This document shows, in pieces, positions 1-64,000 of a stretch of DNA of 64,000 nt (its first letter is position 1; each line of letters begins with the position of its first letter). The notes under the pieces were generated by a model that saw only the letters and a program-made list of their open reading frames with translations, was not told where the DNA came from and made no database searches. The position numbers and the translations under genes are program-made. Source of the stretch: Firmicutes bacterium HGW-Firmicutes-11 (GTDB taxonomy: Bacteria; Bacillota; Clostridia; Peptostreptococcales; Anaerovoracaceae); NCBI GenBank assembly GCA_002840285.1, contig PHAE01000005.1:1-64000 (forward strand), written 5' to 3'.

Positions 1-777
1 CGGGAACGTCCTTTTCGGGCGCCTCACCATACCAGCTCTGTCGCCGCCATGACAGGAGGCGGGGGCAAACCGAAACCGGGAGAGATCTCCCTTGCACACT
101 GTGGCATTTTGTTTCTTGACGAGTTGCCGGAATTCAGACGATCGGTACTGGAAGTTCTTCGTCAGCCGCTGGAGGATCGGACGATCACCCTCGCCCGCGC
201 ATTCGCAACGGTAGAGTATCCTGCCAGCATACTATTGATCGCCGCCATGAACCCTTGCCCCTGCGGCCATCTCGGCGATCCGGTCAAACGCTGCAGCTGC
301 AGTGAATACCAGATCAGACAGTATCGATCCCGCATATCGGGACCGCTTCTTGACCGGATCGACATGAAGATCGATGTGTTCCCTCCCGCCTACGACGCCT
401 TTGGCTGGGATAGGATAAAACAAACTCCCGAATCAAATTCTTCAGCGATGAAAACAGAGGTCCTCAAAGCCAGAGACATTCAGAACAGGCGTTATCGAAA
501 AGAGCCGATCCTTTGGAATTCCCAACTGACACCGGAACTGATCAAAAGACATTGTCGGCCTGACAAGGCTGGAGAAGAGATATTGAAGCATGCCGATGCA
601 AGGTATTGTTTTTCCGCCAGAGCGCATCATAAGATCCTTCGTCTCTCAAGAACGATCGCCGATCTCGATGGTGCCGAAGCCATCACAGAAAGACACATTG
701 CGGAAGCTATCGGGTATCGGTGTCCGGAAGCAAAAGATAACAACGCGCCGAAAGGAACTACCCATGGAAATTCATAG
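1..777 (+). CDS. comM: ComM/YifB-family Mg-chelatase-like AAA+ ATPase, C-terminal part (5' end outside window)
   Basis: The reading frame is open from base 1 and runs to a TAG at 775-777, so only the C-terminal 258 residues are present. The visible part begins with the family signature RPFRAPHHTSSVAA, followed by the GEISLAHCGILFLDELPEF Walker B segment, a second-region AAMNPCPCG motif and the C-terminal Mg_chelatase_C helical domain. ComM proteins are ring AAA+ helicases that extend heteroduplex during natural transformation in Gram-negatives; the role in Bacillota is less clear. It overlaps dprA by 14 bp, and dprA is another transformation/recombination gene, so the two are probably co-transcribed. 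Confidence 0.95.
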   Translation, partial: RERPFRAPHHTSSVAAMTGGGGKPKPGEISLAHCGILFLDELPEFRRSVLEVLRQPLEDRTITLARAFATVEYPASILLIAAMNPCPCGHLGDPVKRCSCSEYQIRQYRSRISGPLLDRIDMKIDVFPPAYDAFGWDRIKQTPESNSSAMKTEVLKARDIQNRRYRKEPILWNSQLTPELIKRHCRPDKAGEEILKHADARYCFSARAHHKILRLSRTIADLDGAEAITERHIAEAIGYRCPEAKDNNAPKGTTHGNS

Positions 778-1624
778 AATTACAATGGCCGATTCCAGCT
801 ACCCTTCCTCGCTGCGATCGATCAAGGATCCTCCCAAAGAGCTGTATTTCAGTGGAAATATAGATCTTCTCGAAAGCGACTGCCTCGCGGTAGTGGGTGC
901 CAGAAAAGCGACCGCTTACGGCAAATGGGTCGCTCACAGTATCGCCAAACGTGCGGCCGCACACGACATCGTCGTTGTCAGCGGGATGGCAGATGGTATC
1001 GACACAGCTGCCCACAGAGGAGCCATAGAAGGTGACGGCGGCACCATCGCGGTGCTTGGCTGTGGAATCGATATCTGCTATCCCCAGAGCAACTGGGATC
1101 TCTGGAGAAAAATAGCAGCTCAGGGATTGCTCCTTTCAGAATATTCTCCCGGAACACCGCCGATGCCCTTTCGGTTCCCCTTGAGAAACCGGATCATCAG
1201 CGGACTTTCTGAGGTAGTGGTCATCGCCGAAGCCGGCTTGTCCAGCGGATCTCTCATCACTGCGGAATTGGCAGCGGATCAGGGCAGGGATGTCTATGCA
1301 GTACCGGGCAACATAAACGCGACTTCAAGCATCGGCGGTAACAAACTGATCCGTGACGGTGCCATCCCGGTGGTCGTGATCGATGACGTGCTGGAAGCCA
1401 TGGGGATCCTTGAAAAAAGAAAGTCGGGAAGCAAGAATTCCCATTTGGGAAATGACGAAAAAATACTGTTGCGCAGCATAAGTCAGGAAGGGGAAACGAC
1501 CCTTGACCGGCTTTGTAAAATGACAGGAAAGACAGCATCAGAAGTCAACGCATTGGTGACGATTCTTGAGATGAAAGGGGAACTGATGACGTCCATGGGG
1601 AAAATATTTATTGCAAAATATTGA
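764..1624 (+). CDS. dprA: DNA-processing protein DprA (Smf)
   Basis: This encodes 286 residues. DprA binds incoming single-stranded DNA and loads RecA. The Rossmann-like core carries VVGARKATAYGKWVAH, VSGMADGIDTAAHRGA, VLGCGIDICYP and the SEYSPGTPP-F-RNRIISGLSE signature; a small winged-helix domain follows in the last 65 residues. An in-frame ATG exists 174 bp further upstream inside comM, but the extension has no homology, whereas ATG 764 has AAGGA seven bases before it and starts just ahead of the conserved core. The N-terminal SAM-like helical domain of longer DprA proteins is missing or very short. It is followed by topA, as in Bacillus. Confidence 0.93.
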   Translation: MEIHRITMADSSYPSSLRSIKDPPKELYFSGNIDLLESDCLAVVGARKATAYGKWVAHSIAKRAAAHDIVVVSGMADGIDTAAHRGAIEGDGGTIAVLGCGIDICYPQSNWDLWRKIAAQGLLLSEYSPGTPPMPFRFPLRNRIISGLSEVVVIAEAGLSSGSLITAELAADQGRDVYAVPGNINATSSIGGNKLIRDGAIPVVVIDDVLEAMGILEKRKSGSKNSHLGNDEKILLRSISQEGETTLDRLCKMTGKTASEVNALVTILEMKGELMTSMGKIFIAKY

Positions 1625-1639
1625 CTTTGGCACTATAAT
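1611..1639 (+). promoter_or_regulatory. Candidate sigma-A promoter for topA
   Basis: TTGCAA (1611-1616), 17-bp spacer, TATAAT (1634-1639). The -35 box lies in the last codons of dprA. Transcription would begin near 1646, leaving a roughly 60-nt leader before topA. Confidence 0.55.
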
Positions 1640-1648
1640 CATTCAATG

Positions 1649-1686
1649 TAGCGCGAAATTCCTACTATTATATTGCATAGCGCGAA
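1649..1686 (+). repeat. Two TAGCGCGAA direct repeats in the topA leader
   Basis: The 9-mer TAGCGCGAA occurs at 1649-1657 and again at 1678-1686, exactly 29 bp apart, with an AT-rich stretch between. Both copies lie downstream of the predicted topA start of transcription. Possible protein-binding sites; no known regulator is recognised. Confidence 0.4.
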
Positions 1687-1708
1687 GTGAAACGAACAGG
1701 AGGAATCC

Positions 1709-3790
1709 ATGGGCAATAAAACCCTGGTCATCGTAGAGTCTCCATCCAAGGCGAAAACGATCGGAAAATTTTTAGGGACAAAATATAAGGTAATGGCTTC
1801 TGTCGGTCATATCCGTGACTTGCCGAAAAGCAAGTTGGGCATTGACGTAGATAACAACTTTGAACCTCAGTACATACCCATCCGAGGCAAGGGCGACATC
1901 ATCAAAGCGTTGAAAAAGGAAGCGAAGACGGCCGACAAGATCTTGCTTGCGACTGACCCTGATCGGGAAGGAGAGGCGATCTCCTGGCACATTGCGTATC
2001 TGTTAGGTATAGACAAGGACGCTGCTTGTAGAGTCGAGTTCAATGAGATCACAAAAAACACTGTGCAAGGGGCAGTCAAACACCCGCGTGTCATCGATAA
2101 CAAACTGGTGGACGCGCAACAGGCCAGACGTATCCTGGACCGACTGGTTGGATATAAGATCAGCCCTTTGCTTTGGCGAAAGATCCGGAGAGGGCTGTCG
2201 GCAGGCCGAGTGCAGTCGGCAGCACTGAAAATCATCTGTGACCGTGAAAAAGCGATCCGCGAATTTGTCCCAAAAGAATACTGGAACATCACGGCTCTTC
2301 TGGAAAAGACGAACAGATCTGCCGGGAAAGAGGCAAAAAAACGACAATTCACAGCAAAGCTTTCTGAGTATAAGGGGAAGAAACTCTCTGTAGAAACCAA
2401 GGTGGCCGCAGACAAGATACTTGCTGCATTGGACGCATCTGCTTATATCGTCAAGAGCGTAGAGGAAAAGGAACGGGTGAAGAAACCTTTCCCACCCTTT
2501 ACCACCAGCAGCCTTCAACAGGAGGCGTCAAACAAGCTGGGTTTCTTTACAAAAAAGACCATGCTCATCGCACAACAGCTGTATGAAGGGATCGAAATCA
2601 AAGGCCACGGCACCGTAGGTCTTGTTTCCTATATCCGTACCGATTCTGTCCGTGTTTCAGAAGAAGCGAAAGCGGCGGCGATCCAATACATCACCGACAA
2701 CTACTCCAAAACGTATCTGGGCAACCACGAGTATGCAAACAAAAAGAAGGACGTACAGGATGCTCACGAAGCCATCCGTCCCAGCGATGTGAATCTACAT
2801 CCGGACCTGATCAAGGAATCACTTTCGAAAGACCAATACAATCTATACAAACTCATTTGGTCCAGATTCCTGGCAAGTCGCATGGCTCCGGCAGTGTTTG
2901 ATGTGGTAGCCGCTGATATCGGCAACGGAGATTATACCTTCCGTGCCTCCGGCAGTCGTTTGAAATTCGACGGCTATTTGAAAATCTACAACAATACGGC
3001 AGAAGAAGACGAAGAAAAAATGCTGCCACAACTGTCGGAAGGGGAAGACCTGAAGTTGATCGATCTCACAGGAGAACAGAACTTCACCCAGCCCCCGTCT
3101 CGGTTCTCGGAAGCTTCACTGGTCAAGGATCTGGAAGAAAAGAACATCGGCCGCCCAAGTACTTACGCGCCGATCATCGCCACCTTGATCGAACGAAAAT
3201 ATATCACAAGAGAAAAGAAAGTCTTGCTCCCAACAGATTTGGGATTTGTTGTCACCGAACTGATGGAGACCTATTTCAAGGAAATCGTCGACGCCGGTTT
3301 CACCGCCGAAATGGAAGACAAACTGGATTCGGTCGAAGTGGATGACGTCAACTGGAAAGATATCGTCAGCGGATTTTACGCTACGCTGAAAGAAGAGTTG
3401 GAGATCGCCGACAGCAAGATCGAAAAAATGAAGGTGGAGGATGAACTCACCGATGAGATCTGTGAACTGTGCGGCAAGCAGATGGCAGTCAAGCATGGAC
3501 GGTTCGGCGAATTTCTGGCTTGCAGCGGATATCCGGATTGTAAGAATACAAAACCACGGTTACGCAAGATCGATATCGCCTGTCCCAAATGCGGAAGGGA
3601 CATCGTCGCGAGGAAGAGCAAAAGCGGAAAACTGTTCTTTGGATGTAGCGGTTATCCGGATTGCAATCAACTCTATTGGAACAAACCTGTGGAGACAAAG
3701 TGCCCCGAGTGCGGTTCCCTGCTCACAGAGAAGAAAACGAAGACTACAAATCTTGTTTGCTCCAACCCGGAATGCGGGTATAAAGAATAG
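1709..3790 (+). CDS. topA: DNA topoisomerase I (type IA)
   Basis: This 693-aa enzyme relaxes negative supercoils by single-strand passage. The Toprim domain opens the protein (VIVESPSKAKTIGKF, with Glu10) and carries the metal-binding ATDPDREGEA motif (Asp83, Asp85, Glu87). The catalytic tyrosine is Tyr308 in GLVSYIRTDS. The C-terminus has three zinc-ribbon modules of CxxC...C-x4/5-C type from about residues 585, 628 and 666, the usual Firmicute arrangement. The start has AGGAGG eight bases upstream. In Bacillus, trmFO and xerC lie between topA and hslV; both are absent here and hslV follows after 39 bp. Confidence 0.98.
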   Translation: MGNKTLVIVESPSKAKTIGKFLGTKYKVMASVGHIRDLPKSKLGIDVDNNFEPQYIPIRGKGDIIKALKKEAKTADKILLATDPDREGEAISWHIAYLLGIDKDAACRVEFNEITKNTVQGAVKHPRVIDNKLVDAQQARRILDRLVGYKISPLLWRKIRRGLSAGRVQSAALKIICDREKAIREFVPKEYWNITALLEKTNRSAGKEAKKRQFTAKLSEYKGKKLSVETKVAADKILAALDASAYIVKSVEEKERVKKPFPPFTTSSLQQEASNKLGFFTKKTMLIAQQLYEGIEIKGHGTVGLVSYIRTDSVRVSEEAKAAAIQYITDNYSKTYLGNHEYANKKKDVQDAHEAIRPSDVNLHPDLIKESLSKDQYNLYKLIWSRFLASRMAPAVFDVVAADIGNGDYTFRASGSRLKFDGYLKIYNNTAEEDEEKMLPQLSEGEDLKLIDLTGEQNFTQPPSRFSEASLVKDLEEKNIGRPSTYAPIIATLIERKYITREKKVLLPTDLGFVVTELMETYFKEIVDAGFTAEMEDKLDSVEVDDVNWKDIVSGFYATLKEELEIADSKIEKMKVEDELTDEICELCGKQMAVKHGRFGEFLACSGYPDCKNTKPRLRKIDIACPKCGRDIVARKSKSGKLFFGCSGYPDCNQLYWNKPVETKCPECGSLLTEKKTKTTNLVCSNPECGYKE

Positions 3791-3829
3791 CATGTTTAAC
3801 GTGACAAACACAAAGTCAAGGAGGAAAGA

Positions 3830-4369
3830 ATGGGCAATTTTCATGCAACGACCATTGTAGCGGTCAGAAGAGAGAATGGCGATGTTTGCATCGGCGGCGA
3901 CGGACAGGTCACCATGGGTCAAACCTCCATTATGAAGCATTCGGCAAAGAAGGTCCGAAAAATCTATAAAAACACTGTTTTGGCGGGGTTTGCCGGATCT
4001 GTGGCCGACGCCTTTACATTGACGGAAAAGTTCGAGAAGAAACTGGAGGAGCACGGCGGCAACCTTAAGAGGGCAGCTGTTGCGTTGGCTCAACTTTGGC
4101 GCTCCGATCGGGCAATGCGTAACCTGGAAGCGCTGATGCTGGCGGCAGATCATGAAAACATCCTGCTGATTTCCGGAAACGGCGAAGTGATCGAGCCGGA
4201 CGAAGATTTTGTAGCGATCGGCTCTGGTGGCAATTTTGCTTACGCGGCAGCCCATGCACTCTATAAACATACAGACATGACAGCGGAGGAGATCGTCAGG
4301 GAATCACTGAACATCGCCGCATCCATCTGTGTCTATACCAATGACCACATCTCCGTTGAAAAACTCTAA
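3830..4369 (+). CDS. hslV: ATP-dependent protease proteolytic subunit HslV (ClpQ)
   Basis: This 179-aa protein is the N-terminal nucleophile peptidase of the two-tier HslVU protease. It begins [14 protein letters not shown], so the catalytic threonine would be Thr7 after removal of a short propeptide, as annotated for Bacillus cereus-type ClpQ. The GGDGQVT and [12 protein letters not shown] signatures and the [11 protein letters not shown] motif near the C-terminus are present. AGGAGG sits six bases before the ATG. It is followed by hslU after 21 bp, and the two must form one operon. Confidence 0.97.
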
Positions 4370-4390
4370 TCGCTAAAGGGGGTTTGTACA

Positions 4391-5818
4391 ATGACAACAC
4401 TATACCAGATGACGCCGAAGGAAATCGTTGAAGAACTGGACAAATACATCATCGGCCAGAACAGCGCCAAAAAATCCGTAGCAGTCGCTCTTCGTAACCG
4501 CTATCGGAGAAGTCTTCTCCCGGAGGAAATGAAGGAAGAGATCACGCCAAAGAACATATTGATGATCGGATCCACCGGTGTGGGAAAAACAGAGATCGCA
4601 AGAAGGCTTGCCAAGCTGGCAGATGCTCCATTTGTAAAAGTGGAGGCATCCAAATACAGCCAGGTCGGATATGTGGGAAAAGACGTGGACTCGATGGTCA
4701 GAGACCTGGTGGAAGCATCCATCCGGCTGACCAAGCAGAAGCGGCTGCAGGAGAAGTATTCGATCGCAGAGAACATTGCGGAAGAAAAGATCATTGAGGC
4801 GATCATCCCGGGGAAAAAGAAACCACAGAGCTCCGGCGGAGTGCGTGGTCCCTTTGACTTTATCATGGGAGGCAATTTCCAGCCGAACCAAACCCAGCAG
4901 AAATCCGAGCAGAAACCGGAAAACGCCGCAGAGCAAGCTGACATCGAACTGGCGAGAGAACAGGTCAGACAGCAGCTCAAAGACGGACTCTTAGAGGAAC
5001 AATTTATCGAAATCGAAGTCAGCGACAATCCCCAGACAAATACTCTGGATGTGGGCGAAGGCGGCATGGGGATCAGCCTGGGCAGCATTTTTGGTGACAT
5101 GATGCCCAAGAGGACCAAGAAGAAAAAAATGAGGGTCAAAGACGCAAGAAAGATCCTTCGTGAGCAAGAGGCCCAGAATCTCATCGACATGGAGCAGGTG
5201 ACAGCGGAAGCCCTTGAAAACGCTGAGCAAAACGGTATCATCTTCATCGACGAAATCGACAAGATCGCGTCTAGCAACAATTACACTTCCGGGGCGGATG
5301 TCTCAAGAGAAGGGGTACAAAGAGACATTCTTCCGATCGTAGAGGGCAGTGTGGTCAACACGAAGTATGGACCGGTCAAGACGGACCATATGCTTTTCAT
5401 AGGGGCCGGCGCCTTTTACATCTCCAAACCGACGGACCTGATCCCTGAGCTGCAAGGCCGTTTTCCGATCCGGGTCGAACTGGAAAACCTCACAAAGGAA
5501 GATTTTGTGCAAATCCTGACCGTGCCGGAAAACGCCCTGCTGAAACAGCACAAGATGCTTCTGGAAACCGAAGGAGTCAAGGTAACCTTCACCGACGATG
5601 CCGTTGACGAGGTTGCAACGATCGCGTTTTTGATCAATGAGCAATCAGAAAACATCGGCGCCAGAAGACTTCACACAGTGTTGGAAAAACTGCTTGAGGA
5701 AATCTCCTTCAGCCTTCCCGATGAGACACAAAACGAAGTCCTGATCGATGAGCAATATGTGAAAGAAAAATTTGCCGACCGGATACAGGCCGACGACATC
5801 GAAAGATTCATCCTGTAG
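4391..5818 (+). CDS. hslU: ATP-dependent protease ATPase subunit HslU (ClpY)
   Basis: This 475-aa AAA+ unfoldase feeds substrates into HslV. Walker A is GSTGVGKT (residues 60-67), the Walker B segment IIFIDEIDK is near residue 283, and the GADVSREGVQRDILPIVEG sensor region follows. The insertion (I) domain is long and rich in Gln/Glu. The C-terminus ends in DIERFIL, the hydrophobic tail that docks into HslV. The stop codon lies inside the first copy of a tandem GGGGACGG repeat. Confidence 0.97.
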   Translation: MTTLYQMTPKEIVEELDKYIIGQNSAKKSVAVALRNRYRRSLLPEEMKEEITPKNILMIGSTGVGKTEIARRLAKLADAPFVKVEASKYSQVGYVGKDVDSMVRDLVEASIRLTKQKRLQEKYSIAENIAEEKIIEAIIPGKKKPQSSGGVRGPFDFIMGGNFQPNQTQQKSEQKPENAAEQADIELAREQVRQQLKDGLLEEQFIEIEVSDNPQTNTLDVGEGGMGISLGSIFGDMMPKRTKKKKMRVKDARKILREQEAQNLIDMEQVTAEALENAEQNGIIFIDEIDKIASSNNYTSGADVSREGVQRDILPIVEGSVVNTKYGPVKTDHMLFIGAGAFYISKPTDLIPELQGRFPIRVELENLTKEDFVQILTVPENALLKQHKMLLETEGVKVTFTDDAVDEVATIAFLINEQSENIGARRLHTVLEKLLEEISFSLPDETQNEVLIDEQYVKEKFADRIQADDIERFIL

Positions 5819-5874
5819 AACATGGGGACGGTTCTTCTGTTCTAGTAGAACATGGGGACGGTTCTCTGTTCTAC
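5815..5874. repeat. Tandem pair of GGGGACGGTTCT palindromic repeats (REP-like)
   Basis: Two nearly identical 29-30-nt units, 5815-5844 and 5845-5873, each made of GTAGAACA, then TGGGGACGGTTCT(T)C, then TGTTCTA. The second copy has perfect 8-bp terminal arms GTAGAACA/TGTTCTAC, so each unit can fold into a hairpin. The first unit supplies the hslU stop codon. The GGGGACGGTTCT core recalls, from memory, dispersed repeats in many clostridial genomes; I cannot verify that here. Confidence 0.75.
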
Positions 5875-5895
5875 TACCTCGTATTATGATATGAA

Positions 5896-5930
5896 CGAAA
5901 GGGCTGGCGCCGATAGTGTCAGCCCTTTCG
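5896..5930 (+). terminator. Hairpin downstream of hslU; member of a dispersed AAGGGCTG-hairpin family
   Basis: Arms CGAAAGGGCTGGCGC (5896-5910) and GTGTCAGCCCTTTCG (5916-5930) give a 15-bp stem with two G-U pairs and a 5-nt loop. There is no strong T run right after it (AGTCTTTT), so termination is plausible but not certain. Two relatives occur after other genes at 40599-40628 and 61889-61918. Confidence 0.55.
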
Positions 5931-5976
5931 AGTCTTTTAAGTTCTTATGAAGCTCTTCCGGTCTCTTCACCCCTTA

Positions 5977-6014
5977 GTTGTCTTTTCGAGACCGATTATG
6001 ACGCAAAAGACAAC
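5977..6014. repeat. Inverted repeat GTTGTCTTTT-N18-AAAAGACAAC, copy 1
   Basis: Perfect 10-bp arms at 5977-5986 and 6005-6014 with an 18-nt spacer. An element with identical arms and the same spacer length, but different spacer sequence, lies at 6132-6169. The 117 bp between the two are very AT-rich and gene-free. Confidence 0.75.
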
Positions 6015-6131
6015 GTTTTGGCCATTATGGGGGCATATATGGATAATTATTTGAATATGTGATAATAATTATTCTGATTATTTATAAATTACCATATATT
6101 TCCTGCAATAATCAGTATATAGTGACATATT

Positions 6132-6169
6132 GTTGTCTTTTGATTCCATTCTGTTTATAAAAAGACAAC
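6132..6169. repeat. Inverted repeat GTTGTCTTTT-N18-AAAAGACAAC, copy 2
   Basis: Arms at 6132-6141 and 6160-6169, identical to those of copy 1 at 5977-6014, again with an 18-nt spacer. Together they bracket a 193-bp segment. It could be a pair of operators, a recombination site or the ends of a miniature element; nothing in the sequence decides among these. Confidence 0.75.
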
Positions 6170-6223
6170 CAAGGGATTTACTTAAGCCATTTGCCAAGCA
6201 TTTGCTACGCCAGCTGGGTGACA

Positions 6224-6308
6224 GCGAGCCGCCAGCAAACCGGCCACGAGCCGCCAGAGCGAGCCGCCAGCGGGATGCCAGAGGAGTGCTGGCTTGCCGC
6301 CAGAGGAG
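6224..6308. repeat. GC-rich island of short direct repeats between hslU and codY
   Basis: CGAGCCGCCAG occurs three times (6225-6235, 6247-6257, 6260-6270), a partial GCCGCCAG follows at 6296-6303, and GCCAGAGGAG occurs at 6277-6286 and 6299-6308. The block is strikingly GC-rich next to the AT-rich sequence on both sides. Two open frames crossing it (6130-6360 and 6191-6466) are repeat-derived and I do not call them genes. Confidence 0.65.
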
Positions 6309-6442
6309 CCCTAGTGGAGCGCCGGCCGTCTATGAGTGTGGCGCCGACTTCCCATGGTGATTGGAACAGCCTTTGTTTAAGCCGTTTGACAGGAATTGTC
6401 CCTGAAATGCAAACTTTTTTGAAAAATCAAAAATATCACTTC

Positions 6443-6467
6443 CATTTTCCGAAATATCAGCTATAAT
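6443..6467 (+). promoter_or_regulatory. codY -10 box with overlapping candidate CodY box
   Basis: TATAAT at 6462-6467 lies 37 bp before the codY start. The -35 position (6439-6444, CTTCCA) is poor. At 6443-6457 the sequence CATTTTCCGAAATAT matches the CodY consensus AATTTTCWGAAAATT at 11 of 15 positions. It sits just upstream of the -10 box, where bound CodY would block RNA polymerase. Confidence 0.5.
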
Positions 6468-6504
6468 TAGAGTTGAAATTTGATTAAATGGAGGTCATTT
6501 CAAT

Positions 6505-7284
6505 ATGGCAATGGATTTGCTCGATAAAATCAGAAAGCTGAACTGGGTCTTGCAGGAGAGCACTTCAGGAATCTTTTCCTTTCCCGATCTCTGCTCTATC
6601 TTAAGCGACCTGGAAGACGCCAATGTCTACATCGTGAACGTAAGAGGCAAGGTGCTCGGCGTACACTACAAGATCCAATCTGATAGTGCCGCGATCACCG
6701 ATCCGGAGACAGGTGTAGAGAAGTTTCCCAACGAATACAATGAGGCATTGCTGAAAGTCTCTGAGACCCAGGTGAACCTCACCCATGAACAAGCTCTTGA
6801 GATCTTTAAGTACGACTACGACACCTATGAAAAATTCCATCTCATCATACCCATCGTGTCCGGCGGGCAGCGTCTCGGCACATTGGTAGCCACCCGCTAC
6901 GACCCCATCTTTTCTGACGAGGATGTGATACTTGGAGAGTACGGCGCAACCGTCGTCGGCCTGGAGATCCTCAGAAGAAAAACTCTGGAGATGGAGGAGG
7001 AAGAACGGAGAAAGACCATCGTACAGATGGCCATAGCTACTCTGTCCTATTCGGAAGTGGAGGCAGTGCGCCAGATCTTCAAAGAACTGAAAGGCACGGA
7101 GGGACTTCTTGTAGCAAGCAAGATCGCCGACCGTTCCGGGATCACTCGTTCCGTGATCGTCAATGCGCTCCGAAAACTGGAAAGCGCCGGCGTCATCGAG
7201 ACCCGTTCTTTGGGAATGAAGGGCACCCACATCAAAATACTCAACAACAAGTTTAATAACGAACTGGAACGAATCAATCTGTGA
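6505..7284 (+). CDS. codY: GTP- and branched-chain-amino-acid-sensing global regulator CodY
   Basis: This 259-aa protein covers the full CodY fold: an N-terminal GAF domain (LLDKIRKLNWVLQES...FPDLCSILSDL, about 1-155) that binds Ile/Leu/Val, a linker helix, and a C-terminal winged helix (SKIADRSGITRSVIVNALRKLESAGVIETRSLG... around 205-250). GGAGG lies ten bases before the first ATG; a second ATG two codons on is too far from it. The position after hslVU is the conserved Firmicute neighbourhood, although here a repeat-filled gap and its own promoter separate it. A strong terminator follows. Confidence 0.98.
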   Translation: MAMDLLDKIRKLNWVLQESTSGIFSFPDLCSILSDLEDANVYIVNVRGKVLGVHYKIQSDSAAITDPETGVEKFPNEYNEALLKVSETQVNLTHEQALEIFKYDYDTYEKFHLIIPIVSGGQRLGTLVATRYDPIFSDEDVILGEYGATVVGLEILRRKTLEMEEEERRKTIVQMAIATLSYSEVEAVRQIFKELKGTEGLLVASKIADRSGITRSVIVNALRKLESAGVIETRSLGMKGTHIKILNNKFNNELERINL

Positions 7285-7300
7285 CCGATGGAACAACGCC

Positions 7301-7332
7301 CCCCGCTGTCAGATACGACAGCGGGGATTTTT
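7301..7332 (+). terminator. Intrinsic terminator of codY
   Basis: Perfect 10-bp stem CCCCGCTGTC/GACAGCGGGG with a 6-nt loop, followed by ATTTTTCT. Confidence 0.9.
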
Positions 7333-7349
7333 CTGTCTTTAGCGCTTTC

Positions 7350-7379
7350 TTTACGCGGACCGATTCTCCGTGGTATACT
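7350..7379 (+). promoter_or_regulatory. hflX promoter, giving a leaderless transcript
   Basis: TTTACG (7350-7355), 18-bp spacer, TATACT (7374-7379). The expected start point, 6-8 bases after the -10 box, coincides with the A of the hflX ATG at 7386. Confidence 0.55.
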
Positions 7380-7385
7380 TAGAAC

Positions 7386-8666
7386 ATGGTAAGATTTAAC
7401 GAAAACAACGAAGTGCTTCAAGAAGACGACTACAGAGCGATCCTGGTCGGGCTTCAACGGAGCGAGGACGTCACCTACTACATGGAAGAGCTTCAGGGAC
7501 TGGCGGAAGCTGCCGGGATCGAAGTGGTCGGCCAGATGATCCAGGCACGGGATCGTCCTGAAAATGCTACTTATATCGGCAAGGGCAAAGTGGAAGAGCT
7601 TGCGGAGTTTTGTGTTGCGATGGAAGCAGACACCGTCATATTCAACCACGAATTGTCCGGCATGCAGTTGCGCAACCTGGAAAACCTGCTCAATGTGAGG
7701 GTTTTGGACCGGACGATCCTGATTCTCGACATCTTTGCTTCCCGGGCTGTATCCAGGGAAGGCAAACTTCAAGTGGAGCTTGCGCAACTTCAGTATCGGT
7801 TGCCACGGCTGACCGGGTTTGGAAAAACATTATCCCGCCTTGGCGGCGGTATCGGGACCCGAGGTCCGGGTGAAAAAAAACTGGAGACCGATCGAAGGCA
7901 CATCAACCGACGGATGGACGAGATCAAACGGGAGATCGAGGATGTCAAAAAAAACCGTCGTACTCAGCGGGCGCAACGACTGCGCTCCGGGATTCCTGTC
8001 GTGGCGATCGTCGGTTATACCAATTCGGGAAAATCGGCGCTGATGAACCGGTTTCTCCAAGACACCAACAAGGACGAAAAATCCGTCACAGAGGCCGATA
8101 TGCTCTTTGCGACACTGGATACCTTCCAGCGCCTGATCAACCTTGATACACACCATTCCTTCCTTCTCATCGATACCGTAGGGTTCGTGAGCCATCTTCC
8201 TCACACCTTGGTGAAAGCATTCAAAGCGACACTGGAAGAAGTGACCTTTGCAGATTTGCTTTTGCATGTCGTGGACAGTTCCTACGCCGAAAACCATTTT
8301 CACGTCGAAGTCACAGATCAGGTGTTGAAAGACATCGGCGCTGGAGACAAAGACCGCCTTCTGGTATACAACAAGATCGATCTCGTAGAACCGGAAAACC
8401 GATCTTTCTGTGAAGGACAGGATACAGTTTGTATTTCGGCAAAATACGGCGATAATATGGAACAACTTGTGAGCATGATCAAGGGAAGACTCTTTGCTGA
8501 CCGACGGAGGGCCTGTCTGCTGATCCCCTTCGATCGCGGCGATGTTACATCGGATCTTTGCACTCGTTACAAACCTGACCTGACCGAGTACCGAAACGAA
8601 GGAACTTATCTGGAACTGGATCTGTCGCTGACTGATTACCAGCGGCTGGAAAAATACAGAGTATAA
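7386..8666 (+). CDS. hflX: Ribosome-associated GTPase HflX
   Basis: This 426-aa protein belongs to the family that splits or rescues stalled 70S ribosomes. The N-terminal domain carries the glycine-rich helix-linker GGIGTRGPGEKKLETDRR. The GTPase domain begins near residue 208 with GYTNSGKS (G1), then FATLDT (G2), DTVGF (G3) and NKID (G4). An in-frame stop (TAG 7380-7382) directly precedes the ATG, so no earlier start is possible. There is no Shine-Dalgarno sequence and the promoter -10 box ends six bases before the ATG, which suggests a leaderless mRNA. A YigZ-type gene follows after 12 bp. Confidence 0.97.
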   Translation: MVRFNENNEVLQEDDYRAILVGLQRSEDVTYYMEELQGLAEAAGIEVVGQMIQARDRPENATYIGKGKVEELAEFCVAMEADTVIFNHELSGMQLRNLENLLNVRVLDRTILILDIFASRAVSREGKLQVELAQLQYRLPRLTGFGKTLSRLGGGIGTRGPGEKKLETDRRHINRRMDEIKREIEDVKKNRRTQRAQRLRSGIPVVAIVGYTNSGKSALMNRFLQDTNKDEKSVTEADMLFATLDTFQRLINLDTHHSFLLIDTVGFVSHLPHTLVKAFKATLEEVTFADLLLHVVDSSYAENHFHVEVTDQVLKDIGAGDKDRLLVYNKIDLVEPENRSFCEGQDTVCISAKYGDNMEQLVSMIKGRLFADRRRACLLIPFDRGDVTSDLCTRYKPDLTEYRNEGTYLELDLSLTDYQRLEKYRV

Positions 8667-8678
8667 CAGGTATCTGCT

Positions 8679-9305
8679 ATGATGCTTTATCGATCGGTCT
8701 TCAAAGAGGCATCGGTGGAACAGGTGATTGAGCGATCCCGTTTCATCGCCCACATTCGTCCTGTCGAATCACGAGAAGAGGCAGAGACGTTTTTTTCACG
8801 GATACGAACGGAACACAAGGGAGCCACCCATAACGTACCTGCTTTTGTATTTGGTGCCAAGGGGGAACACCAGTGGGCCAGCGATGATGGGGAGCCACAA
8901 GGAACCGCGGGGGCCCCCATGCTTCAGCTACTGATCAAGGAAGATCTGGCAAACGTTGCGGTCATTGTGACCCGGTACTTCGGAGGAACCAAGCTGGGAA
9001 CGGGGGGATTGGCGAGGGCATACACCAGTTCGGCCAAACTTGCGATCGAGGCGTCGGGGATCTGTCGTGTCATGGAAGTGGATGTCATCTGCGGGAGACT
9101 GGAATACTCCCATTTTGAGCGGCTGAAGAGTACGCAAGACGAAGTGGCTTTTCAGATTCGGGAAGTGAACTATGCGGACCGTGTGACAGTTACGATTCTC
9201 GTGGATCCGGAAAAACGAAAACAACTGGAGGATTTGATCGCTGAGCTAACAGGGGGAAGTTTTCAACCATTGTCACTGCAGCAGGAACGGGTCAAGATTT
9301 CCTGA
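8679..9305 (+). CDS. YigZ/YvyE (IMPACT) family protein
   Basis: This 208-aa protein has the N-terminal UPF0029/IMPACT fold (RSRFIAHIRPVESREEAETFF, HNVPAFVFG, ASDDGEPQGTAGAPML, VTRYFGGTKLGTGGLARAY) and the DUF1949 ferredoxin-like C-terminal domain. Eukaryotic IMPACT acts in translational stress control; the bacterial function is unsettled. Two tandem ATGs (8679 and 8682) are both possible starts. It is 12 bp after hflX and probably co-transcribed, which fits a ribosome-related role. Confidence 0.9.
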   Translation: MMLYRSVFKEASVEQVIERSRFIAHIRPVESREEAETFFSRIRTEHKGATHNVPAFVFGAKGEHQWASDDGEPQGTAGAPMLQLLIKEDLANVAVIVTRYFGGTKLGTGGLARAYTSSAKLAIEASGICRVMEVDVICGRLEYSHFERLKSTQDEVAFQIREVNYADRVTVTILVDPEKRKQLEDLIAELTGGSFQPLSLQQERVKIS

Positions 9306-9323
9306 ACAAGGCAGATTTTATCG

Positions 9324-9352
9324 TTGACATGGCAAACCGTCTATGCTAACAT
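9324..9352 (+). promoter_or_regulatory. Promoter of tRNA-Asn
   Basis: TTGACA (9324-9329), 17-bp spacer, TAACAT (9347-9352) with an extended TGC before it. It lies 34 bp upstream of the tRNA-Asn gene. Confidence 0.75.
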
Positions 9353-9386
9353 GAAATTCGGCTCACAAAAAAGGCCACCGTACTAT

Positions 9387-9461
9387 TCCAAGGTAGCTCA
9401 ATGGTAGAGCACTCGGCTGTTAACCGATAGGTTGTGGGTTCGAGCCCCACCCTTGGAGCCA
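9387..9461 (+). tRNA. tRNA-Asn (GTT)
   Basis: Cloverleaf with acceptor TCCAAGG/CCTTGGA, discriminator G and encoded CCA; anticodon GTT at 9419-9421. First gene of the cluster, with its own promoter, and separated from the rest by 128 bp. Confidence 0.96.
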
Positions 9462-9469
9462 TCAACCGA

Positions 9470-9502
9470 TCCGGAGACAGGGTGACAGACCTGATCTCCG
9501 GA
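9470..9502 (+). terminator. Strong hairpin after tRNA-Asn
   Basis: TCCGGAGA-CAGG pairs with CCTG-A-TCTCCGGA, a 12-bp stem with one bulged A. No T run follows, so it may be a processing or pausing structure and not a true terminator. Confidence 0.5.
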
Positions 9503-9524
9503 CCGGACAAAGACCAAATATGGC

Positions 9525-9553
9525 TTGACAGGGCATTGCTGATACTATATAGT
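9525..9553 (+). promoter_or_regulatory. Second promoter of the tRNA cluster
   Basis: TTGACA (9525-9530), exactly 17 bp, TATAGT (9548-9553). This near-consensus promoter would drive the fifteen tRNA genes from Val to Phe. Confidence 0.85.
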
Positions 9554-9589
9554 AATAAACTGTGTCAGACAAATAAAATAGGATTACCG

Positions 9590-9665
9590 GGGCGCATAGC
9601 TCAGCTGGGAGAGCACCTGCCTTACAAGCAGGGGGTCATAGGTTCGAGCCCTATTGCGCCCACCA
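9590..9665 (+). tRNA. tRNA-Val (TAC)
   Basis: Acceptor GGGCGCA/TGCGCCC, discriminator A, encoded CCA, anticodon TAC at 9623-9625. Confidence 0.96.
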
Positions 9666-9668
9666 TTT

Positions 9669-9745
9669 GGCCTGGTAGTTCAGTTGGTTAGAATGCCAGC
9701 CTGTCACGCTGGAGGTCGTCGGTTCGAGCCCGATCCAGGTCGCCA
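9669..9745 (+). tRNA. tRNA-Asp (GTC)
   Basis: Acceptor GGCCTGG/CCAGGTC with one G-U pair, discriminator G, encoded CCA, anticodon GTC at 9703-9705. Only 3 bp after tRNA-Val. Confidence 0.96.
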
Positions 9746-9782
9746 TAGTCCCATTCGTTATAGAATCAGAAGGTAAGCGCGG

Positions 9783-9857
9783 GCTGGTGTGGCTCAACGG
9801 TAGAGCAGCTGATTTGTAATCAGCAGGTTGGGGGTTCGATTCCCTCCACCAGCTCCA
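9783..9857 (+). tRNA. tRNA-Thr (TGT)
   Basis: Acceptor GCTGGTG/CACCAGC, discriminator T, encoded CCA, anticodon TGT at 9815-9817. The 3' end UCCA is complementary to the UGGA of the thrS T-box bulge at 37941. Confidence 0.96.
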
Positions 9858-9920
9858 TAAGAGCGCAGTACCTGTCCGGACCAGGGAGTCATTCCCGGCA
9901 CATTCACAATCGAATAATGT

Positions 9921-10005
9921 GGAGGGATTCCCGAGTGGCCAAAGGGGGCGGACTGTAAATCCGTTAGCTGAGCTTTCGATGGTTCGAATCCATCTCCCTC
10001 CACCA
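9921..10005 (+). tRNA. tRNA-Tyr (GTA)
   Basis: Long-variable-arm tRNA with acceptor GGAGGGA/TCCCTCC, discriminator A, encoded CCA, anticodon GTA at 9955-9957. Confidence 0.96.
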
Positions 10006-10010
10006 ATCAT

Positions 10011-10085
10011 GCGGAAGTGGCTCAGGGGTAGAGCATCGCCTTGCCAAGGCGAGGGTCGCGAGTTCGAATCTCGTCTTCCGCTCCA
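10011..10085 (+). tRNA. tRNA-Gly (GCC)
   Basis: Acceptor GCGGAAG/CTTCCGC, discriminator T, encoded CCA, anticodon GCC at 10043-10045. Confidence 0.96.
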
Positions 10086-10092
10086 CTTTTTC

Positions 10093-10166
10093 GCGGATGT
10101 AGTTCAATGGTAGAACTTCAGCCTTCCAAGCTGATAGCGCGGGTTCGATTCCCGCCATCCGCTCCA
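10093..10166 (+). tRNA. tRNA-Gly (TCC)
   Basis: Acceptor GCGGATG/CATCCGC, discriminator T, encoded CCA, anticodon TCC at 10125-10127. Second glycine isoacceptor in tandem. Confidence 0.96.
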
Positions 10167-10170
10167 GTAC

Positions 10171-10247
10171 GGGCTCATAGCTCAGTTGGATAGAGCAACG
10201 GCCTTCTAAGCCGTGTGTCCGGGGTTCGAATCCCTGTGGGCTCGCCA
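10171..10247 (+). tRNA. tRNA-Arg (TCT)
   Basis: Acceptor GGGCTCA/TGGGCTC with two wobble pairs, discriminator G, encoded CCA, anticodon TCT at 10205-10207. Confidence 0.95.
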
Positions 10248-10256
10248 TTCGTTCAA

Positions 10257-10332
10257 TGGGGTATAGCCAAGCCGGTAAGGCAACGGACTTTGACTCCGTC
10301 ATGCGTAGGTTCGAGTCCTGCTACCCCAGCCA
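10257..10332 (+). tRNA. tRNA-Gln (TTG)
   Basis: Acceptor TGGGGTA/TACCCCA, discriminator G, encoded CCA, anticodon TTG at 10290-10292. Confidence 0.95.
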
Positions 10333-10335
10333 TTT

Positions 10336-10411
10336 GACCCATTAGCTCAGTTGGCAGAGCACTTGACTTTTAATCAAGGTGTCCCGCGTTCGAGTCGCGG
10401 ATGGGTCACCA
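10336..10411 (+). tRNA. tRNA-Lys (TTT)
   Basis: Acceptor GACCCAT/ATGGGTC, discriminator A, encoded CCA, anticodon TTT at 10369-10371. Confidence 0.96.
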
Positions 10412-10441
10412 ATTTTTTCGGCAGAGGACAGGACTCGCTTA

Positions 10442-10530
10442 GGAGAGGTGTCCGAGCGGTTTAAGGAGCTGGTCTTGAAAACCAGTGACTCCGAAAGGGG
10501 CCGTGGGTTCGAATCCCACCCTCTCCGCCA
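10442..10530 (+). tRNA. tRNA-Ser (TGA)
   Basis: Class II tRNA with a long variable arm; acceptor GGAGAGG/CCTCTCC, discriminator G, encoded CCA, anticodon TGA at 10476-10478. Confidence 0.96.
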
Positions 10531-10551
10531 TCCACGTACCTATAATACCAG

Positions 10552-10645
<94 letters not shown>

Positions 10646-10649
10646 TCAT

Positions 10650-10725
10650 AGGGGTATAGCTCAGTTGGTAGAGCAGTGGTCTCCAAAACCACGTGCCGAG
10701 GGTTCAAATCCTTCTGCCCCTGCCA
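10650..10725 (+). tRNA. tRNA-Trp (CCA)
   Basis: Acceptor AGGGGTA/TGCCCCT, discriminator G, encoded CCA end, anticodon CCA at 10683-10685. Confidence 0.96.
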
Positions 10726-10739
10726 ATTTCTTCGGCCAA

Positions 10740-10816
<77 letters not shown>

Positions 10817-10837
10817 AAGTGCTACAAGATGGAGCGA

Positions 10838-10914
10838 GGGCCATTAGCTCAGTAGGTCAGAGCATCCGGCTCATAACCGGCTGGTCCGGGGTTCAAGTCC
10901 CTGATGGCCCACCA
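10838..10914 (+). tRNA. tRNA with CAT anticodon: elongator tRNA-Met or tRNA-Ile2
   Basis: Acceptor GGGCCAT/ATGGCCC, discriminator A, encoded CCA, anticodon CAT at 10872-10874 in a CTCATAA loop. It is not an initiator: position 1 pairs normally and the anticodon stem lacks the three G-C pairs. The body (TTAGCTCAGT...TGGTC..GGTTCAAGTCC) resembles tRNA-Ile2, whose C34 is changed to lysidine by TilS, but elongator Met cannot be excluded by eye. Confidence 0.9.
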
Positions 10915-10932
10915 TCGATCACATATCGACAC

Positions 10933-11008
10933 GCCCAGATAGCTCAGTCGGTAGAGCAGTAGACTGAAAATCTACGTGTCCTTGGTTCAATTCCGAGTCT
11001 GGGCACCA
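10933..11008 (+). tRNA. tRNA-Phe (GAA)
   Basis: Acceptor GCCCAGA/TCTGGGC, discriminator A, encoded CCA, anticodon GAA at 10966-10968. Last gene of the cluster; a strong hairpin begins one base after the CCA. Confidence 0.96.
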
Positions 11009-11009
11009 A

Positions 11010-11047
11010 CGAACGACCCTTTCGCATTTATGTGAGAGGGTCGTTCG
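11010..11047 (+). terminator. Hairpin ending the tRNA cluster
   Basis: Perfect 11-bp stem CGAACGACCCT/AGGGTCGTTCG directly after tRNA-Phe. No clean T run follows. It also separates the tRNA operon from the aro promoter 20 bp downstream. Confidence 0.7.
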
Positions 11048-11067
11048 CCGTTGTCAGAAAATTCTTC

Positions 11068-11096
11068 TTGCTTTTGCCTGACTCCCATGGTATAAA
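11068..11096 (+). promoter_or_regulatory. Promoter of the aromatic biosynthesis operon
   Basis: TTGCTT (11068-11073), 17-bp spacer, TATAAA (11091-11096) with an extended TGG. It predicts a start near 11103, about 27 nt ahead of the leader-peptide ATG and 240 nt ahead of aroB. Confidence 0.75.
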
Positions 11097-11129
11097 TAAA
11101 AGAAGATTTTATGGAAAAGGACGATCGTT

Positions 11130-11246
11130 ATGAAATGTTATCACCAGCATGAATCAGGTTTTTTCAACTTTAACAACCGGAGCTATAATAATAGCTTCGG
11201 ATATTTGGGGTTTTTGAGATCGGACATGCCGGGTGAACATTGCTAA
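11130..11246 (+). CDS. Phe/Tyr-rich leader peptide of the aro operon (candidate attenuator peptide, 38 aa)
   Basis: ATG 11130 has AAGGA eight bases upstream and opens a 38-codon frame ending in TAA. Eight of 38 residues are aromatic: Phe at 11, 12, 14, 23, 28 and Tyr at 4, 19, 25 (core FFNFNNRSYNNSFGYLGF). It is placed between the operon promoter and an intrinsic terminator, in front of six genes that make phenylalanine. That is the layout of leader-peptide attenuation, where ribosome stalling on Phe or Tyr codons prevents termination. Codons 16-24 also form a 9-bp hairpin in the RNA (11177-11185 with 11192-11200). I could not identify a clear antiterminator pairing. A free small protein is the alternative. 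Confidence 0.7.
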   Translation: MKCYHQHESGFFNFNNRSYNNSFGYLGFLRSDMPGEHC

Positions 11247-11280
11247 CGATAGCGCTTTAAAGAAATAAAGTGTATTCGGA

Positions 11281-11310
11281 AAGAGGTTCGTCGCGGCGAA
11301 CCTCTTTTTT
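11281..11310 (+). terminator. Intrinsic terminator in the aro leader (attenuator)
   Basis: Perfect 10-bp stem AAGAGGTTCG/CGAACCTCTT with loop TCGCGG, running into TTTTTT. It lies 35 nt after the leader-peptide stop and 33 nt before aroB, so transcription must read through it to reach the operon. Confidence 0.9.
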
Positions 11311-11343
11311 ATTCACAGAAACACAGACGAGGAGATTTCGGGA

Positions 11344-12417
11344 ATGAAAACTTTGCAAGTGAACAGCATACACCGTTCCTATCCCATTCATGTGGGAGCC
11401 GGTCTGGTCGGCCGCACTGGAGAATTTCTTCGAAGAATGCGAAATGTCGGACAAGTCGCTGTGATCACCGATGAAACCGTAGCTGCGCTGTATAGGGCGA
11501 CTCTCGATGAAAGCTTGCAGCGAGAAGGTTTTTCCCCAACGTGGCTAACGATCGCGCCAGGGGAGGAAAGCAAAACAGTGGCGTCGTTTGAACGTCTTTG
11601 CGAAACGCTTGCTTCCAGTGGAATGCGACGGGACGGTCTCCTGATCGCTCTGGGCGGCGGTGTCACCGGCGACCTTGCCGGGTTTGTCGCAGCCAGTTAT
11701 ATGAGGGGAATGGATATCGTTCAGATACCGACAACTCTATTGGCCCAGGTCGATTCTTCCGTCGGCGGGAAAACAGGATTAAACATACCGCAAGGGAAAA
11801 ATCTGATTGGCGCCTTTTGGCAGCCGCAAATGGTCATTGCAGATCCCAACTTCCTCACAACATTGGACGATCGTCAGTTTGCCTGCGGTATGGCCGAAGT
11901 AGTAAAATACGGAGCGATTGCCTCGGCCTCGCTTTTCGAACGTTTGGATGGAATGGACCGGGAGACGGCGCAACAGGACATGGAAAATATCGTGTACCGG
12001 TGTTGTGGAATCAAAAAGAGCATCGTTGAAGAAGACGAAAGAGATACTGGCAGACGGATGCTTTTAAACTTTGGACACACTTTTGGCCACGCTATCGAAC
12101 AGGCTGGCGCATACCGGACACATACCCATGGCGAAGCCGTCGCCATCGGGATGGTGATGGCCGCAACGCTGGGTGAATCCCTTGGTATCACGATGCCCGG
12201 AACAGCAAAGCGAATATCGGACGTTCTTCGATCATTTTATCTTCCTGTGGAGTGTCCTTATCAAATCGACATCCTGGCGCCGTTGCTTCAAATCGATAAA
12301 AAAGCCGGAATAGGCGGGATCCGAGTCGTCTTGCTGGAAGAGATCGGAACAAGTCTGCTCCATACAGTAGAAACCGTTGAAATCATGAAACTATTTGATA
12401 AAGGGGGAGCGCTATGA
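11344..12417 (+). CDS. aroB: 3-dehydroquinate synthase (operon copy)
   Basis: This 357-aa protein converts DAHP to 3-dehydroquinate, the second shikimate step, using NAD and a divalent metal. Signatures: ALGGGVTGDLAGFVAASYMRG (NAD site, from about residue 102), PTTLLAQVDSSVGGKTGLN, the metal ligand region GMAEVVKYG and NFGHTFGHAIE. GAGGAG precedes the ATG. It is the first structural gene behind the leader-peptide attenuator and overlaps aroA by 4 bp (ATGA). A second, divergent aroB lies at 61933-63009 on the other strand. Confidence 0.97.
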   Translation: MKTLQVNSIHRSYPIHVGAGLVGRTGEFLRRMRNVGQVAVITDETVAALYRATLDESLQREGFSPTWLTIAPGEESKTVASFERLCETLASSGMRRDGLLIALGGGVTGDLAGFVAASYMRGMDIVQIPTTLLAQVDSSVGGKTGLNIPQGKNLIGAFWQPQMVIADPNFLTTLDDRQFACGMAEVVKYGAIASASLFERLDGMDRETAQQDMENIVYRCCGIKKSIVEEDERDTGRRMLLNFGHTFGHAIEQAGAYRTHTHGEAVAIGMVMAATLGESLGITMPGTAKRISDVLRSFYLPVECPYQIDILAPLLQIDKKAGIGGIRVVLLEEIGTSLLHTVETVEIMKLFDKGGAL

Positions 12418-13697
12418 GTTCCCGCTTAGAGATCCAACGTTGGCCGGCTGGTACGGTGACGCTTCCGCCTTCGAAAAGCATATCTCACAGAGCAATGATC
12501 TGCGCCGCGCTTTCAGAAGGAACAAGCAGACTGTCTGCCATCGATCTTCGAGGGGATGACGTAGCGGCAACCGCAGCGTGTTTGTCGACTCTTGGAACTT
12601 CCTTTAAGATATTGGACGGCATTCTGGAAATCCGGGGAGGGACCTCGATGCTGCGATCCCGGCTTCCCTATAGCGAACCTGTTCCCCTGGATTGCGGCGA
12701 GTCCGGTTCGACCCTTCGTTTCCTGATTCCTCTGTTGCTCCAACTTGATCGACCGGCAGTGATCGCTGGTCACGGAAAACTCATGACTCGTCCAATGGCT
12801 CCGTATTTGAAAGCGTTGGAGGAAAAAGGAGCCACATTTCACACAGAAGGAAACACCTTGTCGGTGCAGGGGCGTCTGGTGTCCGGCGAATACCACCTGC
12901 CAGGGAACATCAGTTCACAGTACCTCAGCGGACTGCTCTTGTCCTTGCCGCTGGCAGAAGGAGACAGCGAGATTCAGTTGACTACCCCTCTGGAATCCGG
13001 AGCGTATGTGGACATGACGATATCGGTCATGAGAGAGTTCGGCGTCATCGTGGAAGAGTATTCCGGTGGCAGGTACCGGATCCCAGGCAACCAAGTCTAT
13101 CAAGCGACGGACTATACAGTGGAAGCCGACTACTCGGCAGCTGCATTTTTCCTGGCTGCGGGAGCATTGGGATGCAACACGGGATGCCTTGGTCTTCGCA
13201 AGGATTCGATGCAGGGAGACAGGGCGATGACATCGATCATTGCAGCGTGTGGAGGAGAAGTCTTTTGGAGTGAAGAACTGGGATTGCAGGCAAAAGCAGA
13301 CACGATACGACCGATCACAGTAGATATAAGGGAATTTCCGGATCTGGCACCGCCGATCGCCGCACTTCTCTGCTTCGCGGACGGAGAAAGCCGAATAACG
13401 GGAGCCGCGAGACTCCGGATGAAAGAGAGCGATCGTCTGCACGCGTTGGCAACACAGCTGTCGGAGATCGGTGCAGACATCCGCGAAGAGGAAGACCAGT
13501 TGGTGATCCATGGAGTGAAGGAGCTTCACGGCGGGGTGGTCGATCCGCAAAACGATCATCGAATCGCCATGGCCGCCGCTGTCGCCTCGATCAAAAGCAA
13601 AGGCGCAGTAACGATCCTGGACCCGGATTGCGTCAAAAAATCGTATCCGGATTTTTGGAAAGACTTTTGCAGACAGAGAAGAGAGGAAACGAGATGA
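12414..13697 (+). CDS. aroA: 3-phosphoshikimate 1-carboxyvinyltransferase (EPSP synthase)
   Basis: This 427-aa enzyme joins PEP to shikimate-3-phosphate. The N-terminal PPSKSISHRAMI, the phosphate-binding DCGESGSTLRFLIPLL, and the C-terminal RMKESDRLHAL and NDHRIAMA signatures are all present. Its start codon overlaps the aroB stop and its stop overlaps the aroC start, both as ATGA, which points to translational coupling. Confidence 0.97.
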   Translation: MSSRLEIQRWPAGTVTLPPSKSISHRAMICAALSEGTSRLSAIDLRGDDVAATAACLSTLGTSFKILDGILEIRGGTSMLRSRLPYSEPVPLDCGESGSTLRFLIPLLLQLDRPAVIAGHGKLMTRPMAPYLKALEEKGATFHTEGNTLSVQGRLVSGEYHLPGNISSQYLSGLLLSLPLAEGDSEIQLTTPLESGAYVDMTISVMREFGVIVEEYSGGRYRIPGNQVYQATDYTVEADYSAAAFFLAAGALGCNTGCLGLRKDSMQGDRAMTSIIAACGGEVFWSEELGLQAKADTIRPITVDIREFPDLAPPIAALLCFADGESRITGAARLRMKESDRLHALATQLSEIGADIREEEDQLVIHGVKELHGGVVDPQNDHRIAMAAAVASIKSKGAVTILDPDCVKKSYPDFWKDFCRQRREETR

Positions 13698-14773
13698 GCA
13701 ACACATGGGGACAAATGTTGAAAGTCACGATTTTTGGAGAGTCCCACGGCCCCGGGATCGGCGTGGTGATTGACGGTCTTCCTCCGGGAGTGGAACCGAA
13801 CTTCCCTGAGATCTATAGACACATGTCACGTAGGGCGCCAGGGCAAAGCGAACTAACGACTCCAAGGAAGGAATCGGACGAACCAGAGATACTCAGCGGT
13901 TTGTTTCATGGGAAAACCACAGGAGCGCCGCTCTGCGCCCTGATCCGAAATCAGGACACACGGTCCTCCGACTATGATCCCGCGGTACCCAGACCCGGTT
14001 CAGCTGATTTTGTTGCTCAGATCAAATACAAGGGCTGTCAGGACTATCGTGGCGGAGGAACCTTCTCGGGACGAATGACGGCTCCCTTGACTTTTGCGGG
14101 AAGCATTGCGCGACAGATCCTCGCCGACCGGGGAATTTACATAGGGGCACATATCAAGCAAATCGAAGGAATCGAAGATTTAAGCTTTGAAATCGTAGAT
14201 GAGACATTGCTCGCTTCGCTGACACACGCTTTGTTTCCCGTACTCGACGACGAAGCCGGCAGAAAGATGTCCGATCGGATCCGACAGGCAAAGGAAGAAG
14301 AGGATTCCGTAGGCGGAATCATAGAATGTGTTGCCACAGGCATACCCGCCGGTGTGGGGTCGCCGTTTTTCGACTCGATAGAGAGCGCAGTGGCATCAAT
14401 GATGTTTTCCATCCCCGCGGTCAAGGGCATCGAATTTGGAGCAGGATTTTCTATCACAGCCATGCGCGGGAGCCAGGCAAACGACGAAATCATAACGGTT
14501 GGAGAACGGGTTCTTACAAGAACGAACAACAATGGCGGGATCAACGGAGGAATCAGCAACGGTATGCCGATTCTGTTCCGGGTCGCGGTGAAGCCCACGC
14601 CTTCCATTGGAAAAACACAATCTTCTATAGACATTCGATCTGGAGAAGAGAAAGAATTGAAGATCAAAGGACGCCATGATCCTTGTATCGTTCCGCGGGC
14701 AGTCGTCGTTGTGGAATCCGCCTTCGCCCTTTGTTTGCTGGATCGAATCCTGAGCAACGGAGAATGGAAATGA
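13694..14773 (+). CDS. aroC: Chorismate synthase
   Basis: This 359-aa FMN-dependent enzyme makes chorismate from EPSP. The start MSNTWGQMLKVTIFGESHGPGIG is the family N-terminus (GESHG), with AGAGGA six bases upstream; a longer frame upstream lies inside aroA. The FSGRMTA, GSQANDE, NNNGGINGGISNG and RHDPCIVPRA motifs follow. It overlaps aroA by 4 bp and the next gene by 4 bp. Confidence 0.97.
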   Translation: MSNTWGQMLKVTIFGESHGPGIGVVIDGLPPGVEPNFPEIYRHMSRRAPGQSELTTPRKESDEPEILSGLFHGKTTGAPLCALIRNQDTRSSDYDPAVPRPGSADFVAQIKYKGCQDYRGGGTFSGRMTAPLTFAGSIARQILADRGIYIGAHIKQIEGIEDLSFEIVDETLLASLTHALFPVLDDEAGRKMSDRIRQAKEEEDSVGGIIECVATGIPAGVGSPFFDSIESAVASMMFSIPAVKGIEFGAGFSITAMRGSQANDEIITVGERVLTRTNNNGGINGGISNGMPILFRVAVKPTPSIGKTQSSIDIRSGEEKELKIKGRHDPCIVPRAVVVVESAFALCLLDRILSNGEWK

Positions 14774-16121
14774 AGAACCTTATCCTGATCGGCTTGCCAG
14801 GCAGTGGCAAGACTACGCTAGGCAGAGAGCTTGCGTTTTCCACCGGCAGGCAGTTTATCGACTTGGATGATATCATCCAGCAGACGGATGGTCGTACGGT
14901 GGAAGAAGTGTTTCGTACCGAAGGAGAAGCGGGATTTCGAGATCGGGAAACCGCTGCGATTCGAGAACTGACTAACCAAAAGAGAGCAGTCATCGCCTGT
15001 GGGGGAGGAGTCGTCCTCAAACAGGAAAATATAAAAATGCTATCCTCCGGAGGTCTGATGTTATACCTTGATCGTCCGGTCGAGATGATCCTGGCAACCG
15101 TCGATTTGTCGGATCGGCCATTGCTTCGGGACGATCCCTGTCGACTCTTCCAACTTCAGAGAGAGAGGCGCCATCTGTACGAGGAGGCTGCGGATTTTGT
15201 CATTGGATGCATCAGTGAGAAGGAGGCCCTTGCGGAAGCGATCAGAATCAGCAAAATGGAGGAAACCGATCTTCGTCTGGCCGTCATTGGAGACCCGATT
15301 TCCCACAGTCGCTCTCCGGAGATCCATACGCCGATCCTAGAGGATTTCTACAACAGCGTTAGCTACTCCAGGCTTCATGTGAAGGCGGATCATCTACAGA
15401 CATTTCTTGCTGAAGCCAAAAGCTTGGGATTGCAAGGATTCAATGTGACGATGCCTCACAAGCAGACGATCGTTTCGCTGCTTGATCGTGTGGACCCGGA
15501 TGCCGCAGCCGTCGGTGCCGTCAACACGGTAGTGCGAACAGACGGCGGGTGGGAAGGATCCAGCACGGATGGAACAGGGTTCGCGACCGCATTGCTGGAG
15601 ATGGGTCGGACATTGACCGATAGTAAAGTCACGATCATAGGCACCGGCGGAGTTGCAGCCACCTTGGCGTTGAGAGCCGCCTGGGACAAAGCGCTGGAAG
15701 TTCGGATCCTGGGTCGAGATATTGAAAAGGCGAACCGGCTTGCTGCTCTGACAAATGAGATCACCGGATCGATGGTCGCTGTTTCCGGCAGATTCGATCC
15801 ACATTCTTCGATCAAGCAATCTGCCGATATCATGATCAACGCGACACCGATGGGCATGACCGGAACCGGGAGCGATTTTCCGGGATTTGACTTTTTGAAC
15901 GGGTTGAAAGCGGGAACCCTACTCTGCGATCTCGTCTATGAACCAATAAATACTAGGTTGTTAGCAGAAGGCAGACGCAGAGGTCTCGAAACCATGGGCG
16001 GGTTGTCGATGCTTGTCTATCAAGCGCTGGAGGCAGACAGGAGATTCACCGGAACCGGCATCGCAAGAAGCAAAGCCAGTCGAAGAGCAATGGAATACCA
16101 AAAGCAGAAAGGAATGGAAAT

Positions 16122-16125
<4 letters not shown>
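14770..16125 (+). CDS. Fused shikimate kinase / shikimate dehydrogenase
   Basis: A single 451-aa chain combines two pathway steps. The first 165 or so residues are shikimate kinase (P-loop [32 protein letters not shown]). From about residue 174 it is shikimate dehydrogenase AroE ([26 protein letters not shown] with the catalytic Lys, [18 protein letters not shown](P) loop [22 protein letters not shown]). ATG 14770 has GGAG seven bases upstream and overlaps the aroC stop by 4 bp; ATG 14764 is too close to it. The kinase-dehydrogenase order is inverted relative to the chemistry (AroE acts before AroK). Confidence 0.93.
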
Positions 16126-17144
<1,019 letters not shown>

Positions 17145-17148
17145 GAGT

Positions 17149-18276
17149 ATGAACAAAAACGAAAGCATGAAACATCTGCGAGATGACCTGGATCGGATCG
17201 ACCGGGACCTGCTGTCCCTGTTTCAGGAGAGAATGGAAAAGATCGATCAGGTGGCAGAAATCAAACGACGGGACAACATTGCGATCACCGACGAGGCTAG
17301 AGAAAAAGAAATCGTAGAGCGGGCATTGGGGTTGACAAATCCGGACATCAGCGGAGAAGTCACGACCTACGTCCGAACGATTCTTGGCCTATCCAAATTC
17401 AGACAAAGAAAACTCCTCTTTGATCTTTCGGAGGATCCACTCCTCCCACCGCCGACCGAACCGGTCACACGGGATCAGGCTGTCGCATTCCAGGGAGTTG
17501 CCGGCGCATGGGGAGAACTGGCAGCTTTGAACCTCTATCCGGATGCGGAAAAAACCGGTTTGGAAAGCTTCGAGGAAGTATTTGCAGCCGTGAAAGAAAA
17601 CCGGGTCCATTATGGGATCTTGCCGATCGAAAATTCCAGGACAGGAGCCATCGGAGAAGTTTATGACCTTCTGAGGAAATATGGATGTTACATCGTCGGC
17701 CAGACTTGGGTCCAGGCAAAGCACTGCTTGATGGCACTGCCCGGCACTAAAATCGAAGACATCAGAGAAGTCCATTCTCATCCGGAAGGATTTCGCCAAT
17801 GCAGTCAGTTTCTGAGAAAACGGTCCTGGGACCTGACCGCAAGCCGAAATACTGCGGTAGCCGCAAAAATGGTATCAGAAAAGCAAGAAAAGAGACTTGC
17901 TGCGATCGGATCCGCAAGAGCAGCGGAACTATATGGGCTTACTGTGATCACCCATGACATCATGGATGATCCGGGCAATAAAACAAGGTTCATCGCAATT
18001 GCATCCCGGCCGGAATACGACGAGACATGCGATACAGTGAGTCTAACGTTCCGAACAGCCAATCGTGCAGGCGCACTCTGCGAAGTCTTGTTTCACTTCA
18101 TGGCGGCAGGGATCAATCTGACCCGAATCGAGTCCCGTCCCATGCTCGGAGGGAAGTTTTGCTTCTTTGCTGATGTGGATGGAAACGTTCTGGAAGAGTT
18201 CGTTGCCAGAGGGATCCGTCATGCGGCGGCAGCAGGGAGCTACATGGAGGTTCTTGGCTGTTTCCGTTCAATCTAG
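17149..18276 (+). CDS. pheA: Bifunctional chorismate mutase / prephenate dehydratase (P-protein)
   Basis: This 375-aa protein takes chorismate to phenylpyruvate, committing the operon to phenylalanine. Residues 5-95 are an AroQ chorismate mutase (LDRIDRDLLSLFQERM), 105-285 the dehydratase (GVAGAWGE, PIENSRTGAIGEVYDLL, GNKTRF), and the last 80 an ACT domain with GALC and ESRP, the Phe-binding motifs, so end-product inhibition is expected. ATG 17149 has GAGAGGA eight bases upstream. No tyrA and no dehydroquinase gene are in the operon. Confidence 0.97.
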   Translation: MNKNESMKHLRDDLDRIDRDLLSLFQERMEKIDQVAEIKRRDNIAITDEAREKEIVERALGLTNPDISGEVTTYVRTILGLSKFRQRKLLFDLSEDPLLPPPTEPVTRDQAVAFQGVAGAWGELAALNLYPDAEKTGLESFEEVFAAVKENRVHYGILPIENSRTGAIGEVYDLLRKYGCYIVGQTWVQAKHCLMALPGTKIEDIREVHSHPEGFRQCSQFLRKRSWDLTASRNTAVAAKMVSEKQEKRLAAIGSARAAELYGLTVITHDIMDDPGNKTRFIAIASRPEYDETCDTVSLTFRTANRAGALCEVLFHFMAAGINLTRIESRPMLGGKFCFFADVDGNVLEEFVARGIRHAAAAGSYMEVLGCFRSI

Positions 18277-18306
18277 TGGCCAATGAAGGATCCGATATGC
18301 TATAAT
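18277..18306 (+). promoter_or_regulatory. Promoter of tdk
   Basis: TGGCCA (18277-18282), 18 bp, then TATAAT (18301-18306) with an extended TGC. It starts right after the pheA stop codon. Confidence 0.6.
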
Positions 18307-18364
18307 GATTTGGACCTTCGGGAAGATCCGGAGAGTTGAATCTGCAGGAAGCGAGGTAGTGTCC

Positions 18365-18943
18365 ATGGCGCAGTTGTACTATCGATACAGCACGATGAAC
18401 GCCGGCAAATCCATCGAACTCATCAAGGTGGCATATAATTATGAAGAACGTGGGAAACGGGTTCTCGTCCTTGTTCCCGGAGTGGATGATCGCTTCGGCG
18501 TCGGCATCGTGGCTTCGAGGATCGGTGTCAGCAGAGAAGCCATCAGCATCAACGATGAAACGAATCTTCTGAAGCTGTTTATGGATGAAAATGAAACGAC
18601 GATAATCGATTGCGTACTGGTGGACGAGTGCCAATTCTTGCAGAAGCATCACGTTCAGGAATTAGTGGAGATCGTAGACAGTTACGACACCCCCGTGCTG
18701 GCATACGGCTTGAAGAATGACTTTAAAAACGAACTGTTTGAGGGCTCGTATTACATGCTTGTGTACGCGGACAAAATCGAAGAGATCAAGACGATCTGCT
18801 GGTGCGGACGAAAGGCCACGATGGTGGCCCGTGTCGTAGACGGGAAGTTCGTAAAGACCGGAGAACAGATCGTGATCGGCGGAAACGACATGTACGTCTC
18901 CCTTTGCAGAAAGCACTACAACGACGGGAGACTTGGCGAATAA
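18365..18943 (+). CDS. tdk: Thymidine kinase (type II)
   Basis: This 192-aa salvage enzyme phosphorylates thymidine. It has the P-loop-like [13 protein letters not shown], the DECQFL Walker B, the [15 protein letters not shown] lasso region and zinc-binding CWCGRKA with a later C-R-K-H. An in-frame ATG 60 bp upstream lies at the predicted start of transcription, so ATG 18365 with GAGGT seven bases upstream is chosen. Its last 28 bp overlap the end of the convergent radical SAM gene. Confidence 0.95.
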
Positions 18944-19836
18944 AGCGCGGATCCCTGAAAGGTGCCTCTCCGCTTGAATTCCTGTTGGATCCCATTGAGA
19001 ACGGAGCGCTTGTCCAGGCACCAAAGAGGAGCGATCAGTGAATCTTCCGGAGCGTCGCCGGTAAGACGATGCACGGTGATCCCTTGAGGCAGACGTTCCA
19101 GAGCATCGACGATGAGTGAAATGTACTGGTCTTTTTCGAGCATTTGAATCTTCTGCTCCGGCCAACTTGCTATCTCGGTCCCCTTCATTACATACAGTTG
19201 ATGGAACTTGATCCCAAAGGGGGAACAGGCCGCAACATGATCGACGGAAGCCATCATATCGTCTCTCGTTTCGCCGGGAAGACCAAAGATAAGATGAACG
19301 ACCGTCCGGATCCCCCGATCGGAAAGATCCAGAATCGCCTGATCGAATACGGACGTGGGATAACAGCGATTGATGAGATCCCCGGTATCGTCCCTGATGG
19401 TTTGCAGGCCGAGTTCGACCCACAGAAAGGTTGATCGGTTCAGTTCGGAAAGCAACTCCAGCACTTCAACTGAGAGGCAATCCGGTCGCGTGGCGATCGC
19501 AAGACCGATCACTCCCGGATAGGAAAGTGCTTCTTCATAGCAGTGGCGCAAGCGCTCAACAGACCCATACGTATTGGTGTGGCTCTGAAAATAGGCAATG
19601 TATTTCCCGGATGGCCATTTGCCGGACAGCAACGCGATCTGCTCCGGGATCGTCCCAGCAAAGTGACCGGAACCGTCGTCTCCACAATAGACGCATCCGC
19701 CGGTGCCGACCCGGCCATCCCGGTTGGGGCAGGTGAAACCGGCATCCAGGGACAACTTGCTGATCTGGCAACCGAATTCCTGCCGGAGATAAGTACCTAT
19801 CGTATTGAAATGTCTGCTTCCGAATGGATTTTCCAT
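18916..19836 (-). CDS. TIGR01212-family radical SAM protein (YhcC/YtqA-like)
   Basis: This 306-aa protein opens with [36 protein letters not shown] and carries the family's expanded iron-sulfur motif, [17 protein letters not shown], in place of CxxxCxx[31 protein letters not shown] and HLIFGLPGE follow, with the [10 protein letters not shown] region near the C-terminus. The substrate is unknown. The longest frame starts 63 bp earlier, but homology begins at ATG 19836. It is divergent from queH with only 61 bp between starts, and its 3' end overlaps tdk. Confidence 0.88.
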
Positions 19837-19846
19837 AACCACATGA

Positions 19847-19852
19847 TATAAT
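19847..19852 (+). promoter_or_regulatory. -10 box for queH-asnA
   Basis: TATAAT, 45 bp before the queH start, in the divergent gap. No convincing -35 box is seen. Confidence 0.4.
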
Positions 19853-19897
19853 AACACGTTGTCGACGTAAAGAGATTCTGCGAAAAGGATGACTTCC

Positions 19898-20488
19898 ATG
19901 AGAGAAAAACCGAAGCTGTTACTTCATACCTGCTGCGGTCCCTGCAGCACATCGGTGGTGGAGCGGCTGGCAGCGGAATACCATATTGCCCTGTTTTTCT
20001 ACAATCCAAACATTACAGATCCGGAGGAATACGCGAAGCGGATCACTGGAGAGATCCAGTACCTGCAATGCTATAATCGATCGGTGAATGCAGAAGACAG
20101 GATCGAACTGCTGGAAGGAAGCTATGATCCGGACTCCTTTCGCAGCGCGGTCGTCGGATTGGAGGATGAACCAGAGGGTGGAATGCGGTGCATGACTTGT
20201 TACAAACTTCGACTTGCCCGAACCGCAGAGACGGCAAAAGAGAAAGGATTTGATGCTTTTTCTACGACCCTCTCCGTCAGCCCCCATAAAAATCACAGTT
20301 GGATCTGCCAGATCGGCAACGAATTGGCTTCTGGTCAGGACCCTGTCTTTCTTGGAGACGACTTTAAAACAAAGGGTGGCTACCAGCGATCCATCGAACT
20401 CGCAAAAGAAATTGGACTCTATCGGCAAAACTACTGCGGATGTGAGTTTTCAAAAAATGAGCAATTGAAAAGGAGAACAACAAAATGA
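19898..20488 (+). CDS. queH: Epoxyqueuosine reductase QueH
   Basis: This 196-aa enzyme is the non-orthologous replacement for QueG and performs the last step of queuosine synthesis in tRNA. It has the cysteine pairs expected for its iron-sulfur centre: HTCCGPCS near the N-terminus, MRCMTCYKLRL in the middle and NYCGCEFS at the end. ATG 19898 has AAGGA eight bases upstream; the earlier ATG at 19889 overlaps that site. It overlaps asnA by 4 bp. Confidence 0.93.
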   Translation: MREKPKLLLHTCCGPCSTSVVERLAAEYHIALFFYNPNITDPEEYAKRITGEIQYLQCYNRSVNAEDRIELLEGSYDPDSFRSAVVGLEDEPEGGMRCMTCYKLRLARTAETAKEKGFDAFSTTLSVSPHKNHSWICQIGNELASGQDPVFLGDDFKTKGGYQRSIELAKEIGLYRQNYCGCEFSKNEQLKRRTTK

Positions 20489-21495
20489 GCAAACTGATCT
20501 TGCCTCCCGGATATGAACCGGTACTTGACGTGATGGAGACCCAAAGAGCGATCAAAAAAATCAAAGACTTTTTCCAACAAGAGTTAGCTTACGGACTGCA
20601 ATTGCGACGCGTATCCGCACCGTTGCTGGTGGACCCTGCCAAAGGTCTGAATGATAACCTGAACGGCATTGAGCGTACCGTGAGCTTCACCGTCAAAGAT
20701 ATGAAGGAAAAAACAGCGGAAGTTCCTCAGTCTCTTGCCAAATGGAAGCGCTATGCACTTGCTCAGTACGGCATTGAAATCGGCAAAGGGATATACGCTG
20801 ACATGAATGCCTTACGCAGAGATGAAGATCTGGACAACCTGCATTCGATCTATGTCGACCAATGGGACTGGGAAAAAGTCATAACGAAAGAAGACCGTAA
20901 CGAAGCATATCTGAAAGAAACGGTTTTGACGATCTATAGCGCAATCAAAAACCTCGGAGATTACGTCAACCGTCTGTATCGGAACCTGCGAACAGAATTG
21001 CCCAACGAGATCACATTCATCACTAGCCAGGAGCTCGAGGACCGTTACCCTGAACTGACTCCAAAAGAGAGAGAAGATGCGATCACCCGCGAATGCAAAG
21101 CGGTGTTCATCATGAAGATCGGCGGAAAACTCGCCTCCGGAGAAAAACACGACGGGCGGGCACCGGATTACGACGATTGGGATCTCAACGGCGACATCAT
21201 TCTGTGGAGCGATGTTTTGGAATGCGCATTTGAGATATCTTCGATGGGGATCCGTGTGGATGAGGACTCTCTGGTCACCCAGTTGGAAGAAGCCGGTGCA
21301 ATGGACCGACTCGGCCTGGAATTCCACCAGGGCATCACTGAAAAAAGATTGCCATACTCCATCGGCGGCGGCATCGGACAGTCCCGCCTCTGCATGTATT
21401 TTCTCCGCAAAGCTCATATCGGAGAAGTGCAATCTGCACTCTGGCCTTCGGAAATGATCGAGGTCTGCAGAGAAAACAAGATTTATCTTCTGTAA
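20485..21495 (+). CDS. asnA: Aspartate-ammonia ligase
   Basis: This 336-aa enzyme makes asparagine from aspartate, ammonia and ATP. It is related to class II aminoacyl-tRNA synthetases. Visible motifs: LQLRRVSAPLLVD, GLNDNLNGIERTVSF, AQYGIEIGKGIYADMNALRRDE, VDQWDWE and the C-terminal GGGIGQSRLCM. Start ATGA overlap with queH. Confidence 0.97.
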   Translation: MSKLILPPGYEPVLDVMETQRAIKKIKDFFQQELAYGLQLRRVSAPLLVDPAKGLNDNLNGIERTVSFTVKDMKEKTAEVPQSLAKWKRYALAQYGIEIGKGIYADMNALRRDEDLDNLHSIYVDQWDWEKVITKEDRNEAYLKETVLTIYSAIKNLGDYVNRLYRNLRTELPNEITFITSQELEDRYPELTPKEREDAITRECKAVFIMKIGGKLASGEKHDGRAPDYDDWDLNGDIILWSDVLECAFEISSMGIRVDEDSLVTQLEEAGAMDRLGLEFHQGITEKRLPYSIGGGIGQSRLCMYFLRKAHIGEVQSALWPSEMIEVCRENKIYLL

Positions 21496-21511
21496 TCGGC
21501 CGGAGGCCACA

Positions 21512-23527
21512 ATGGAGTATATCGACCTGATCATCGACAACAGCAGCGACCAGACCGACCGTTTGTACACATACGGATCGGAACTCCCCGGCCTTGTGCC
21601 GGGGAGCAAGGTCGCTGTTTCCTTTTCTACCGGAAATCGGAAGAAAAACGCTTATGTTCACAGTGTGGCCGAGCCGCCGGACAAGAAGATCAAGGGTTTG
21701 AAATTCATCGAGGAAGTGGACGAGACCGAAGCACTCCCTTCCGATGGGATCGCTGTAGTCGACTGGATGCGTAGCCGGTATTTCTGTCGGAGGATCGATG
21801 CAGTGAAGTGCTTTGCTCCATCCGGAAGTCCGCCGAAACGAACCCGTGCAGCTACCACATTGTTTGACATCGAAGCCACCAGAAAGACCGCACCGGAACC
21901 GACGAGTGAACAAAAAGCCGGGATCGAAGCGATCCTTCCTTACATAAAGCGTAAGGAGCACAGGATCTTTTTGCTTCATGGCGTCACCAGCAGCGGCAAA
22001 ACGGAAATCTATCTAAGGATCATTCAGGAGTGTGTGGAGCAAGGTCGCACCGCCATCATGCTGGTGCCGGAAATCGCCTTGACGACCCAGACGATCCGGC
22101 GCTTTTTTGAGCGGTTCGGCGGGGAACCGCTGGCAGTGCTTCACAGCAAGTTGTCACTCGGAGAACGCTATGAGCAGTGGAAGAAGATCAAGGATGGACT
22201 GGTGCCGATCGTCGTCGGTGCTCGTTCAGCAGTCTTTGCGCCCCTTGAAAACATCGGAGCGATCATCGTGGATGAGGAACACGAAACCTCATATAAATCA
22301 GACATGACACCAAAATATGATACGATCGAAGTGGCATCGAAGCGAGCCGCTCTGCACGACGCTGTTCTGGTTCTGGGGAGCGCCACTCCATCGATGGAAA
22401 GTTTGTATCACGCAGAACAGGGCGATTATCAAAAAATTGTCTTGACAGAGCGCTTCAACCTGACACCTCTTCCCTCTGTCGAGATCATCGATATGAGGAA
22501 GGAACTGCAGGAAGGAAATAAAAGCATTTTTAGCCGGGAGCTTTATCGACAAACCTCACAGGAACTTGCCGCAGGGAAGCAGGTCATCTTTTTTCTGAAT
22601 CGTCGCGGGTACTCCACATTCCTGTCGTGCCGGAACTGCGGTTACGTCATGAGCTGTGAGTCCTGCGGGATCTCAATGACCTATCACAAAGCGGAGGCTC
22701 AGGCGGTATGTCATTATTGTGGAAAGAAAGAAATCGTTCCTCCCGCATGTCCCTCTTGTGGAAGCAGATACCTGAAGCACTTCGGTACCGGAACAGAAAA
22801 AGTCGAAGAGATGGCAAGACAGACCTTCCCGAATGCGTCGATCGACCGATTGGATATGGATACGGCGAAACGGAAAGGCAGTGCGGATCAGATCCTCCGC
22901 CGATTTGGAAAAGGAGAGACTCAGATCCTGATCGGAACCCAATTGGTTGCCAAGGGTCTTGATTTTGAACATGTTGGTTTGGTCGGCATTCTGTCCGCAG
23001 ATCTGTCTCTCAACATCCCGGACTACCGGTCTCCGGAGCGAACGTTTCAACTGATCACCCAATCCTCGGGGCGGGCCGGGAGAGGAGACAGCCCGGGTCG
23101 TGTGTTGATTCAGACATACAGTCCGGAGCACTATGCGATCCAGGCGGCATCTGGGAACGATCACGACGGGTTTTACCGACAGGAACTGGAAACGCGACGA
23201 AACATAGGGTACCCACCCTTCAGCGATCTGATACGGATCGTTCTTGGAGCGGCCGAAGAAGAAGAATCGGCACAAGGCATAGAAAAGATACGGCATTTGC
23301 TGCAGCGAAAGGTAGGAAGCGACCGCGCACCGCAGATCCTGGGACCGCGTCCTGCTCCGCTGGCCAAAGTCAATGAATTGTACCGGCATCAAATATTGAT
23401 CAAAGCTTACCCGGGTGAATGGGAAATTTTCAAAAACGCGATTTGGGAAATCAAAGAAAAGGTAATAAAAGAGAAAAGCAAGGAATGGACGTTGTCCATC
23501 GACGTCAATCCCTTTGGATTTTTATAA
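21512..23527 (+). CDS. priA: Primosomal replication-restart helicase PriA
   Basis: This 671-aa helicase restarts collapsed replication forks. An N-terminal DNA-binding region (DRLYTYGSELPGLVPGSKVAVSF) is followed by superfamily 2 motifs: LHGVTSSGKTEIY (Walker A), VDEEHE (Walker B), LGSATPS, and QLVAKGLDFEHVGLVG with SSGRAGRG. Between them four CxxC pairs bind zinc (CRNCGYVMSCESC, CHYCGKKE, CPSCGSRYL). It is shorter than Bacillus subtilis PriA (about 800 aa), mainly in the N-terminal half. It starts the operon that runs to rpe. Confidence 0.96.
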   Translation: MEYIDLIIDNSSDQTDRLYTYGSELPGLVPGSKVAVSFSTGNRKKNAYVHSVAEPPDKKIKGLKFIEEVDETEALPSDGIAVVDWMRSRYFCRRIDAVKCFAPSGSPPKRTRAATTLFDIEATRKTAPEPTSEQKAGIEAILPYIKRKEHRIFLLHGVTSSGKTEIYLRIIQECVEQGRTAIMLVPEIALTTQTIRRFFERFGGEPLAVLHSKLSLGERYEQWKKIKDGLVPIVVGARSAVFAPLENIGAIIVDEEHETSYKSDMTPKYDTIEVASKRAALHDAVLVLGSATPSMESLYHAEQGDYQKIVLTERFNLTPLPSVEIIDMRKELQEGNKSIFSRELYRQTSQELAAGKQVIFFLNRRGYSTFLSCRNCGYVMSCESCGISMTYHKAEAQAVCHYCGKKEIVPPACPSCGSRYLKHFGTGTEKVEEMARQTFPNASIDRLDMDTAKRKGSADQILRRFGKGETQILIGTQLVAKGLDFEHVGLVGILSADLSLNIPDYRSPERTFQLITQSSGRAGRGDSPGRVLIQTYSPEHYAIQAASGNDHDGFYRQELETRRNIGYPPFSDLIRIVLGAAEEEESAQGIEKIRHLLQRKVGSDRAPQILGPRPAPLAKVNELYRHQILIKAYPGEWEIFKNAIWEIKEKVIKEKSKEWTLSIDVNPFGFL

Positions 23528-23538
23528 AGGAGCGAACC

Positions 23539-24018
23539 ATGGCATTGAGAAACATTGTGACAGAAGGCGATGAGATCCTCGAAAAGAAAGCAAAAAAAGT
23601 TGAGACGATCAATGAACGAATCCATATGATCCTGGATGATATGTTGGAGACGATGCATGCGAGCAACGGCATCGGGATCGCCGCCCCACAGATCGGCGTT
23701 CTTCGGCGTATGTTCCTGGTGGAGTTGGATGACCGTCTGATCGAGATGATCAATCCGGAAATTCTGGAAACTTCCGGCGTCCAGGTCGGGGAAGAGGGCT
23801 GCTTGAGCGTCCCCGGCTGCATCGGCACAGTTGAACGACCGGCGTACATTCGAATGGCCGGGCTGGATCGAAATGGAGAACGGTTCGAAGTGGAAGGCAC
23901 CGAGTTGTTGGCGGTGGCCCTGGCACATGAGTACGATCATCTGGAAGGCATTCTTTTTGTACAAAAGGCAAAAGACATCATCGAAGTCGATGAAGCGTCC
24001 GATGATCAAAGAGTGTGA
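23539..24018 (+). CDS. def: Peptide deformylase
   Basis: This 159-aa metalloenzyme removes the formyl group from nascent chains. The three family motifs are present: GIGIAAPQIG, EGCLSVPG and HEYDHLEG (HExxH). ATG 23539 has AAAGGAG six bases upstream; the 40-residue longer frame overlaps priA. It is followed by fmt after 7 bp, giving the pair that adds and removes formyl-Met. Confidence 0.97.
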   Translation: MALRNIVTEGDEILEKKAKKVETINERIHMILDDMLETMHASNGIGIAAPQIGVLRRMFLVELDDRLIEMINPEILETSGVQVGEEGCLSVPGCIGTVERPAYIRMAGLDRNGERFEVEGTELLAVALAHEYDHLEGILFVQKAKDIIEVDEASDDQRV

Positions 24019-24025
24019 GGCGCCA

Positions 24026-24961
24026 ATGAACATCATTTATATGGGGACGCCGGAATTTGCAGTAGCCCCGTTGCGGGCTCTGGTTGAGGCAGGACATAAG
24101 ATCCAGATGGTCATTTCCCAGCCGGACCGTCCCAGAGACCGAGGAAAAAAAATACAGCCGACTCCAGTTGCGGCAGCAGCTGCTGAACTTGGCTTGCCCT
24201 TACTTCAACCGGCGTCGATCAAGAATGACGTCGAATTGGAAGCGCGACTGAGAACACTGTCGCCGGACGTCATCATTGTGGTGGCTTACGGCAAGCTGCT
24301 CCCAGTCTCTTATCTTTCGCTTCCCCGCTACGGTTGTGTCAATATCCACGGCTCGCTTCTTCCCCGGCATCGGGGAGCGGCTCCGGTGCAGCACTCTATT
24401 TTAGCTGGCGATGAGGAAACCGGTGTCACACTGATGTATCTTTCGGAAGGAATGGATGAGGGAGATATGATAGTTTCCCGGGCAACTAAAATCGAGACCA
24501 AGTCAGCAGGAGAGCTTTTACAGGAACTGTCTCATCTAGGGGCTTCCTTGCTGACCGATACTCTGCCGGCCATTGAACAAGGGACAGCAGCAAGAAGTCC
24601 ACAAGATCCTGCCCTTGCCACATACGCCCCCATGCTGACGAAACAGGATGGACATGTAGAATTCAAAAAAGGCGCAGTGCATGCGGAACGGCAGATCCGG
24701 GCAATGGATCCCTGGCCGGGGGCCTTCGTTTACTATAAAGAAGACAGGATGAAGCTTCTGAAAGCCATCGTTCTTCCCGAAACGGGCAAAGGAGACAAAA
24801 CTCCCGGACAGATTCTCTCTGTGAGCGACGCCGGACTTGATATCCAGACATCGTCCGGAATCCTGCGCGTCACCAAAATCCAGATGCCGGGGAAACGCCC
24901 CATGGAAGTTTCCGATCACCTCAAAGGGAATCAGTTTGAAATCAACTGTGTTTTAAGGTAG
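24026..24961 (+). CDS. fmt: Methionyl-tRNA formyltransferase
   Basis: This 311-aa enzyme formylates initiator Met-tRNA. It starts with MNIIYMGTPEFAV and contains the catalytic NIHGSLLPRHRGAAPVQ region and the DEGDMI motif of the formyltransferase domain, followed by the C-terminal OB domain (RAMDPWPGAFVYY). Homology begins at ATG 24026, and the upstream frame overlaps def. Confidence 0.97.
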   Translation: MNIIYMGTPEFAVAPLRALVEAGHKIQMVISQPDRPRDRGKKIQPTPVAAAAAELGLPLLQPASIKNDVELEARLRTLSPDVIIVVAYGKLLPVSYLSLPRYGCVNIHGSLLPRHRGAAPVQHSILAGDEETGVTLMYLSEGMDEGDMIVSRATKIETKSAGELLQELSHLGASLLTDTLPAIEQGTAARSPQDPALATYAPMLTKQDGHVEFKKGAVHAERQIRAMDPWPGAFVYYKEDRMKLLKAIVLPETGKGDKTPGQILSVSDAGLDIQTSSGILRVTKIQMPGKRPMEVSDHLKGNQFEINCVLR

Positions 24962-24994
24962 AATAAATAGGAAAAGAAGCAGGAAGGGATAGCT

Positions 24995-26278
24995 ATGGAT
25001 AACAATCGAAAAATCGCATATTTGGTATTGATGGACATCGAAGACAAAAAGGCCTATTCCCACCTCGCATTGAATTATCACCTTGCCGTTGGAAAGCCAT
25101 CTTCGGAAGCATTCGTCCGCAAACTGGTCTACGGTGTTCTTGAAAACAAAATCTATCTGGATTACATCATCGATCAATTTCTCGATTCACCCTCAAGCAA
25201 GCTGCAATCCAGCGAGCGAACCATACTACGGATGGGCATTTATCAGCTGGACAACATGGATTCGGTACCGGATTACGCTGCCGTGAAGGAAAGTGTGACC
25301 CTGGCCAAACGATATGCCAAGGGCCGGGACGGCATGGTCAACGGGATCCTCCGCAATTATGTACGTGAGAAGGGGCGGGTCGTATTTCCTGACAAGGAAA
25401 CCGACATTGTAGGATATCTGTCAGTGATGCATTCGTACGCACCCTGGATCGTTTCTTTGTGGCTGGGAGAATACGGCAAAGAAACAACGGAAGAACTCAT
25501 GATTGCCGGCAATAAGACGCCGGACCTGATGATACGACATAATCGCTTGCGCACGACGAAAAGCGAACTTCACCGGAGACTGGAAGCAAAGGGCTATGAG
25601 GTCTCGGTCGGAAGACTTGCAAAGGATGCCCTGCATGTGAAAGGCAGCGCTTTGCTTCGCGACAATCTGTATCAGGATGGCATGTTTTCCGTACAGGACG
25701 AAAGTTCCATGGTAGTCGTTTCTATCCTGGATCCACAGCCTGGTGAAACCATCGTGGACGTTTGCGCCGCGCCGGGAGGGAAAGCGGTCTATATCGCTGA
25801 ATGTATGGACAACCGCGGTATCGTGTATGCTCAGGATCTGTATAAAAAGAAGATCGAGTTGATCAAAAAGGAAGCAGAACGTGTCGGAGTCAATATCCTG
25901 GAGCCCCGCACCTGGGATGCGACAAGGACAGACGGATCGCTGGAAGAAATCGCAGATCGAGTTTTGGTTGACGCTCCCTGCTCCGGATTGGGAGTCGTTC
26001 GTCGAAAACCGGAAATCAAATACAAAGAGTGGGACTCGGAAATAGACAAGCTTCCCGACATTCAACTGGCAATACTTTCGGCATCTTCAAGATATGTGAA
26101 GAGAGGCGGTATTTTGGTCTACAGCACCTGCACGATCAATCCGGCAGAAAACCAGAAGGTGGTCAACGCATTTTTAAAGGACCACAGTTACTTCGTAGTT
26201 GAGGATTCGATCCAGCTTATGCCACACATCAATGATACGGACGGATTCTTTATCTGCAGGATGCGAAGGAACGACTGA
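24995..26278 (+). CDS. rsmB: 16S rRNA m5C967 methyltransferase RsmB
   Basis: This 427-aa protein has an N-terminal NusB-like RNA-binding domain (KLVYGVLENKIYLDYII, SERTILRMGIYQLD, VNGILRNY) and a C-terminal SAM methyltransferase domain with CAAPGGKAVYIAE, VDAPCSGLGVVRRKPEIK (catalytic Cys) and YSTCTINPAEN (second Cys). The order rsmB-stp-prkC is conserved, although rlmN, often between rsmB and stp, is missing here. Confidence 0.95.
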   Translation: MDNNRKIAYLVLMDIEDKKAYSHLALNYHLAVGKPSSEAFVRKLVYGVLENKIYLDYIIDQFLDSPSSKLQSSERTILRMGIYQLDNMDSVPDYAAVKESVTLAKRYAKGRDGMVNGILRNYVREKGRVVFPDKETDIVGYLSVMHSYAPWIVSLWLGEYGKETTEELMIAGNKTPDLMIRHNRLRTTKSELHRRLEAKGYEVSVGRLAKDALHVKGSALLRDNLYQDGMFSVQDESSMVVVSILDPQPGETIVDVCAAPGGKAVYIAECMDNRGIVYAQDLYKKKIELIKKEAERVGVNILEPRTWDATRTDGSLEEIADRVLVDAPCSGLGVVRRKPEIKYKEWDSEIDKLPDIQLAILSASSRYVKRGGILVYSTCTINPAENQKVVNAFLKDHSYFVVEDSIQLMPHINDTDGFFICRMRRND

Positions 26279-26288
26279 GGAGAGGTTT

Positions 26289-27017
26289 ATGGAACATTCG
26301 ACTTGCGCCACCGACAGCGGCAGTATGCGTGAACGAAACGAAGACGCTTTATTGTGTATGCCGGAACAACACATTTACATGGTGGCAGATGGCGTGGGCG
26401 GACATAACGCAGGAGATAAGGCCAGCGACATGGCGGTGCAGACGTTACGACAGCGGATCCTGGAAACACCTCCCAATCTATGTGACGATGAAGATCGATT
26501 GATGGACTATTTCCTGGAGTTGCTGAATGAAGTCAACGACAGGATCGCAAAGAGCGGAGAGGAACGCGCAGACCAAGCAGGCATGGCTACCACTGCAGTG
26601 ATCCTCTATCTATGCAGAGAAAGAGCATATGTGATCAATGTTGGCGACAGCCGGGCATATCTTTATAGAGACAGGCAATTACGCCAGATCACAGAGGATC
26701 ATACCTTTGTGAACGAATTGATCAAAAACGGCGCCATAACAAAAGAGGAAGCGGAACTACATCCGAAAAGGAACATGATCACAAGAGCGTTGGGCGGTGA
26801 AAAAAAACTTCAGCCGGATTTTTATCGGTTTGATGTGTTTTCAGGAGACCGTCTTTTATTGTGTACCGACGGGCTATATAATGAGCTGACGGAGGAAGAG
26901 ATCCGCGACGTTTTCGAAACGACTTCCAGCACGGAAGCGATGTCCGAACAACTGGTCCGGCGCGCAAACGAAAATGGAGGCAGCGACAATATCACTGTCG
27001 TCTGTGTTGCAGTATAA
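26289..27017 (+). CDS. prpC: PP2C-family Ser/Thr protein phosphatase (PrpC/Stp)
   Basis: This 242-aa phosphatase reverses PrkC phosphorylation. Metal-binding motifs of the PPM family are present: RNEDA, VADGVGGHNAGDKAS, GMATTAV, NVGDSRAYL, LCTDGLYN and GGSDNITVV. ATG 26289 follows GAGGAGAGG; the ORF's earlier start lies inside rsmB. The kinase gene follows after 21 bp. Confidence 0.96.
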   Translation: MEHSTCATDSGSMRERNEDALLCMPEQHIYMVADGVGGHNAGDKASDMAVQTLRQRILETPPNLCDDEDRLMDYFLELLNEVNDRIAKSGEERADQAGMATTAVILYLCRERAYVINVGDSRAYLYRDRQLRQITEDHTFVNELIKNGAITKEEAELHPKRNMITRALGGEKKLQPDFYRFDVFSGDRLLLCTDGLYNELTEEEIRDVFETTSSTEAMSEQLVRRANENGGSDNITVVCVAV

Positions 27018-27038
27018 CTAAGACAAAGGAGAGCACTC

Positions 27039-28988
27039 ATGAGCAGCAGATTGCTGGCAGAACGATATGAACTTTTAGAAAAAATTGGGGATGGCGGGAT
27101 GGCGGTCGTGTATCGCAGCAGAGATCGGCTTCTGAACCGCCATGTTGCAGTTAAAATACTGAAGCCCGAATTTATAAAGGACCACAAGTTCATCGAAAGT
27201 TTCCGCAGGGAATCTCAAGCAGCCGCCAGCCTCTCTCATCCGAACATCGTCAACGTGTATGATGTCGGCAAAGAGGGCGGGATCCATTACATCGTAATGG
27301 AATTGATCGAAGGACAGCCGCTGTCCGACCGGATCAAGGAAGAAGGGGCGATCAAGCCCTGGGAAGCGGTATCGATCGCAAAACAGATCGCTGCAGCGCT
27401 GAGTCATGCTCATAAAAACCACATCATACATCGGGATGTCAAGCCTCATAATATCATGCTCACAAATGACGGCACTGCGAAGATCACTGATTTCGGTATT
27501 GCAAAAGCATTCAACACCGGAACGATCGTTGGAAATACCGGATCGATCATGGGCTCCGTTCATTACTTCTCGCCGGAGCAGGCAAGAGGAGGCTACGTTG
27601 ACGAAAAAACAGACATCTATTCTTTGGGGATCGTGTTGTTTGAGATGCTGACAGGAAAAGTTCCTTATGACGCTGAAAATCCGGTTGCGGTTGCGCTGAT
27701 GCATACCAGCCGGGACATGCCGTTGCCATCGGACGTGGTCGATGACATTCCACCGGATCTAGAGGCAGTTGTGATGAAAGCGACGGACAAGTACCAGGTC
27801 AACCGCTACAAATCTGCAGACGAAATGCTGGAAGCATTGAATCATGCCAGCCTTTCCGCGATCGGAGTGAGTGGCGGCAACCCGAGAAACAGAGGGTTGG
27901 ATGCGACGATGGTCATGGCCGCTGTCAATCGTCAGGAGACCACTCCACCTGCCGATGGCAGCAAAGAGAACATTGATAGAGGAGATCAACCAGTGAAAGT
28001 CAAAAAACGCTTCAAATTCAACAAAATCAAAGTTGGTGCGATCGTATTGGCACTGGCGCTTGCGATACCTGTGAGCCAGCTGATCCTCTCGGTGATCGAG
28101 GCTGGCGGCACACCGGCAGAGGTCACGGTTCCAGAATTGTCAGGCATGACAGTAGAAGAGGCGACCCTGGCCTTAGAAGAACTGGAACTTCTGTTGAAGG
28201 TGGACAAAGAGGTCACAAGTGCTGAATATCCCGAAGGGCAGATCGTTTCTCAAGATCCGTTGGCGGAGATGATCGTAAAAACAGGGAAGACAATTACTGT
28301 AAATGTAAGCAAGGGCGTTGAAGCAGGCACCATTCCCAATGTGATCGGCAAGACACAGGGAGATGCGGTGTTCTTGCTGGAAAGCAATGGATATACACGT
28401 GGTGGAGTATCGGAGGAGAACAGCGACATGCCGGTCGGGATCGTGATCCGCCAGTCTCCCACAGCAGGAACGGAAGCAGAAGAGGGCACAAGCGTGAGCC
28501 TGGTGGTCAGCAAGGGACCCGCCGCAGTACCCACCGTAGTACCGACATTGATCGGTCTTGACGTGGACGGAGCAAAGGTATTGCTGGAAAGAGAGAATCT
28601 GGAACTGGGAGAAATCAGTTACGCACCAAGTAATGACTTCGAACAGAACATCATTATGGGCCAAGGAGCTGCACCCGGCTCAAGCGTTCTCACAGGATCC
28701 AAAATCGGCATCACCATCAGTACGGGTCCGGACGAGACCGGTGGCGCAGGGGAGGTCGTCCTTTCGATATCCTACGATGCTGCAGCAAATGAAGTGTTCT
28801 ATCTCACGATCGTGGTTTCCGATGCATCCGGAGTTGCCACACCAGTGAATTACGAGCAGAGGATCAAAAGTGATGGTTCAGAAAGCTTCACCGTCACCGG
28901 AACCGGTCAAGGAACCGTTCGTATCTACTTTGATAATGCCCTCGTGCAGGAACACGTAGTGGATTTTGATAGCGGAGTGGCGCTTTGA
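27039..28988 (+). CDS. prkC: PASTA-domain Ser/Thr protein kinase PrkC (StkP)
   Basis: This 649-aa membrane kinase senses cell-wall fragments. The cytoplasmic kinase (1-275) has GDGGMAVVYR, the Lys in VAVKIL, HRDVKPHNI and DFGIAKA. A basic juxtamembrane stretch and one transmembrane helix lie near 333-353. Three extracellular PASTA repeats span about 360-424, 429-493 and 497-562. A further 85-residue beta-rich tail (from DETGGAGEVVLSISYD) follows PASTA 3; its closing part recalls the immunoglobulin-like ends of some clostridial kinases. Its stop overlaps the rsgA start (TGATG). Confidence 0.96.
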   Translation: MSSRLLAERYELLEKIGDGGMAVVYRSRDRLLNRHVAVKILKPEFIKDHKFIESFRRESQAAASLSHPNIVNVYDVGKEGGIHYIVMELIEGQPLSDRIKEEGAIKPWEAVSIAKQIAAALSHAHKNHIIHRDVKPHNIMLTNDGTAKITDFGIAKAFNTGTIVGNTGSIMGSVHYFSPEQARGGYVDEKTDIYSLGIVLFEMLTGKVPYDAENPVAVALMHTSRDMPLPSDVVDDIPPDLEAVVMKATDKYQVNRYKSADEMLEALNHASLSAIGVSGGNPRNRGLDATMVMAAVNRQETTPPADGSKENIDRGDQPVKVKKRFKFNKIKVGAIVLALALAIPVSQLILSVIEAGGTPAEVTVPELSGMTVEEATLALEELELLLKVDKEVTSAEYPEGQIVSQDPLAEMIVKTGKTITVNVSKGVEAGTIPNVIGKTQGDAVFLLESNGYTRGGVSEENSDMPVGIVIRQSPTAGTEAEEGTSVSLVVSKGPAAVPTVVPTLIGLDVDGAKVLLERENLELGEISYAPSNDFEQNIIMGQGAAPGSSVLTGSKIGITISTGPDETGGAGEVVLSISYDAAANEVFYLTIVVSDASGVATPVNYEQRIKSDGSESFTVTGTGQGTVRIYFDNALVQEHVVDFDSGVAL

Positions 28989-29857
28989 TGATCGGTGTGA
29001 TCGTAAAAGGAATCGGCGGGTTCTATTTTGTGAAAGTCGATGACAAGGTGTATCGATGCAAAGCGCGCGGGATCTTTCGGAAAGAAGGGATCGTTCCAAG
29101 GGTCGGAGATGAAGTGAGCATTGTCGTTCAAGAAGGGCAGGAATCGGTGATCGACCGGATTTTTCCCAGACGAAATGAGTTTCTTCGACCGGCGATCGCC
29201 AATGTTGACCGATTGATCATAGTCATGGCTGCAATGCGGCCGGAACCAAACCTGACGATCCTAGACCGATTCTTGGTCATGGCGGAACAGCACCGCACCA
29301 GCGTCGTGATCTGTCTCAACAAGATCGATCTGGACAACGGCGAGGTGAGGCGTGTGTTCGCCGAGACGTACAAGACCGTTTATCCACTGGTTTTTACGAG
29401 CACCGTTACAGGGGATGGAATTCAAACGTTGAAAGGCCTTATGGCAGGCAAAAAATGCTGTTTCGCCGGGCCGTCCGGCGTAGGCAAATCAAACCTACTC
29501 AATCGACTGGAGGGAAGAGTCATCGCTGAAACCGGGGAAATCAGCAACAAATCCCAGCGGGGCAAGCATACGACACGCCATGTGGAACTTTATGAGCTGG
29601 AGGGTGGAGGCCTGGTATTCGATACTCCGGGGTTCACTTCCTTTGATATTTTAGAGGCAGAGGAAGACCAACTGGCATATCTCTATCCCGAGATGGTTCC
29701 TCTGATCGGTAAATGTCGATATGACAACTGCCGCCATTTGGCAGAACCGGATTGCCGCATACGAGATGCCGTAGCCTCCGGAAGCATCCACCGATCCCGC
29801 TACGAATCCTATTGCAGTCAAATGAAAGAAATACAGGAAAAGAGGAAATACCAATGA
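28988..29857 (+). CDS. rsgA: Ribosome small-subunit GTPase RsgA
   Basis: This 289-aa circularly permuted GTPase assists 30S maturation. An N-terminal OB fold precedes the GTPase motifs in permuted order: NKID (G4), then GPSGVGKSNLLN (G1), GKHTTRH (G2) and DTPGF (G3). A C-terminal zinc site CRYDNCRHLAEPDC completes it. ATG 28988 overlaps the prkC stop; TTG at 28985 is an equally spaced alternative start adding one residue. RsgA is a known PrkC substrate in Bacillus, which fits the coupling. Confidence 0.95.
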   Translation: MIGVIVKGIGGFYFVKVDDKVYRCKARGIFRKEGIVPRVGDEVSIVVQEGQESVIDRIFPRRNEFLRPAIANVDRLIIVMAAMRPEPNLTILDRFLVMAEQHRTSVVICLNKIDLDNGEVRRVFAETYKTVYPLVFTSTVTGDGIQTLKGLMAGKKCCFAGPSGVGKSNLLNRLEGRVIAETGEISNKSQRGKHTTRHVELYELEGGGLVFDTPGFTSFDILEAEEDQLAYLYPEMVPLIGKCRYDNCRHLAEPDCRIRDAVASGSIHRSRYESYCSQMKEIQEKRKYQ

Positions 29858-30507
29858 TTCGACTTGCGCCTTCTCTATTGTCAGCGAATTTTGCAACACT
29901 TGGCGATGATGTCGCTAAGGCGGAGCGAGGAGGAGCTCACCTTCTTCACATAGATGTCATGGATGGGCATTTCGTGCCCAACATTTCCTATGGGGCGACT
30001 GTGATGAAGAGCCTGCTTGGAAAAACGTCGCTTCCTTTTGATGTCCATTTGATGATCGATTCGCCGGACACGTTCATCCCCGATTTTGTAACAGAAAATA
30101 CGGAGTTCATCACCGTCCATGCGGAGGCCTGCAACCATTTGGACCGAACCATCCAGTTCATCAAGTCCTTTGGAATCAAAGCCGGCGTCTCTCTCAATCC
30201 CGCAACACCCCCAACGATCCTGGAGTATGTTTTTGAGCAACTGGACCAGGTGCTGGTCATGTCGGTAAATCCGGGATTTGGAGGACAGAAATACATCGAA
30301 TCATCCACAGAGAAGATCCGCTGGCTGTTCGCCGAAAAGCAACGCCGTAACCCGGAGCTTACCATTGCAGTGGACGGCGGGATCACGCTGAAAAATGCGA
30401 AGCAGGCTGCTGATGCCGGCGCCGATCTCATCGTAGCCGGTTCTGCTGTGTTCGGCGCAGATGATATTGAAGCCAGAGTGAAGGAGTTTCTCTCGATCCT
30501 AAGGTAA
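29854..30507 (+). CDS. rpe: Ribulose-phosphate 3-epimerase
   Basis: This 217-aa barrel enzyme interconverts ribulose-5-phosphate and xylulose-5-phosphate. It has LAPSLLSANFATL, HIDVMDGHFVPN, VHLMI, VMSVNPGFGGQ and VDGGITLKNA. It overlaps rsgA by 4 bp and ends the priA-to-rpe operon with a terminator. Confidence 0.97.
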   Translation: MIRLAPSLLSANFATLGDDVAKAERGGAHLLHIDVMDGHFVPNISYGATVMKSLLGKTSLPFDVHLMIDSPDTFIPDFVTENTEFITVHAEACNHLDRTIQFIKSFGIKAGVSLNPATPPTILEYVFEQLDQVLVMSVNPGFGGQKYIESSTEKIRWLFAEKQRRNPELTIAVDGGITLKNAKQAADAGADLIVAGSAVFGADDIEARVKEFLSILR

Positions 30508-30532
30508 TAGCAATAAATTTATAAACATGATT

Positions 30533-30563
30533 TGCCCCATGCGGATTGCAATGGGGCATTTTT
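30533..30563 (+). terminator. Intrinsic terminator after rpe
   Basis: Stem TGCCCCAT/ATGGGGCA with a 10-nt loop followed by TTTTT. Confidence 0.88.
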
Positions 30564-30596
30564 GTGCAATGAAATGCCATTATATGTAAATAATGG

Positions 30597-30625
30597 TTGA
30601 CAATGTCTTTCGGCAAGGGTATCAT
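30597..30625 (+). promoter_or_regulatory. Promoter of the Tad-like locus
   Basis: TTGACA (30597-30602), exactly 17 bp, TATCAT (30620-30625). It lies 34 bp before the TTG start of the first gene. Confidence 0.85.
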
Positions 30626-30658
30626 AAATACCATAATATGGAAATCGGGAGGCGCTCA

Positions 30659-31309
30659 TTGAACAATCTGAAACCAATCATTGGTATCGCGTTGATCCTA
30701 TTCGCTGTTTCAGGTCTAGTTTACTGGGAGACAACGGGAAGGGAACGGATGCTGACGGACACTGTCCTGGTAGCTGCAGAAACGATCCGTCAGGGAACAC
30801 TTGTTTCGGGATCACATTTTACAGAACTCAAAGTAGACAAGAACAAAAAGATCGAAGGTGGGATCGGACCGGATGACTTGGGCACTGTTTTGGGGATGAC
30901 TGCGAAACAGACTATAGTCAAAAATGGTCAGGTGTCGCTGACCTACTTTCGTGAGGATGATATTGCATTGAAGAACGGCCAATCCGTCTTTGTGATTCCA
31001 TCGGATTGGATCCGTATGCGAAGCAGCACATTGCGGCGAGGAGATATGGTTGGGCTGTATGACAGCGACACGATGATCCCGATCGGGACCTATCGGGTCG
31101 CTTTTGTGAAGGACAGCAACGAAATCGAAGTCCGAAACACGGACAGCAGGGAATCTTCACCGATTCTGGAGCGCCTCGATGCGACGGCCGTTATAAGCCA
31201 TATTGAGATCATAACCGATGTAGATGGATATCGAAAGATTGCGGATCATCTACGCAACGAGCCGCAGAGCCGTTTGCTGATCGTCCAGCAGAAAGAAAGT
31301 GAATCATGA
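30659..31309 (+). CDS. SAF-domain membrane-anchored protein (CpaB/RcpC-like), first gene of Tad-like locus
   Basis: This 216-aa protein has one N-terminal membrane helix (about 6-24) and a SAF-like domain (VLVAAETIRQGTLVSGSHF..., about 36-105), then a beta-rich C-terminal half. CpaB-type proteins help assemble Flp pili. TTG 30659 is chosen: GGGAGG lies six bases upstream, whereas ATG 30593 is upstream of the predicted transcript start and ATG 30638 has no Shine-Dalgarno site. It overlaps the next gene by 4 bp. Similarity to CpaB is judged from domain layout only. Confidence 0.7.
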   Translation: MNNLKPIIGIALILFAVSGLVYWETTGRERMLTDTVLVAAETIRQGTLVSGSHFTELKVDKNKKIEGGIGPDDLGTVLGMTAKQTIVKNGQVSLTYFREDDIALKNGQSVFVIPSDWIRMRSSTLRRGDMVGLYDSDTMIPIGTYRVAFVKDSNEIEVRNTDSRESSPILERLDATAVISHIEIITDVDGYRKIADHLRNEPQSRLLIVQQKESES

Positions 31310-32082
31310 CGCCGATCATTGTGTTTACCGGAGTTGATGCAAAAGCAGGAACGACCATGATAGCACAATCCGTTTCGGATTGGATCGTCGAAAATCGGGA
31401 CGACAAAAAAGTGCTTTTACTATCGCTTCACGGAAAACCGGGAACAAATTATACCGATAAAAAAGTGCCTTGCCTGGATGAAATCAGGATACCATTGGAT
31501 AACAACGTTTTGAACAAGCGGGAATTGATCGGATCCAGTCGACAAGGCACAGGATTGTATCAGATCGGCGGAGTCGATTCGATACTGGATCGGCGTAGAT
31601 TTACCGCCGATACCGCTGCCTCTCTGATCCGGATTTTAGAGGATGAATTCGATCTGATCGTGATCGATGCTGGTAATGAGCTGGACAACGGGCTGACCGT
31701 AGGGGCGCTGAAAGCCGCAAAGTGGGTGTTCTGCATCGTGACTCAACAGGAATCATATCTGGAGCGATATACAGCGATCGCCGGGATCTACGGTCAGCTT
31801 GGAATCGCAGTATCCACCCTCATCATCAATCAGTACGATGCAAAAGACTCCTACGGGTTGTCCTACATCGCAAAACGTCTTGACGCAGATCCGGTATCGC
31901 TTCTTCCGGTCAACTTGGATCGAAACGGAAGACTGGCTGAAAAATCCAGACAGACCTTGCTTCGATGCGGCGAAAAGCAATTTGGATTCGACGTTGCGGC
32001 AGTTGCGATGACCGTTTTGGAGCGTTGTGGTTACCCTTCGGAGCCGAGAAAGAGGAGAAAGGGATGGAAGAGTTTTACTTAG
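31306..32082 (+). CDS. CpaE/TadZ-like P-loop family protein with eroded Walker A
   Basis: This 258-aa protein has the MinD/ParA-like fold layout: an N-terminal P-loop position (FTGVDAKAGTTMIAQSV), a Walker B-like DLIVIDAGNEL near residue 120 and the ILINQ-type strand (TLIINQYD). The catalytic Lys of the deviant Walker A (KGGVGKTT) is replaced, since the sequence reads VDAKAGTT. It may not hydrolyse ATP, as is reported for some TadZ proteins. TadZ localises the Tad apparatus. It overlaps the ATPase gene by 19 bp. Confidence 0.65.
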   Translation: MTPIIVFTGVDAKAGTTMIAQSVSDWIVENRDDKKVLLLSLHGKPGTNYTDKKVPCLDEIRIPLDNNVLNKRELIGSSRQGTGLYQIGGVDSILDRRRFTADTAASLIRILEDEFDLIVIDAGNELDNGLTVGALKAAKWVFCIVTQQESYLERYTAIAGIYGQLGIAVSTLIINQYDAKDSYGLSYIAKRLDADPVSLLPVNLDRNGRLAEKSRQTLLRCGEKQFGFDVAAVAMTVLERCGYPSEPRKRRKGWKSFT

Positions 32083-33470
32083 ACACCTATTTGGAAGAAC
32101 AATCAAAGCGAACCCAAGGGAGCAAGTGGAAGTTCGATGAACTCTGCGCTTATATTGAAACCTGTTTTCTGAAAGAATGGGAAACAGAGCAGGGGGATCT
32201 GTCTGATGTGCTTCGTATTCAGAAAAACGCAATCATCGGATACAAAGACGAAATCGGATATTTCAAAGAAAAAATAGCAGCAAAATTGCGCGATCTTGAT
32301 GCATTGGCAACTGGTTTCCCTGCGTGGTATGAAAGTCTGGAGGATGGAATATATCATGAAAACTGGGGATTGGCAGGGATCGCCCAATGGTTCTCTCCTG
32401 AATATGGAAACAGTAGCTCGGCAAAAATCATCGGAGAACGCATCTACTTTCTGCTGAACGGACGCATGACAAGGATGCCTCAGATCATAAAAACGGAGCG
32501 ACGGGAACAGTTGGTTCGCGCGTTACTCCTTTTGACACCGGAAGAACGGATGGACAATGAATTTCACGAGCTGTATCGAATCGATGGAACGAGAGTCACC
32601 GTGTTTCGTGAACGAATGACAAAAAAAGAGCAGGACGTCATCGTGTTTCGTCGTTACGTGATTCCAACTTACAGCTTTCAGGAACAAGCGGCGAGAGGAA
32701 CGATTCCCTACGACAGCATTCCACTGCTGGAAGCTATGGTGGATACCGGCTATAACGTGGCGTTCACCGGAGCGGTACGAACTGCAAAAACCACCTTTTT
32801 ATCCACATGGCAAAGCAGAGAAGATCCTATGCTGGAAGGTGTGATGGTGGAGACCGATCCGGAGATCCCACTTCACCGCATCATGCCTGACGCTCCCATA
32901 CTACAGCTCATTGCGGACAATGAACGGCTGGGAAAAATAACAAAGAATCTACTGCGAAGCGACGCAGACTATTTCATAATGGCAGAAGCAAGAGATGGAA
33001 ATGCGCTTGACACTGCGATTCGCATCGCTTCCAAAGGCACCAGACGAATGAAGATCACATTTCATTGCAGAGATCCATTCGAGTTTCCCTATGATGTTGC
33101 ATGGGAGATCGTAAATGCAAAAGGAGGCGACATTCATTTTGCAGCAAGTCGAGTTGCCGGCAGCTTCGACTATCTTCTGCATTTCATTCAGCAGAAAGAT
33201 AAAAGCAAAAAACGCCTTTACGGTATTTATGAGATCGGCCTGACCCACCCGCTCCGGGAAATACGGATCAGACAGATCTGCAAATACGACACGTCAGCGG
33301 ACCGGTGGTACTGGATCAACAGCATCGATCAACAGAAGAAACGAACGGGAATAGAAGAAAACCCGGATGGGTATCAGCGGTTTTCAGAAGAACTGGATCG
33401 CCTGTCTCTGGCACATCCGATGCCGGATGAATTCAGGGAGGATGGGAAGGGAAACCGGTGCTTGTCATGA
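32064..33470 (+). CDS. CpaF/TadA-like secretion ATPase with variant Walker A
   Basis: This 468-aa protein matches type IV/Tad secretion ATPases in the C-terminal half: VAFTGAVRTAKTTFLSTWQ (Walker A with Ala in place of the Gly before Lys), the Asp-box-like MVETDPEIPLHRIMP, LLRSDADYFIMAEARDGNALDTAIRIASKG (Walker B, AEARDG for the usual GEVRG) and ITFHCRDP for the His box. About 200 N-terminal residues are lineage-specific. ATG 32064 has AGGAG six bases upstream. It probably powers the pilus or pseudopilus made by this locus. Confidence 0.75.
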   Translation: MEEFYLDTYLEEQSKRTQGSKWKFDELCAYIETCFLKEWETEQGDLSDVLRIQKNAIIGYKDEIGYFKEKIAAKLRDLDALATGFPAWYESLEDGIYHENWGLAGIAQWFSPEYGNSSSAKIIGERIYFLLNGRMTRMPQIIKTERREQLVRALLLLTPEERMDNEFHELYRIDGTRVTVFRERMTKKEQDVIVFRRYVIPTYSFQEQAARGTIPYDSIPLLEAMVDTGYNVAFTGAVRTAKTTFLSTWQSREDPMLEGVMVETDPEIPLHRIMPDAPILQLIADNERLGKITKNLLRSDADYFIMAEARDGNALDTAIRIASKGTRRMKITFHCRDPFEFPYDVAWEIVNAKGGDIHFAASRVAGSFDYLLHFIQQKDKSKKRLYGIYEIGLTHPLREIRIRQICKYDTSADRWYWINSIDQQKKRTGIEENPDGYQRFSEELDRLSLAHPMPDEFREDGKGNRCLS

Positions 33471-34414
33471 TGATGGATCGAATCCCGGTATTGATCGAGT
33501 ATTTGTTCGGATCGATCTTCGTGCTCGGTTTGCTTTTTCTGCTAGGCGGAGAAATGCAAGAGGCATGGGACCGGCTTCGGGTGATGCGAAGGCTTGCGGC
33601 AAGAAAAAGAGAACATCACGATTCCCATCCATGGGAGCGATGGTATCAACAAGCATTGCTTTCCACCTTTGGTGACCGTATTCGACCATTGCACTTTTCC
33701 TGCTTCGTTGCAGTGTTGTTTCTGTTTGCGATCATGATCGGAAGCAAAAGTATGGGACTGGGAAGAGCGATTGTGTTTGGAGGGATGTTCAGCGCTCTTC
33801 CTTTCATCGCTCTGATGATTCGTTTTTCTTCCAGGCGTATCCGGGCCAGTTTTGAAGGGGAGATCCTCATAACAGAGATGCTGCGGCAGTATCGAATGAG
33901 CAACTACAATATATTTGAAACGTTAGAGCGCATCGTTTCTGGAACGGCAGAACTCAGAGAAACCAAAAAACTTCTGTATCAGTTACTCGTTTCTATTCGT
34001 ACGACCGGCGATGTCATGGCAATACGAAAAGCGGTGACTCTCTTTGGGTTTGCGATCCATACGAATTGGAGCCGCATGCTTGCACATAATATATATATCG
34101 CAGCAGCGAAGGGGACCAACGTAACACTGGCATTGGAAGATATTCTTCTACAGCTTCGGGAGGCCAGAGCTCAGGTGGAAGAAAGAAAGCGAATGAACAA
34201 CGAGGCGGTTCGGATGACGTACTTCATGGTACCGCTTCTCTATCTGATGACAACGTTGCTGACGGTCAAATATCTGGGAGTGCCAACGACCGACTATCTG
34301 ACAAATCAATTTGGAACAAAAGAAGGGTTAGTTCTGTTTCTTCTGATCTTGTTTCTCTTTTTTGTGAATGTTGGACTTTTGACCATCGTAATGGATCGAA
34401 AGTTCGACTACTGA
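33458..34414 (+). CDS. TadB-like type II secretion F-domain membrane protein
   Basis: This 318-aa protein has one N-terminal helix (residues about 12-30), two central helices (about 80-130), a cytoplasmic four-helix segment (ILITEMLRQYRMSNYNIFETLERI) and two C-terminal helices, the T2SSF/TadB layout. GTG 33458 has AAGGG six bases upstream; ATG 33467, which overlaps the previous stop as ATGA, is the alternative. It forms the inner-membrane platform together with the next gene. Sequence similarity is weak and the call rests on topology and context. Confidence 0.65.
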   Translation: MLVMMMDRIPVLIEYLFGSIFVLGLLFLLGGEMQEAWDRLRVMRRLAARKREHHDSHPWERWYQQALLSTFGDRIRPLHFSCFVAVLFLFAIMIGSKSMGLGRAIVFGGMFSALPFIALMIRFSSRRIRASFEGEILITEMLRQYRMSNYNIFETLERIVSGTAELRETKKLLYQLLVSIRTTGDVMAIRKAVTLFGFAIHTNWSRMLAHNIYIAAAKGTNVTLALEDILLQLREARAQVEERKRMNNEAVRMTYFMVPLLYLMTTLLTVKYLGVPTTDYLTNQFGTKEGLVLFLLILFLFFVNVGLLTIVMDRKFDY

Positions 34415-34433
34415 AGGTGCCGGAGAAATGGAT

Positions 34434-35081
34434 ATGTCAAACATAGTTTATTATACTTTGACAACGATTGGCCTTGCCGGAAGTGTTCTTCTGATCCCAT
34501 CTGTCGGATTTCGACGTCTGTCAAACGCTGGCCGGTCACTTTATGAGGCTCCCCGTCGATGGGTGATGGGACATGTGACTACGTCTGTCAAAGAATATAA
34601 AAACAAACGACGGAGAGAACTACTGGATCGGGAGATCACAGATGGGATCTCATTTTTACGAAACGCCATTGCTATCGGGCGTGGAAAAGTGGCGAGCACG
34701 GATGCAATGATCGAGGAATTGTGTGAACATCGCGGATTACTTTCACCTATCTATGGTCAGATGCTCCGATTGCTCCGGCAGAACAAAAAAACGGAGGCCA
34801 TTTCCTATTTTGCGGAAGCAGTCAGGACAGATTCAGCGAAGGAATTTGGGCGGCTCCTGATCCAATGGGACGAGATCGATCCCGTAGAACTCATGGAGAC
34901 GTTACTGTCTCAACAGAAAAGCATGAAGGAGGTGAATATGACGCTTCGTAAAAGGAGAGACGAAACGATCAGTGATCTGATCTATTTGCCTGTGGTCATC
35001 AATTTGATGGTCGTGTTTATCAACTTTATCTATGTAGCTTATTTCCTGGATCAAAAGGAAATGCTGACGTTACTTATGTAA
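34434..35081 (+). CDS. TadC-like membrane protein
   Basis: This 215-aa protein has an N-terminal membrane helix, a long basic cytoplasmic region with helices resembling a T2SSF domain (GISFLRNAIAIGRGKVAS...EELCEH), and a C-terminal helix (YLPVVINLMVVFINFIYVAYF). It is shorter than typical TadC. ATG 34434 is preferred over ATG 34428 because GGAG lies eight bases before it. It is the partner of the TadB-like protein. Confidence 0.6.
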   Translation: MSNIVYYTLTTIGLAGSVLLIPSVGFRRLSNAGRSLYEAPRRWVMGHVTTSVKEYKNKRRRELLDREITDGISFLRNAIAIGRGKVASTDAMIEELCEHRGLLSPIYGQMLRLLRQNKKTEAISYFAEAVRTDSAKEFGRLLIQWDEIDPVELMETLLSQQKSMKEVNMTLRKRRDETISDLIYLPVVINLMVVFINFIYVAYFLDQKEMLTLLM

Positions 35082-35097
35082 CGACGAAAGGAAACAT

Positions 35098-35253
35098 ATG
35101 AAACAAATCATCGTCATGGTAGCCATGGTCGCTTTGGGGGTCGTTCTCGCAGGCTTTGTCATGGGATTCGGTACGACTGCGTCTGAGCTGGCAGATGCGG
35201 CAAAAGAATCGATTACGTATATCAATATCACCGGTGGATCGGAAACACCTTGA
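35098..35253 (+). CDS. Small pilin-like membrane peptide 1 (51 aa)
   Basis: A 51-codon frame preceded by AAAGG. It begins MKQIIVMVAMVALGVVLAGF, one hydrophobic helix, followed by a short polar segment with SELADAAKES and ending ITGGSETP. It lacks the Glu+5 processing motif of Flp pilins. Its N-terminus nearly repeats in the next two genes. Probably a pseudopilin or a minor structural subunit; function unknown. Confidence 0.7.
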   Translation: MKQIIVMVAMVALGVVLAGFVMGFGTTASELADAAKESITYINITGGSETP

Positions 35254-35264
35254 GGTAGAAGGGT

Positions 35265-35411
35265 ATGAAACAGTTGATCGTAATGGCGGCAACCGTTGCT
35301 CTGGGCGTACTGCTGTTTCAATTGATCGCTGGAGATGCAGACGATTCGGTGCTTAGTGTTTTAAAGAGCGTGTGGGAACAGGAGATTGCAATTCGTTCCG
35401 GACATCCATGA
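35265..35411 (+). CDS. Small pilin-like membrane peptide 2 (48 aa)
   Basis: A 48-codon frame starting 12 bp after peptide 1. It begins MKQLIVMAATVALGVLLFQL, clearly related to peptide 1, then DADDSVLSVLKSVWEQEIA. One hydrophobic helix and a short acidic/amphipathic tail. Likely arose by duplication within the locus. Function unknown. Confidence 0.7.
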   Translation: MKQLIVMAATVALGVLLFQLIAGDADDSVLSVLKSVWEQEIAIRSGHP

Positions 35412-35420
35412 GGAGGGATC

Positions 35421-35843
35421 ATGAAACAACTGATCGTATTGGCGGCCGTGCTTCCTATACTGCTTGTTTTTCTTGCCCAATTCACTTTGGATCAACAAAA
35501 CGGGATTGCTGTCAGCATCGTACAGGAGCATGTTTATACAGCGAAAGAAAAAGCAAAACAGGAAGGATATTTCTCTGAGGAAATAAAAAATGAATTACGG
35601 GCGGAACTAAGTCAGGCGCTTCGGATCTCTCCTCAGGACGTGATGATCGAGGCCACGGAAACGGTACAGTACCGGATCAACCATTTTGATCCGGGAGGAA
35701 GAGGGATCCTGCATTACAAGATTTCAATACCCCTCAGTAGACTGATGTCGGGTGGAAGGATGATGGGTCTGGACGAAGCAGAGAATACAAGGTTGTTTAC
35801 TGTGGAGGGAAGCACTGCCAGTGAACGGCTACCGCAGCATTAA
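35421..35843 (+). CDS. Small secreted/anchored protein of Tad-like locus (140 aa)
   Basis: Starts MKQLIVLAAVLPILLVFLAQ, the same N-terminal pattern as peptides 1 and 2, followed by a 115-residue extracytoplasmic domain (QQNGIAVSIVQEHVYTAKEKAKQEGYF...). AGGAGG is four bases before the ATG. The single N-terminal helix and size are like TadE/TadF pseudopilins; I recognise no named family with confidence. Confidence 0.75.
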   Translation: MKQLIVLAAVLPILLVFLAQFTLDQQNGIAVSIVQEHVYTAKEKAKQEGYFSEEIKNELRAELSQALRISPQDVMIEATETVQYRINHFDPGGRGILHYKISIPLSRLMSGGRMMGLDEAENTRLFTVEGSTASERLPQH

Positions 35844-35860
35844 GGAAATATGAGGTAGGA

Positions 35861-36322
35861 ATGAAAGTGCTTTTGGTTTTCCTTGCATTGATGATGGCGA
35901 ACCTTACCTATATAAGTTATAAGGGAGACCTGAATCAATATCTCCAGCTGCGTACGTTCCTGAAAGCAGTAGCGGAAGAAAGCGCTGCCGGTGCGGCTTT
36001 GTACTATGACGAGGAAGCGTACGGAAATGGAATCATGATCATAAAGGATCGGGACGCAGAATCGTTTGTTGATTCCATGGTGGATCGCGCAGAACAGCTT
36101 CTCTTTCTGGAGAGTGGAGAATCCCTGGATCATGAAATGATCATCCTCGATGATCGAAACGGCGGCGCGGCCCGTGGGCTGTCGCCCACGGTGGAGGTCA
36201 CCCTCACCTTGACCTCCCGCGACCTGTTCCGGCTCCCGTTCCTCACCGTGGAACAGGTCAGCCGCGCCGCAAAATATGAACTTGCCGATTCCAACGCCCA
36301 ATGCTACAATGAAGTCCAATGA
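35861..36322 (+). CDS. Last small membrane-anchored protein of Tad-like locus (153 aa)
   Basis: One N-terminal hydrophobic helix (MKVLLVFLALMMANLTYISY) followed by a 130-residue soluble domain with AVAEESAAGAALYYDEEAYG, a TadE/TadG-like feature in which an Ala-rich helix follows the anchor. A perfect 8-bp hairpin (36172-36191) lies in its coding sequence. It is the final member of the run of four small genes. Confidence 0.7.
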   Translation: MKVLLVFLALMMANLTYISYKGDLNQYLQLRTFLKAVAEESAAGAALYYDEEAYGNGIMIIKDRDAESFVDSMVDRAEQLLFLESGESLDHEMIILDDRNGGAARGLSPTVEVTLTLTSRDLFRLPFLTVEQVSRAAKYELADSNAQCYNEVQ

Positions 36323-36340
36323 GCAAAGGGAAGGGAAGCA

Positions 36341-37153
36341 ATGGAATCGGCAGAGCGCACAGGGCAAATAGAGCACCTCTCAAATAGAATATGGGAACTG
36401 GATTTCGCACGGGGCGTGTGCATTCTTCTCATGGTCATGGACCACACGCTTTTTGATCTTGCCTTCATTTTCCGCTACCAGTGGTTTGGCAGAGGCGAAG
36501 GGAACGGATTTCTGTTTTGGCTTGCGGAAACCGCAAGAACCGAATACTTTCCATGGATCATGCGGGATATCGTCTGGGCGATCGCGGTATTTACCTTTGT
36601 GTTTCTCTGTGGATTGAGTTGTTCCTTCAGTCATTCCAATCTGAAACGAGGCTTGCGACTGGCCGGGATCGCAATTTTATTGACATTGTTCACCTTCGGA
36701 CTGGATCTGTTGTTCGGCCAGACCGATCGCTATACGATTCGATTTGGTATTCTTCACATGTTGTCCGCATCCATTCTGCTGTACTGTCTGCTTGCCAAGC
36801 TCAAACCTATGATCCTTGCGATGATCGCATTTGCAGCGATCGGAACCGGATCCTACTTTTCCAGTCAACCTTTAGAAACATCCTTTTCTCCTGCGGCAAT
36901 CTTTGTAAACAGCACAGCTGATTTTTATTCGGCTGATTATTTCACCTTGTTTCCGTGGTTCGGGTATTTTCTTTTAGGAGCGATCCTAGGGCCGATCCTT
37001 TACAAAAAAAGAAACTCCCGATTTCCGGGAGCGGCAGGGAAGGGCTGGCATCGTCCGATTTTATTCGTCGGCAGAAATTCATTGATCGTTTATGTGATAC
37101 ACCAACCTGTAGTTTATGGACTGTTATGGCTGGTTGGAGTGCTGTTCTTATAA
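36341..37153 (+). CDS. Heparan-alpha-glucosaminide N-acetyltransferase-like (DUF1624) membrane protein
   Basis: This 270-aa polytopic protein begins its fold with NRIWELDFARGVCILLMVMDHTLFD, the DUF1624 signature with its conserved Asp-His. About seven membrane helices follow, and the end has GRNSLIVYVIHQPVVYG, as in acyltransferase-3-like families. The acyl acceptor is unknown, perhaps a surface glycan. It starts 18 bp after the Tad-like locus and may be co-transcribed, but its family is found widely on its own. It overlaps the convergent hydrolase gene by 6 bp. Confidence 0.8.
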   Translation: MESAERTGQIEHLSNRIWELDFARGVCILLMVMDHTLFDLAFIFRYQWFGRGEGNGFLFWLAETARTEYFPWIMRDIVWAIAVFTFVFLCGLSCSFSHSNLKRGLRLAGIAILLTLFTFGLDLLFGQTDRYTIRFGILHMLSASILLYCLLAKLKPMILAMIAFAAIGTGSYFSSQPLETSFSPAAIFVNSTADFYSADYFTLFPWFGYFLLGAILGPILYKKRNSRFPGAAGKGWHRPILFVGRNSLIVYVIHQPVVYGLLWLVGVLFL

Positions 37154-37753
37154 ACCGCCGCGTCGCCTGAAGTCTTCAAACAAGAACTCAGCAAGCGCCG
37201 CGTGTCCGACGACCGTAGGGTGAAGACCATCGCTGAGATACTCTTCGACATTGGATCTGTCGTAGAGATCCATGTAGTATCTTTGGGTGTCGACCACAGC
37301 AATCCCCTGGTCCGAAGAAAGTTCCATCATCAGTTCTCTCATCAGAACGAGTTCTTTCGCCACCTTTTCATAGTCCGTGCCTTCCAGCCACCTTTGTTCT
37401 GCCAAAGCACCGTCGATCATCAGTGGCGTCAAAAGGACCGGCAGGATCCCGTGAGCGATCGCTGTGTGTCCCAAAACAAGCAACGACGCAAGGGCTTCCG
37501 CTGGCGTAGCCGTGCTGTAGATGAAATCGTTGGTTCCAGTCAAAAGATAGACTCGGGAAGGCTTGTGAGACAGCACGTCCTTTTCAAATCTTGATTTGAT
37601 CTGGTCGGTCGTTTCTCCGTTGATCCCTTTGTTTATGACGTCATGTCCTGTCATTTCCCGAAAGCGGCTGACGAAACACTCGCTTCGTTTGTGGGGAAAG
37701 CCGTTGACGATACTGTTCCCGATGAAGACGATTTTTTCTTTTCGCTGAGACAT
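37148..37753 (-). CDS. SGNH/GDSL hydrolase
   Basis: This 201-aa protein shows the SGNH blocks: block I FIGNSIVNG (Asn replaces the Asp of GDS, the catalytic Ser is kept), block II NKGINGETT, block III LLTGTNDF and block V DGLHPTVVGH (catalytic Asp-x-x-His). Such enzymes are esterases or lipases of small acyl substrates. It has AAAGGA upstream of the ATG. It is convergent with the DUF1624 acyltransferase-like gene, an opposite activity, though no link is proven. Confidence 0.88.
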   Translation of the reverse strand: MSQRKEKIVFIGNSIVNGFPHKRSECFVSRFREMTGHDVINKGINGETTDQIKSRFEKDVLSHKPSRVYLLTGTNDFIYSTATPAEALASLLVLGHTAIAHGILPVLLTPLMIDGALAEQRWLEGTDYEKVAKELVLMRELMMELSSDQGIAVVDTQRYYMDLYDRSNVEEYLSDGLHPTVVGHAALAEFLFEDFRRRGGL

Positions 37754-37792
37754 CTTCTGTTCCTTTCAAATATGCTACATAGCATCGTGTGG

Positions 37793-37820
37793 TTGACAAA
37801 GCCCTTGCTATGGTTATAAT
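37793..37820 (+). promoter_or_regulatory. thrS promoter
   Basis: TTGACA (37793-37798), 16 bp, TATAAT (37815-37820). It gives a leader of about 185 nt before thrS. Confidence 0.85.
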
Positions 37821-37826
37821 TATAAT

Positions 37827-37992
37827 TGCATTACGAATACTGTCAAATGCGAAGAAGAGGTTACCACCTCGGAGCAGCTCCTGATGAGGGAAGCCGGCCG
37901 CCGAACTGCGGTCGTTATGGAAATTGAGAATTCGTTTGGGTGGAACCGCAGAAATGCCCCAAGCATTGTATTTGCAATTGCTTGGTTTTTTT
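37827..37992 (+). promoter_or_regulatory. Threonine T-box leader upstream of thrS
   Basis: The antiterminator is clear: TTTGGG (37935-37940) pairs with CCCAAG (37958-37963), enclosing the 7-nt bulge TGGAACC (37941-37947) and a small GCA/TGC helix with a GAAA loop. The competing terminator pairs CCAAGCATTG (37959-37968) with CAATTGCTTGG (37975-37985), followed by seven T. A Thr codon ACC at 37863-37865 is a candidate specifier. The bulge UGGA is complementary to the UCCA end of the tRNA-Thr at 9783-9857. Only about 110 nt separate the predicted transcript start from the T-box motif, so stem I is unusually short. Confidence 0.85.
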
Positions 37993-38013
37993 ATTCTATA
38001 GGAGGAAAACAAG

Positions 38014-39795
38014 ATGGAACAACAGAACAACACCATACAGGCAGAAGAAGTCCTGCAGGACATCAAAGCGTTTGAGTCGGGAGAAGACAGCAAAGCGTTC
38101 CGGCACACATCGTCCCATATATTGGCCCAGGCAGTCAAACGACTGTTTCCGGAAGCGAAACTCGGGATCGGCCCCGCCATCGAAAACGGATACTATTACG
38201 ATTTTGATCTGGATCATCGCTTCAGCGACGAAGACATTTCTGCCATCGAAAGAGAAATGAAAAAAATCACCAAGGCGAATCTTCCTTTGGAACGGTACAC
38301 TTTGCCAAGAGACGAAGCCATCCGGTTCATGGAAGAGAAGGGCGAGACTTACAAGGTGGAACTGATCAATGATCTTCCGGAAGACGCGGAGATCTCTTTC
38401 TACAAGCAAGGGGATTTTACTGATCTTTGTGCCGGGCCACATAAAAATGCAACAAGTTCGATCAAAGCCCTGAAGCTCATCAGCGTTGCCGGCGCTTATT
38501 GGAGGGGCAGTGAGAAAAACAAGATGCTGCAACGCATCTATGGCACATCGTTTCCCAACCAGCTGATGCTGGATGGCTATCTTGCCATGGTGGAAGAAGC
38601 AAAAAAACGAGATCATAGAAAGATCGGCAAGGAAATGGATCTCTTCGCAATTTACGAAGAAGGCCCGGGATTTCCGTTTTTCTTCCCCAAGGGAATGGTG
38701 ATCCGAAACGAACTGGAATCGTACTGGAGACAGATCCATACAAAGAACGGATATCAGGAAATAAAAACGCCTCTGATCCTGTCAGAGGACCTTTGGCATA
38801 CGTCGGGGCACTGGGATCACTACCAGAACAATATGTACTTCACCAAGATCGATGATGGCGACTTTGCTATCAAGCCTATGAATTGCCCGGGAGCCATGCT
38901 GGCCTACAAGCGAAAAATGTACAGCTACAGAGACTTTCCCATGCGAGTGGGAGAATTGGGTCAGGTTCACCGCCACGAGCTGTCAGGAGCCCTTCACGGC
39001 CTGATGCGGGTACGCACCTTCACACAGGATGATGCCCACATATTCATGCTGCCGGAGCAGGTGAAAGACGAGATCGTAGGCGTGATCGACCTGGTGGATC
39101 AGGTTTATAAGCTCTTTGGATTCAAATATCATGTGGAGCTTTCGACCCGTCCGGAAAAAGCCATGGGAAGCGAAGAAGAATGGAACAGCGCAACGAATGC
39201 GTTACGGGAAGCATTAGAGTCAAAAGGTATGGATTTCATCATCAACGAAGGAGACGGCGCGTTCTACGGACCGAAAATCGACTTCCATCTGGAAGATTCC
39301 ATCGGCAGGACATGGCAGTGCGGTACCATTCAACTTGATTTTCAGATGCCGCAGCGTTTTGATCTCACCTACGTGGGAAGCGACGGCGAGAAGCATCGCC
39401 CGGTCATGATCCATCGCGTCATTTTTGGAAGCATCGAGCGGTTCATCGGGATCCTTACCGAACACTTTGCCGGAAAATTTCCGCTATGGCTGGCGCCTGT
39501 GCAAGTCCGGCTACTGACTGTGACCGAGAAGTTCAACGAATATGCCTATGGTCTTGCGGAACGAATGAAGGATGAAGGACTGCGGGTCGAAGTCGACGGA
39601 CGAAACGAGAAAATCGGCTATAAGATCCGGGAAGCCCGCAATCAAAGAGACGCCTACCTCCTGGTGATCGGCGAGCGAGAAGCTGAATCCGGGACGGTAT
39701 CGGTCCGCTCGAACAAAGAAGGGGAACTGGGTGAGATGTCAGCCGAGGCATTGATCGATAAATTGAAAGAAGAAATCGCATCCAAGGCTTATTAA
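38014..39795 (+). CDS. thrS: Threonine-tRNA ligase, lacking the TGS domain
   Basis: This 593-aa class II synthetase begins directly with the editing domain (RHTSSHILAQAVKRLFPEAKLGIGPAIENGYYYDFD from residue 30) in place of the 60-residue TGS domain of most homologues. Zinc ligands are visible in MNCPGAM, RHELSG and HRVIFGS. The C-terminal anticodon-binding domain is complete. AGGAGG lies before ATG 38014, so no longer form is likely. It is governed by the upstream T-box. Confidence 0.95.
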   Translation: MEQQNNTIQAEEVLQDIKAFESGEDSKAFRHTSSHILAQAVKRLFPEAKLGIGPAIENGYYYDFDLDHRFSDEDISAIEREMKKITKANLPLERYTLPRDEAIRFMEEKGETYKVELINDLPEDAEISFYKQGDFTDLCAGPHKNATSSIKALKLISVAGAYWRGSEKNKMLQRIYGTSFPNQLMLDGYLAMVEEAKKRDHRKIGKEMDLFAIYEEGPGFPFFFPKGMVIRNELESYWRQIHTKNGYQEIKTPLILSEDLWHTSGHWDHYQNNMYFTKIDDGDFAIKPMNCPGAMLAYKRKMYSYRDFPMRVGELGQVHRHELSGALHGLMRVRTFTQDDAHIFMLPEQVKDEIVGVIDLVDQVYKLFGFKYHVELSTRPEKAMGSEEEWNSATNALREALESKGMDFIINEGDGAFYGPKIDFHLEDSIGRTWQCGTIQLDFQMPQRFDLTYVGSDGEKHRPVMIHRVIFGSIERFIGILTEHFAGKFPLWLAPVQVRLLTVTEKFNEYAYGLAERMKDEGLRVEVDGRNEKIGYKIREARNQRDAYLLVIGEREAESGTVSVRSNKEGELGEMSAEALIDKLKEEIASKAY

Positions 39796-39831
39796 ATAAA
39801 ATATGAATGGGGCAATTCAGTAAAAGATGAA

Positions 39832-40155
39832 TTATCTCAGCTTTTGAAAGAGTGATTCCAGCCGCAGGTCTTTTTCCTCTCCCGACAGAGCGAGGGCTTG
39901 ATAGGAATCTTCCATAAACTCGACGCCTTCCTTAGTCAACGAGACACGGAAGCGACGGCTGACCACATTGCCATTGTAGTTCACGAGACCCCGATCCTGA
40001 AGAAACCGCAGTTGAAAATTGATTTCACTGTAGTATCCACCATCGATCTGGGCAGGATCCAGTTTGATCGGTTGATCCGGACGCTTGTCGGACTGACGGT
40101 AGAGCGTCTTCAGTATCTCGAGACGAGTGTTTACTTGGTTCTGTAATACCGGCAA
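39832..40155 (-). CDS. Small winged-helix protein (putative transcription regulator)
   Basis: A 107-aa protein with a predicted winged helix: NTRLEILKTLYRQSDKRPD, IDGGYYSEINFQLRFLQDRGLVNYNGN, RRFRVSLTKEGVEFMED. It looks like YjcQ-type or phage-type DNA-binding proteins, but I cannot name the family. The start is TTG 40155 with GGAGG seven bases upstream. Two direct repeats overlie its own start of transcription, which suggests self-regulation. Confidence 0.7.
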   Translation of the reverse strand: MPVLQNQVNTRLEILKTLYRQSDKRPDQPIKLDPAQIDGGYYSEINFQLRFLQDRGLVNYNGNVVSRRFRVSLTKEGVEFMEDSYQALALSGEEKDLRLESLFQKLR

Positions 40156-40171
40156 TGAAATACCTCCTTTT

Positions 40172-40207
40172 CGTACGATCTTTAGGAGTGCGTACGACCT
40201 TTAGGAG
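40172..40207 (-). promoter_or_regulatory. Paired direct repeats, candidate operators of the winged-helix gene
   Basis: CGTACGATCTTTAGGAG (40172-40188) and CGTACGACCTTTAGGAG (40191-40207) differ at one base and are 19 bp apart. On the minus strand a TATAAT with extended TGG lies at 40214-40209, so the repeats cover the predicted transcript start and leader. Confidence 0.6.
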
Positions 40208-40280
40208 AATTATACCAGTTTCAACTTCGCTGTGCTATACTGATACTGAAAGATTCGGCGCTTGGCCGTAGAGGTGAGAT

Positions 40281-40565
40281 ATGTTTGGAAACGAAAAAGA
40301 TCCGGAAGGAACAGAGTGGCGGGAAGGCATCTACCTGACCACCGCAAAAAACTCTCTGGAAGCTGACATCTTGGAATCAAAACTTCGAGGAGAGGGGATC
40401 CCTTCGATTCGCCGCTATCGAGGCGCCAGCAATGCGATGGAGATCATCATGGGCACCAATACAACCTTCCCCATCGAGCTTTACGTCCCGGAAGAAACGC
40501 TGGAGGATGCGAGAAACATCATCATAGCGATCCCCCTGGTCGGAGACGAACTACCAGAAGAGTAA
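40281..40565 (+). CDS. DUF2007-like small protein
   Basis: A 94-aa soluble protein with the ferredoxin-like pattern of DUF2007/putative signal-transducing proteins: IYLTTAKNSLEADILESKLRGEGIPSIRR near the N-terminus and FPIELYVPEETLEDARNIIIAI near the end. GAGGTGA precedes the ATG and a TATACT with extended TGC lies at 40236-40241. Function unknown. A hairpin of the AAGGGCTG family follows. Confidence 0.75.
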   Translation: MFGNEKDPEGTEWREGIYLTTAKNSLEADILESKLRGEGIPSIRRYRGASNAMEIIMGTNTTFPIELYVPEETLEDARNIIIAIPLVGDELPEE

Positions 40566-40598
40566 AATGCCTGAAAAGTCAAGGACAATAAGGAAACG

Positions 40599-40628
40599 AA
40601 GGGCTGACACCAGTAGGTGCCAGCCCTT
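40599..40628 (+). terminator. AAGGGCTG-family hairpin after the DUF2007-like gene
   Basis: AAGGGCTGACACC (40599-40611) pairs with GGTGCCAGCCCTT (40616-40628) with one A/C mismatch and loop AGTA. No T run follows. Related hairpins lie at 5896 and 61889. Confidence 0.55.
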
Positions 40629-40682
40629 TCGCTCATTATGAGACAGCTATATTTTGAGCGGATCGCTTTGATGGAAGGATCC

Positions 40683-42740
40683 TCAGTCCAGAAAATCAAG
40701 TCCGTCATTGAGGTATCCAGTGAGCACCTGAGGGCCAACCAAGCCGCCTTGTAAGATGACTGGCTGGTAGGTGATTTCGATGAAATAGGCTTCGTCATAG
40801 TCGATCTGTATCGAATCGTACCGATCCAGAATCAACTGGATCTGATCTTTGTCCGTGACTGTGAGAATCGGCGTTCTGCTGGAGGGATATGCGATATCCT
40901 GCGTCTCGCGCATTGCCATTTCCTTTTCCCACCCATAGTAGGAATCCATGTCATTCGCTCGGAACACATTGATGCCCTCCACCATGTCTGCCGTGACGCC
41001 GAAGAAATAACCGTGAGCATTGAGCCACTGGATCGTATTGACCGCCGATAGGGGAATCTGGATCACGGCATTCATCGTCTTGCCTTCTATGGTATAAGAC
41101 AACTCCGCCCGTGCATATTTGTGACGCAGACTCACGAACTCTTCGAAGGTCATTAAGTGAAGATCCTTGTCGATGGCAGCGACCAGTTCCGCTACCGCCT
41201 GAGGATTGCGGATCTCCGGCATGGCATCACGATATTCGTCGCTATAAACCAAAATCCGGTCAAAGGTTTGAGCGCCAAGATTGTGGAGAGAGCGCGCGTT
41301 TTTGTATTCTTCCGATTCAAAGATCTGCTTCAACTCTGGACTTGCCGCGTAAAATCGATAATCGATCGTGTAATTGCGGTTGATCCGGAAAGGGAAACCG
41401 GTGTCATAAGCCATACGAACAGAACTCATGTATTGATTGCCCGAAGGAGAGGTGAAGCGTTCCCTGTTTTCCAGGATAGAGCGATGAAACTCGGTCAAAG
41501 CCCGAATGTTCGCTTCGTCCTTTAAGCCTGTTCTGTCATCAACATAAGGCATGTACTCGTAGAAGGAGGAGGGAAAACCGGAACGAAACTCGGCGCTTTC
41601 CACCTTCCCGGGATCCGGAACTCTGCGTTCAAAACCAGTTGCATCCACATTGAGACCAACGAGAAAGATGACGGCGATAACACTGTAGATCAGGAAATTA
41701 CGAAGTCCCTTTAGATTGAAGATCCGTATCGTCTTTTGCACGATCATCTGTCCGATGATGAAGAAGATGATCGTTCCGGCGGCGAATCCCATGTACATGT
41801 AGAAATCGCCTTCGCCGAGGACCCGGAAATAAAATCCCAGGAGGGTCATTCCTAGAAAGGCAATGATGTAGGACAGCACCGGCTTCAGGAACGTGAAGGT
41901 CAGAGAATCGGTCGCCCGTTCCAGCTTGCGTTTGTGGTAGAGAACAACTGCCGCCACCACCATAAGAACGATGGTGAAAAGGTAGAACAGGATCTCATAG
42001 ATGTTGAAATACCCTGCACCCTGAAGGACCGAAGTGTAGGGCGAGATCGAAAGACCGACGTCCACCCAGTCTCCCGACAGATCAAAGCCGTACAGGTACT
42101 GCTGGAAGTAGACATGAAATACAGCATAAAGGATCGGGATCAAAAAGATGAAGAAGTAGGAAACTAAAAGATGAACGGTGCTGTTTCCTGTCACGATCGC
42201 GGTGAACACAGCTACGCTGTAGAGAACGACGATGATCAACAGGGAGGTCAGCATCCAGTTGCCGATTTCTCCATATGTAAATACATTGACCGCGGCTTCT
42301 GCCGAAGACCCGTCGGGAGCGTAGCCAAAAGTGCGCATGGCCGGTTTGCTGACGGCGAAAAGAAGAAGCCCGTTCAAGATCACAGGGCCACAGGAGAGCA
42401 ATAGCCCGGACAAGAAGTTGCTGTTGAAGAGCTTGCTTCTGTCGAAGGGCAGAGAATGCATGACAGCAACCGAGCCTGGACTTTGCAGATAACGGAACAA
42501 GACCACAGCCGTGAACACCGGAATCAGCAAATGGGCTCCCATATAAAACGGCTGAAGATTGTGAAGCGACATTTCGATGTAAGATGCCATTCGGTCGATG
42601 TTTCGGTAGCTCATGAGTATAGGAAACACACCAGAAAGGAAATACACCAAAAATGCAATAGCGGGTATCGCCCACAGTCGTCTTAAATTCTCTCTGATAA
42701 GAGGAATGGAAATGCTAAAATAGGATGCCTTGGATCTCAT
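40683..42740 (-). CDS. ABC transporter permease with large extracytoplasmic domain (DUF6449-like)
   Basis: This 685-aa protein has about ten membrane helices in the first 380 residues, then a soluble region of about 300 residues (from NVDATGFERRVPDPGKVESAEF). The membrane part resembles YtrC/YtrD- and ABC-2-type permeases (WAIPAIAFLVYFLSGVFPILMSYRN, MHSLPFDRSKLFNSNFLSGLLL). The extracytoplasmic part resembles permeases of Firmicute GntR-ABC loci. ATG 42740 has GGAGG eight bases upstream; the start lies within the ATPase gene (26-bp overlap). Substrate unknown; related systems respond to cell-wall antibiotics. Confidence 0.8.
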   Translation of the reverse strand: MRSKASYFSISIPLIRENLRRLWAIPAIAFLVYFLSGVFPILMSYRNIDRMASYIEMSLHNLQPFYMGAHLLIPVFTAVVLFRYLQSPGSVAVMHSLPFDRSKLFNSNFLSGLLLSCGPVILNGLLLFAVSKPAMRTFGYAPDGSSAEAAVNVFTYGEIGNWMLTSLLIIVVLYSVAVFTAIVTGNSTVHLLVSYFFIFLIPILYAVFHVYFQQYLYGFDLSGDWVDVGLSISPYTSVLQGAGYFNIYEILFYLFTIVLMVVAAVVLYHKRKLERATDSLTFTFLKPVLSYIIAFLGMTLLGFYFRVLGEGDFYMYMGFAAGTIIFFIIGQMIVQKTIRIFNLKGLRNFLIYSVIAVIFLVGLNVDATGFERRVPDPGKVESAEFRSGFPSSFYEYMPYVDDRTGLKDEANIRALTEFHRSILENRERFTSPSGNQYMSSVRMAYDTGFPFRINRNYTIDYRFYAASPELKQIFESEEYKNARSLHNLGAQTFDRILVYSDEYRDAMPEIRNPQAVAELVAAIDKDLHLMTFEEFVSLRHKYARAELSYTIEGKTMNAVIQIPLSAVNTIQWLNAHGYFFGVTADMVEGINVFRANDMDSYYGWEKEMAMRETQDIAYPSSRTPILTVTDKDQIQLILDRYDSIQIDYDEAYFIEITYQPVILQGGLVGPQVLTGYLNDGLDFLD

Positions 42741-43611
42741 TTTCTCCACCTCCTAACTCGTAAATAAAGATCTCTTCCAATGAAAGGGGAAGCAGATCGA
42801 ACACTACCGGATCCTTTGCGCCGATCACCTGTTCCACCAGGTCTCTGCGATTGCGAACGATGAGCAGTTCCACAGAACCGCGAACCTCTTTGTGCAAGAC
42901 ATTGAGCCCCGCATAAGGGTTTTCCTGCGGTGTGCGGAAAGCGACCTGAATCTTGTGGATGTCGGATTTCAACTCGTCCAAATCACGCTCGATCATCATC
43001 TTGCCATGATTGAGAATACCGATGGAATCACAGATCCCTTCCATTTCCCGAAGATTATGAGAAGAAACCAATACGGTCATTTCCCGTTCTGCCACATCTT
43101 CGACCACGTATTTCCATACCAGTTTCCGTATGATGGGATCCAGCCCGTCGATCGGTTCGTCCAGGATCAGATAATCCGGCATGGTGCTCATGATCAGTAT
43201 AAAAGCAGCCTGTTTCTGCATGCCCTTGGAAAACCGTGACAATTTTCTCGTTTCGCTGAGATCGAACTGTCGAACCATCTTTTGATAGCGTTCTCCATTC
43301 CAGCGTGGATAGAGCGACCGGTAAAAGTTCGCAGATTCCTTTAAATTATAGGAACTGAGAAAATAGAGATCGTCAGGAATGTAGCCCATCCGCTCCTTGA
43401 TGTCTATGTTTTCGTAGACCGGAACGTCCTCGATGGTGATTTCACCGCCATCTTGTCGAAGGATACCGGTCACATGCTTGATCAACGTAGTTTTGCCGGC
43501 TCCGTTTGTGCCGACCAGTCCGTAGATCGAGCCTTTCTTGACATTCAAATCAAGTCCGATCAGCGCAGGGAAACCGTCAAACGTCTTGTCGACATGCTGC
43601 ACCTTAATCAT
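42715..43611 (-). CDS. ABC transporter ATP-binding protein (YtrB-like)
   Basis: This 298-aa ATPase has Walker A GTNGAGKTTLIKH, a signature motif degenerated to FSKGMQKQ, Walker B YLILDEPIDGLDP and the H-loop LVSSHN. ATG 43611 has AAAGGAG seven bases upstream. It overlaps the gntR gene by 8 bp and the permease by 26 bp. Confidence 0.93.
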   Translation of the reverse strand: MIKVQHVDKTFDGFPALIGLDLNVKKGSIYGLVGTNGAGKTTLIKHVTGILRQDGGEITIEDVPVYENIDIKERMGYIPDDLYFLSSYNLKESANFYRSLYPRWNGERYQKMVRQFDLSETRKLSRFSKGMQKQAAFILIMSTMPDYLILDEPIDGLDPIIRKLVWKYVVEDVAEREMTVLVSSHNLREMEGICDSIGILNHGKMMIERDLDELKSDIHKIQVAFRTPQENPYAGLNVLHKEVRGSVELLIVRNRRDLVEQVIGAKDPVVFDLLPLSLEEIFIYELGGGENEIQGILF

Positions 43612-43990
43612 TGTGTTCACTCCTTTCTGAAAGCAGATCATGAAACACTTGTTGGATCTGCTCCTTTGTCATACCCAGATAGCCAAGCTCGCGAAGAAGC
43701 ACGCGAAAACCATCCTTGATTTCCCCAAGTCTGCGTTCATCCATTTTTACGTCCTCTCTGGCAGCCACGAAAGTTCCCAAACCTTGAACAGTGTAAACAA
43801 AGCCCTGATATTCCAGTTCCCTGTATGCCTTTTGAACCGTATTTGGATTGACGGTGAGGGTCTTGGAAAGATCGCGGACAGAAGGAAGCCGTTCTTCGAC
43901 AGGCAATACGCCGGCGATGATCAGCTCCTTGATGTTGTCAACGACTTGTTCATAGATCGATCTTCGACTTCTTAAATCCAATTGAAACAC
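43604..43990 (-). CDS. GntR-family regulator, YtrA subfamily
   Basis: This 128-aa repressor is a GntR winged helix (SIYEQVVDNIKELIIAGVLPVEERLPSVRDLSKTLTVNPNTVQKAYRELEYQGFV) plus the short dimerisation tail of YtrA. GTG 43990 gives the family start MFQLDLRSRRSIYEQ and has AAAGGAG eight bases upstream; the longer frame from 44008 would begin inside that site. It likely represses its own GntR-ATPase-permease operon through the palindrome at 44058-44080. Confidence 0.93.
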   Translation of the reverse strand: MFQLDLRSRRSIYEQVVDNIKELIIAGVLPVEERLPSVRDLSKTLTVNPNTVQKAYRELEYQGFVYTVQGLGTFVAAREDVKMDERRLGEIKDGFRVLLRELGYLGMTKEQIQQVFHDLLSERSEHND

Positions 43991-44014
43991 GGGGGTTGCT
44001 CCTTTCACAGAGAA

Positions 44015-44030
44015 CCGTGCCTCGGCACGG
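44015..44030 (-). other. Hairpin in the gntR leader RNA
   Basis: CCGTGCC/GGCACGG palindrome (6-7 bp stem) in the untranslated leader of gntR, upstream of its ribosome-binding site. Not followed by a T run. Confidence 0.5.
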
Positions 44031-44056
44031 GAAACAGCGTTGCCGTTTCTGTACTA

Positions 44057-44086
44057 AGTGTACTACACGAAATAGTACACTGTCAA
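44057..44086 (-). promoter_or_regulatory. gntR promoter with YtrA-type operator
   Basis: On the minus strand TTGACA (44086-44081), 18 bp, TACACT (44062-44057). Between and over the -10 box lies the perfect palindrome GTGTACTA-N7-TAGTACAC (44058-44065 and 44073-44080), the form expected for a YtrA-family dimer. A further GTACTA at 44051-44056 adds a half site. Confidence 0.85.
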
Positions 44087-44121
44087 CAGTAAAATGAACA
44101 ACAAGTTGCTTCCCGAAAGAA

Positions 44122-45150
44122 TCAATCCAGAAGGGGAGACAGATAGCTGATAGGAAAATCCATATCGTCCTCGATCAGCGATAAGACAGCGGAGGCTTCG
44201 CTACCCGGAAGGGTTGGTAAATCCATATTGCTCAATAAGCGTCCGAGCAGTGAATTGCTGCGATAGTGGAATTCGACGACTTCACTATCAGTAAGATCGT
44301 AGGCGACTTGCATGTCGTCAATGGCATCGTCGTACTGGCCGATCCCATCGATCAATCCCAGGGCAAGTGCTTGAGAAGCAGTGTAGATCCTTCCATCGGA
44401 GATTTCTTTGGCATAAGCAAGATCGATACCACGTTCCTCCGCCACGATCGTGACGAACTGCTCATAGGCTTCATCTACAAGTGCCTGTAAGATAGCGATC
44501 TGCTCTTCGGTCATTGGTTCCATCATGCCCCCGATAGCTTTATTCTCTCCGGATGTGATGGTGACCGATTTGATGCCGTAGCGCTCGAGGAATCCTGAAA
44601 TATCAACGATCGTGCCGATAGTCACGCCGATCGAACCAGTCCAGCAATTGCGGTTTGCAATGATTTTATCTGCCGGAGCAGAAACGTAGTATCCGCCAGA
44701 AGCAGCCATGGATCCCATATAGGAGTAAACGGGACGTCCGGTCAGCTCTTTGTACTCCACTAGCTTGAGATAAAGTTCGTCGCTCTCGTAAATGCCTCCT
44801 CCCGGGGAATCTACATAGAGAATCAGTCCTTTGTTGTCACTGTCGTCAATCAATGAATCGATCTTAGCAAGGGTAAATTGGTGTTGGTAACCAAAAGGGA
44901 TCCCCCAGGAATCAATATTCGAAGAGGTGATGGAGCCTTCCACAAACAAAACACCGATGTAAGGTCCTTTCGGAGAGTACGTGTCTTTGTTTAGATAATT
45001 GCGTCCAAGTGTGGCTACCAACAGGGCAAGCACGAGGATGCCAGCTACGATCAGAAGCCAGACCAACCAGCCCCTTTTTCGTTTTTGCTGCACAGCGGCA
45101 GTCGAGTCTACTGAATAGTATCTTTCAACATCATGGTCGTGTTCTGTCAT
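44122..45150 (-). CDS. sppA: Signal peptide peptidase SppA (short, membrane-anchored form)
   Basis: This 342-aa serine protease degrades leftover signal peptides in the membrane. One helix spans residues 27-49. The catalytic pair is Ser151 (SMAASGGYY) and Lys204 (GENKAIGG), with VDSPGGGIYES and TGSIGV between. GGAGG precedes the ATG. It is divergent from der and follows upstream of the gntR operator region without sharing its operon. Confidence 0.93.
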   Translation of the reverse strand: MTEHDHDVERYYSVDSTAAVQQKRKRGWLVWLLIVAGILVLALLVATLGRNYLNKDTYSPKGPYIGVLFVEGSITSSNIDSWGIPFGYQHQFTLAKIDSLIDDSDNKGLILYVDSPGGGIYESDELYLKLVEYKELTGRPVYSYMGSMAASGGYYVSAPADKIIANRNCWTGSIGVTIGTIVDISGFLERYGIKSVTITSGENKAIGGMMEPMTEEQIAILQALVDEAYEQFVTIVAEERGIDLAYAKEISDGRIYTASQALALGLIDGIGQYDDAIDDMQVAYDLTDSEVVEFHYRSNSLLGRLLSNMDLPTLPGSEASAVLSLIEDDMDFPISYLSPLLD

Positions 45151-45282
45151 GTCGATCCCTCCGTTCTCGTATCATTTTCCATCTTTTCTTTGGGCTTGTC
45201 CAGTCTTTTTCAGAATGAATTGCTGAACCATTGCATTTCTGCTATTATATACTATGTATCCCATGGAAAGGTAACAACAAAA

Positions 45283-46614
45283 ATGAGCAAACCAATACTG
45301 GCTGTCGTAGGCCGGCCCAATGTCGGGAAATCGACATTTTTCAATAAAGTGCTGGGAAAACGAGTCTCGATCGTAGAGGACACGCCTGGCGTCACAAGAG
45401 ATCGAATTTATGGAGAAGCGGAATGGAGAGGCATCTCTTTTCTAATGATCGATACCGGCGGGATCGAACCTGCCTCTGAGGATGTGATTCTTTCTCAAAT
45501 GAGGGAACAGGCAGAAATCGCTATGGAAACTGCTGACGTGATACTGTTTCTCGTTGACGGCAAGGACGGAGTGACAGCTTCTGACCGGGACGTTGCATCG
45601 ATGCTGATGAGAACTGGTAAACAGGTGATCCTGGCTGCCAACAAAATCGATACGGCAAAGCTCCCGGATGACTATTATGACTTTTATGAACTTGGCCTTG
45701 GTGATCCGGTGGCCATATCTGCGGTCAATATGCTCGGCTTAGGAGATCTTTTGGATCTGGTCGTAGAACGGTTTCCAGTAGGAACCGATGGCGAAGAAGA
45801 CGATGAGCGCATACGAATCGCGATGATCGGAAAGCCCAATGTCGGAAAGTCTTCTCTTGTGAATGCTATGGTTGGAGAAAATCGTGTTATCGTCAGCGAG
45901 ATCGCCGGTACGACGAGAGATTCCATTGACACCAACTTTATGTGGAACGATCAGGAATATGTGCTGATCGATACGGCAGGGATCCGACGTAAAAGCAAAG
46001 TGACCGGCGACATCGAACGTTACAGTGTGATACGGGCCATCGCCGCAATCGAGCGCAGCGACGTTTGTCTTTTGATGATGGATGCCACGGAAGGCGTCAC
46101 TGACCAGGACAAGAAAATTGCGGGACTTGCCCATGAGTCAGGCAAAGGGATCGTTATCGTCGTCAACAAATGGGATCTGGTGGAAAAAGAAACAAACACG
46201 ATGGAGCATTATAAAAAGGAGATTCGCAGGGATCTTGCTTATCTTCCCTATGCGCCGATCGTCTTTATATCCGTTCTACAAAAACAGCGGCTGCAAAAGG
46301 TGATGGAGACAGCAACGATGGTCGCCATGGAGCGGACAAAGCGGATCTCCACCGGCCAGCTCAACAATCTGATCACTGACGCGACGATGATGAAACAACC
46401 GCCGTCCGACAAAGGTCGGCACTTGAAGATCTATTACGTCACGCAGGTAGGAGTCAAACCACCCTTGTTCTCGTTTCAGATCAATAGCAGAGAATTGATG
46501 CATTTCTCGTATTCCAGATATCTGGAAAACAAGATAAGAGAAGGGTACGGCTTCGTGGGAACACCGATCAAATTCGTGTTCAGAGAAAAGGGGGACAAAG
46601 AAAATGGCGTTTGA
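45283..46614 (+). CDS. der: Ribosome assembly GTPase Der (EngA)
   Basis: This 443-aa protein has two tandem GTPase domains (GRPNVGKST near residue 10 and GKPNVGKSS near residue 185; DTGG and DTAG; NKID and NKWD) and a C-terminal KH-like domain (PPLFSFQINSRELMHFSYSRYLENKIRE). It acts in 50S maturation. ATG 45283 starts at the homology boundary with GGAAAGG upstream; a 50-residue longer frame has no homology. plsY overlaps its end by 11 bp. Confidence 0.97.
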   Translation: MSKPILAVVGRPNVGKSTFFNKVLGKRVSIVEDTPGVTRDRIYGEAEWRGISFLMIDTGGIEPASEDVILSQMREQAEIAMETADVILFLVDGKDGVTASDRDVASMLMRTGKQVILAANKIDTAKLPDDYYDFYELGLGDPVAISAVNMLGLGDLLDLVVERFPVGTDGEEDDERIRIAMIGKPNVGKSSLVNAMVGENRVIVSEIAGTTRDSIDTNFMWNDQEYVLIDTAGIRRKSKVTGDIERYSVIRAIAAIERSDVCLLMMDATEGVTDQDKKIAGLAHESGKGIVIVVNKWDLVEKETNTMEHYKKEIRRDLAYLPYAPIVFISVLQKQRLQKVMETATMVAMERTKRISTGQLNNLITDATMMKQPPSDKGRHLKIYYVTQVGVKPPLFSFQINSRELMHFSYSRYLENKIREGYGFVGTPIKFVFREKGDKENGV

Positions 46615-47215
46615 TCTGTTCATTGAAAATGCAAGCCTACTTTGGATCCCGGTCTTGATCATCGCTTACCTGATCGGCAATATTTCGCCAGCCATCCTGA
46701 TCAGCCGAGCTGCCGGGATCGACATTCGAACAAAGGGCAGTGGCAATGCAGGCACGACCAACATGTTGCGGGTCATGGGAAAGAAAGCGGCCCTGATCAC
46801 ATTGGTGATCGATGTATTCAAAGGTGTGATCGCTGTGGTGATCGGGCGTGCCGTGGGTGGCGAAGGACTGGCAGTGCTTTGTGGATTGTTTGTATTTGTC
46901 GGACACATCTGGCCGGCTTTATTTGAATTTCGTGGCGGAAAAGGAATCGCGACCGGCTTAGGTCTACTGCTGGCGATCAAGCCAATGCTTGGACTCATCT
47001 GCCTCGCAGCTGCTGCTGTCGGACTTCTCCTGACGAGAAGAGTGTCGGTGGGAAGTCTTCTTGCGGCGATCCTATTACCTTTTTTGGGATATTGGTTGGT
47101 TCCTGACTACTGGTTCTTCTTATTGATCATATCGATCGTTATATTCATCAAGCACCGATCCAATATAAAGCGCTTGTTAAAGGGTGAAGAGCCAAAGTTC
47201 AATCTAAAAAAATAA
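46604..47215 (+). CDS. plsY: Acyl-phosphate:glycerol-3-phosphate acyltransferase PlsY
   Basis: This 203-aa membrane enzyme makes lysophosphatidate. Motifs: YLIGNISPAILISR, GSGNAGTTNMLRVMGKK, GHIWPALFEFRGGKGIATGLG; five or so membrane helices. Next to gpsA, which supplies its glycerol-3-phosphate substrate. Confidence 0.96.
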   Translation: MAFDLFIENASLLWIPVLIIAYLIGNISPAILISRAAGIDIRTKGSGNAGTTNMLRVMGKKAALITLVIDVFKGVIAVVIGRAVGGEGLAVLCGLFVFVGHIWPALFEFRGGKGIATGLGLLLAIKPMLGLICLAAAAVGLLLTRRVSVGSLLAAILLPFLGYWLVPDYWFFLLIISIVIFIKHRSNIKRLLKGEEPKFNLKK

Positions 47216-47236
47216 CCGATCCACAAGGAGGACACG

Positions 47237-48271
47237 ATGGAACAGAAAATCGCAATACTGGGAGCAGGAAGTTGGGGAACCGCTTTGGCCGTGACACTTT
47301 CCGGAAAAGGGCACAACGTTTCTGTCTGGGACATTGACACCAACCATATCAAGACGTTGGCAAGTGACAGGGAGAACAAAAAATATCTGCCGGACGTGAT
47401 GTTCAACGACAAGATCATATTGAACGAAGATGTGGAACCGACGATCAGAGACGCTGACGTGGTTTTGTTTTCCGCTCCTGCCCAGCACTTTCGCTCGGCT
47501 CTGGAGCAGGCAGGTCCTTTTCTGAAGAAGGAAATGGTACTGGTCAACGTAGCAAAGGGAATCGAGCAAAAGAGCCTGCTACGACTATCGGAAATTGCTT
47601 ATGAAAAAATACCGGGTGTAAACTATGTCGTGCTATCCGGTCCATCCCATGCGGAGGAAGTTGGAAAAGGACTGCCGACGACGGTGGTTGCTGCATCCAA
47701 AGACGAAAAGCTCGCAGAGTATATACAGGATGTTTTTATGACCGATCGATTCCGCGTATACACCAACAGCGATGTGATCGGCGTTGAACTGGGAGGCGCA
47801 TTAAAAAACATCATTGCACTTGGCGCCGGAATCTCAGATGGAATGGGATTTGGAGATAATGCAAAAGCAGCGCTCATGACGCGGGGAATGAAAGAGATCG
47901 CCAGACTTGGAGTTGAGCTCGGAGCGGAATTGCTGACGTTTGCGGGACTAACAGGGATCGGAGACCTGATCGTCACCTGCACCAGCGTTCACAGCAGAAA
48001 TCGACGTTGCGGAGTCATGATAGGCGAAGGAATGCGGCCATCAGAAGCAACGAAAAAAGTCGGCATGGTCGTAGAAGGAATGTACACGACAGAAGCGGCT
48101 TATCAGCTGGCGGAAAAACATAAGATCGAAATGCCGATCACCGATCAGATCTACGCAGTGATCAACGAGACCGTCGATGCAAGAGATGCGGTCACTACAT
48201 TGATGACCAGAGAAAAGAAACCGGAAATTGCAGATATCATACAGTATTGTCATCCGGTAGAAGGAGCATAA
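47237..48271 (+). CDS. gpsA: NAD(P)H-dependent glycerol-3-phosphate dehydrogenase
   Basis: This 344-aa enzyme makes sn-glycerol-3-phosphate for phospholipids. It starts with the Rossmann loop ILGAGSWGTALAV, and has VLSGPSHAEEV, the catalytic-Lys region LGGALKNIIALGAGISDGMGFGDNAKAAL and LAGIGDLIVTCTS-type LTGIGDLIVTCTS. AAGGAGG lies before the ATG. Confidence 0.97.
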   Translation: MEQKIAILGAGSWGTALAVTLSGKGHNVSVWDIDTNHIKTLASDRENKKYLPDVMFNDKIILNEDVEPTIRDADVVLFSAPAQHFRSALEQAGPFLKKEMVLVNVAKGIEQKSLLRLSEIAYEKIPGVNYVVLSGPSHAEEVGKGLPTTVVAASKDEKLAEYIQDVFMTDRFRVYTNSDVIGVELGGALKNIIALGAGISDGMGFGDNAKAALMTRGMKEIARLGVELGAELLTFAGLTGIGDLIVTCTSVHSRNRRCGVMIGEGMRPSEATKKVGMVVEGMYTTEAAYQLAEKHKIEMPITDQIYAVINETVDARDAVTTLMTREKKPEIADIIQYCHPVEGA

Positions 48272-48273
48272 AA

Positions 48274-49731
48274 TTGAAGGATCAAAACAGGACACCTCTT
48301 TTTGATGCGATCCTGGCATATGGAAGGGAAGGGATCGCGCCGCTGCACATACCCGCCCACAAGATGGGGAGGGGGATCAGTCCGATTTTTAAAGCCGAAC
48401 TAGGGGAAGCAGTCTTTCGGATGGATCTTACAGAAGTGATCGGCCTGGACGATCTGCACCAGCCAGAAGGCGTGATCCGTGAGGCCCAAGAACTTGCTGC
48501 GGAGGCTTGGGGAGCGGACCGCAGCTTTTTTCTTGTCAATGGAACTTCTGCAGGCATCGTTGCGGCAATCGCTGCAACAGCGAAAGAAGGCGAACGGATC
48601 ATCGTGCCAAGAAACGCTCACAAATCGGTCGTGTATGGATTAATCGTCAGCGGAGCGATCCCGGTATACATACAGCCGGAGATCTCGGCAGAGCACGGTC
48701 TTGTGGGAGGATTTCAGCCAGCTGAGCTGGAACGGATCTACACAGAACATCCGGATGCGAAGGGTGTCTTTTCTGTCAGTCCCACCTACCACGGAGTCGG
48801 CAGTGATACAGCATCTCTCGTTGAAATCACACACAGGTACGGCGGGATTTTCATAGCCGATGAAGCCCATGGAAACCATGTATATTTCCACGAGGATCTC
48901 CCGATGGGTGCATTGGGACACGGAGCCGACCTTTCCTGCCAGAGCACTCATAAAATGTCCGGGTCTTTGGGACAAAGCTCGATCCTCCATGTAAAAGGTG
49001 ACAGAGTCGATATTGGAAGGTTACGAAGCAACCTCCAGCTGATGCAGAGCACAAGTCCGTCCTATCTGCTTCAGGCATCCCTCGATGTGGCACGAAGCCA
49101 TATGGCGATCAATGGGAGGACCATATTCAGCGACCTTCTCCCCAGGATCATGGAGGCAAAAGAGAAACTTCGCCGGATCCCGGGTCTGGAAGTCTTGGGA
49201 GATGAACTCGTCGGGAACCACGGCATCGCCTACTATGAGCCGACTCGGCTGGTATTCACTGCTAAAAGCCTTGGTATTGAAGGATATGAGTTGTTTCAGC
49301 GATTGCGGAAGGATTACGGCGTTGAGCTGGAATTTGGCGATTATTTTTACGGTGTAGCCGTCCTCGGACCTGGAACGATACAAGAAGATCTTGATCGCCT
49401 GACAGCCGCAGTAAAAGACATCGTGAGCAAAACGCCGGGCAAAGCACCGCTTATCTGGAAGGAAGAGCTGCCAGCAATGCCTCCACAACGAATGACCCCA
49501 CGCCAGGCCTACCATTCCAAAACAAAAAGCATACCCTGGGAGCATGCAAAAGGAAGAATCTCAGCGGAACTGGCAGTGCCGTATCCACCGGGGATACCAG
49601 TGCTTTGCCCGGGAGAAGAAATCACCTCAGAAGTGTTTGATTATCTTGACGGAATGAAACGATCGGGAAGACACTTGCACGGACCGGAGGAAAGCAACCT
49701 TTCCTCGATCCGTGTGGTGACAGAAGAATAA
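48274..49731 (+). CDS. Orn/Lys/Arg decarboxylase-family PLP enzyme (SpeA/YaaO-like)
   Basis: This 485-aa protein has the group III decarboxylase pattern of Gram-positives: PLHIPAHKMGRG, DLTEVIGLDDLHQPEG, FFLVNGTSAGIVAA, SPTYHGV, IADEAHGNH and the PLP lysine in STHKMSGSLGQSS. The C-terminal domain has VPYPPGIPVLCPGE. Arginine or lysine is the likely substrate. TTG 48274 has AAGGAG seven bases upstream and two bases separate it from the gpsA stop; earlier frame lies inside gpsA. Its end is 4 bp from the convergent threonine dehydratase. Confidence 0.9.
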   Translation: MKDQNRTPLFDAILAYGREGIAPLHIPAHKMGRGISPIFKAELGEAVFRMDLTEVIGLDDLHQPEGVIREAQELAAEAWGADRSFFLVNGTSAGIVAAIAATAKEGERIIVPRNAHKSVVYGLIVSGAIPVYIQPEISAEHGLVGGFQPAELERIYTEHPDAKGVFSVSPTYHGVGSDTASLVEITHRYGGIFIADEAHGNHVYFHEDLPMGALGHGADLSCQSTHKMSGSLGQSSILHVKGDRVDIGRLRSNLQLMQSTSPSYLLQASLDVARSHMAINGRTIFSDLLPRIMEAKEKLRRIPGLEVLGDELVGNHGIAYYEPTRLVFTAKSLGIEGYELFQRLRKDYGVELEFGDYFYGVAVLGPGTIQEDLDRLTAAVKDIVSKTPGKAPLIWKEELPAMPPQRMTPRQAYHSKTKSIPWEHAKGRISAELAVPYPPGIPVLCPGEEITSEVFDYLDGMKRSGRHLHGPEESNLSSIRVVTEE

Positions 49732-49735
49732 AAGA

Positions 49736-50974
49736 TCAATAAACGCGGGTGACAGAAAAGCTGTTGTCCTCCAACGTGGAGAGTATACGTTTGATATGCT
49801 CGTGGCCGTTGGCCTCCACCGTAACTTCCAGCAGTACTTTGTCGGAATACCGGTCGATGGCCTTGAACTGATTGTGCTCAAGCTCGATGACATTTGCCCC
49901 GCATTCCGCCAGAATCTGGGCAACTTTGACCAGCTGGCCGGGTTTATCGGGAAGTTCGACACTGAAGCACATGATTCGTCCGCGGGTGATCATACCCTGA
50001 TTGATGATCGATGAGATCGTGACCACATCGATGTTGCCTCCGGACAGGACACAGACGATCTTTTTCCCCGGCTTCGCCCGCTTGCGGACGCCAGCCAGTG
50101 GGATCGCACCGGAGGGCTCTGCGACCATCTTGTGCTTTTCGATCACTAACAGAACGGCTTCCATGATATCTTTTTCTGTTACCGTGATGATTTCGTCCAC
50201 ATAGCGTTTTGCAAAAGCAAAGGGGAGGTCGCCGGGTTGTTTGACAGCAACGCCGTCAGCCAGTGTCTTGACCGCCGCAAGCCGGGATACTTGTCCTTCC
50301 TCAATGGAAATTTTCATCGACATCGCTCCAACAGGGACGACCCCGATCACCTTGACCGATGGGTTTCTGACCTTGGCAGCAAGGGCGATGCCGCTGATCA
50401 GACCGCCGCCGCCGATGGGAACCAGTATTTCATCCACATCCGCGAGCTCATCCAGTATTTCCAAACCGATGGTCCCCTGGCCGCAGATGACATCATAATC
50501 ATCGAAGGGATGAACGAAGGTATAACCTTTGGTCTGCGAAAGTTCCATAGCATGGCGATAGGCTTCGTCGTAAACGTCACCGTGAAGCACAACCTCGGCA
50601 CCATACGCTTTCGTCGCATCGACCTTGACCAGCGGTGTCACATTTGGCATCACGATCACAGAGCGCAGGCCGTTTGCCTGTGCAGAGTATGCAACACCTT
50701 GCGCATGGTTACCGGCGGAAGAGCATATGATTCCTGCTTCCTGTTCTTCCCGGGACAGGTTGGCCACCTTATTATAGGCGCCCCGGAGCTTGAAGGAACC
50801 GGTTTTCTGCAGATTCTCCGGCTTGATGTAGACCTCGCAGTCGTATTCGCTGCTGAAGAAGTCACTGTAGACCAAAGGAGTTTCCTTGATCACCGGCTTG
50901 AGATTCTGTCTTGCCCGTTCCAGATTGGCCGCATGGTCCGCTTCCAGATAACCCTCGATTAGTTCCTTGTTCAT
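49736..50974 (-). CDS. ilvA: Threonine ammonia-lyase with ACT domain
   Basis: This 412-aa PLP enzyme converts threonine to 2-oxobutyrate. The catalytic Lys is in KTGSFKLRGA, with SAGNHAQGVAYSA, VPIGGGGLISG and LSGGNID. A C-terminal ACT-like domain (GRIMCFSVELPDKPGQLVKVAQILAECGANVIELEHN) marks the TIGR01127 form, which may be biosynthetic or catabolic. GAGGTG precedes the ATG. It could feed isoleucine synthesis, but no ilv genes are nearby. Confidence 0.93.
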   Translation of the reverse strand: MNKELIEGYLEADHAANLERARQNLKPVIKETPLVYSDFFSSEYDCEVYIKPENLQKTGSFKLRGAYNKVANLSREEQEAGIICSSAGNHAQGVAYSAQANGLRSVIVMPNVTPLVKVDATKAYGAEVVLHGDVYDEAYRHAMELSQTKGYTFVHPFDDYDVICGQGTIGLEILDELADVDEILVPIGGGGLISGIALAAKVRNPSVKVIGVVPVGAMSMKISIEEGQVSRLAAVKTLADGVAVKQPGDLPFAFAKRYVDEIITVTEKDIMEAVLLVIEKHKMVAEPSGAIPLAGVRKRAKPGKKIVCVLSGGNIDVVTISSIINQGMITRGRIMCFSVELPDKPGQLVKVAQILAECGANVIELEHNQFKAIDRYSDKVLLEVTVEANGHEHIKRILSTLEDNSFSVTRVY

Positions 50975-51069
50975 GATACGTCACACCTCATATTGCCTGA
51001 AAAACACATTATTTTAACAAGTGTATAACTATTCTTTCGGCTCGTCAAGAGCAAAGGAGACAACTTCCG

Positions 51070-52404
51070 GTGAAACAAACCTTTCATATTACTACCTTTG
51101 GATGCCAGATGAACGAACATGATTCAGAGACGATCGCAGGGATGCTTTCAGGACTCGACTATACACCATCAGCGAGCCGCAACGATGCGGATGTGATAAT
51201 CATCAATACCTGTAGCGTACGGGAAAACGCAGACCATCGCTTTTTCGGAACGCTTGGGCAGTTGAAGCGGATCCGGAAGGAGCGCCCGGACTTGATCGTT
51301 GCTGTGTGTGGATGTATGATGCAACAGCAGCATGTGATCGACAAACTGAAGTCCCAATATCCCTGGGTCGATCTGATCTTTGGGACCCACACGATCCATC
51401 GGTTTCCTGAGCTGCTTCAGAATGTCCGCCAGGAACGGGTCAAGTTGGTCGATGTGATGGAAGACAGCGAAGAAATCGTGGAAGGGCTTCCTGTCAGACG
51501 GAACCACCCTAACAAGGCATACGTGAATATCATGTATGGGTGCAACAATTTTTGCACGTATTGTATCGTGCCTTACACCAGAGGAAGAGAACGGAGCAGG
51601 GATACAGAAGAGATCCTTAGAGAAGTCAAAGAACTTGTGAAAGACGGCGTAAAAGAAATCACCTTGCTTGGTCAGAACGTCAACTCTTACCGGGGAACCG
51701 GCAGGCAAGGGCAAAGGATCGAGTTCGCCGATCTGATCACAGAGCTTGATCGGATCCACGGTCTCTCACGCATCCGATTCATGACATCCCATCCCAAAGA
51801 TCTCTCCGATGCGTTGATCCTTGCCTACAGGAACTGCCCGAGTCTTTGTCCTCATATTCATCTGCCTGTCCAGTCGGGAAGCACCAGTGTGCTGGAGCGA
51901 ATGAACCGAAAATACAACAGGGAAGACTATATTGCCTTGGTAGAGAGACTTCGGTCCGTTTGCCCCGATATCGCAATCACGACAGACATCATCGTTGGCT
52001 TTCCAGGGGAGACGGAGGAAGAATTCCAAGACACCTTGCGTTTGGTCGAGGAGATAGAGTTTGATTCTGCTTTCACTTTCTTGTATTCGATCCGCAAGGG
52101 AACGCCGGCAGAAACCTTTGAAGACCAGGTACCGGAAGAGATAAAGCACGAACGCTTCAACCGGCTTGTCGAAACTGTGAATCGAATCTCGGCAAAGAAA
52201 AACGCAACCAAAGTCGGCTGCGTCGAAGATGTTTTGGTCGAGGGTGCGAGCAAATCCAACGATCGTGTTTACACAGGCAGAACCGGAGGATTCAAGCTGG
52301 TCAATTTCAAAGGACCGGAAGGATCGAAAGGGACGGTCGTTTCTGTGAGGATCACCGACAGTAACACCTTCAGCCTCACCGGAGTTGTGGAGTGCGATGA
52401 ATGA
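51070..52404 (+). CDS. miaB: tRNA-2-methylthio-N6-dimethylallyladenosine synthase MiaB
   Basis: This 444-aa radical SAM methylthiotransferase modifies A37 of tRNAs reading U-starting codons. It has the N-terminal UPF0004 cysteines (FGCQMNEHDSE, NTCSVRENA, VCGCMMQ), the radical SAM motif CNNFCTYCIVPYTRG and a C-terminal TRAM domain. The start is GTG 51070 with GGAG nine bases upstream. Its 3' end overlaps convergent purA by 29 bp. Confidence 0.96.
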   Translation: MKQTFHITTFGCQMNEHDSETIAGMLSGLDYTPSASRNDADVIIINTCSVRENADHRFFGTLGQLKRIRKERPDLIVAVCGCMMQQQHVIDKLKSQYPWVDLIFGTHTIHRFPELLQNVRQERVKLVDVMEDSEEIVEGLPVRRNHPNKAYVNIMYGCNNFCTYCIVPYTRGRERSRDTEEILREVKELVKDGVKEITLLGQNVNSYRGTGRQGQRIEFADLITELDRIHGLSRIRFMTSHPKDLSDALILAYRNCPSLCPHIHLPVQSGSTSVLERMNRKYNREDYIALVERLRSVCPDIAITTDIIVGFPGETEEEFQDTLRLVEEIEFDSAFTFLYSIRKGTPAETFEDQVPEEIKHERFNRLVETVNRISAKKNATKVGCVEDVLVEGASKSNDRVYTGRTGGFKLVNFKGPEGSKGTVVSVRITDSNTFSLTGVVECDE

Positions 52405-53662
52405 CGTCCTCCCGCCGCGGACCGTTGGTGACGATAGTGATAGGGAAGCCGATCAACTGCTCGATCCGGTTCACATAGGATCGGCATGCTTCCGGAAGTT
52501 CCGAAAACTCACGGATTCCCCGGATGTCGCATTTCCAGCCTTCCATGGTTTCCAGAACAGGGGTCGCCTTTTCTAACTCGGCGTTTGCAGGGAAGGTGTC
52601 AATCACCGCTCCATCGATTTCATATCCAGTACACAATTTAATTTCGTCCAGATATCCCAATGCATCAAGTACTGTGAAAGCGACTTCAGTCGCGCCTTGT
52701 ACACGACATCCATAGCGGGTTGCGACAGCGTCGAACCAGCCCATTCGCCTTGGTCTGCCGGTGGTTGCCCCATATTCTCCCGCATCTCCACCGTTGTTTC
52801 GCATCAGCGAGGCTTCTTCGTCGAAAATTTCGCTCACAAACGGTCCGGCACCAACAGCACTGGAATAGGCCTTGACGACAGCTGTGATCTCCGTGATCTT
52901 GTGCGGCGGAATGCCGGCGCCGATTGCGCCAAAGCCGGCAACAGTGTGGGATGACGTTGTATAGGGATAGATCCCAAAATCCGGATCCTTCAAAGAACCA
53001 AGCTGACCTTCCAATAATATGTTTTTGTCTTCCCTGACCGCCTGGTACAGAAAATCGAAGGTGTCCGCAACAAAAGGTGCAAGCTGTTTGCCATAAGCAA
53101 TGAGTGTCACGAGTACTTCTTCCAGATCCAGAGGCTGCTTGCCGTAAAGATGCTGGAGGATGAGATTTTTTACATCTAGAATCCGCGAAAGTTTTTCCCG
53201 CAAACGATCCTCATCATACAGATCTGCGATCTGGATCCCGATTTTTGCGTACTTGTCTGAGTAGAACGGGGCGATACCCGACTTTGTCGATCCAAACTGG
53301 TTTCCTGCCAACCGTTCTTCTTCATACTGGTCGAAGAGGACGTGATATGGCATAACGAGTTGTGTCCGTTGGGAAATCAAGATATTCGGTGTAACTCCGG
53401 CTTGCTTCAGGTGATCCAGTTCTGTAAACAGTTTGGGAACGTCCAGTGCCACTCCGTTTCCGATCACATTGTAGGTGTGCTCGTAAAACACGCCGGATGG
53501 CAACTGATGAAGCGCAAATTTTCCCAAGTCATTGATGATGGTATGACCGGCGTTTGCTCCGCCTTGAAACCGAACGACGATATCCGCATCTGCAGCAAAA
53601 AGATCTGTGATCTTTCCTTTTCCCTCATCACCCCAATTGGCGCCAACGATAGCTCTAATCAT
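52376..53662 (-). CDS. purA: Adenylosuccinate synthetase
   Basis: This 428-aa GTP-dependent enzyme starts AMP synthesis from IMP. Motifs: VGANWGDEGKGKITD (P-loop-like), GGANAGHTI, QLPSG, GPFVSE and the C-terminal GWFDAVATRYG. AAGGAG lies upstream of the ATG. It follows purB on the same strand, so the two steps to AMP form one operon. Confidence 0.96.
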   Translation of the reverse strand: MIRAIVGANWGDEGKGKITDLFAADADIVVRFQGGANAGHTIINDLGKFALHQLPSGVFYEHTYNVIGNGVALDVPKLFTELDHLKQAGVTPNILISQRTQLVMPYHVLFDQYEEERLAGNQFGSTKSGIAPFYSDKYAKIGIQIADLYDEDRLREKLSRILDVKNLILQHLYGKQPLDLEEVLVTLIAYGKQLAPFVADTFDFLYQAVREDKNILLEGQLGSLKDPDFGIYPYTTSSHTVAGFGAIGAGIPPHKITEITAVVKAYSSAVGAGPFVSEIFDEEASLMRNNGGDAGEYGATTGRPRRMGWFDAVATRYGCRVQGATEVAFTVLDALGYLDEIKLCTGYEIDGAVIDTFPANAELEKATPVLETMEGWKCDIRGIREFSELPEACRSYVNRIEQLIGFPITIVTNGPRREDVIHRTPQLR

Positions 53663-53675
53663 TCAAAATTCTCCT

Positions 53676-55106
53676 TTAGACGTGTATTTCTGCGGTCATG
53701 CCAAGCAGATCCTCGTTACCTTTCAAAACATGCAATGCGATATCGTTCAGGTAGTCTTCCGTTTGCTCCGGCGCTCTTCCAACGAATCGGACCGGATCTA
53801 AAAGATCTTCAAGATCCTGTCCTGTCAGAAGAAACAGCGGATCAGACAGTATACGGCTCATCAGGTCATTTTCCTGACCATCTTCCTTGACGATACGGGC
53901 GGCCTCCATGGAATGAAGCCGGATCCTCTCATGGAGTTCCTGTCGGTCTCCACCTTTTAGAACGGCATCCATCAGGATATTTTCTGTTGCCATGAATGGA
54001 AGTTCTTTACGGATGTGCTGTTCGATGACCTTCGGGTAGACGACCAGTCCGCTTGCAACGTTCAGATAGAGAGTGAGGACCGCATCCGCAGACAGGAATG
54101 CTTCCGGAATGCTGATGCGCTTGTTGGCCGAATCGTCCAAGGTCCGCTCGAACCACTGGCTGGCAGCGGTGATCGACGGATTCAGCGCATCGATCATCAG
54201 ATAACGGGACAAGGCAGCCATTCGCTCGGTGCGCATGGGATTTCGCTTATAAGCCATTGCAGAGGAGCCGATCTGGTTGGCCTCGAATGGTTCTTCGATC
54301 TCTTTCAAATGCTGGAGCAGGCGAATGTCATTGCTGAATTTATGGGCCGATTGTCCGATGCTGCTTAAAGCAGAAAGAATTCGACTGTCGATCTTTCTGG
54401 GATAGGTCTGCCCGGATACCGGAAATACGGCAGGATAACCGAGTTTTTCGGCGATGCCCTGGTCAAGGCGCTTCACTTTGTCGTGATCGCCATCAAACAG
54501 TTCAAGAAAACTTGCCTGCGTTCCAGTCGTACCTTTGGATCCCAATAGCTTACGATTTTTGATCAATCCGTCGATTTCATCAAGATCCAACACAAGATCC
54601 TGGATCCAAAGCGTGGCTCTCTTGCCAACGGTGGTGAGCTGGGCAGGCTGGAAATGTGTAAAACCAAGGGTTGGTGTATCTTTGTATTGAAAAGCAAAGT
54701 CTGACAAAGCTTGAATCACATTGAGGATCTTGGCTCGGAGCAACAGAAGTGCTTCGTACATGATGATGAGGTCGGTATTGTCACCTACATAACAGGAAGT
54801 AGCGCCCAAATGGATGATCGGTTTTGCTTTTGGACACTGCAAGCCGAAAGCATATACATGCGCCATGACATCGTGGCGTACTTCCGCTTCTTTGGCTGCT
54901 GCAACCTCAAAATCGACGTCCTCGACATGAGACCTCATTTCATCGATCTGCTCCTGTGAGACTGGCAGTCCCAGCTCGTTCTGGCATTCAGCCAGAGCGA
55001 TCCAAAGCTTTCGCCATGTTGAAAATTTCTTGTGCGGAGAAAAAAGAAATTGCATCTCTTGACTGGCATATCTCGACTGGAACGGACTTTCGTAAGACTC
55101 GTACAT
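53676..55106 (-). CDS. purB: Adenylosuccinate lyase
   Basis: This 476-aa fumarase-superfamily enzyme acts in IMP and AMP synthesis. It has AHVYAFGLQCPKAKPIIHLGATSCYVGDN, TLGFTHFQPAQLTTVGKRA, and the catalytic-loop signature IGSSAMAYKRNPMRTER. GGAGG lies before the ATG. purA begins 13 bp after its end. Confidence 0.96.
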   Translation of the reverse strand: MYESYESPFQSRYASQEMQFLFSPHKKFSTWRKLWIALAECQNELGLPVSQEQIDEMRSHVEDVDFEVAAAKEAEVRHDVMAHVYAFGLQCPKAKPIIHLGATSCYVGDNTDLIIMYEALLLLRAKILNVIQALSDFAFQYKDTPTLGFTHFQPAQLTTVGKRATLWIQDLVLDLDEIDGLIKNRKLLGSKGTTGTQASFLELFDGDHDKVKRLDQGIAEKLGYPAVFPVSGQTYPRKIDSRILSALSSIGQSAHKFSNDIRLLQHLKEIEEPFEANQIGSSAMAYKRNPMRTERMAALSRYLMIDALNPSITAASQWFERTLDDSANKRISIPEAFLSADAVLTLYLNVASGLVVYPKVIEQHIRKELPFMATENILMDAVLKGGDRQELHERIRLHSMEAARIVKEDGQENDLMSRILSDPLFLLTGQDLEDLLDPVRFVGRAPEQTEDYLNDIALHVLKGNEDLLGMTAEIHV

Positions 55107-55132
55107 GCGGCTGCCTCCTTTATTACCAAATT

Positions 55133-55161
55133 ATAATACCACTTCCGGGGGAGGTAGACAA
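55133..55161 (-). promoter_or_regulatory. purB-purA promoter
   Basis: Minus strand TTGTCT (55161-55156), 17 bp, TATTAT (55138-55133) with an extended TGG. Confidence 0.65.
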
Positions 55162-55171
55162 GAATCAGTTG

Positions 55172-56632
55172 TTAGAGAAGATCAGAAAGAAGACGACCAA
55201 TAGACTCTTTGAATTTAATGAACAAAGACCTTTTTTCGTACGTTTCCATGGTCAATTCATCACTGACGGACATGTCAGACTGGAAGATCGATTCCAGTTT
55301 GTATACTTCTTCTTCGTCGTAAATAAAAGCGTTGACTTCGAAATTGAGGCGAAAACTGCGGATGTCGAAATTCGCCGAACCAACTGAAGCGACCTCTCCA
55401 TCCACGCAAATATTTTTTGCGTGTAGAAAGCCGCCATTATAGATATAGATCTTTGCGCCGATGCTCAGGAGTTCGCCCACATAAGAATAAGTTGCCCAGT
55501 AGACAAACATATGGTCAGGCATGTTGGGGATCATGATGCGTACGTCGACGCCGGAAAAGATGGCGCTGCGCAACGACTCCATGATGCTGGAATCCGGCAC
55601 GAAGTAGGGGGTCTGAATATAAATATTTTTTTTGGCAGAAGCAATCATTTTCAAGTAGCCATGCTTCACCTCTGACTGTTGGGAGTCTGGTCCCGAGGAT
55701 ACGATTTGAATGCCTGTATTGCCCGTATCAGCCACTTCGCAATAGTAGACGGATGATAGAGTGATATTCTCTCGGGAAGCAAAGCGCCAATCCAATAGAA
55801 AACGAGCGTTGAGGTCCTGAACACAGCTGCCGGTCAGACGCAAATGTGTGTCACGCCAGTATCCGAATTTTTTGTTTTTTCCAAGATACTCATTGCCAAT
55901 ATTAAAGCCGCCCAGATAACCGATCGCATCATCAATGATCACCATTTTCCTATGGTTTCGGTAGTTGAGCTTCATATTGAGATATTTGAACTTCGGAGGA
56001 AAGAAAAAGGCGTATTTGCCGCCGGCTTCTCTGAATTGGACCAGGTGACGAGGGGAGATCTGGCGTCCTCCCATCGCATCGATCATGAGCCGGACTTCGA
56101 CACCTTCCGCCGCTTTTTTCCGAAGCGCTTCGATCAGTCTTTTTCCTGCCTCATCGTTCTTTATGATGTAGTACATGATATTGATGCTCGTCTTCGCATT
56201 GGAAATATCGGTCAACAAGGTTTCAAACTTGTGGTGACCGTCTGTCAGTATGGTCAACTGATTGTTTTGAGTAAGAAAGGAGCGGGAATAGTTCTGGTGG
56301 AGCATGATCATATCCACCCAACGCTTTTCAGAAGCATTCACAAATTTATATTCATTAGTACGAATTTGATGGATCTGCTCTTCCAGCGCATCGGTCAAGA
56401 CACGATTCTCATAGTTGGTGAGACGAAATATCTTTTGCCTCGCAATGTTTTGTGACAACAGCAAATAAAAAAGAATCCCTATGCCCGGCAGCATGAATAA
56501 TACCATGATCCATGCCAATGAAGCGGAGGGATTTTTTCGTTCGATGAAAATGATCGCCAAAGCAATAACAAAACTGGCCACATAAACGATAACCGGCATG
56601 TAATACAAGCTGGACCATTGAATCGTGTACAT
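55172..56632 (-). CDS. cls: Cardiolipin synthase
   Basis: This 486-aa membrane enzyme joins two phosphatidylglycerols. Two N-terminal membrane helices (about 10-30 and 38-58) precede two phospholipase-D HKD motifs: NHRKMVIIDDAIGYLGGFNIGNEY and FLHAKNICVDGEVASVGSANFD. AGGAG lies upstream of the ATG. Confidence 0.95.
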   Translation of the reverse strand: MYTIQWSSLYYMPVIVYVASFVIALAIIFIERKNPSASLAWIMVLFMLPGIGILFYLLLSQNIARQKIFRLTNYENRVLTDALEEQIHQIRTNEYKFVNASEKRWVDMIMLHQNYSRSFLTQNNQLTILTDGHHKFETLLTDISNAKTSINIMYYIIKNDEAGKRLIEALRKKAAEGVEVRLMIDAMGGRQISPRHLVQFREAGGKYAFFFPPKFKYLNMKLNYRNHRKMVIIDDAIGYLGGFNIGNEYLGKNKKFGYWRDTHLRLTGSCVQDLNARFLLDWRFASRENITLSSVYYCEVADTGNTGIQIVSSGPDSQQSEVKHGYLKMIASAKKNIYIQTPYFVPDSSIMESLRSAIFSGVDVRIMIPNMPDHMFVYWATYSYVGELLSIGAKIYIYNGGFLHAKNICVDGEVASVGSANFDIRSFRLNFEVNAFIYDEEEVYKLESIFQSDMSVSDELTMETYEKRSLFIKFKESIGRLLSDLL

Positions 56633-56666
56633 GAAGAGCTCCTGTTACTCTGAGACGCCGAAATGG

Positions 56667-56993
56667 TTAGAGCATCGCATCGATTTTTTGTTCAATGACC
56701 GGTTGGGGTAGCCCGCCAACGATTCTTTCTTTGACTTCACCGTCTTTAAAGAAAAACATGGTCGGTATGCTCATGACCTTGTAATTCAAAGCCAATTTGC
56801 GGTGATCGTCGATATTCAACTTGCAAATTTTTGCTTTCCCTTCGTATTTGTCGGCAAGATCGTCCATGATCGGCGCCAATGCCTTGCATGGGCCGCACCA
56901 GTCAGCGTAAAAATCCACAACGACAGGAACCGTTGATTTTAATACTTCTTCGTCGAAATTATCCACTGTCAAATATACAGTATTTGTTGACAT
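56667..56993 (-). CDS. trxA: Thioredoxin
   Basis: This 108-aa protein has the classical FYADWCGPCKALAPI active site and the cis-Pro loop SIPTMFFFKDGE. GGAGG precedes the ATG. A minus-strand TATAAT with extended TGG at 57047-57042 is a likely -10 box. It supports disulfide reduction in the cytoplasm, for example for ribonucleotide reductase and MsrA. Confidence 0.97.
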   Translation of the reverse strand: MSTNTVYLTVDNFDEEVLKSTVPVVVDFYADWCGPCKALAPIMDDLADKYEGKAKICKLNIDDHRKLALNYKVMSIPTMFFFKDGEVKERIVGGLPQPVIEQKIDAML

Positions 56994-57090
56994 GTCGTTA
57001 CCTCCTTATGGTTGCATACATATTCTGAATTGCTGTTCTATATTATACCATGTTTTCTGGTAGGTAAACATCCCTCAATTCAAATTTGTG

Positions 57091-57119
57091 TTGATGAAGC
57101 ACGGGGTTTGTAATATAGT
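57091..57119 (+). promoter_or_regulatory. glyA promoter
   Basis: TTGATG (57091-57096), 17 bp, TATAGT (57114-57119), 40 bp before the glyA start. Confidence 0.75.
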
Positions 57120-57159
57120 ATAGTGCGTATCTTATCAAAAGAAGAAACAAGGAGAAACA

Positions 57160-58401
57160 ATGTATTTCAATAATTTAGAAAAGACTGACCCGGTTTTGAC
57201 CGCTCTGATCAGCAGAGAGATGCAGCGGCAGGAAAACAACATCGAGTTGATTGCGTCAGAGAACTTCACATCCCGGTCTGTCATGGAGGCGACCGGAAGT
57301 CTGTTGACGAATAAATATGCAGAAGGATATCCGGGAAAGCGATATTATGGTGGCTGCGAACACGTTGATGAAGTTGAAAATTTAGCAAGAGATCGGATGA
57401 AGCATCTGTTCCATGCTGAGTATGCCAATGTGCAACCACACTCCGGCTCTGGAGCGAATATGGCGGTTTATGCCGCATTGCTGAACCACGGTGACAAGGT
57501 ACTGGGAATGGATCTTTCCAACGGTGGGCATTTGACCCATGGAAGTCCGGTCAATTTTTCCGGCATCAATTACGACTTTGTTTCCTATCAACTGGATCCT
57601 CTCTCGGAAAGGATCGATTTTGAGCAGGTGAGGCGTTTGGCGAGGGAACACCGTCCCAAGCTGATCGTAGCCGGTGCCAGCGCATATCCAAGAATCATAG
57701 ACGCAGGTTATTTTCGAGAGATCGCAGACGAAGTAGGGGCATACCTTATGGTAGATATGGCGCATTATGCTGGTCTTGTGGCCGCCGGGCTTCATCCCAA
57801 TCCGGTCGAGCATGCCCATGTGGTGACAACCACGACACATAAAACGCTTCGGGGACCAAGAGGAGGGGCAATCCTGGCAAAGGCTGAATTTGGGCAACGC
57901 ATCGACAAAGCTGTGTTCCCGGGCCTGCAGGGTGGACCTTTGATGCATGTCATTGCAGCAAAGGCAGTCTGCTTTTGGGAAGCCGGTTCGCCGGAATTCG
58001 TAGAATACCAGAAAAACGTAATATCCAATAGCCGCTGTCTGGCAGACGAACTACAGAAGCGTGGCTTCCGGCTATTGACCGGTGGTACAGACAACCACCT
58101 GATCCTCCTCAACCTGACGAACAAGAATGTGACCGGGAAGGATGCAGAATTGCTCTTGGATGCTTGCGGCATCACGACCAATAAAAACACCATTCCTGGA
58201 GACCCCCATGGTCCCATGGTAACTTCCGGCTTGCGGATCGGAACGCCGGCGGTCACTACCAGAGGTTTCAGAAGAGAACATATGGCACGGATCGCCGAGG
58301 CTATCGCCCTGGTTTTGGACGCGCCGGCGGACAAAAGGGCGGCAGGCAAGGCAGTAACGATCGTGAAAGAACTATGTGAAGCGCACCCGCTTTATCGCTG
58401 A
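57160..58401 (+). CDS. glyA: Serine hydroxymethyltransferase
   Basis: This 413-aa PLP enzyme converts serine and tetrahydrofolate to glycine and methylene-THF. Motifs: [41 protein letters not shown] and the PLP-lysine [14 protein letters not shown] (Lys228). AAGGAG lies before the ATG. Confidence 0.97.
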
Positions 58402-58425
58402 GTGGATCACGATCACGGAGGAATT

Positions 58426-59142
58426 ATGAATCGATTCAAAAATAACCCGACGCTTTTACTTCTTTTGCTCATTATGGGATATCAGGTCATACGTGGAGGG
58501 CAGTCACAATCCATATCTGCCTGGATCATGGATACACTTATGATCCTACCTGGCATCGTGATCGGATTGTCATTTCATGAATACGCCCACGCACAGGTCG
58601 CAACACTTTGCGGCGATCCGACTCCGCGGCAGCAGGGGAGAGTCACGTTAAACCCATTCGCACATTTCGATCCGGTTGGCCTGATCGCGCTTCTGTTTAT
58701 TCGGTTTGGCTGGGGAAAACCTGTGATGATCCAGCCTCGCTACTTTAAGAAGCCCAGAAGAGACGAGTTTTTGGTAGCGATTTCCGGCGTTACGATGAAC
58801 CTCATCCTGGCCACCTTGTTCATGGGTGGGATTCGGCTGCTCTATCAGTTGACACCGGACTTCTTTATGACATCAATGGGTGCCATCGTGCAAGAAATAT
58901 TGATCCAGGTGGTCGTGATCAACCTGGTCCTTATGGTATTCAATCTCCTTCCGATACCACCGCTTGACGGATTCAACGTGTTGACACAAATTTTCAATCT
59001 GAGAAATACGGATTTTTATTACAAAGTCTATGACAAGGGGTTTCTAATTTTGATGCTTCTGATCATATTGAACGTGACCGGCAGGATATTGCAACCATCT
59101 GTGTCTTTTCTTTTCAACACTCTTTTCAACTTATTCTTCTGA
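58426..59142 (+). CDS. Site-2-protease-like M50 family membrane metalloprotease
   Basis: This 238-aa protein has five to six membrane helices. The zinc motif is HEYAH in GLSFHEYAHAQVATLCGDPTPR, and the second motif NLLPIPPLDGFNV provides the Asp ligand. GGAGG precedes ATG 58426; an upstream ATG in frame overlaps glyA's end. Small rhomboid-like S2P of this type are found widely in Firmicutes with unknown substrates. Confidence 0.9.
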   Translation: MNRFKNNPTLLLLLLIMGYQVIRGGQSQSISAWIMDTLMILPGIVIGLSFHEYAHAQVATLCGDPTPRQQGRVTLNPFAHFDPVGLIALLFIRFGWGKPVMIQPRYFKKPRRDEFLVAISGVTMNLILATLFMGGIRLLYQLTPDFFMTSMGAIVQEILIQVVVINLVLMVFNLLPIPPLDGFNVLTQIFNLRNTDFYYKVYDKGFLILMLLIILNVTGRILQPSVSFLFNTLFNLFF

Positions 59143-59174
59143 TCTTACGATAAAATTACTGTAAAACAAGATTG

Positions 59175-59201
59175 TTAGCACTCTTCGCCAAAGAGTGCTA
59201 A
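59175..59201 (+). promoter_or_regulatory. Perfect CIRCE operator (HrcA binding site) upstream of clpB
   Basis: TTAGCACTC-N9-GAGTGCTAA, identical to the CIRCE consensus. A TATAAT follows at 59221-59226 and clpB starts at 59277. HrcA would repress clpB until heat stress. Confidence 0.97.
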
Positions 59202-59276
59202 TTCTTTGTTTATTTTTAAGTATAATAGGTATATAATCAAGGTATCTATTAAAAGAGTATCAAAAGGAGGGAACCC

Positions 59277-61859
59277 ATGAATTTTGAAAAGATGACAGAT
59301 AAGGCGCAGGCTGCAATCATAGATAGCCAAAAAATCGGCATCGAAGAAGGACACCAGCAGTTGGAAAGCGAACACCTTCACCTTGCTTTGCTTCGGCAGC
59401 AAGATGGACTGATCGCTCAATTGCTAAGATTGAACGAAGTGGATGTCCCCTCATTGATTCGGGATCTGCAGCAAGAAGTAGATAAGCTTCCCAAAGTACA
59501 AGGAGGAGGCGATGCTTTGTATGCTTCCAGAAGATTCAATCAGATTCTTGCAAATGCGGAGAAATTCGCCAGCGATTTCAAGGATGAGTTCATCAGCGTT
59601 GAACACTTGTATCTTGGCCTCCTGGAAGAAAAAAACACAGTATCATCTCGTATCCTGACAAAATACAACATAAGTCGTGAAGGATTCCTCCAATCCTTGA
59701 ACAAGGTGAGGGGAAACCAGAGAGTCACATCACAGTCTCCGGAAAGCAATTATGATGCGTTGAACAAATATGGCAGAGACTTAGTGGATCTGGCCAGAAA
59801 GGGAAAACTCGATCCTGTGATCGGCAGGGACAGTGAGATCCGTCATACGATCCAGATCTTATCAAGGAGAACAAAAAACAATCCGGTACTTATCGGTGAA
59901 CCGGGAGTCGGGAAGACCGCTGTCGTGGAAGGTTTAGCGCAACGAATACTGAACGGCGACGTGCCGGAAGGCTTGAAGGACAAGACGATTTATGCGCTTG
60001 ACATGGGAGCTCTCATTGCCGGCGCAAAATTTCGTGGCGAATTCGAGGAACGTCTCAAAGCGGTTCTGAGCGAAGTCGAAAAATCCGATGGACGTATCCT
60101 GCTTTTTATCGATGAAATCCACAACATCGTCGGCGCAGGCCGAGCGGAAGGGTCGATGGATGCGGGAAATCTTTTGAAGCCCAAATTGGCCAGAGGAGAA
60201 CTTCATTGTATCGGTGCTACGACTTTGGATGAATATCGAAAGAACATCGAAAAGGATGCCGCTCTGGAACGAAGGTTTCAGAAGATTCTTGTAGACCAAC
60301 CGACGGTAGAAGACACGATATCGATACTGAGGGGACTCAAAGAACGATTTGAGATCCATCATGGTGTTCGTATTACTGACAGTGCGCTCATTGCCTGTGC
60401 GACGTTGTCGGACAGGTACATCAGCGATCGCTTCCTGCCGGACAAAGCCATCGACTTGATGGATGAAGCAGCTTCCATGATTCGGACAGAGATCGATAGC
60501 TTGCCATCAGATCTGGACGAAAGCGCAAGAAAAATCATGCAACTGGAAATCGAAAGAGAAGCGTTGTCAAAAGAAGCGGATGAAGCATCCCGTCAGAGAC
60601 GGATACACATCGAAGACGAGTTGTCAAAAATCAAAGAAAGCAATCGACTGATGCGTGCTCAATGGGAAAATGAGAAAAAAATCATAACCGAGCAAAAGGC
60701 CACAAAGCAGGAAATTGAAGAAGCAAAGCACCAGATCGAAGAAGCAGAGCGCCGTTACGATTTGGAAACACTGGCCAAACTAAAGTACGGAACACTTCCT
60801 GATCTGGAAAAACGACTGGCCGAGGCGGATGCCTTGATCGATGAGACGAAAGAAAATCGGTTATTAAAAGAAGAAGTGGGAGAAGAGGAAATAGCGGAGG
60901 TTGTTTCCAAGTGGACCGGTATCCCCGTCAACCGACTCGTGGAATCGGAGAGAGAGAAGCTTCTTCGACTCCCGGAATTGCTTCATAAACGAGTGGTTGG
61001 ACAAGAGGATGCGGTGGATGCGGTTTCCAGAGCAGTCTTACGCGCTCGCGCAGGGTTGAAGGATGCAAAGCGTCCCATCGGTTCCTTCATCTTTCTGGGT
61101 CCGACCGGTGTAGGCAAGACCGAGCTGGCGAAAGCATTGTCCGAGGCGCTTTTTGACAGTGAGAAAAACATGATCCGGATCGATATGTCCGAATATATGG
61201 AAAAACACTCGGTGTCCAGATTGATCGGCGCCCCTCCCGGTTACGTCGGATACGATGAAGGCGGGCAACTGACCGAAGCAGTCAGAAGAAGGCCTTACAG
61301 TGTCATCTTGTTTGACGAGATCGAGAAGGCGCATCATGATGTGTTCAATATTCTCCTGCAACTTCTCGATGACGGAAGATTGACCGACAACCAGGGAAGG
61401 ACAGTTGACTTCAAGAACTGTATCGTGATCATGACATCCAATATCGGAAGCAGCTATTTGATCGAAAACATAAAGGCCGATGGAAGTATTGAAGAAGAAG
61501 TGAAAGATAAGGTTGAAGGAGAATTGAAGCATCATTTCCGACCGGAGTTCCTCAACCGGGTCGACGATGTTGTCGTATTCTCACCTTTGACAGAACAGCA
61601 GATCGTAACGATCATCGAACTTGCCATGATCGACATACAGAAACGTCTTGCGGATCGCAGAATCACAATAGAGCTCACCGACAAGACGAAAGCATTTATC
61701 GCCAAGGAAGCATATTCACCAACCTATGGAGCCAGACCGGTAAAACGCTATCTGCAAAAACACATCGAAACGGAGATTGCGGAACGTATCATTCGGGGAG
61801 ACGTGAAAGACGGAGAAACGATAACCATCGACACCAACGAGGATAAAATGCGATTTTAG
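59277..61859 (+). CDS. clpB: ClpB disaggregase chaperone
   Basis: This 860-aa AAA+ machine rescues aggregated proteins with DnaK. It has the Clp N-domain (1-150), NBD1 Walker A GEPGVGKT (206-213), the long M-domain coiled coil (about 410-530), NBD2 Walker A GPTGVGKT (608-615) and a complete D2-small domain. AGGAGG precedes the ATG. It is controlled by CIRCE here; in Bacillus subtilis, clp genes are usually CtsR targets, and no CtsR site is evident. Confidence 0.97.
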
Positions 61860-61888
61860 CTTTTATGCTACTCAACTTTGATATGAGA

Positions 61889-61918
61889 AAAGGGCTGACC
61901 CCACAGTGTCAGCCCTTT
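61889..61918 (+). terminator. AAGGGCTG-family hairpin after clpB
   Basis: AAAGGGCTGAC (61889-61899) pairs perfectly with GTCAGCCCTTT (61908-61918). Only TTT at the base of the stem and no T run follow. Third member of the family seen at 5896 and 40599. It lies between convergent clpB and aroB2, so it could act in both directions. Confidence 0.55.
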
Positions 61919-61932
61919 GGTTTATGGATCGA

Positions 61933-63009
61933 TCACTGGTGTGGATCGATGAATTTTGCATAATCTGCCTTGTCGATTTGATGGAGGAAGCCCTTGCCTA
62001 TCTTTTCAAGCAATACCAGGTTCAATTTATCGCCACGACGTTTCTTGTCTCGCTTGACCGCTTCTACCACCTTTTCGATATCCGTGCCTTCCGGCAGGGA
62101 ATGGGGAAGTCCATAGGAGCCGGTGAGTTCCTTGATCAGTTTCGCGGTGTTGGGCGCTGTGAACCCGTAGCGTTCTCCGGCTAGGGCGGTGGCGTACATC
62201 CCGATGGAAACTGCTTGTCCGTGTGTGTAGGTTCCTTCTGGAAAATAGTCTTCGATGCAATGTCCGAAGGTATGACCGAAATTTAAAAGCATGGCAATAC
62301 CCTCATCTTTGCAGTCGAGTTCTATGATCTGCTTTTTGATGAGACAACAACGGAAAATGATGGTTTCGATCCCGCCGCCATCGCTTTTCATAGCCCTGTC
62401 AATGAGATCGGAAAATAGATCCGGATCAAAAACACATCCGTATTTGATGACCTCCGCCATTCCATCTTCCAGGATCTTGTCCGGCAGCGTTCTTACGAAC
62501 CGGGGGTCGATAAATACCTCTCGCGGTTGATAGAAGGTTCCTGCCATGTTTTTGCCTTCCGGGAGGTTCGCGCCGTTTTTCCCGCCGATGCTGGCATCTA
62601 CCATTGCCATCAATGTCGTGGGAACCTGGACCAGGTTTACACCACGCTGGTACGTTGCAGCAGCAAAACCTGCGATGTCCCCCACAACGCCTCCGCCGAA
62701 AGCGATGACCACATCATCACGAGTCAGCTGAAAATCAAGTAGTTGACTATATAACTTGGGAAGGGTTTCAAAGGATTTGCTGGCCTCTCCCGGTGGAAAC
62801 GATATGAGCCGCCACTGGATGCCAGCGTCGTTCATTTGCTTTGTCAGGTGTTCCTCGTAAATTGACTTGACTGTGTCGTCGGTGATCACAGCTACCTTTT
62901 TTCCAGGAAAAAGTTCGCGAACCATCGAACCGAAATGAAAAAAAAGACCGGTTTCGGTAGTGACAGTATATCGCTCTGCATTTGTGTTGATGGTTAGTGT
63001 CTGACGCAT
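61933..63009 (-). CDS. aroB: Second 3-dehydroquinate synthase (orphan aroB paralogue)
   Basis: This 358-aa protein has the full DHQS core: AFGGGVVGDIAGFAAATYQRG, QVPTTLMAMVDASIGGKNGANLPEGKNMAG, GMAEVIKYG and NFGHTFGHCIE. It differs from the operon copy (11344-12417) in that the SVGGKTG motif reads SIGGKNG. ATG 63009 has GAGGTGA upstream; the GTG at 63018 lies inside that site. It stands alone under its own promoter. It could be a redundant DHQS or a related sugar-phosphate cyclase; the metal and NAD residues look intact. Confidence 0.9.
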   Translation of the reverse strand: MRQTLTINTNAERYTVTTETGLFFHFGSMVRELFPGKKVAVITDDTVKSIYEEHLTKQMNDAGIQWRLISFPPGEASKSFETLPKLYSQLLDFQLTRDDVVIAFGGGVVGDIAGFAAATYQRGVNLVQVPTTLMAMVDASIGGKNGANLPEGKNMAGTFYQPREVFIDPRFVRTLPDKILEDGMAEVIKYGCVFDPDLFSDLIDRAMKSDGGGIETIIFRCCLIKKQIIELDCKDEGIAMLLNFGHTFGHCIEDYFPEGTYTHGQAVSIGMYATALAGERYGFTAPNTAKLIKELTGSYGLPHSLPEGTDIEKVVEAVKRDKKRRGDKLNLVLLEKIGKGFLHQIDKADYAKFIDPHQ

Positions 63010-63027
63010 AAATATCACCTCAGATAA

Positions 63028-63056
63028 AGTATATATCAGAAGGTATCTGTTTGCAA
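63028..63056 (-). promoter_or_regulatory. Promoter of the orphan aroB
   Basis: Minus strand TTGCAA (63056-63051), 17 bp, TATACT (63033-63028). Its -35 box is 5 bp from that of the divergent DUF975 gene. Confidence 0.7.
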
Positions 63057-63061
63057 AGGGT

Positions 63062-63090
63062 TTGATTTTTAGTCATAAAACGGCTATAAT
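63062..63090 (+). promoter_or_regulatory. Promoter of the DUF975 gene
   Basis: TTGATT (63062-63067), 17 bp, TATAAT (63085-63090). Confidence 0.75.
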
Positions 63091-63126
63091 TATAACTTGA
63101 ACATAAGTAAAAGAAAGGCAGAAATC

Positions 63127-63804
63127 ATGAATGATGGAATTCAGGTCAATGTGACCTGCGGACAACTCAGAAGTTGGGGAAGACAAGCGCTTTCCGGCAA
63201 TTGGAGCCTTGCTGTCATGGGAGCGCTCCTTTTTTCGTTTCTCAACTTCTTGCCGGTGCTGGTGATCAATCTTGTGTTTGACAGCGATGGACTGGAATGG
63301 GTCATCAATCTCTACGGAATCCTGGTCAGCGGACCGCTGACCCTCGGTTTCACCACGTTCATGATTGCAATATTTCGTCGACGACAGACATCTCCAAGTG
63401 AAGTGTTTTACGGTTTTGAGTCTTTCGGCAAGTCGTTGGGGCTCTTCCTGGTGATGAATTTTTTCATTTTGCTTTGGAGTCTGCTTTTCATCATTCCCGG
63501 GATCATAGCAGCCTATCGGTATGCGATGTCCTTTTATATCCTTGCCGACAATCCCGGCTTTGGTATCATGGAAACTATCAAAGAAAGCAAGCGAATCATG
63601 TACGGAAATAAAGGAAAGCTGTTCATAATGGAGCTCTCCTTTATTGGGTGGGCCATATTGGCCGCGATCACCGCAGGCATTGGATTCCTCTGGCTGATGC
63701 CTTACATGGTCGCATCAACGGTAGCATTTTATGAAATCGCAAACGGAAATCTCCGGGTCGGACACCGGGAAGCATCAATTGAACATCATCAGGAAGAAAG
63801 GTAA
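63127..63804 (+). CDS. DUF975 family membrane protein
   Basis: This 225-aa protein with about six hydrophobic segments carries the DUF975 pattern: an N-terminal amphipathic stretch (QLRSWGRQALSGNWSLAV), GPLTLGFTTFMIAIFRRR, SLLFIIPGIIAAYRYAMSFYILADNP and ESKRIMYGNKGKLF. ATG 63127 has AGAAAGG nine bases upstream. Function unknown. Confidence 0.85.
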   Translation: MNDGIQVNVTCGQLRSWGRQALSGNWSLAVMGALLFSFLNFLPVLVINLVFDSDGLEWVINLYGILVSGPLTLGFTTFMIAIFRRRQTSPSEVFYGFESFGKSLGLFLVMNFFILLWSLLFIIPGIIAAYRYAMSFYILADNPGFGIMETIKESKRIMYGNKGKLFIMELSFIGWAILAAITAGIGFLWLMPYMVASTVAFYEIANGNLRVGHREASIEHHQEER

Positions 63805-63810
63805 TATGTC

Positions 63811-64000
63811 ATGCTGGAAAAGAAGTATCCAAAAGTGATCGTAGATCTGACCAAGCTGCGCCACAACATCGATGAGATCGTTGGACGTTGTATGGAACAG
63901 GGAATCGAAGTGGCAGGAGTCGTGAAAGGTTTCAACGGTATATCGGAGACATTGGAGCTCTATGAGGAATCCCGTTGCACTGCCATTGCCAGTTCCCGCC
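63811..64000 (+). CDS. Alanine-racemase-like PLP enzyme, N-terminal fragment (runs off window)
   Basis: The first 63 residues are present. It reads YPKVIVDLTKLRHNIDEIVGRC then GIEVAGVVKGFNG, the N-terminal strand and PLP-lysine region (VVKG) of alanine/ornithine-racemase-type barrels. AAAGG lies nine bases before ATG 63811, six bases after the DUF975 stop, so they are probably co-transcribed. Whether the substrate is alanine, ornithine or another amino acid cannot be told from this fragment. Confidence 0.8.
   Translation, partial: MLEKKYPKVIVDLTKLRHNIDEIVGRCMEQGIEVAGVVKGFNGISETLELYEESRCTAIASSR

Follow-up and report, generated by a model that had tools for sequence, protein, structure and literature searches.

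A probable Phe/Tyr leader peptide attenuator of the aro–pheA operon in a clostridial genome, and its homologues in related bacteria

In the enterobacterial systems pheL/pheA and pheM/pheST, a Phe-rich leader ORF is followed by a terminator before the gene, and ribosome position selects between alternative pairings of the leader RNA. The decision in classical attenuators is kinetic. Control of amino acid genes in Clostridia is usually credited to T-boxes (RF00230), which sense tRNA charging and act by antitermination; here the tRNA binds the RNA directly, without an ORF. The nearest published item to the locus described below, compared with it by description only, is uORFC-13-1 (PMC8632094). 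This uORF, which includes one or more Phe codons, lies in a promoter–terminator interval 5' of aroF (DAHP synthase), and attenuation was proposed for it on 24 examples, found in Acholeplasma and unassigned environmental sequences only. In bacilli, a His leader peptide was described before hisZ/hisS*, for which regular leader-peptide attenuation was proposed (PMC2965389).

The window, the whole stretch of 64,000 nt that was analysed, contains a leader region of about 240 nt between an array of 16 tRNA genes and aroB (Table 1). As the sequence-only reading had stated, a promoter is followed by an ORF of 38 codons with a Shine-Dalgarno site, five Phe codons (11, 12, 14, 23 and 28) and three Tyr codons (4, 19 and 25), and by a terminator ahead of aroB. 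The promoter has a weak −35 box and an extended −10 element, with TG at 11088-11089 upstream of TATAAA, and was absent from the list of a simple consensus promoter scan. Similar elements (TGnTATAA or TTGACA..TATAAT) were present 35–60 nt 5' of the leader ORF in several relatives. The final gene of the tRNA array, directly 5' of the leader, is tRNA-Phe (10933-11008, + strand), which also neighbours the leader at the loci L114, where the array order is identical, and L119. Searches at the locus with Rfam, at gathering and relaxed thresholds, returned tRNAs and chance matches only, and the leader peptides had no match above cut-off in Pfam or NCBIfam.

Table 1. Features of the leader region and of the downstream operon (positions in the window).
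Feature	Position	Strand	Basis and remarks
Promoter, extended −10	11068-11096	+	TTGCTT 11068-11073, 17-nt spacer, TATAAA 11091-11096; sequence
Shine-Dalgarno site	11115-11121	+	AAAAGGA, 8 nt ahead of ATG 11130; sequence
Long hairpin over entire ORF (protector, '1:2')	11124-11250	+	−47 kcal/mol; folding
Leader peptide ORF	11130-11246	+	38 codons, 38 aa, MKCYHQHESGFFNFNNRSYNNSFGYLGFLRSDMPGEHC; unannotated; sequence and profile match
In-frame hairpin	11177-11200	+	CCGGAGCUAU/AUAGCUUCGG, codons 16-24; conserved, compensatory changes
Antiterminator 5' arm	11228-11238	+	GCCGGGUGAAC; end of leader ORF; folding
Small spacer hairpin	11252-11273	+	gap between ORF and terminator; folding
Intrinsic terminator	11280-11310	+	stem ~11280-11291/11296-11307, U's to 11310; folding
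Antiterminator 3' arm	11286-11297	+	GUUCGUCgCGGC = GUUCGUC-g-CGGC; overlaps terminator 5' stem and loop; folding
aroB	11344-12417	+	NCBIfam TIGR01357
aroA (EPSP synthase), presumed	12414-13697	+	ORF, homologues in relatives
aroC (chorismate synthase), presumed	13694-14773	+	ORF, homologues in relatives
aroK-aroE fusion, presumed	14770-16125	+	ORF
DAHP synthase (aroF type)	16122-17144	+	NF006421, TIGR01361
pheA (chorismate mutase/prephenate dehydratase)	17122-18276	+	top matches are prephenate dehydratase models, under their curated cut-offs

The downstream operon has six genes and ends in pheA, as had been proposed, but the gene order had to be corrected to aroB, aroA, aroC, fused aroK–aroE, DAHP synthase and pheA. 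Three of these ORFs were named from sequence knowledge and are taken to be aroA, aroC and aroK–aroE; in the last, the kinase (N-terminal) and the dehydrogenase (C-terminal) appear fused in a single ORF. A second aroB (61933-63018, − strand) with 42% identity to the first and a TIGR01357 match above cut-off lies away from the operon and adjoins a clpB-like gene.

Homologous Phe/Tyr-rich ORFs were found 5' of aroB or DAHP synthase in members of the family and in other Clostridia, and the search among relatives that the sequence-only reading had suggested gave such ORFs ahead of aro genes across the class and phylum, with a core peptide FYFSAGYF or SFYFSFGYF. A peptide profile (A1) was made from 14 leaders, with the window and several relatives among its rows, so that the match in the genome of origin (E 2.4e-10) arises partly by construction. 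The genus of this genome contains this species only. Within the family, 19 of 297 genomes matched at E 0.01, only about 11–12 of them solidly. At E 0.001, matches were obtained in 54 of 394 genomes of the order and in 46 of 391 genomes of the class, most of which are not rows of the profile. Sixty loci with E up to 0.001 were read, and at least 56 have an aromatic-pathway gene (DAHP synthase, aroB, aroE, aroK, aroQ, pheA or tyrA) directly downstream on the same strand. The exceptions are two contig ends (L139 and L148), L145, where an unidentified gene separates the leader from DAHP synthase, and L147 (G392:C6), where the gene after the leader resembles sodium/solute symporters and may encode an aromatic transporter. 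A wider profile (A4) gave nine matches in other families of the phylum, all of which precede DAHP synthase and are accompanied by terminators. Rather than a terminator kept beside a lost ORF or lost aromatic codons, the relatives thus held homologous leaders, an outcome that favours the leader claim.

The leader was also found at two Monoglobus loci (L008 and L012). Two genomes at the order level, G439 and G441, have three leaders each, which therefore constitute a regulon in those genomes; in G439, G441 and G469 (loci L135, L138 and L143) the two to three leaders per genome stand ahead of aroE, pheA and other genes. At one locus (L013:896-976) a Clostridiales-2 RNA (RF02937) follows the leader ORF and precedes DAHP synthase. 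The weak A1 matches in the family (L126-L132, E > 1e-3) were dropped; they have no adjoining aro genes and serve as a rough null.

The leader RNA of the window folds at −73.7 kcal/mol, compared with −44.6 kcal/mol for dinucleotide shuffles (z −7.3, 0/200). The hairpin that had been reported within the frame is present, but it is only the tip of a larger structure, the long hairpin spanning the ORF. Conservation of this tip was assessed on 33 distinct core segments, picked by register, with leaders of other spacing excluded. In its arms 82% of the cells are paired, against 21–56% when the arms are slid; double changes occur at five of nine pairs, and the covariation score was reached by none of 500 shuffles. 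The core serines of the leader peptides are almost always encoded by AGC, with C found repeatedly at the third codon position before them. The pairing of the arms, the double changes and the AGC serines indicate that the in-frame hairpin is selected at the RNA level, which explains much of the peptide conservation. It perhaps acts as an RNA polymerase pause, synchronising ribosome and polymerase.

No simple antiterminator had been seen in the sequence-only reading. Folding of the leader for alternative structures, a check which it had proposed, gave one that is exclusive with the terminator, formed by the end of the leader ORF and the 5' part of the terminator, and the stall scan and arm swap described below point to the same pairing. 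For the stall scan, the RNA was folded with the antiterminator 3' arm made and the terminator 3' arm not yet made. In the ribosome-free RNA the antiterminator had a probability of 0.00. This rose to 0.83 when the A-site stood anywhere in codons 3-29 and fell to about zero from approximately codon 32 up to the stop codon; a refined pair set gave 0, 0.98 and 0 for the ribosome-free, stalled and stop states. The permissive stretch includes all eight aromatic codons; since a stall anywhere in it would suffice, it is the codon content that would set the amino acid specificity. When the complete terminator is present, folding of the leader RNA always favours it at equilibrium, and the switch therefore has to be kinetic. 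Taken by itself, the antiterminator of the window is no better than shuffles (358/2000), so that the claim of an antiterminator rests on the leader family; in the swap matrix, where its arm was shortened, it does not rank high either.

Across the family, terminators were located about 15–110 nt past the stop codon in almost all leaders, except for L148 (none), L155 (the call is an artefact) and L180 (a weak call). The antiterminator duplexes had a mean z of −1.8 against dinucleotide shuffles, with 23 of 58 leaders at p < 0.05, these being related and hence not independent sequences. Swapping arms between leaders gave −7.9 kcal/mol compared with −11.7 kcal/mol for a leader's own arms (z −10.6, or −4.8 with one leader per family). 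Among 57 leaders from the class, 54 gave a more probable antiterminator with the ribosome stalled at the aromatic codons than with it at the stop codon; the zero of the stop state follows from the position of the antiterminator arm near the stop codon and is a property of the design, not an independent test. Ribosome-free RNA was predicted to be default-off in 28 of the 57 leaders and default-on, i.e. reading through, in 23.

The locus is very probably a ribosome-mediated transcription attenuator of the aro–pheA operon. Its ORF and Shine-Dalgarno site follow a promoter, translation is predicted, and homologous ORFs occur in many genomes. The Phe and Tyr codons match the end products of the operon (aro genes and pheA), an intrinsic terminator lies ahead of the first gene, and in the computation the antiterminator excludes the terminator in a way set by ribosome position. 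The proposal that a Phe/Tyr leader peptide attenuates this operon had been made in the sequence-only reading, and the homologous leaders and terminators preceding aromatic genes support it well. From these parts, their conservation and their mutually exclusive pairings, we infer that the leader ORF is translated, that ribosomes stall on it and that the locus responds to Phe and Tyr. A ribosome would start the ORF while RNA polymerase transcribes the leader. A shortage of charged tRNA-Phe or tRNA-Tyr would halt it on an aromatic codon (one of eight, 4-28); the stalled ribosome would open the long hairpin and free the antiterminator 5' arm (11228-11238) to pair with the 3' arm (11286-11297) before the 3' arm of the terminator exists, and transcription would enter aroB. 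With both tRNAs charged, the ribosome would reach the end of the ORF and mask the 5' arm, and the terminator would form. In the absence of a ribosome the long hairpin would hide this arm, making termination the default.

The core peptide is conserved between families well beyond aromatic richness, as might be expected of an arrest peptide, in which the nascent FYFSAGYF/SFYFSFGYF chain would stall the ribosome on free Phe or Tyr and not through a shortage of charged tRNA. TnaC works in this way with Trp. Much of the conservation, however, is at the RNA level, as seen in the AGC serines, the recurrent third-position C and the paired hairpin changes. Moreover, Phe and Tyr interchange freely in the loop, and the window has Asn-Asn for Tyr-Phe. 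An arrest peptide appears improbable.

A conserved hairpin and a very stable leader fold (z −7.3) would also suit a riboswitch or a protein-binding element in which the ORF is incidental. This is very improbable, as the RNA beyond the core varies but the frame, start codon, Shine-Dalgarno site and aromatic codons are retained, the antiterminator arm sits at the 3' end of the ORF, where a terminating ribosome can cover it, and no Rfam family matched. Finally, with the array of 16 tRNA genes ending just 5' of the leader, the arrangement could be due to chance, the terminator belonging to the array and the ORF being untranslated. But tRNA-Phe has a hairpin of its own at about 11010-11048, 5' of the promoter, and the layout recurs in distant genomes, some of them without an adjacent tRNA array; a chance arrangement is hardly credible and is effectively refuted by the homologues.

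For the preferred reading, ribosome-mediated attenuation, the sequence-only reading had suggested that the mechanism may be new for this group. As an antiterminator was found it need not be, and it is of a known kind; the leader family and its wide spread in Clostridia apparently are new. In the open-access literature neither an earlier description of the family, which may exist elsewhere, nor the leader peptide strings were found. More tentatively, and with the odds somewhat against it, the leaders may be a distinct family of aromatic attenuators that extends across the phylum, having a conserved hairpin in the aromatic codons, an antiterminator arm in the end of the ORF and default-on and default-off lineages, and replacing T-boxes for the common aromatic pathway. 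A widespread leader-peptide switch ahead of DAHP synthase and other aromatic genes would explain the control of aromatic amino acid synthesis in many gut and soil Clostridia. The missing annotation of leader gene and attenuator would be added to many genomes, and natural default-on and default-off variants of one attenuator would be available for comparison.

Among the described systems, uORFC-13-1 shares with the window a leader ORF between promoter and terminator 5' of an aromatic gene; its host is Acholeplasma, and two Acholeplasmatales aro loci that were inspected (L057 and L083) held no such leader. The His leader (PMC2965389) is likewise an attenuator of the leader-peptide type in bacteria whose usual regulators are T-boxes, but differs in amino acid, genes and class. 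Unlike a T-box, the leader of the window has an ORF and no RF00230 match, and no T-box was found at the loci of 40 relatives that were scanned. Elsewhere in the genome of origin there are seven T-box matches (loci L191-L197), three above cut-off, which shows that T-box detection works and that both sensing systems coexist. The leader resembles pheL/pheA and pheM/pheST in its ORF with aromatic codons, its terminator and the alternative pairing set by the ribosome, while none of the curated models (sequence or covariance) for known leaders such as enterobacterial pheL matched it above cut-off. Compared with pheL and pheM, the leader encodes a longer peptide in which Phe and Tyr are intermingled and scattered, the clostridial family has a conserved in-frame hairpin in the region of the aromatic codons, the operon runs from aroB to pheA or starts with DAHP synthase, and the hosts are Clostridia and relatives.
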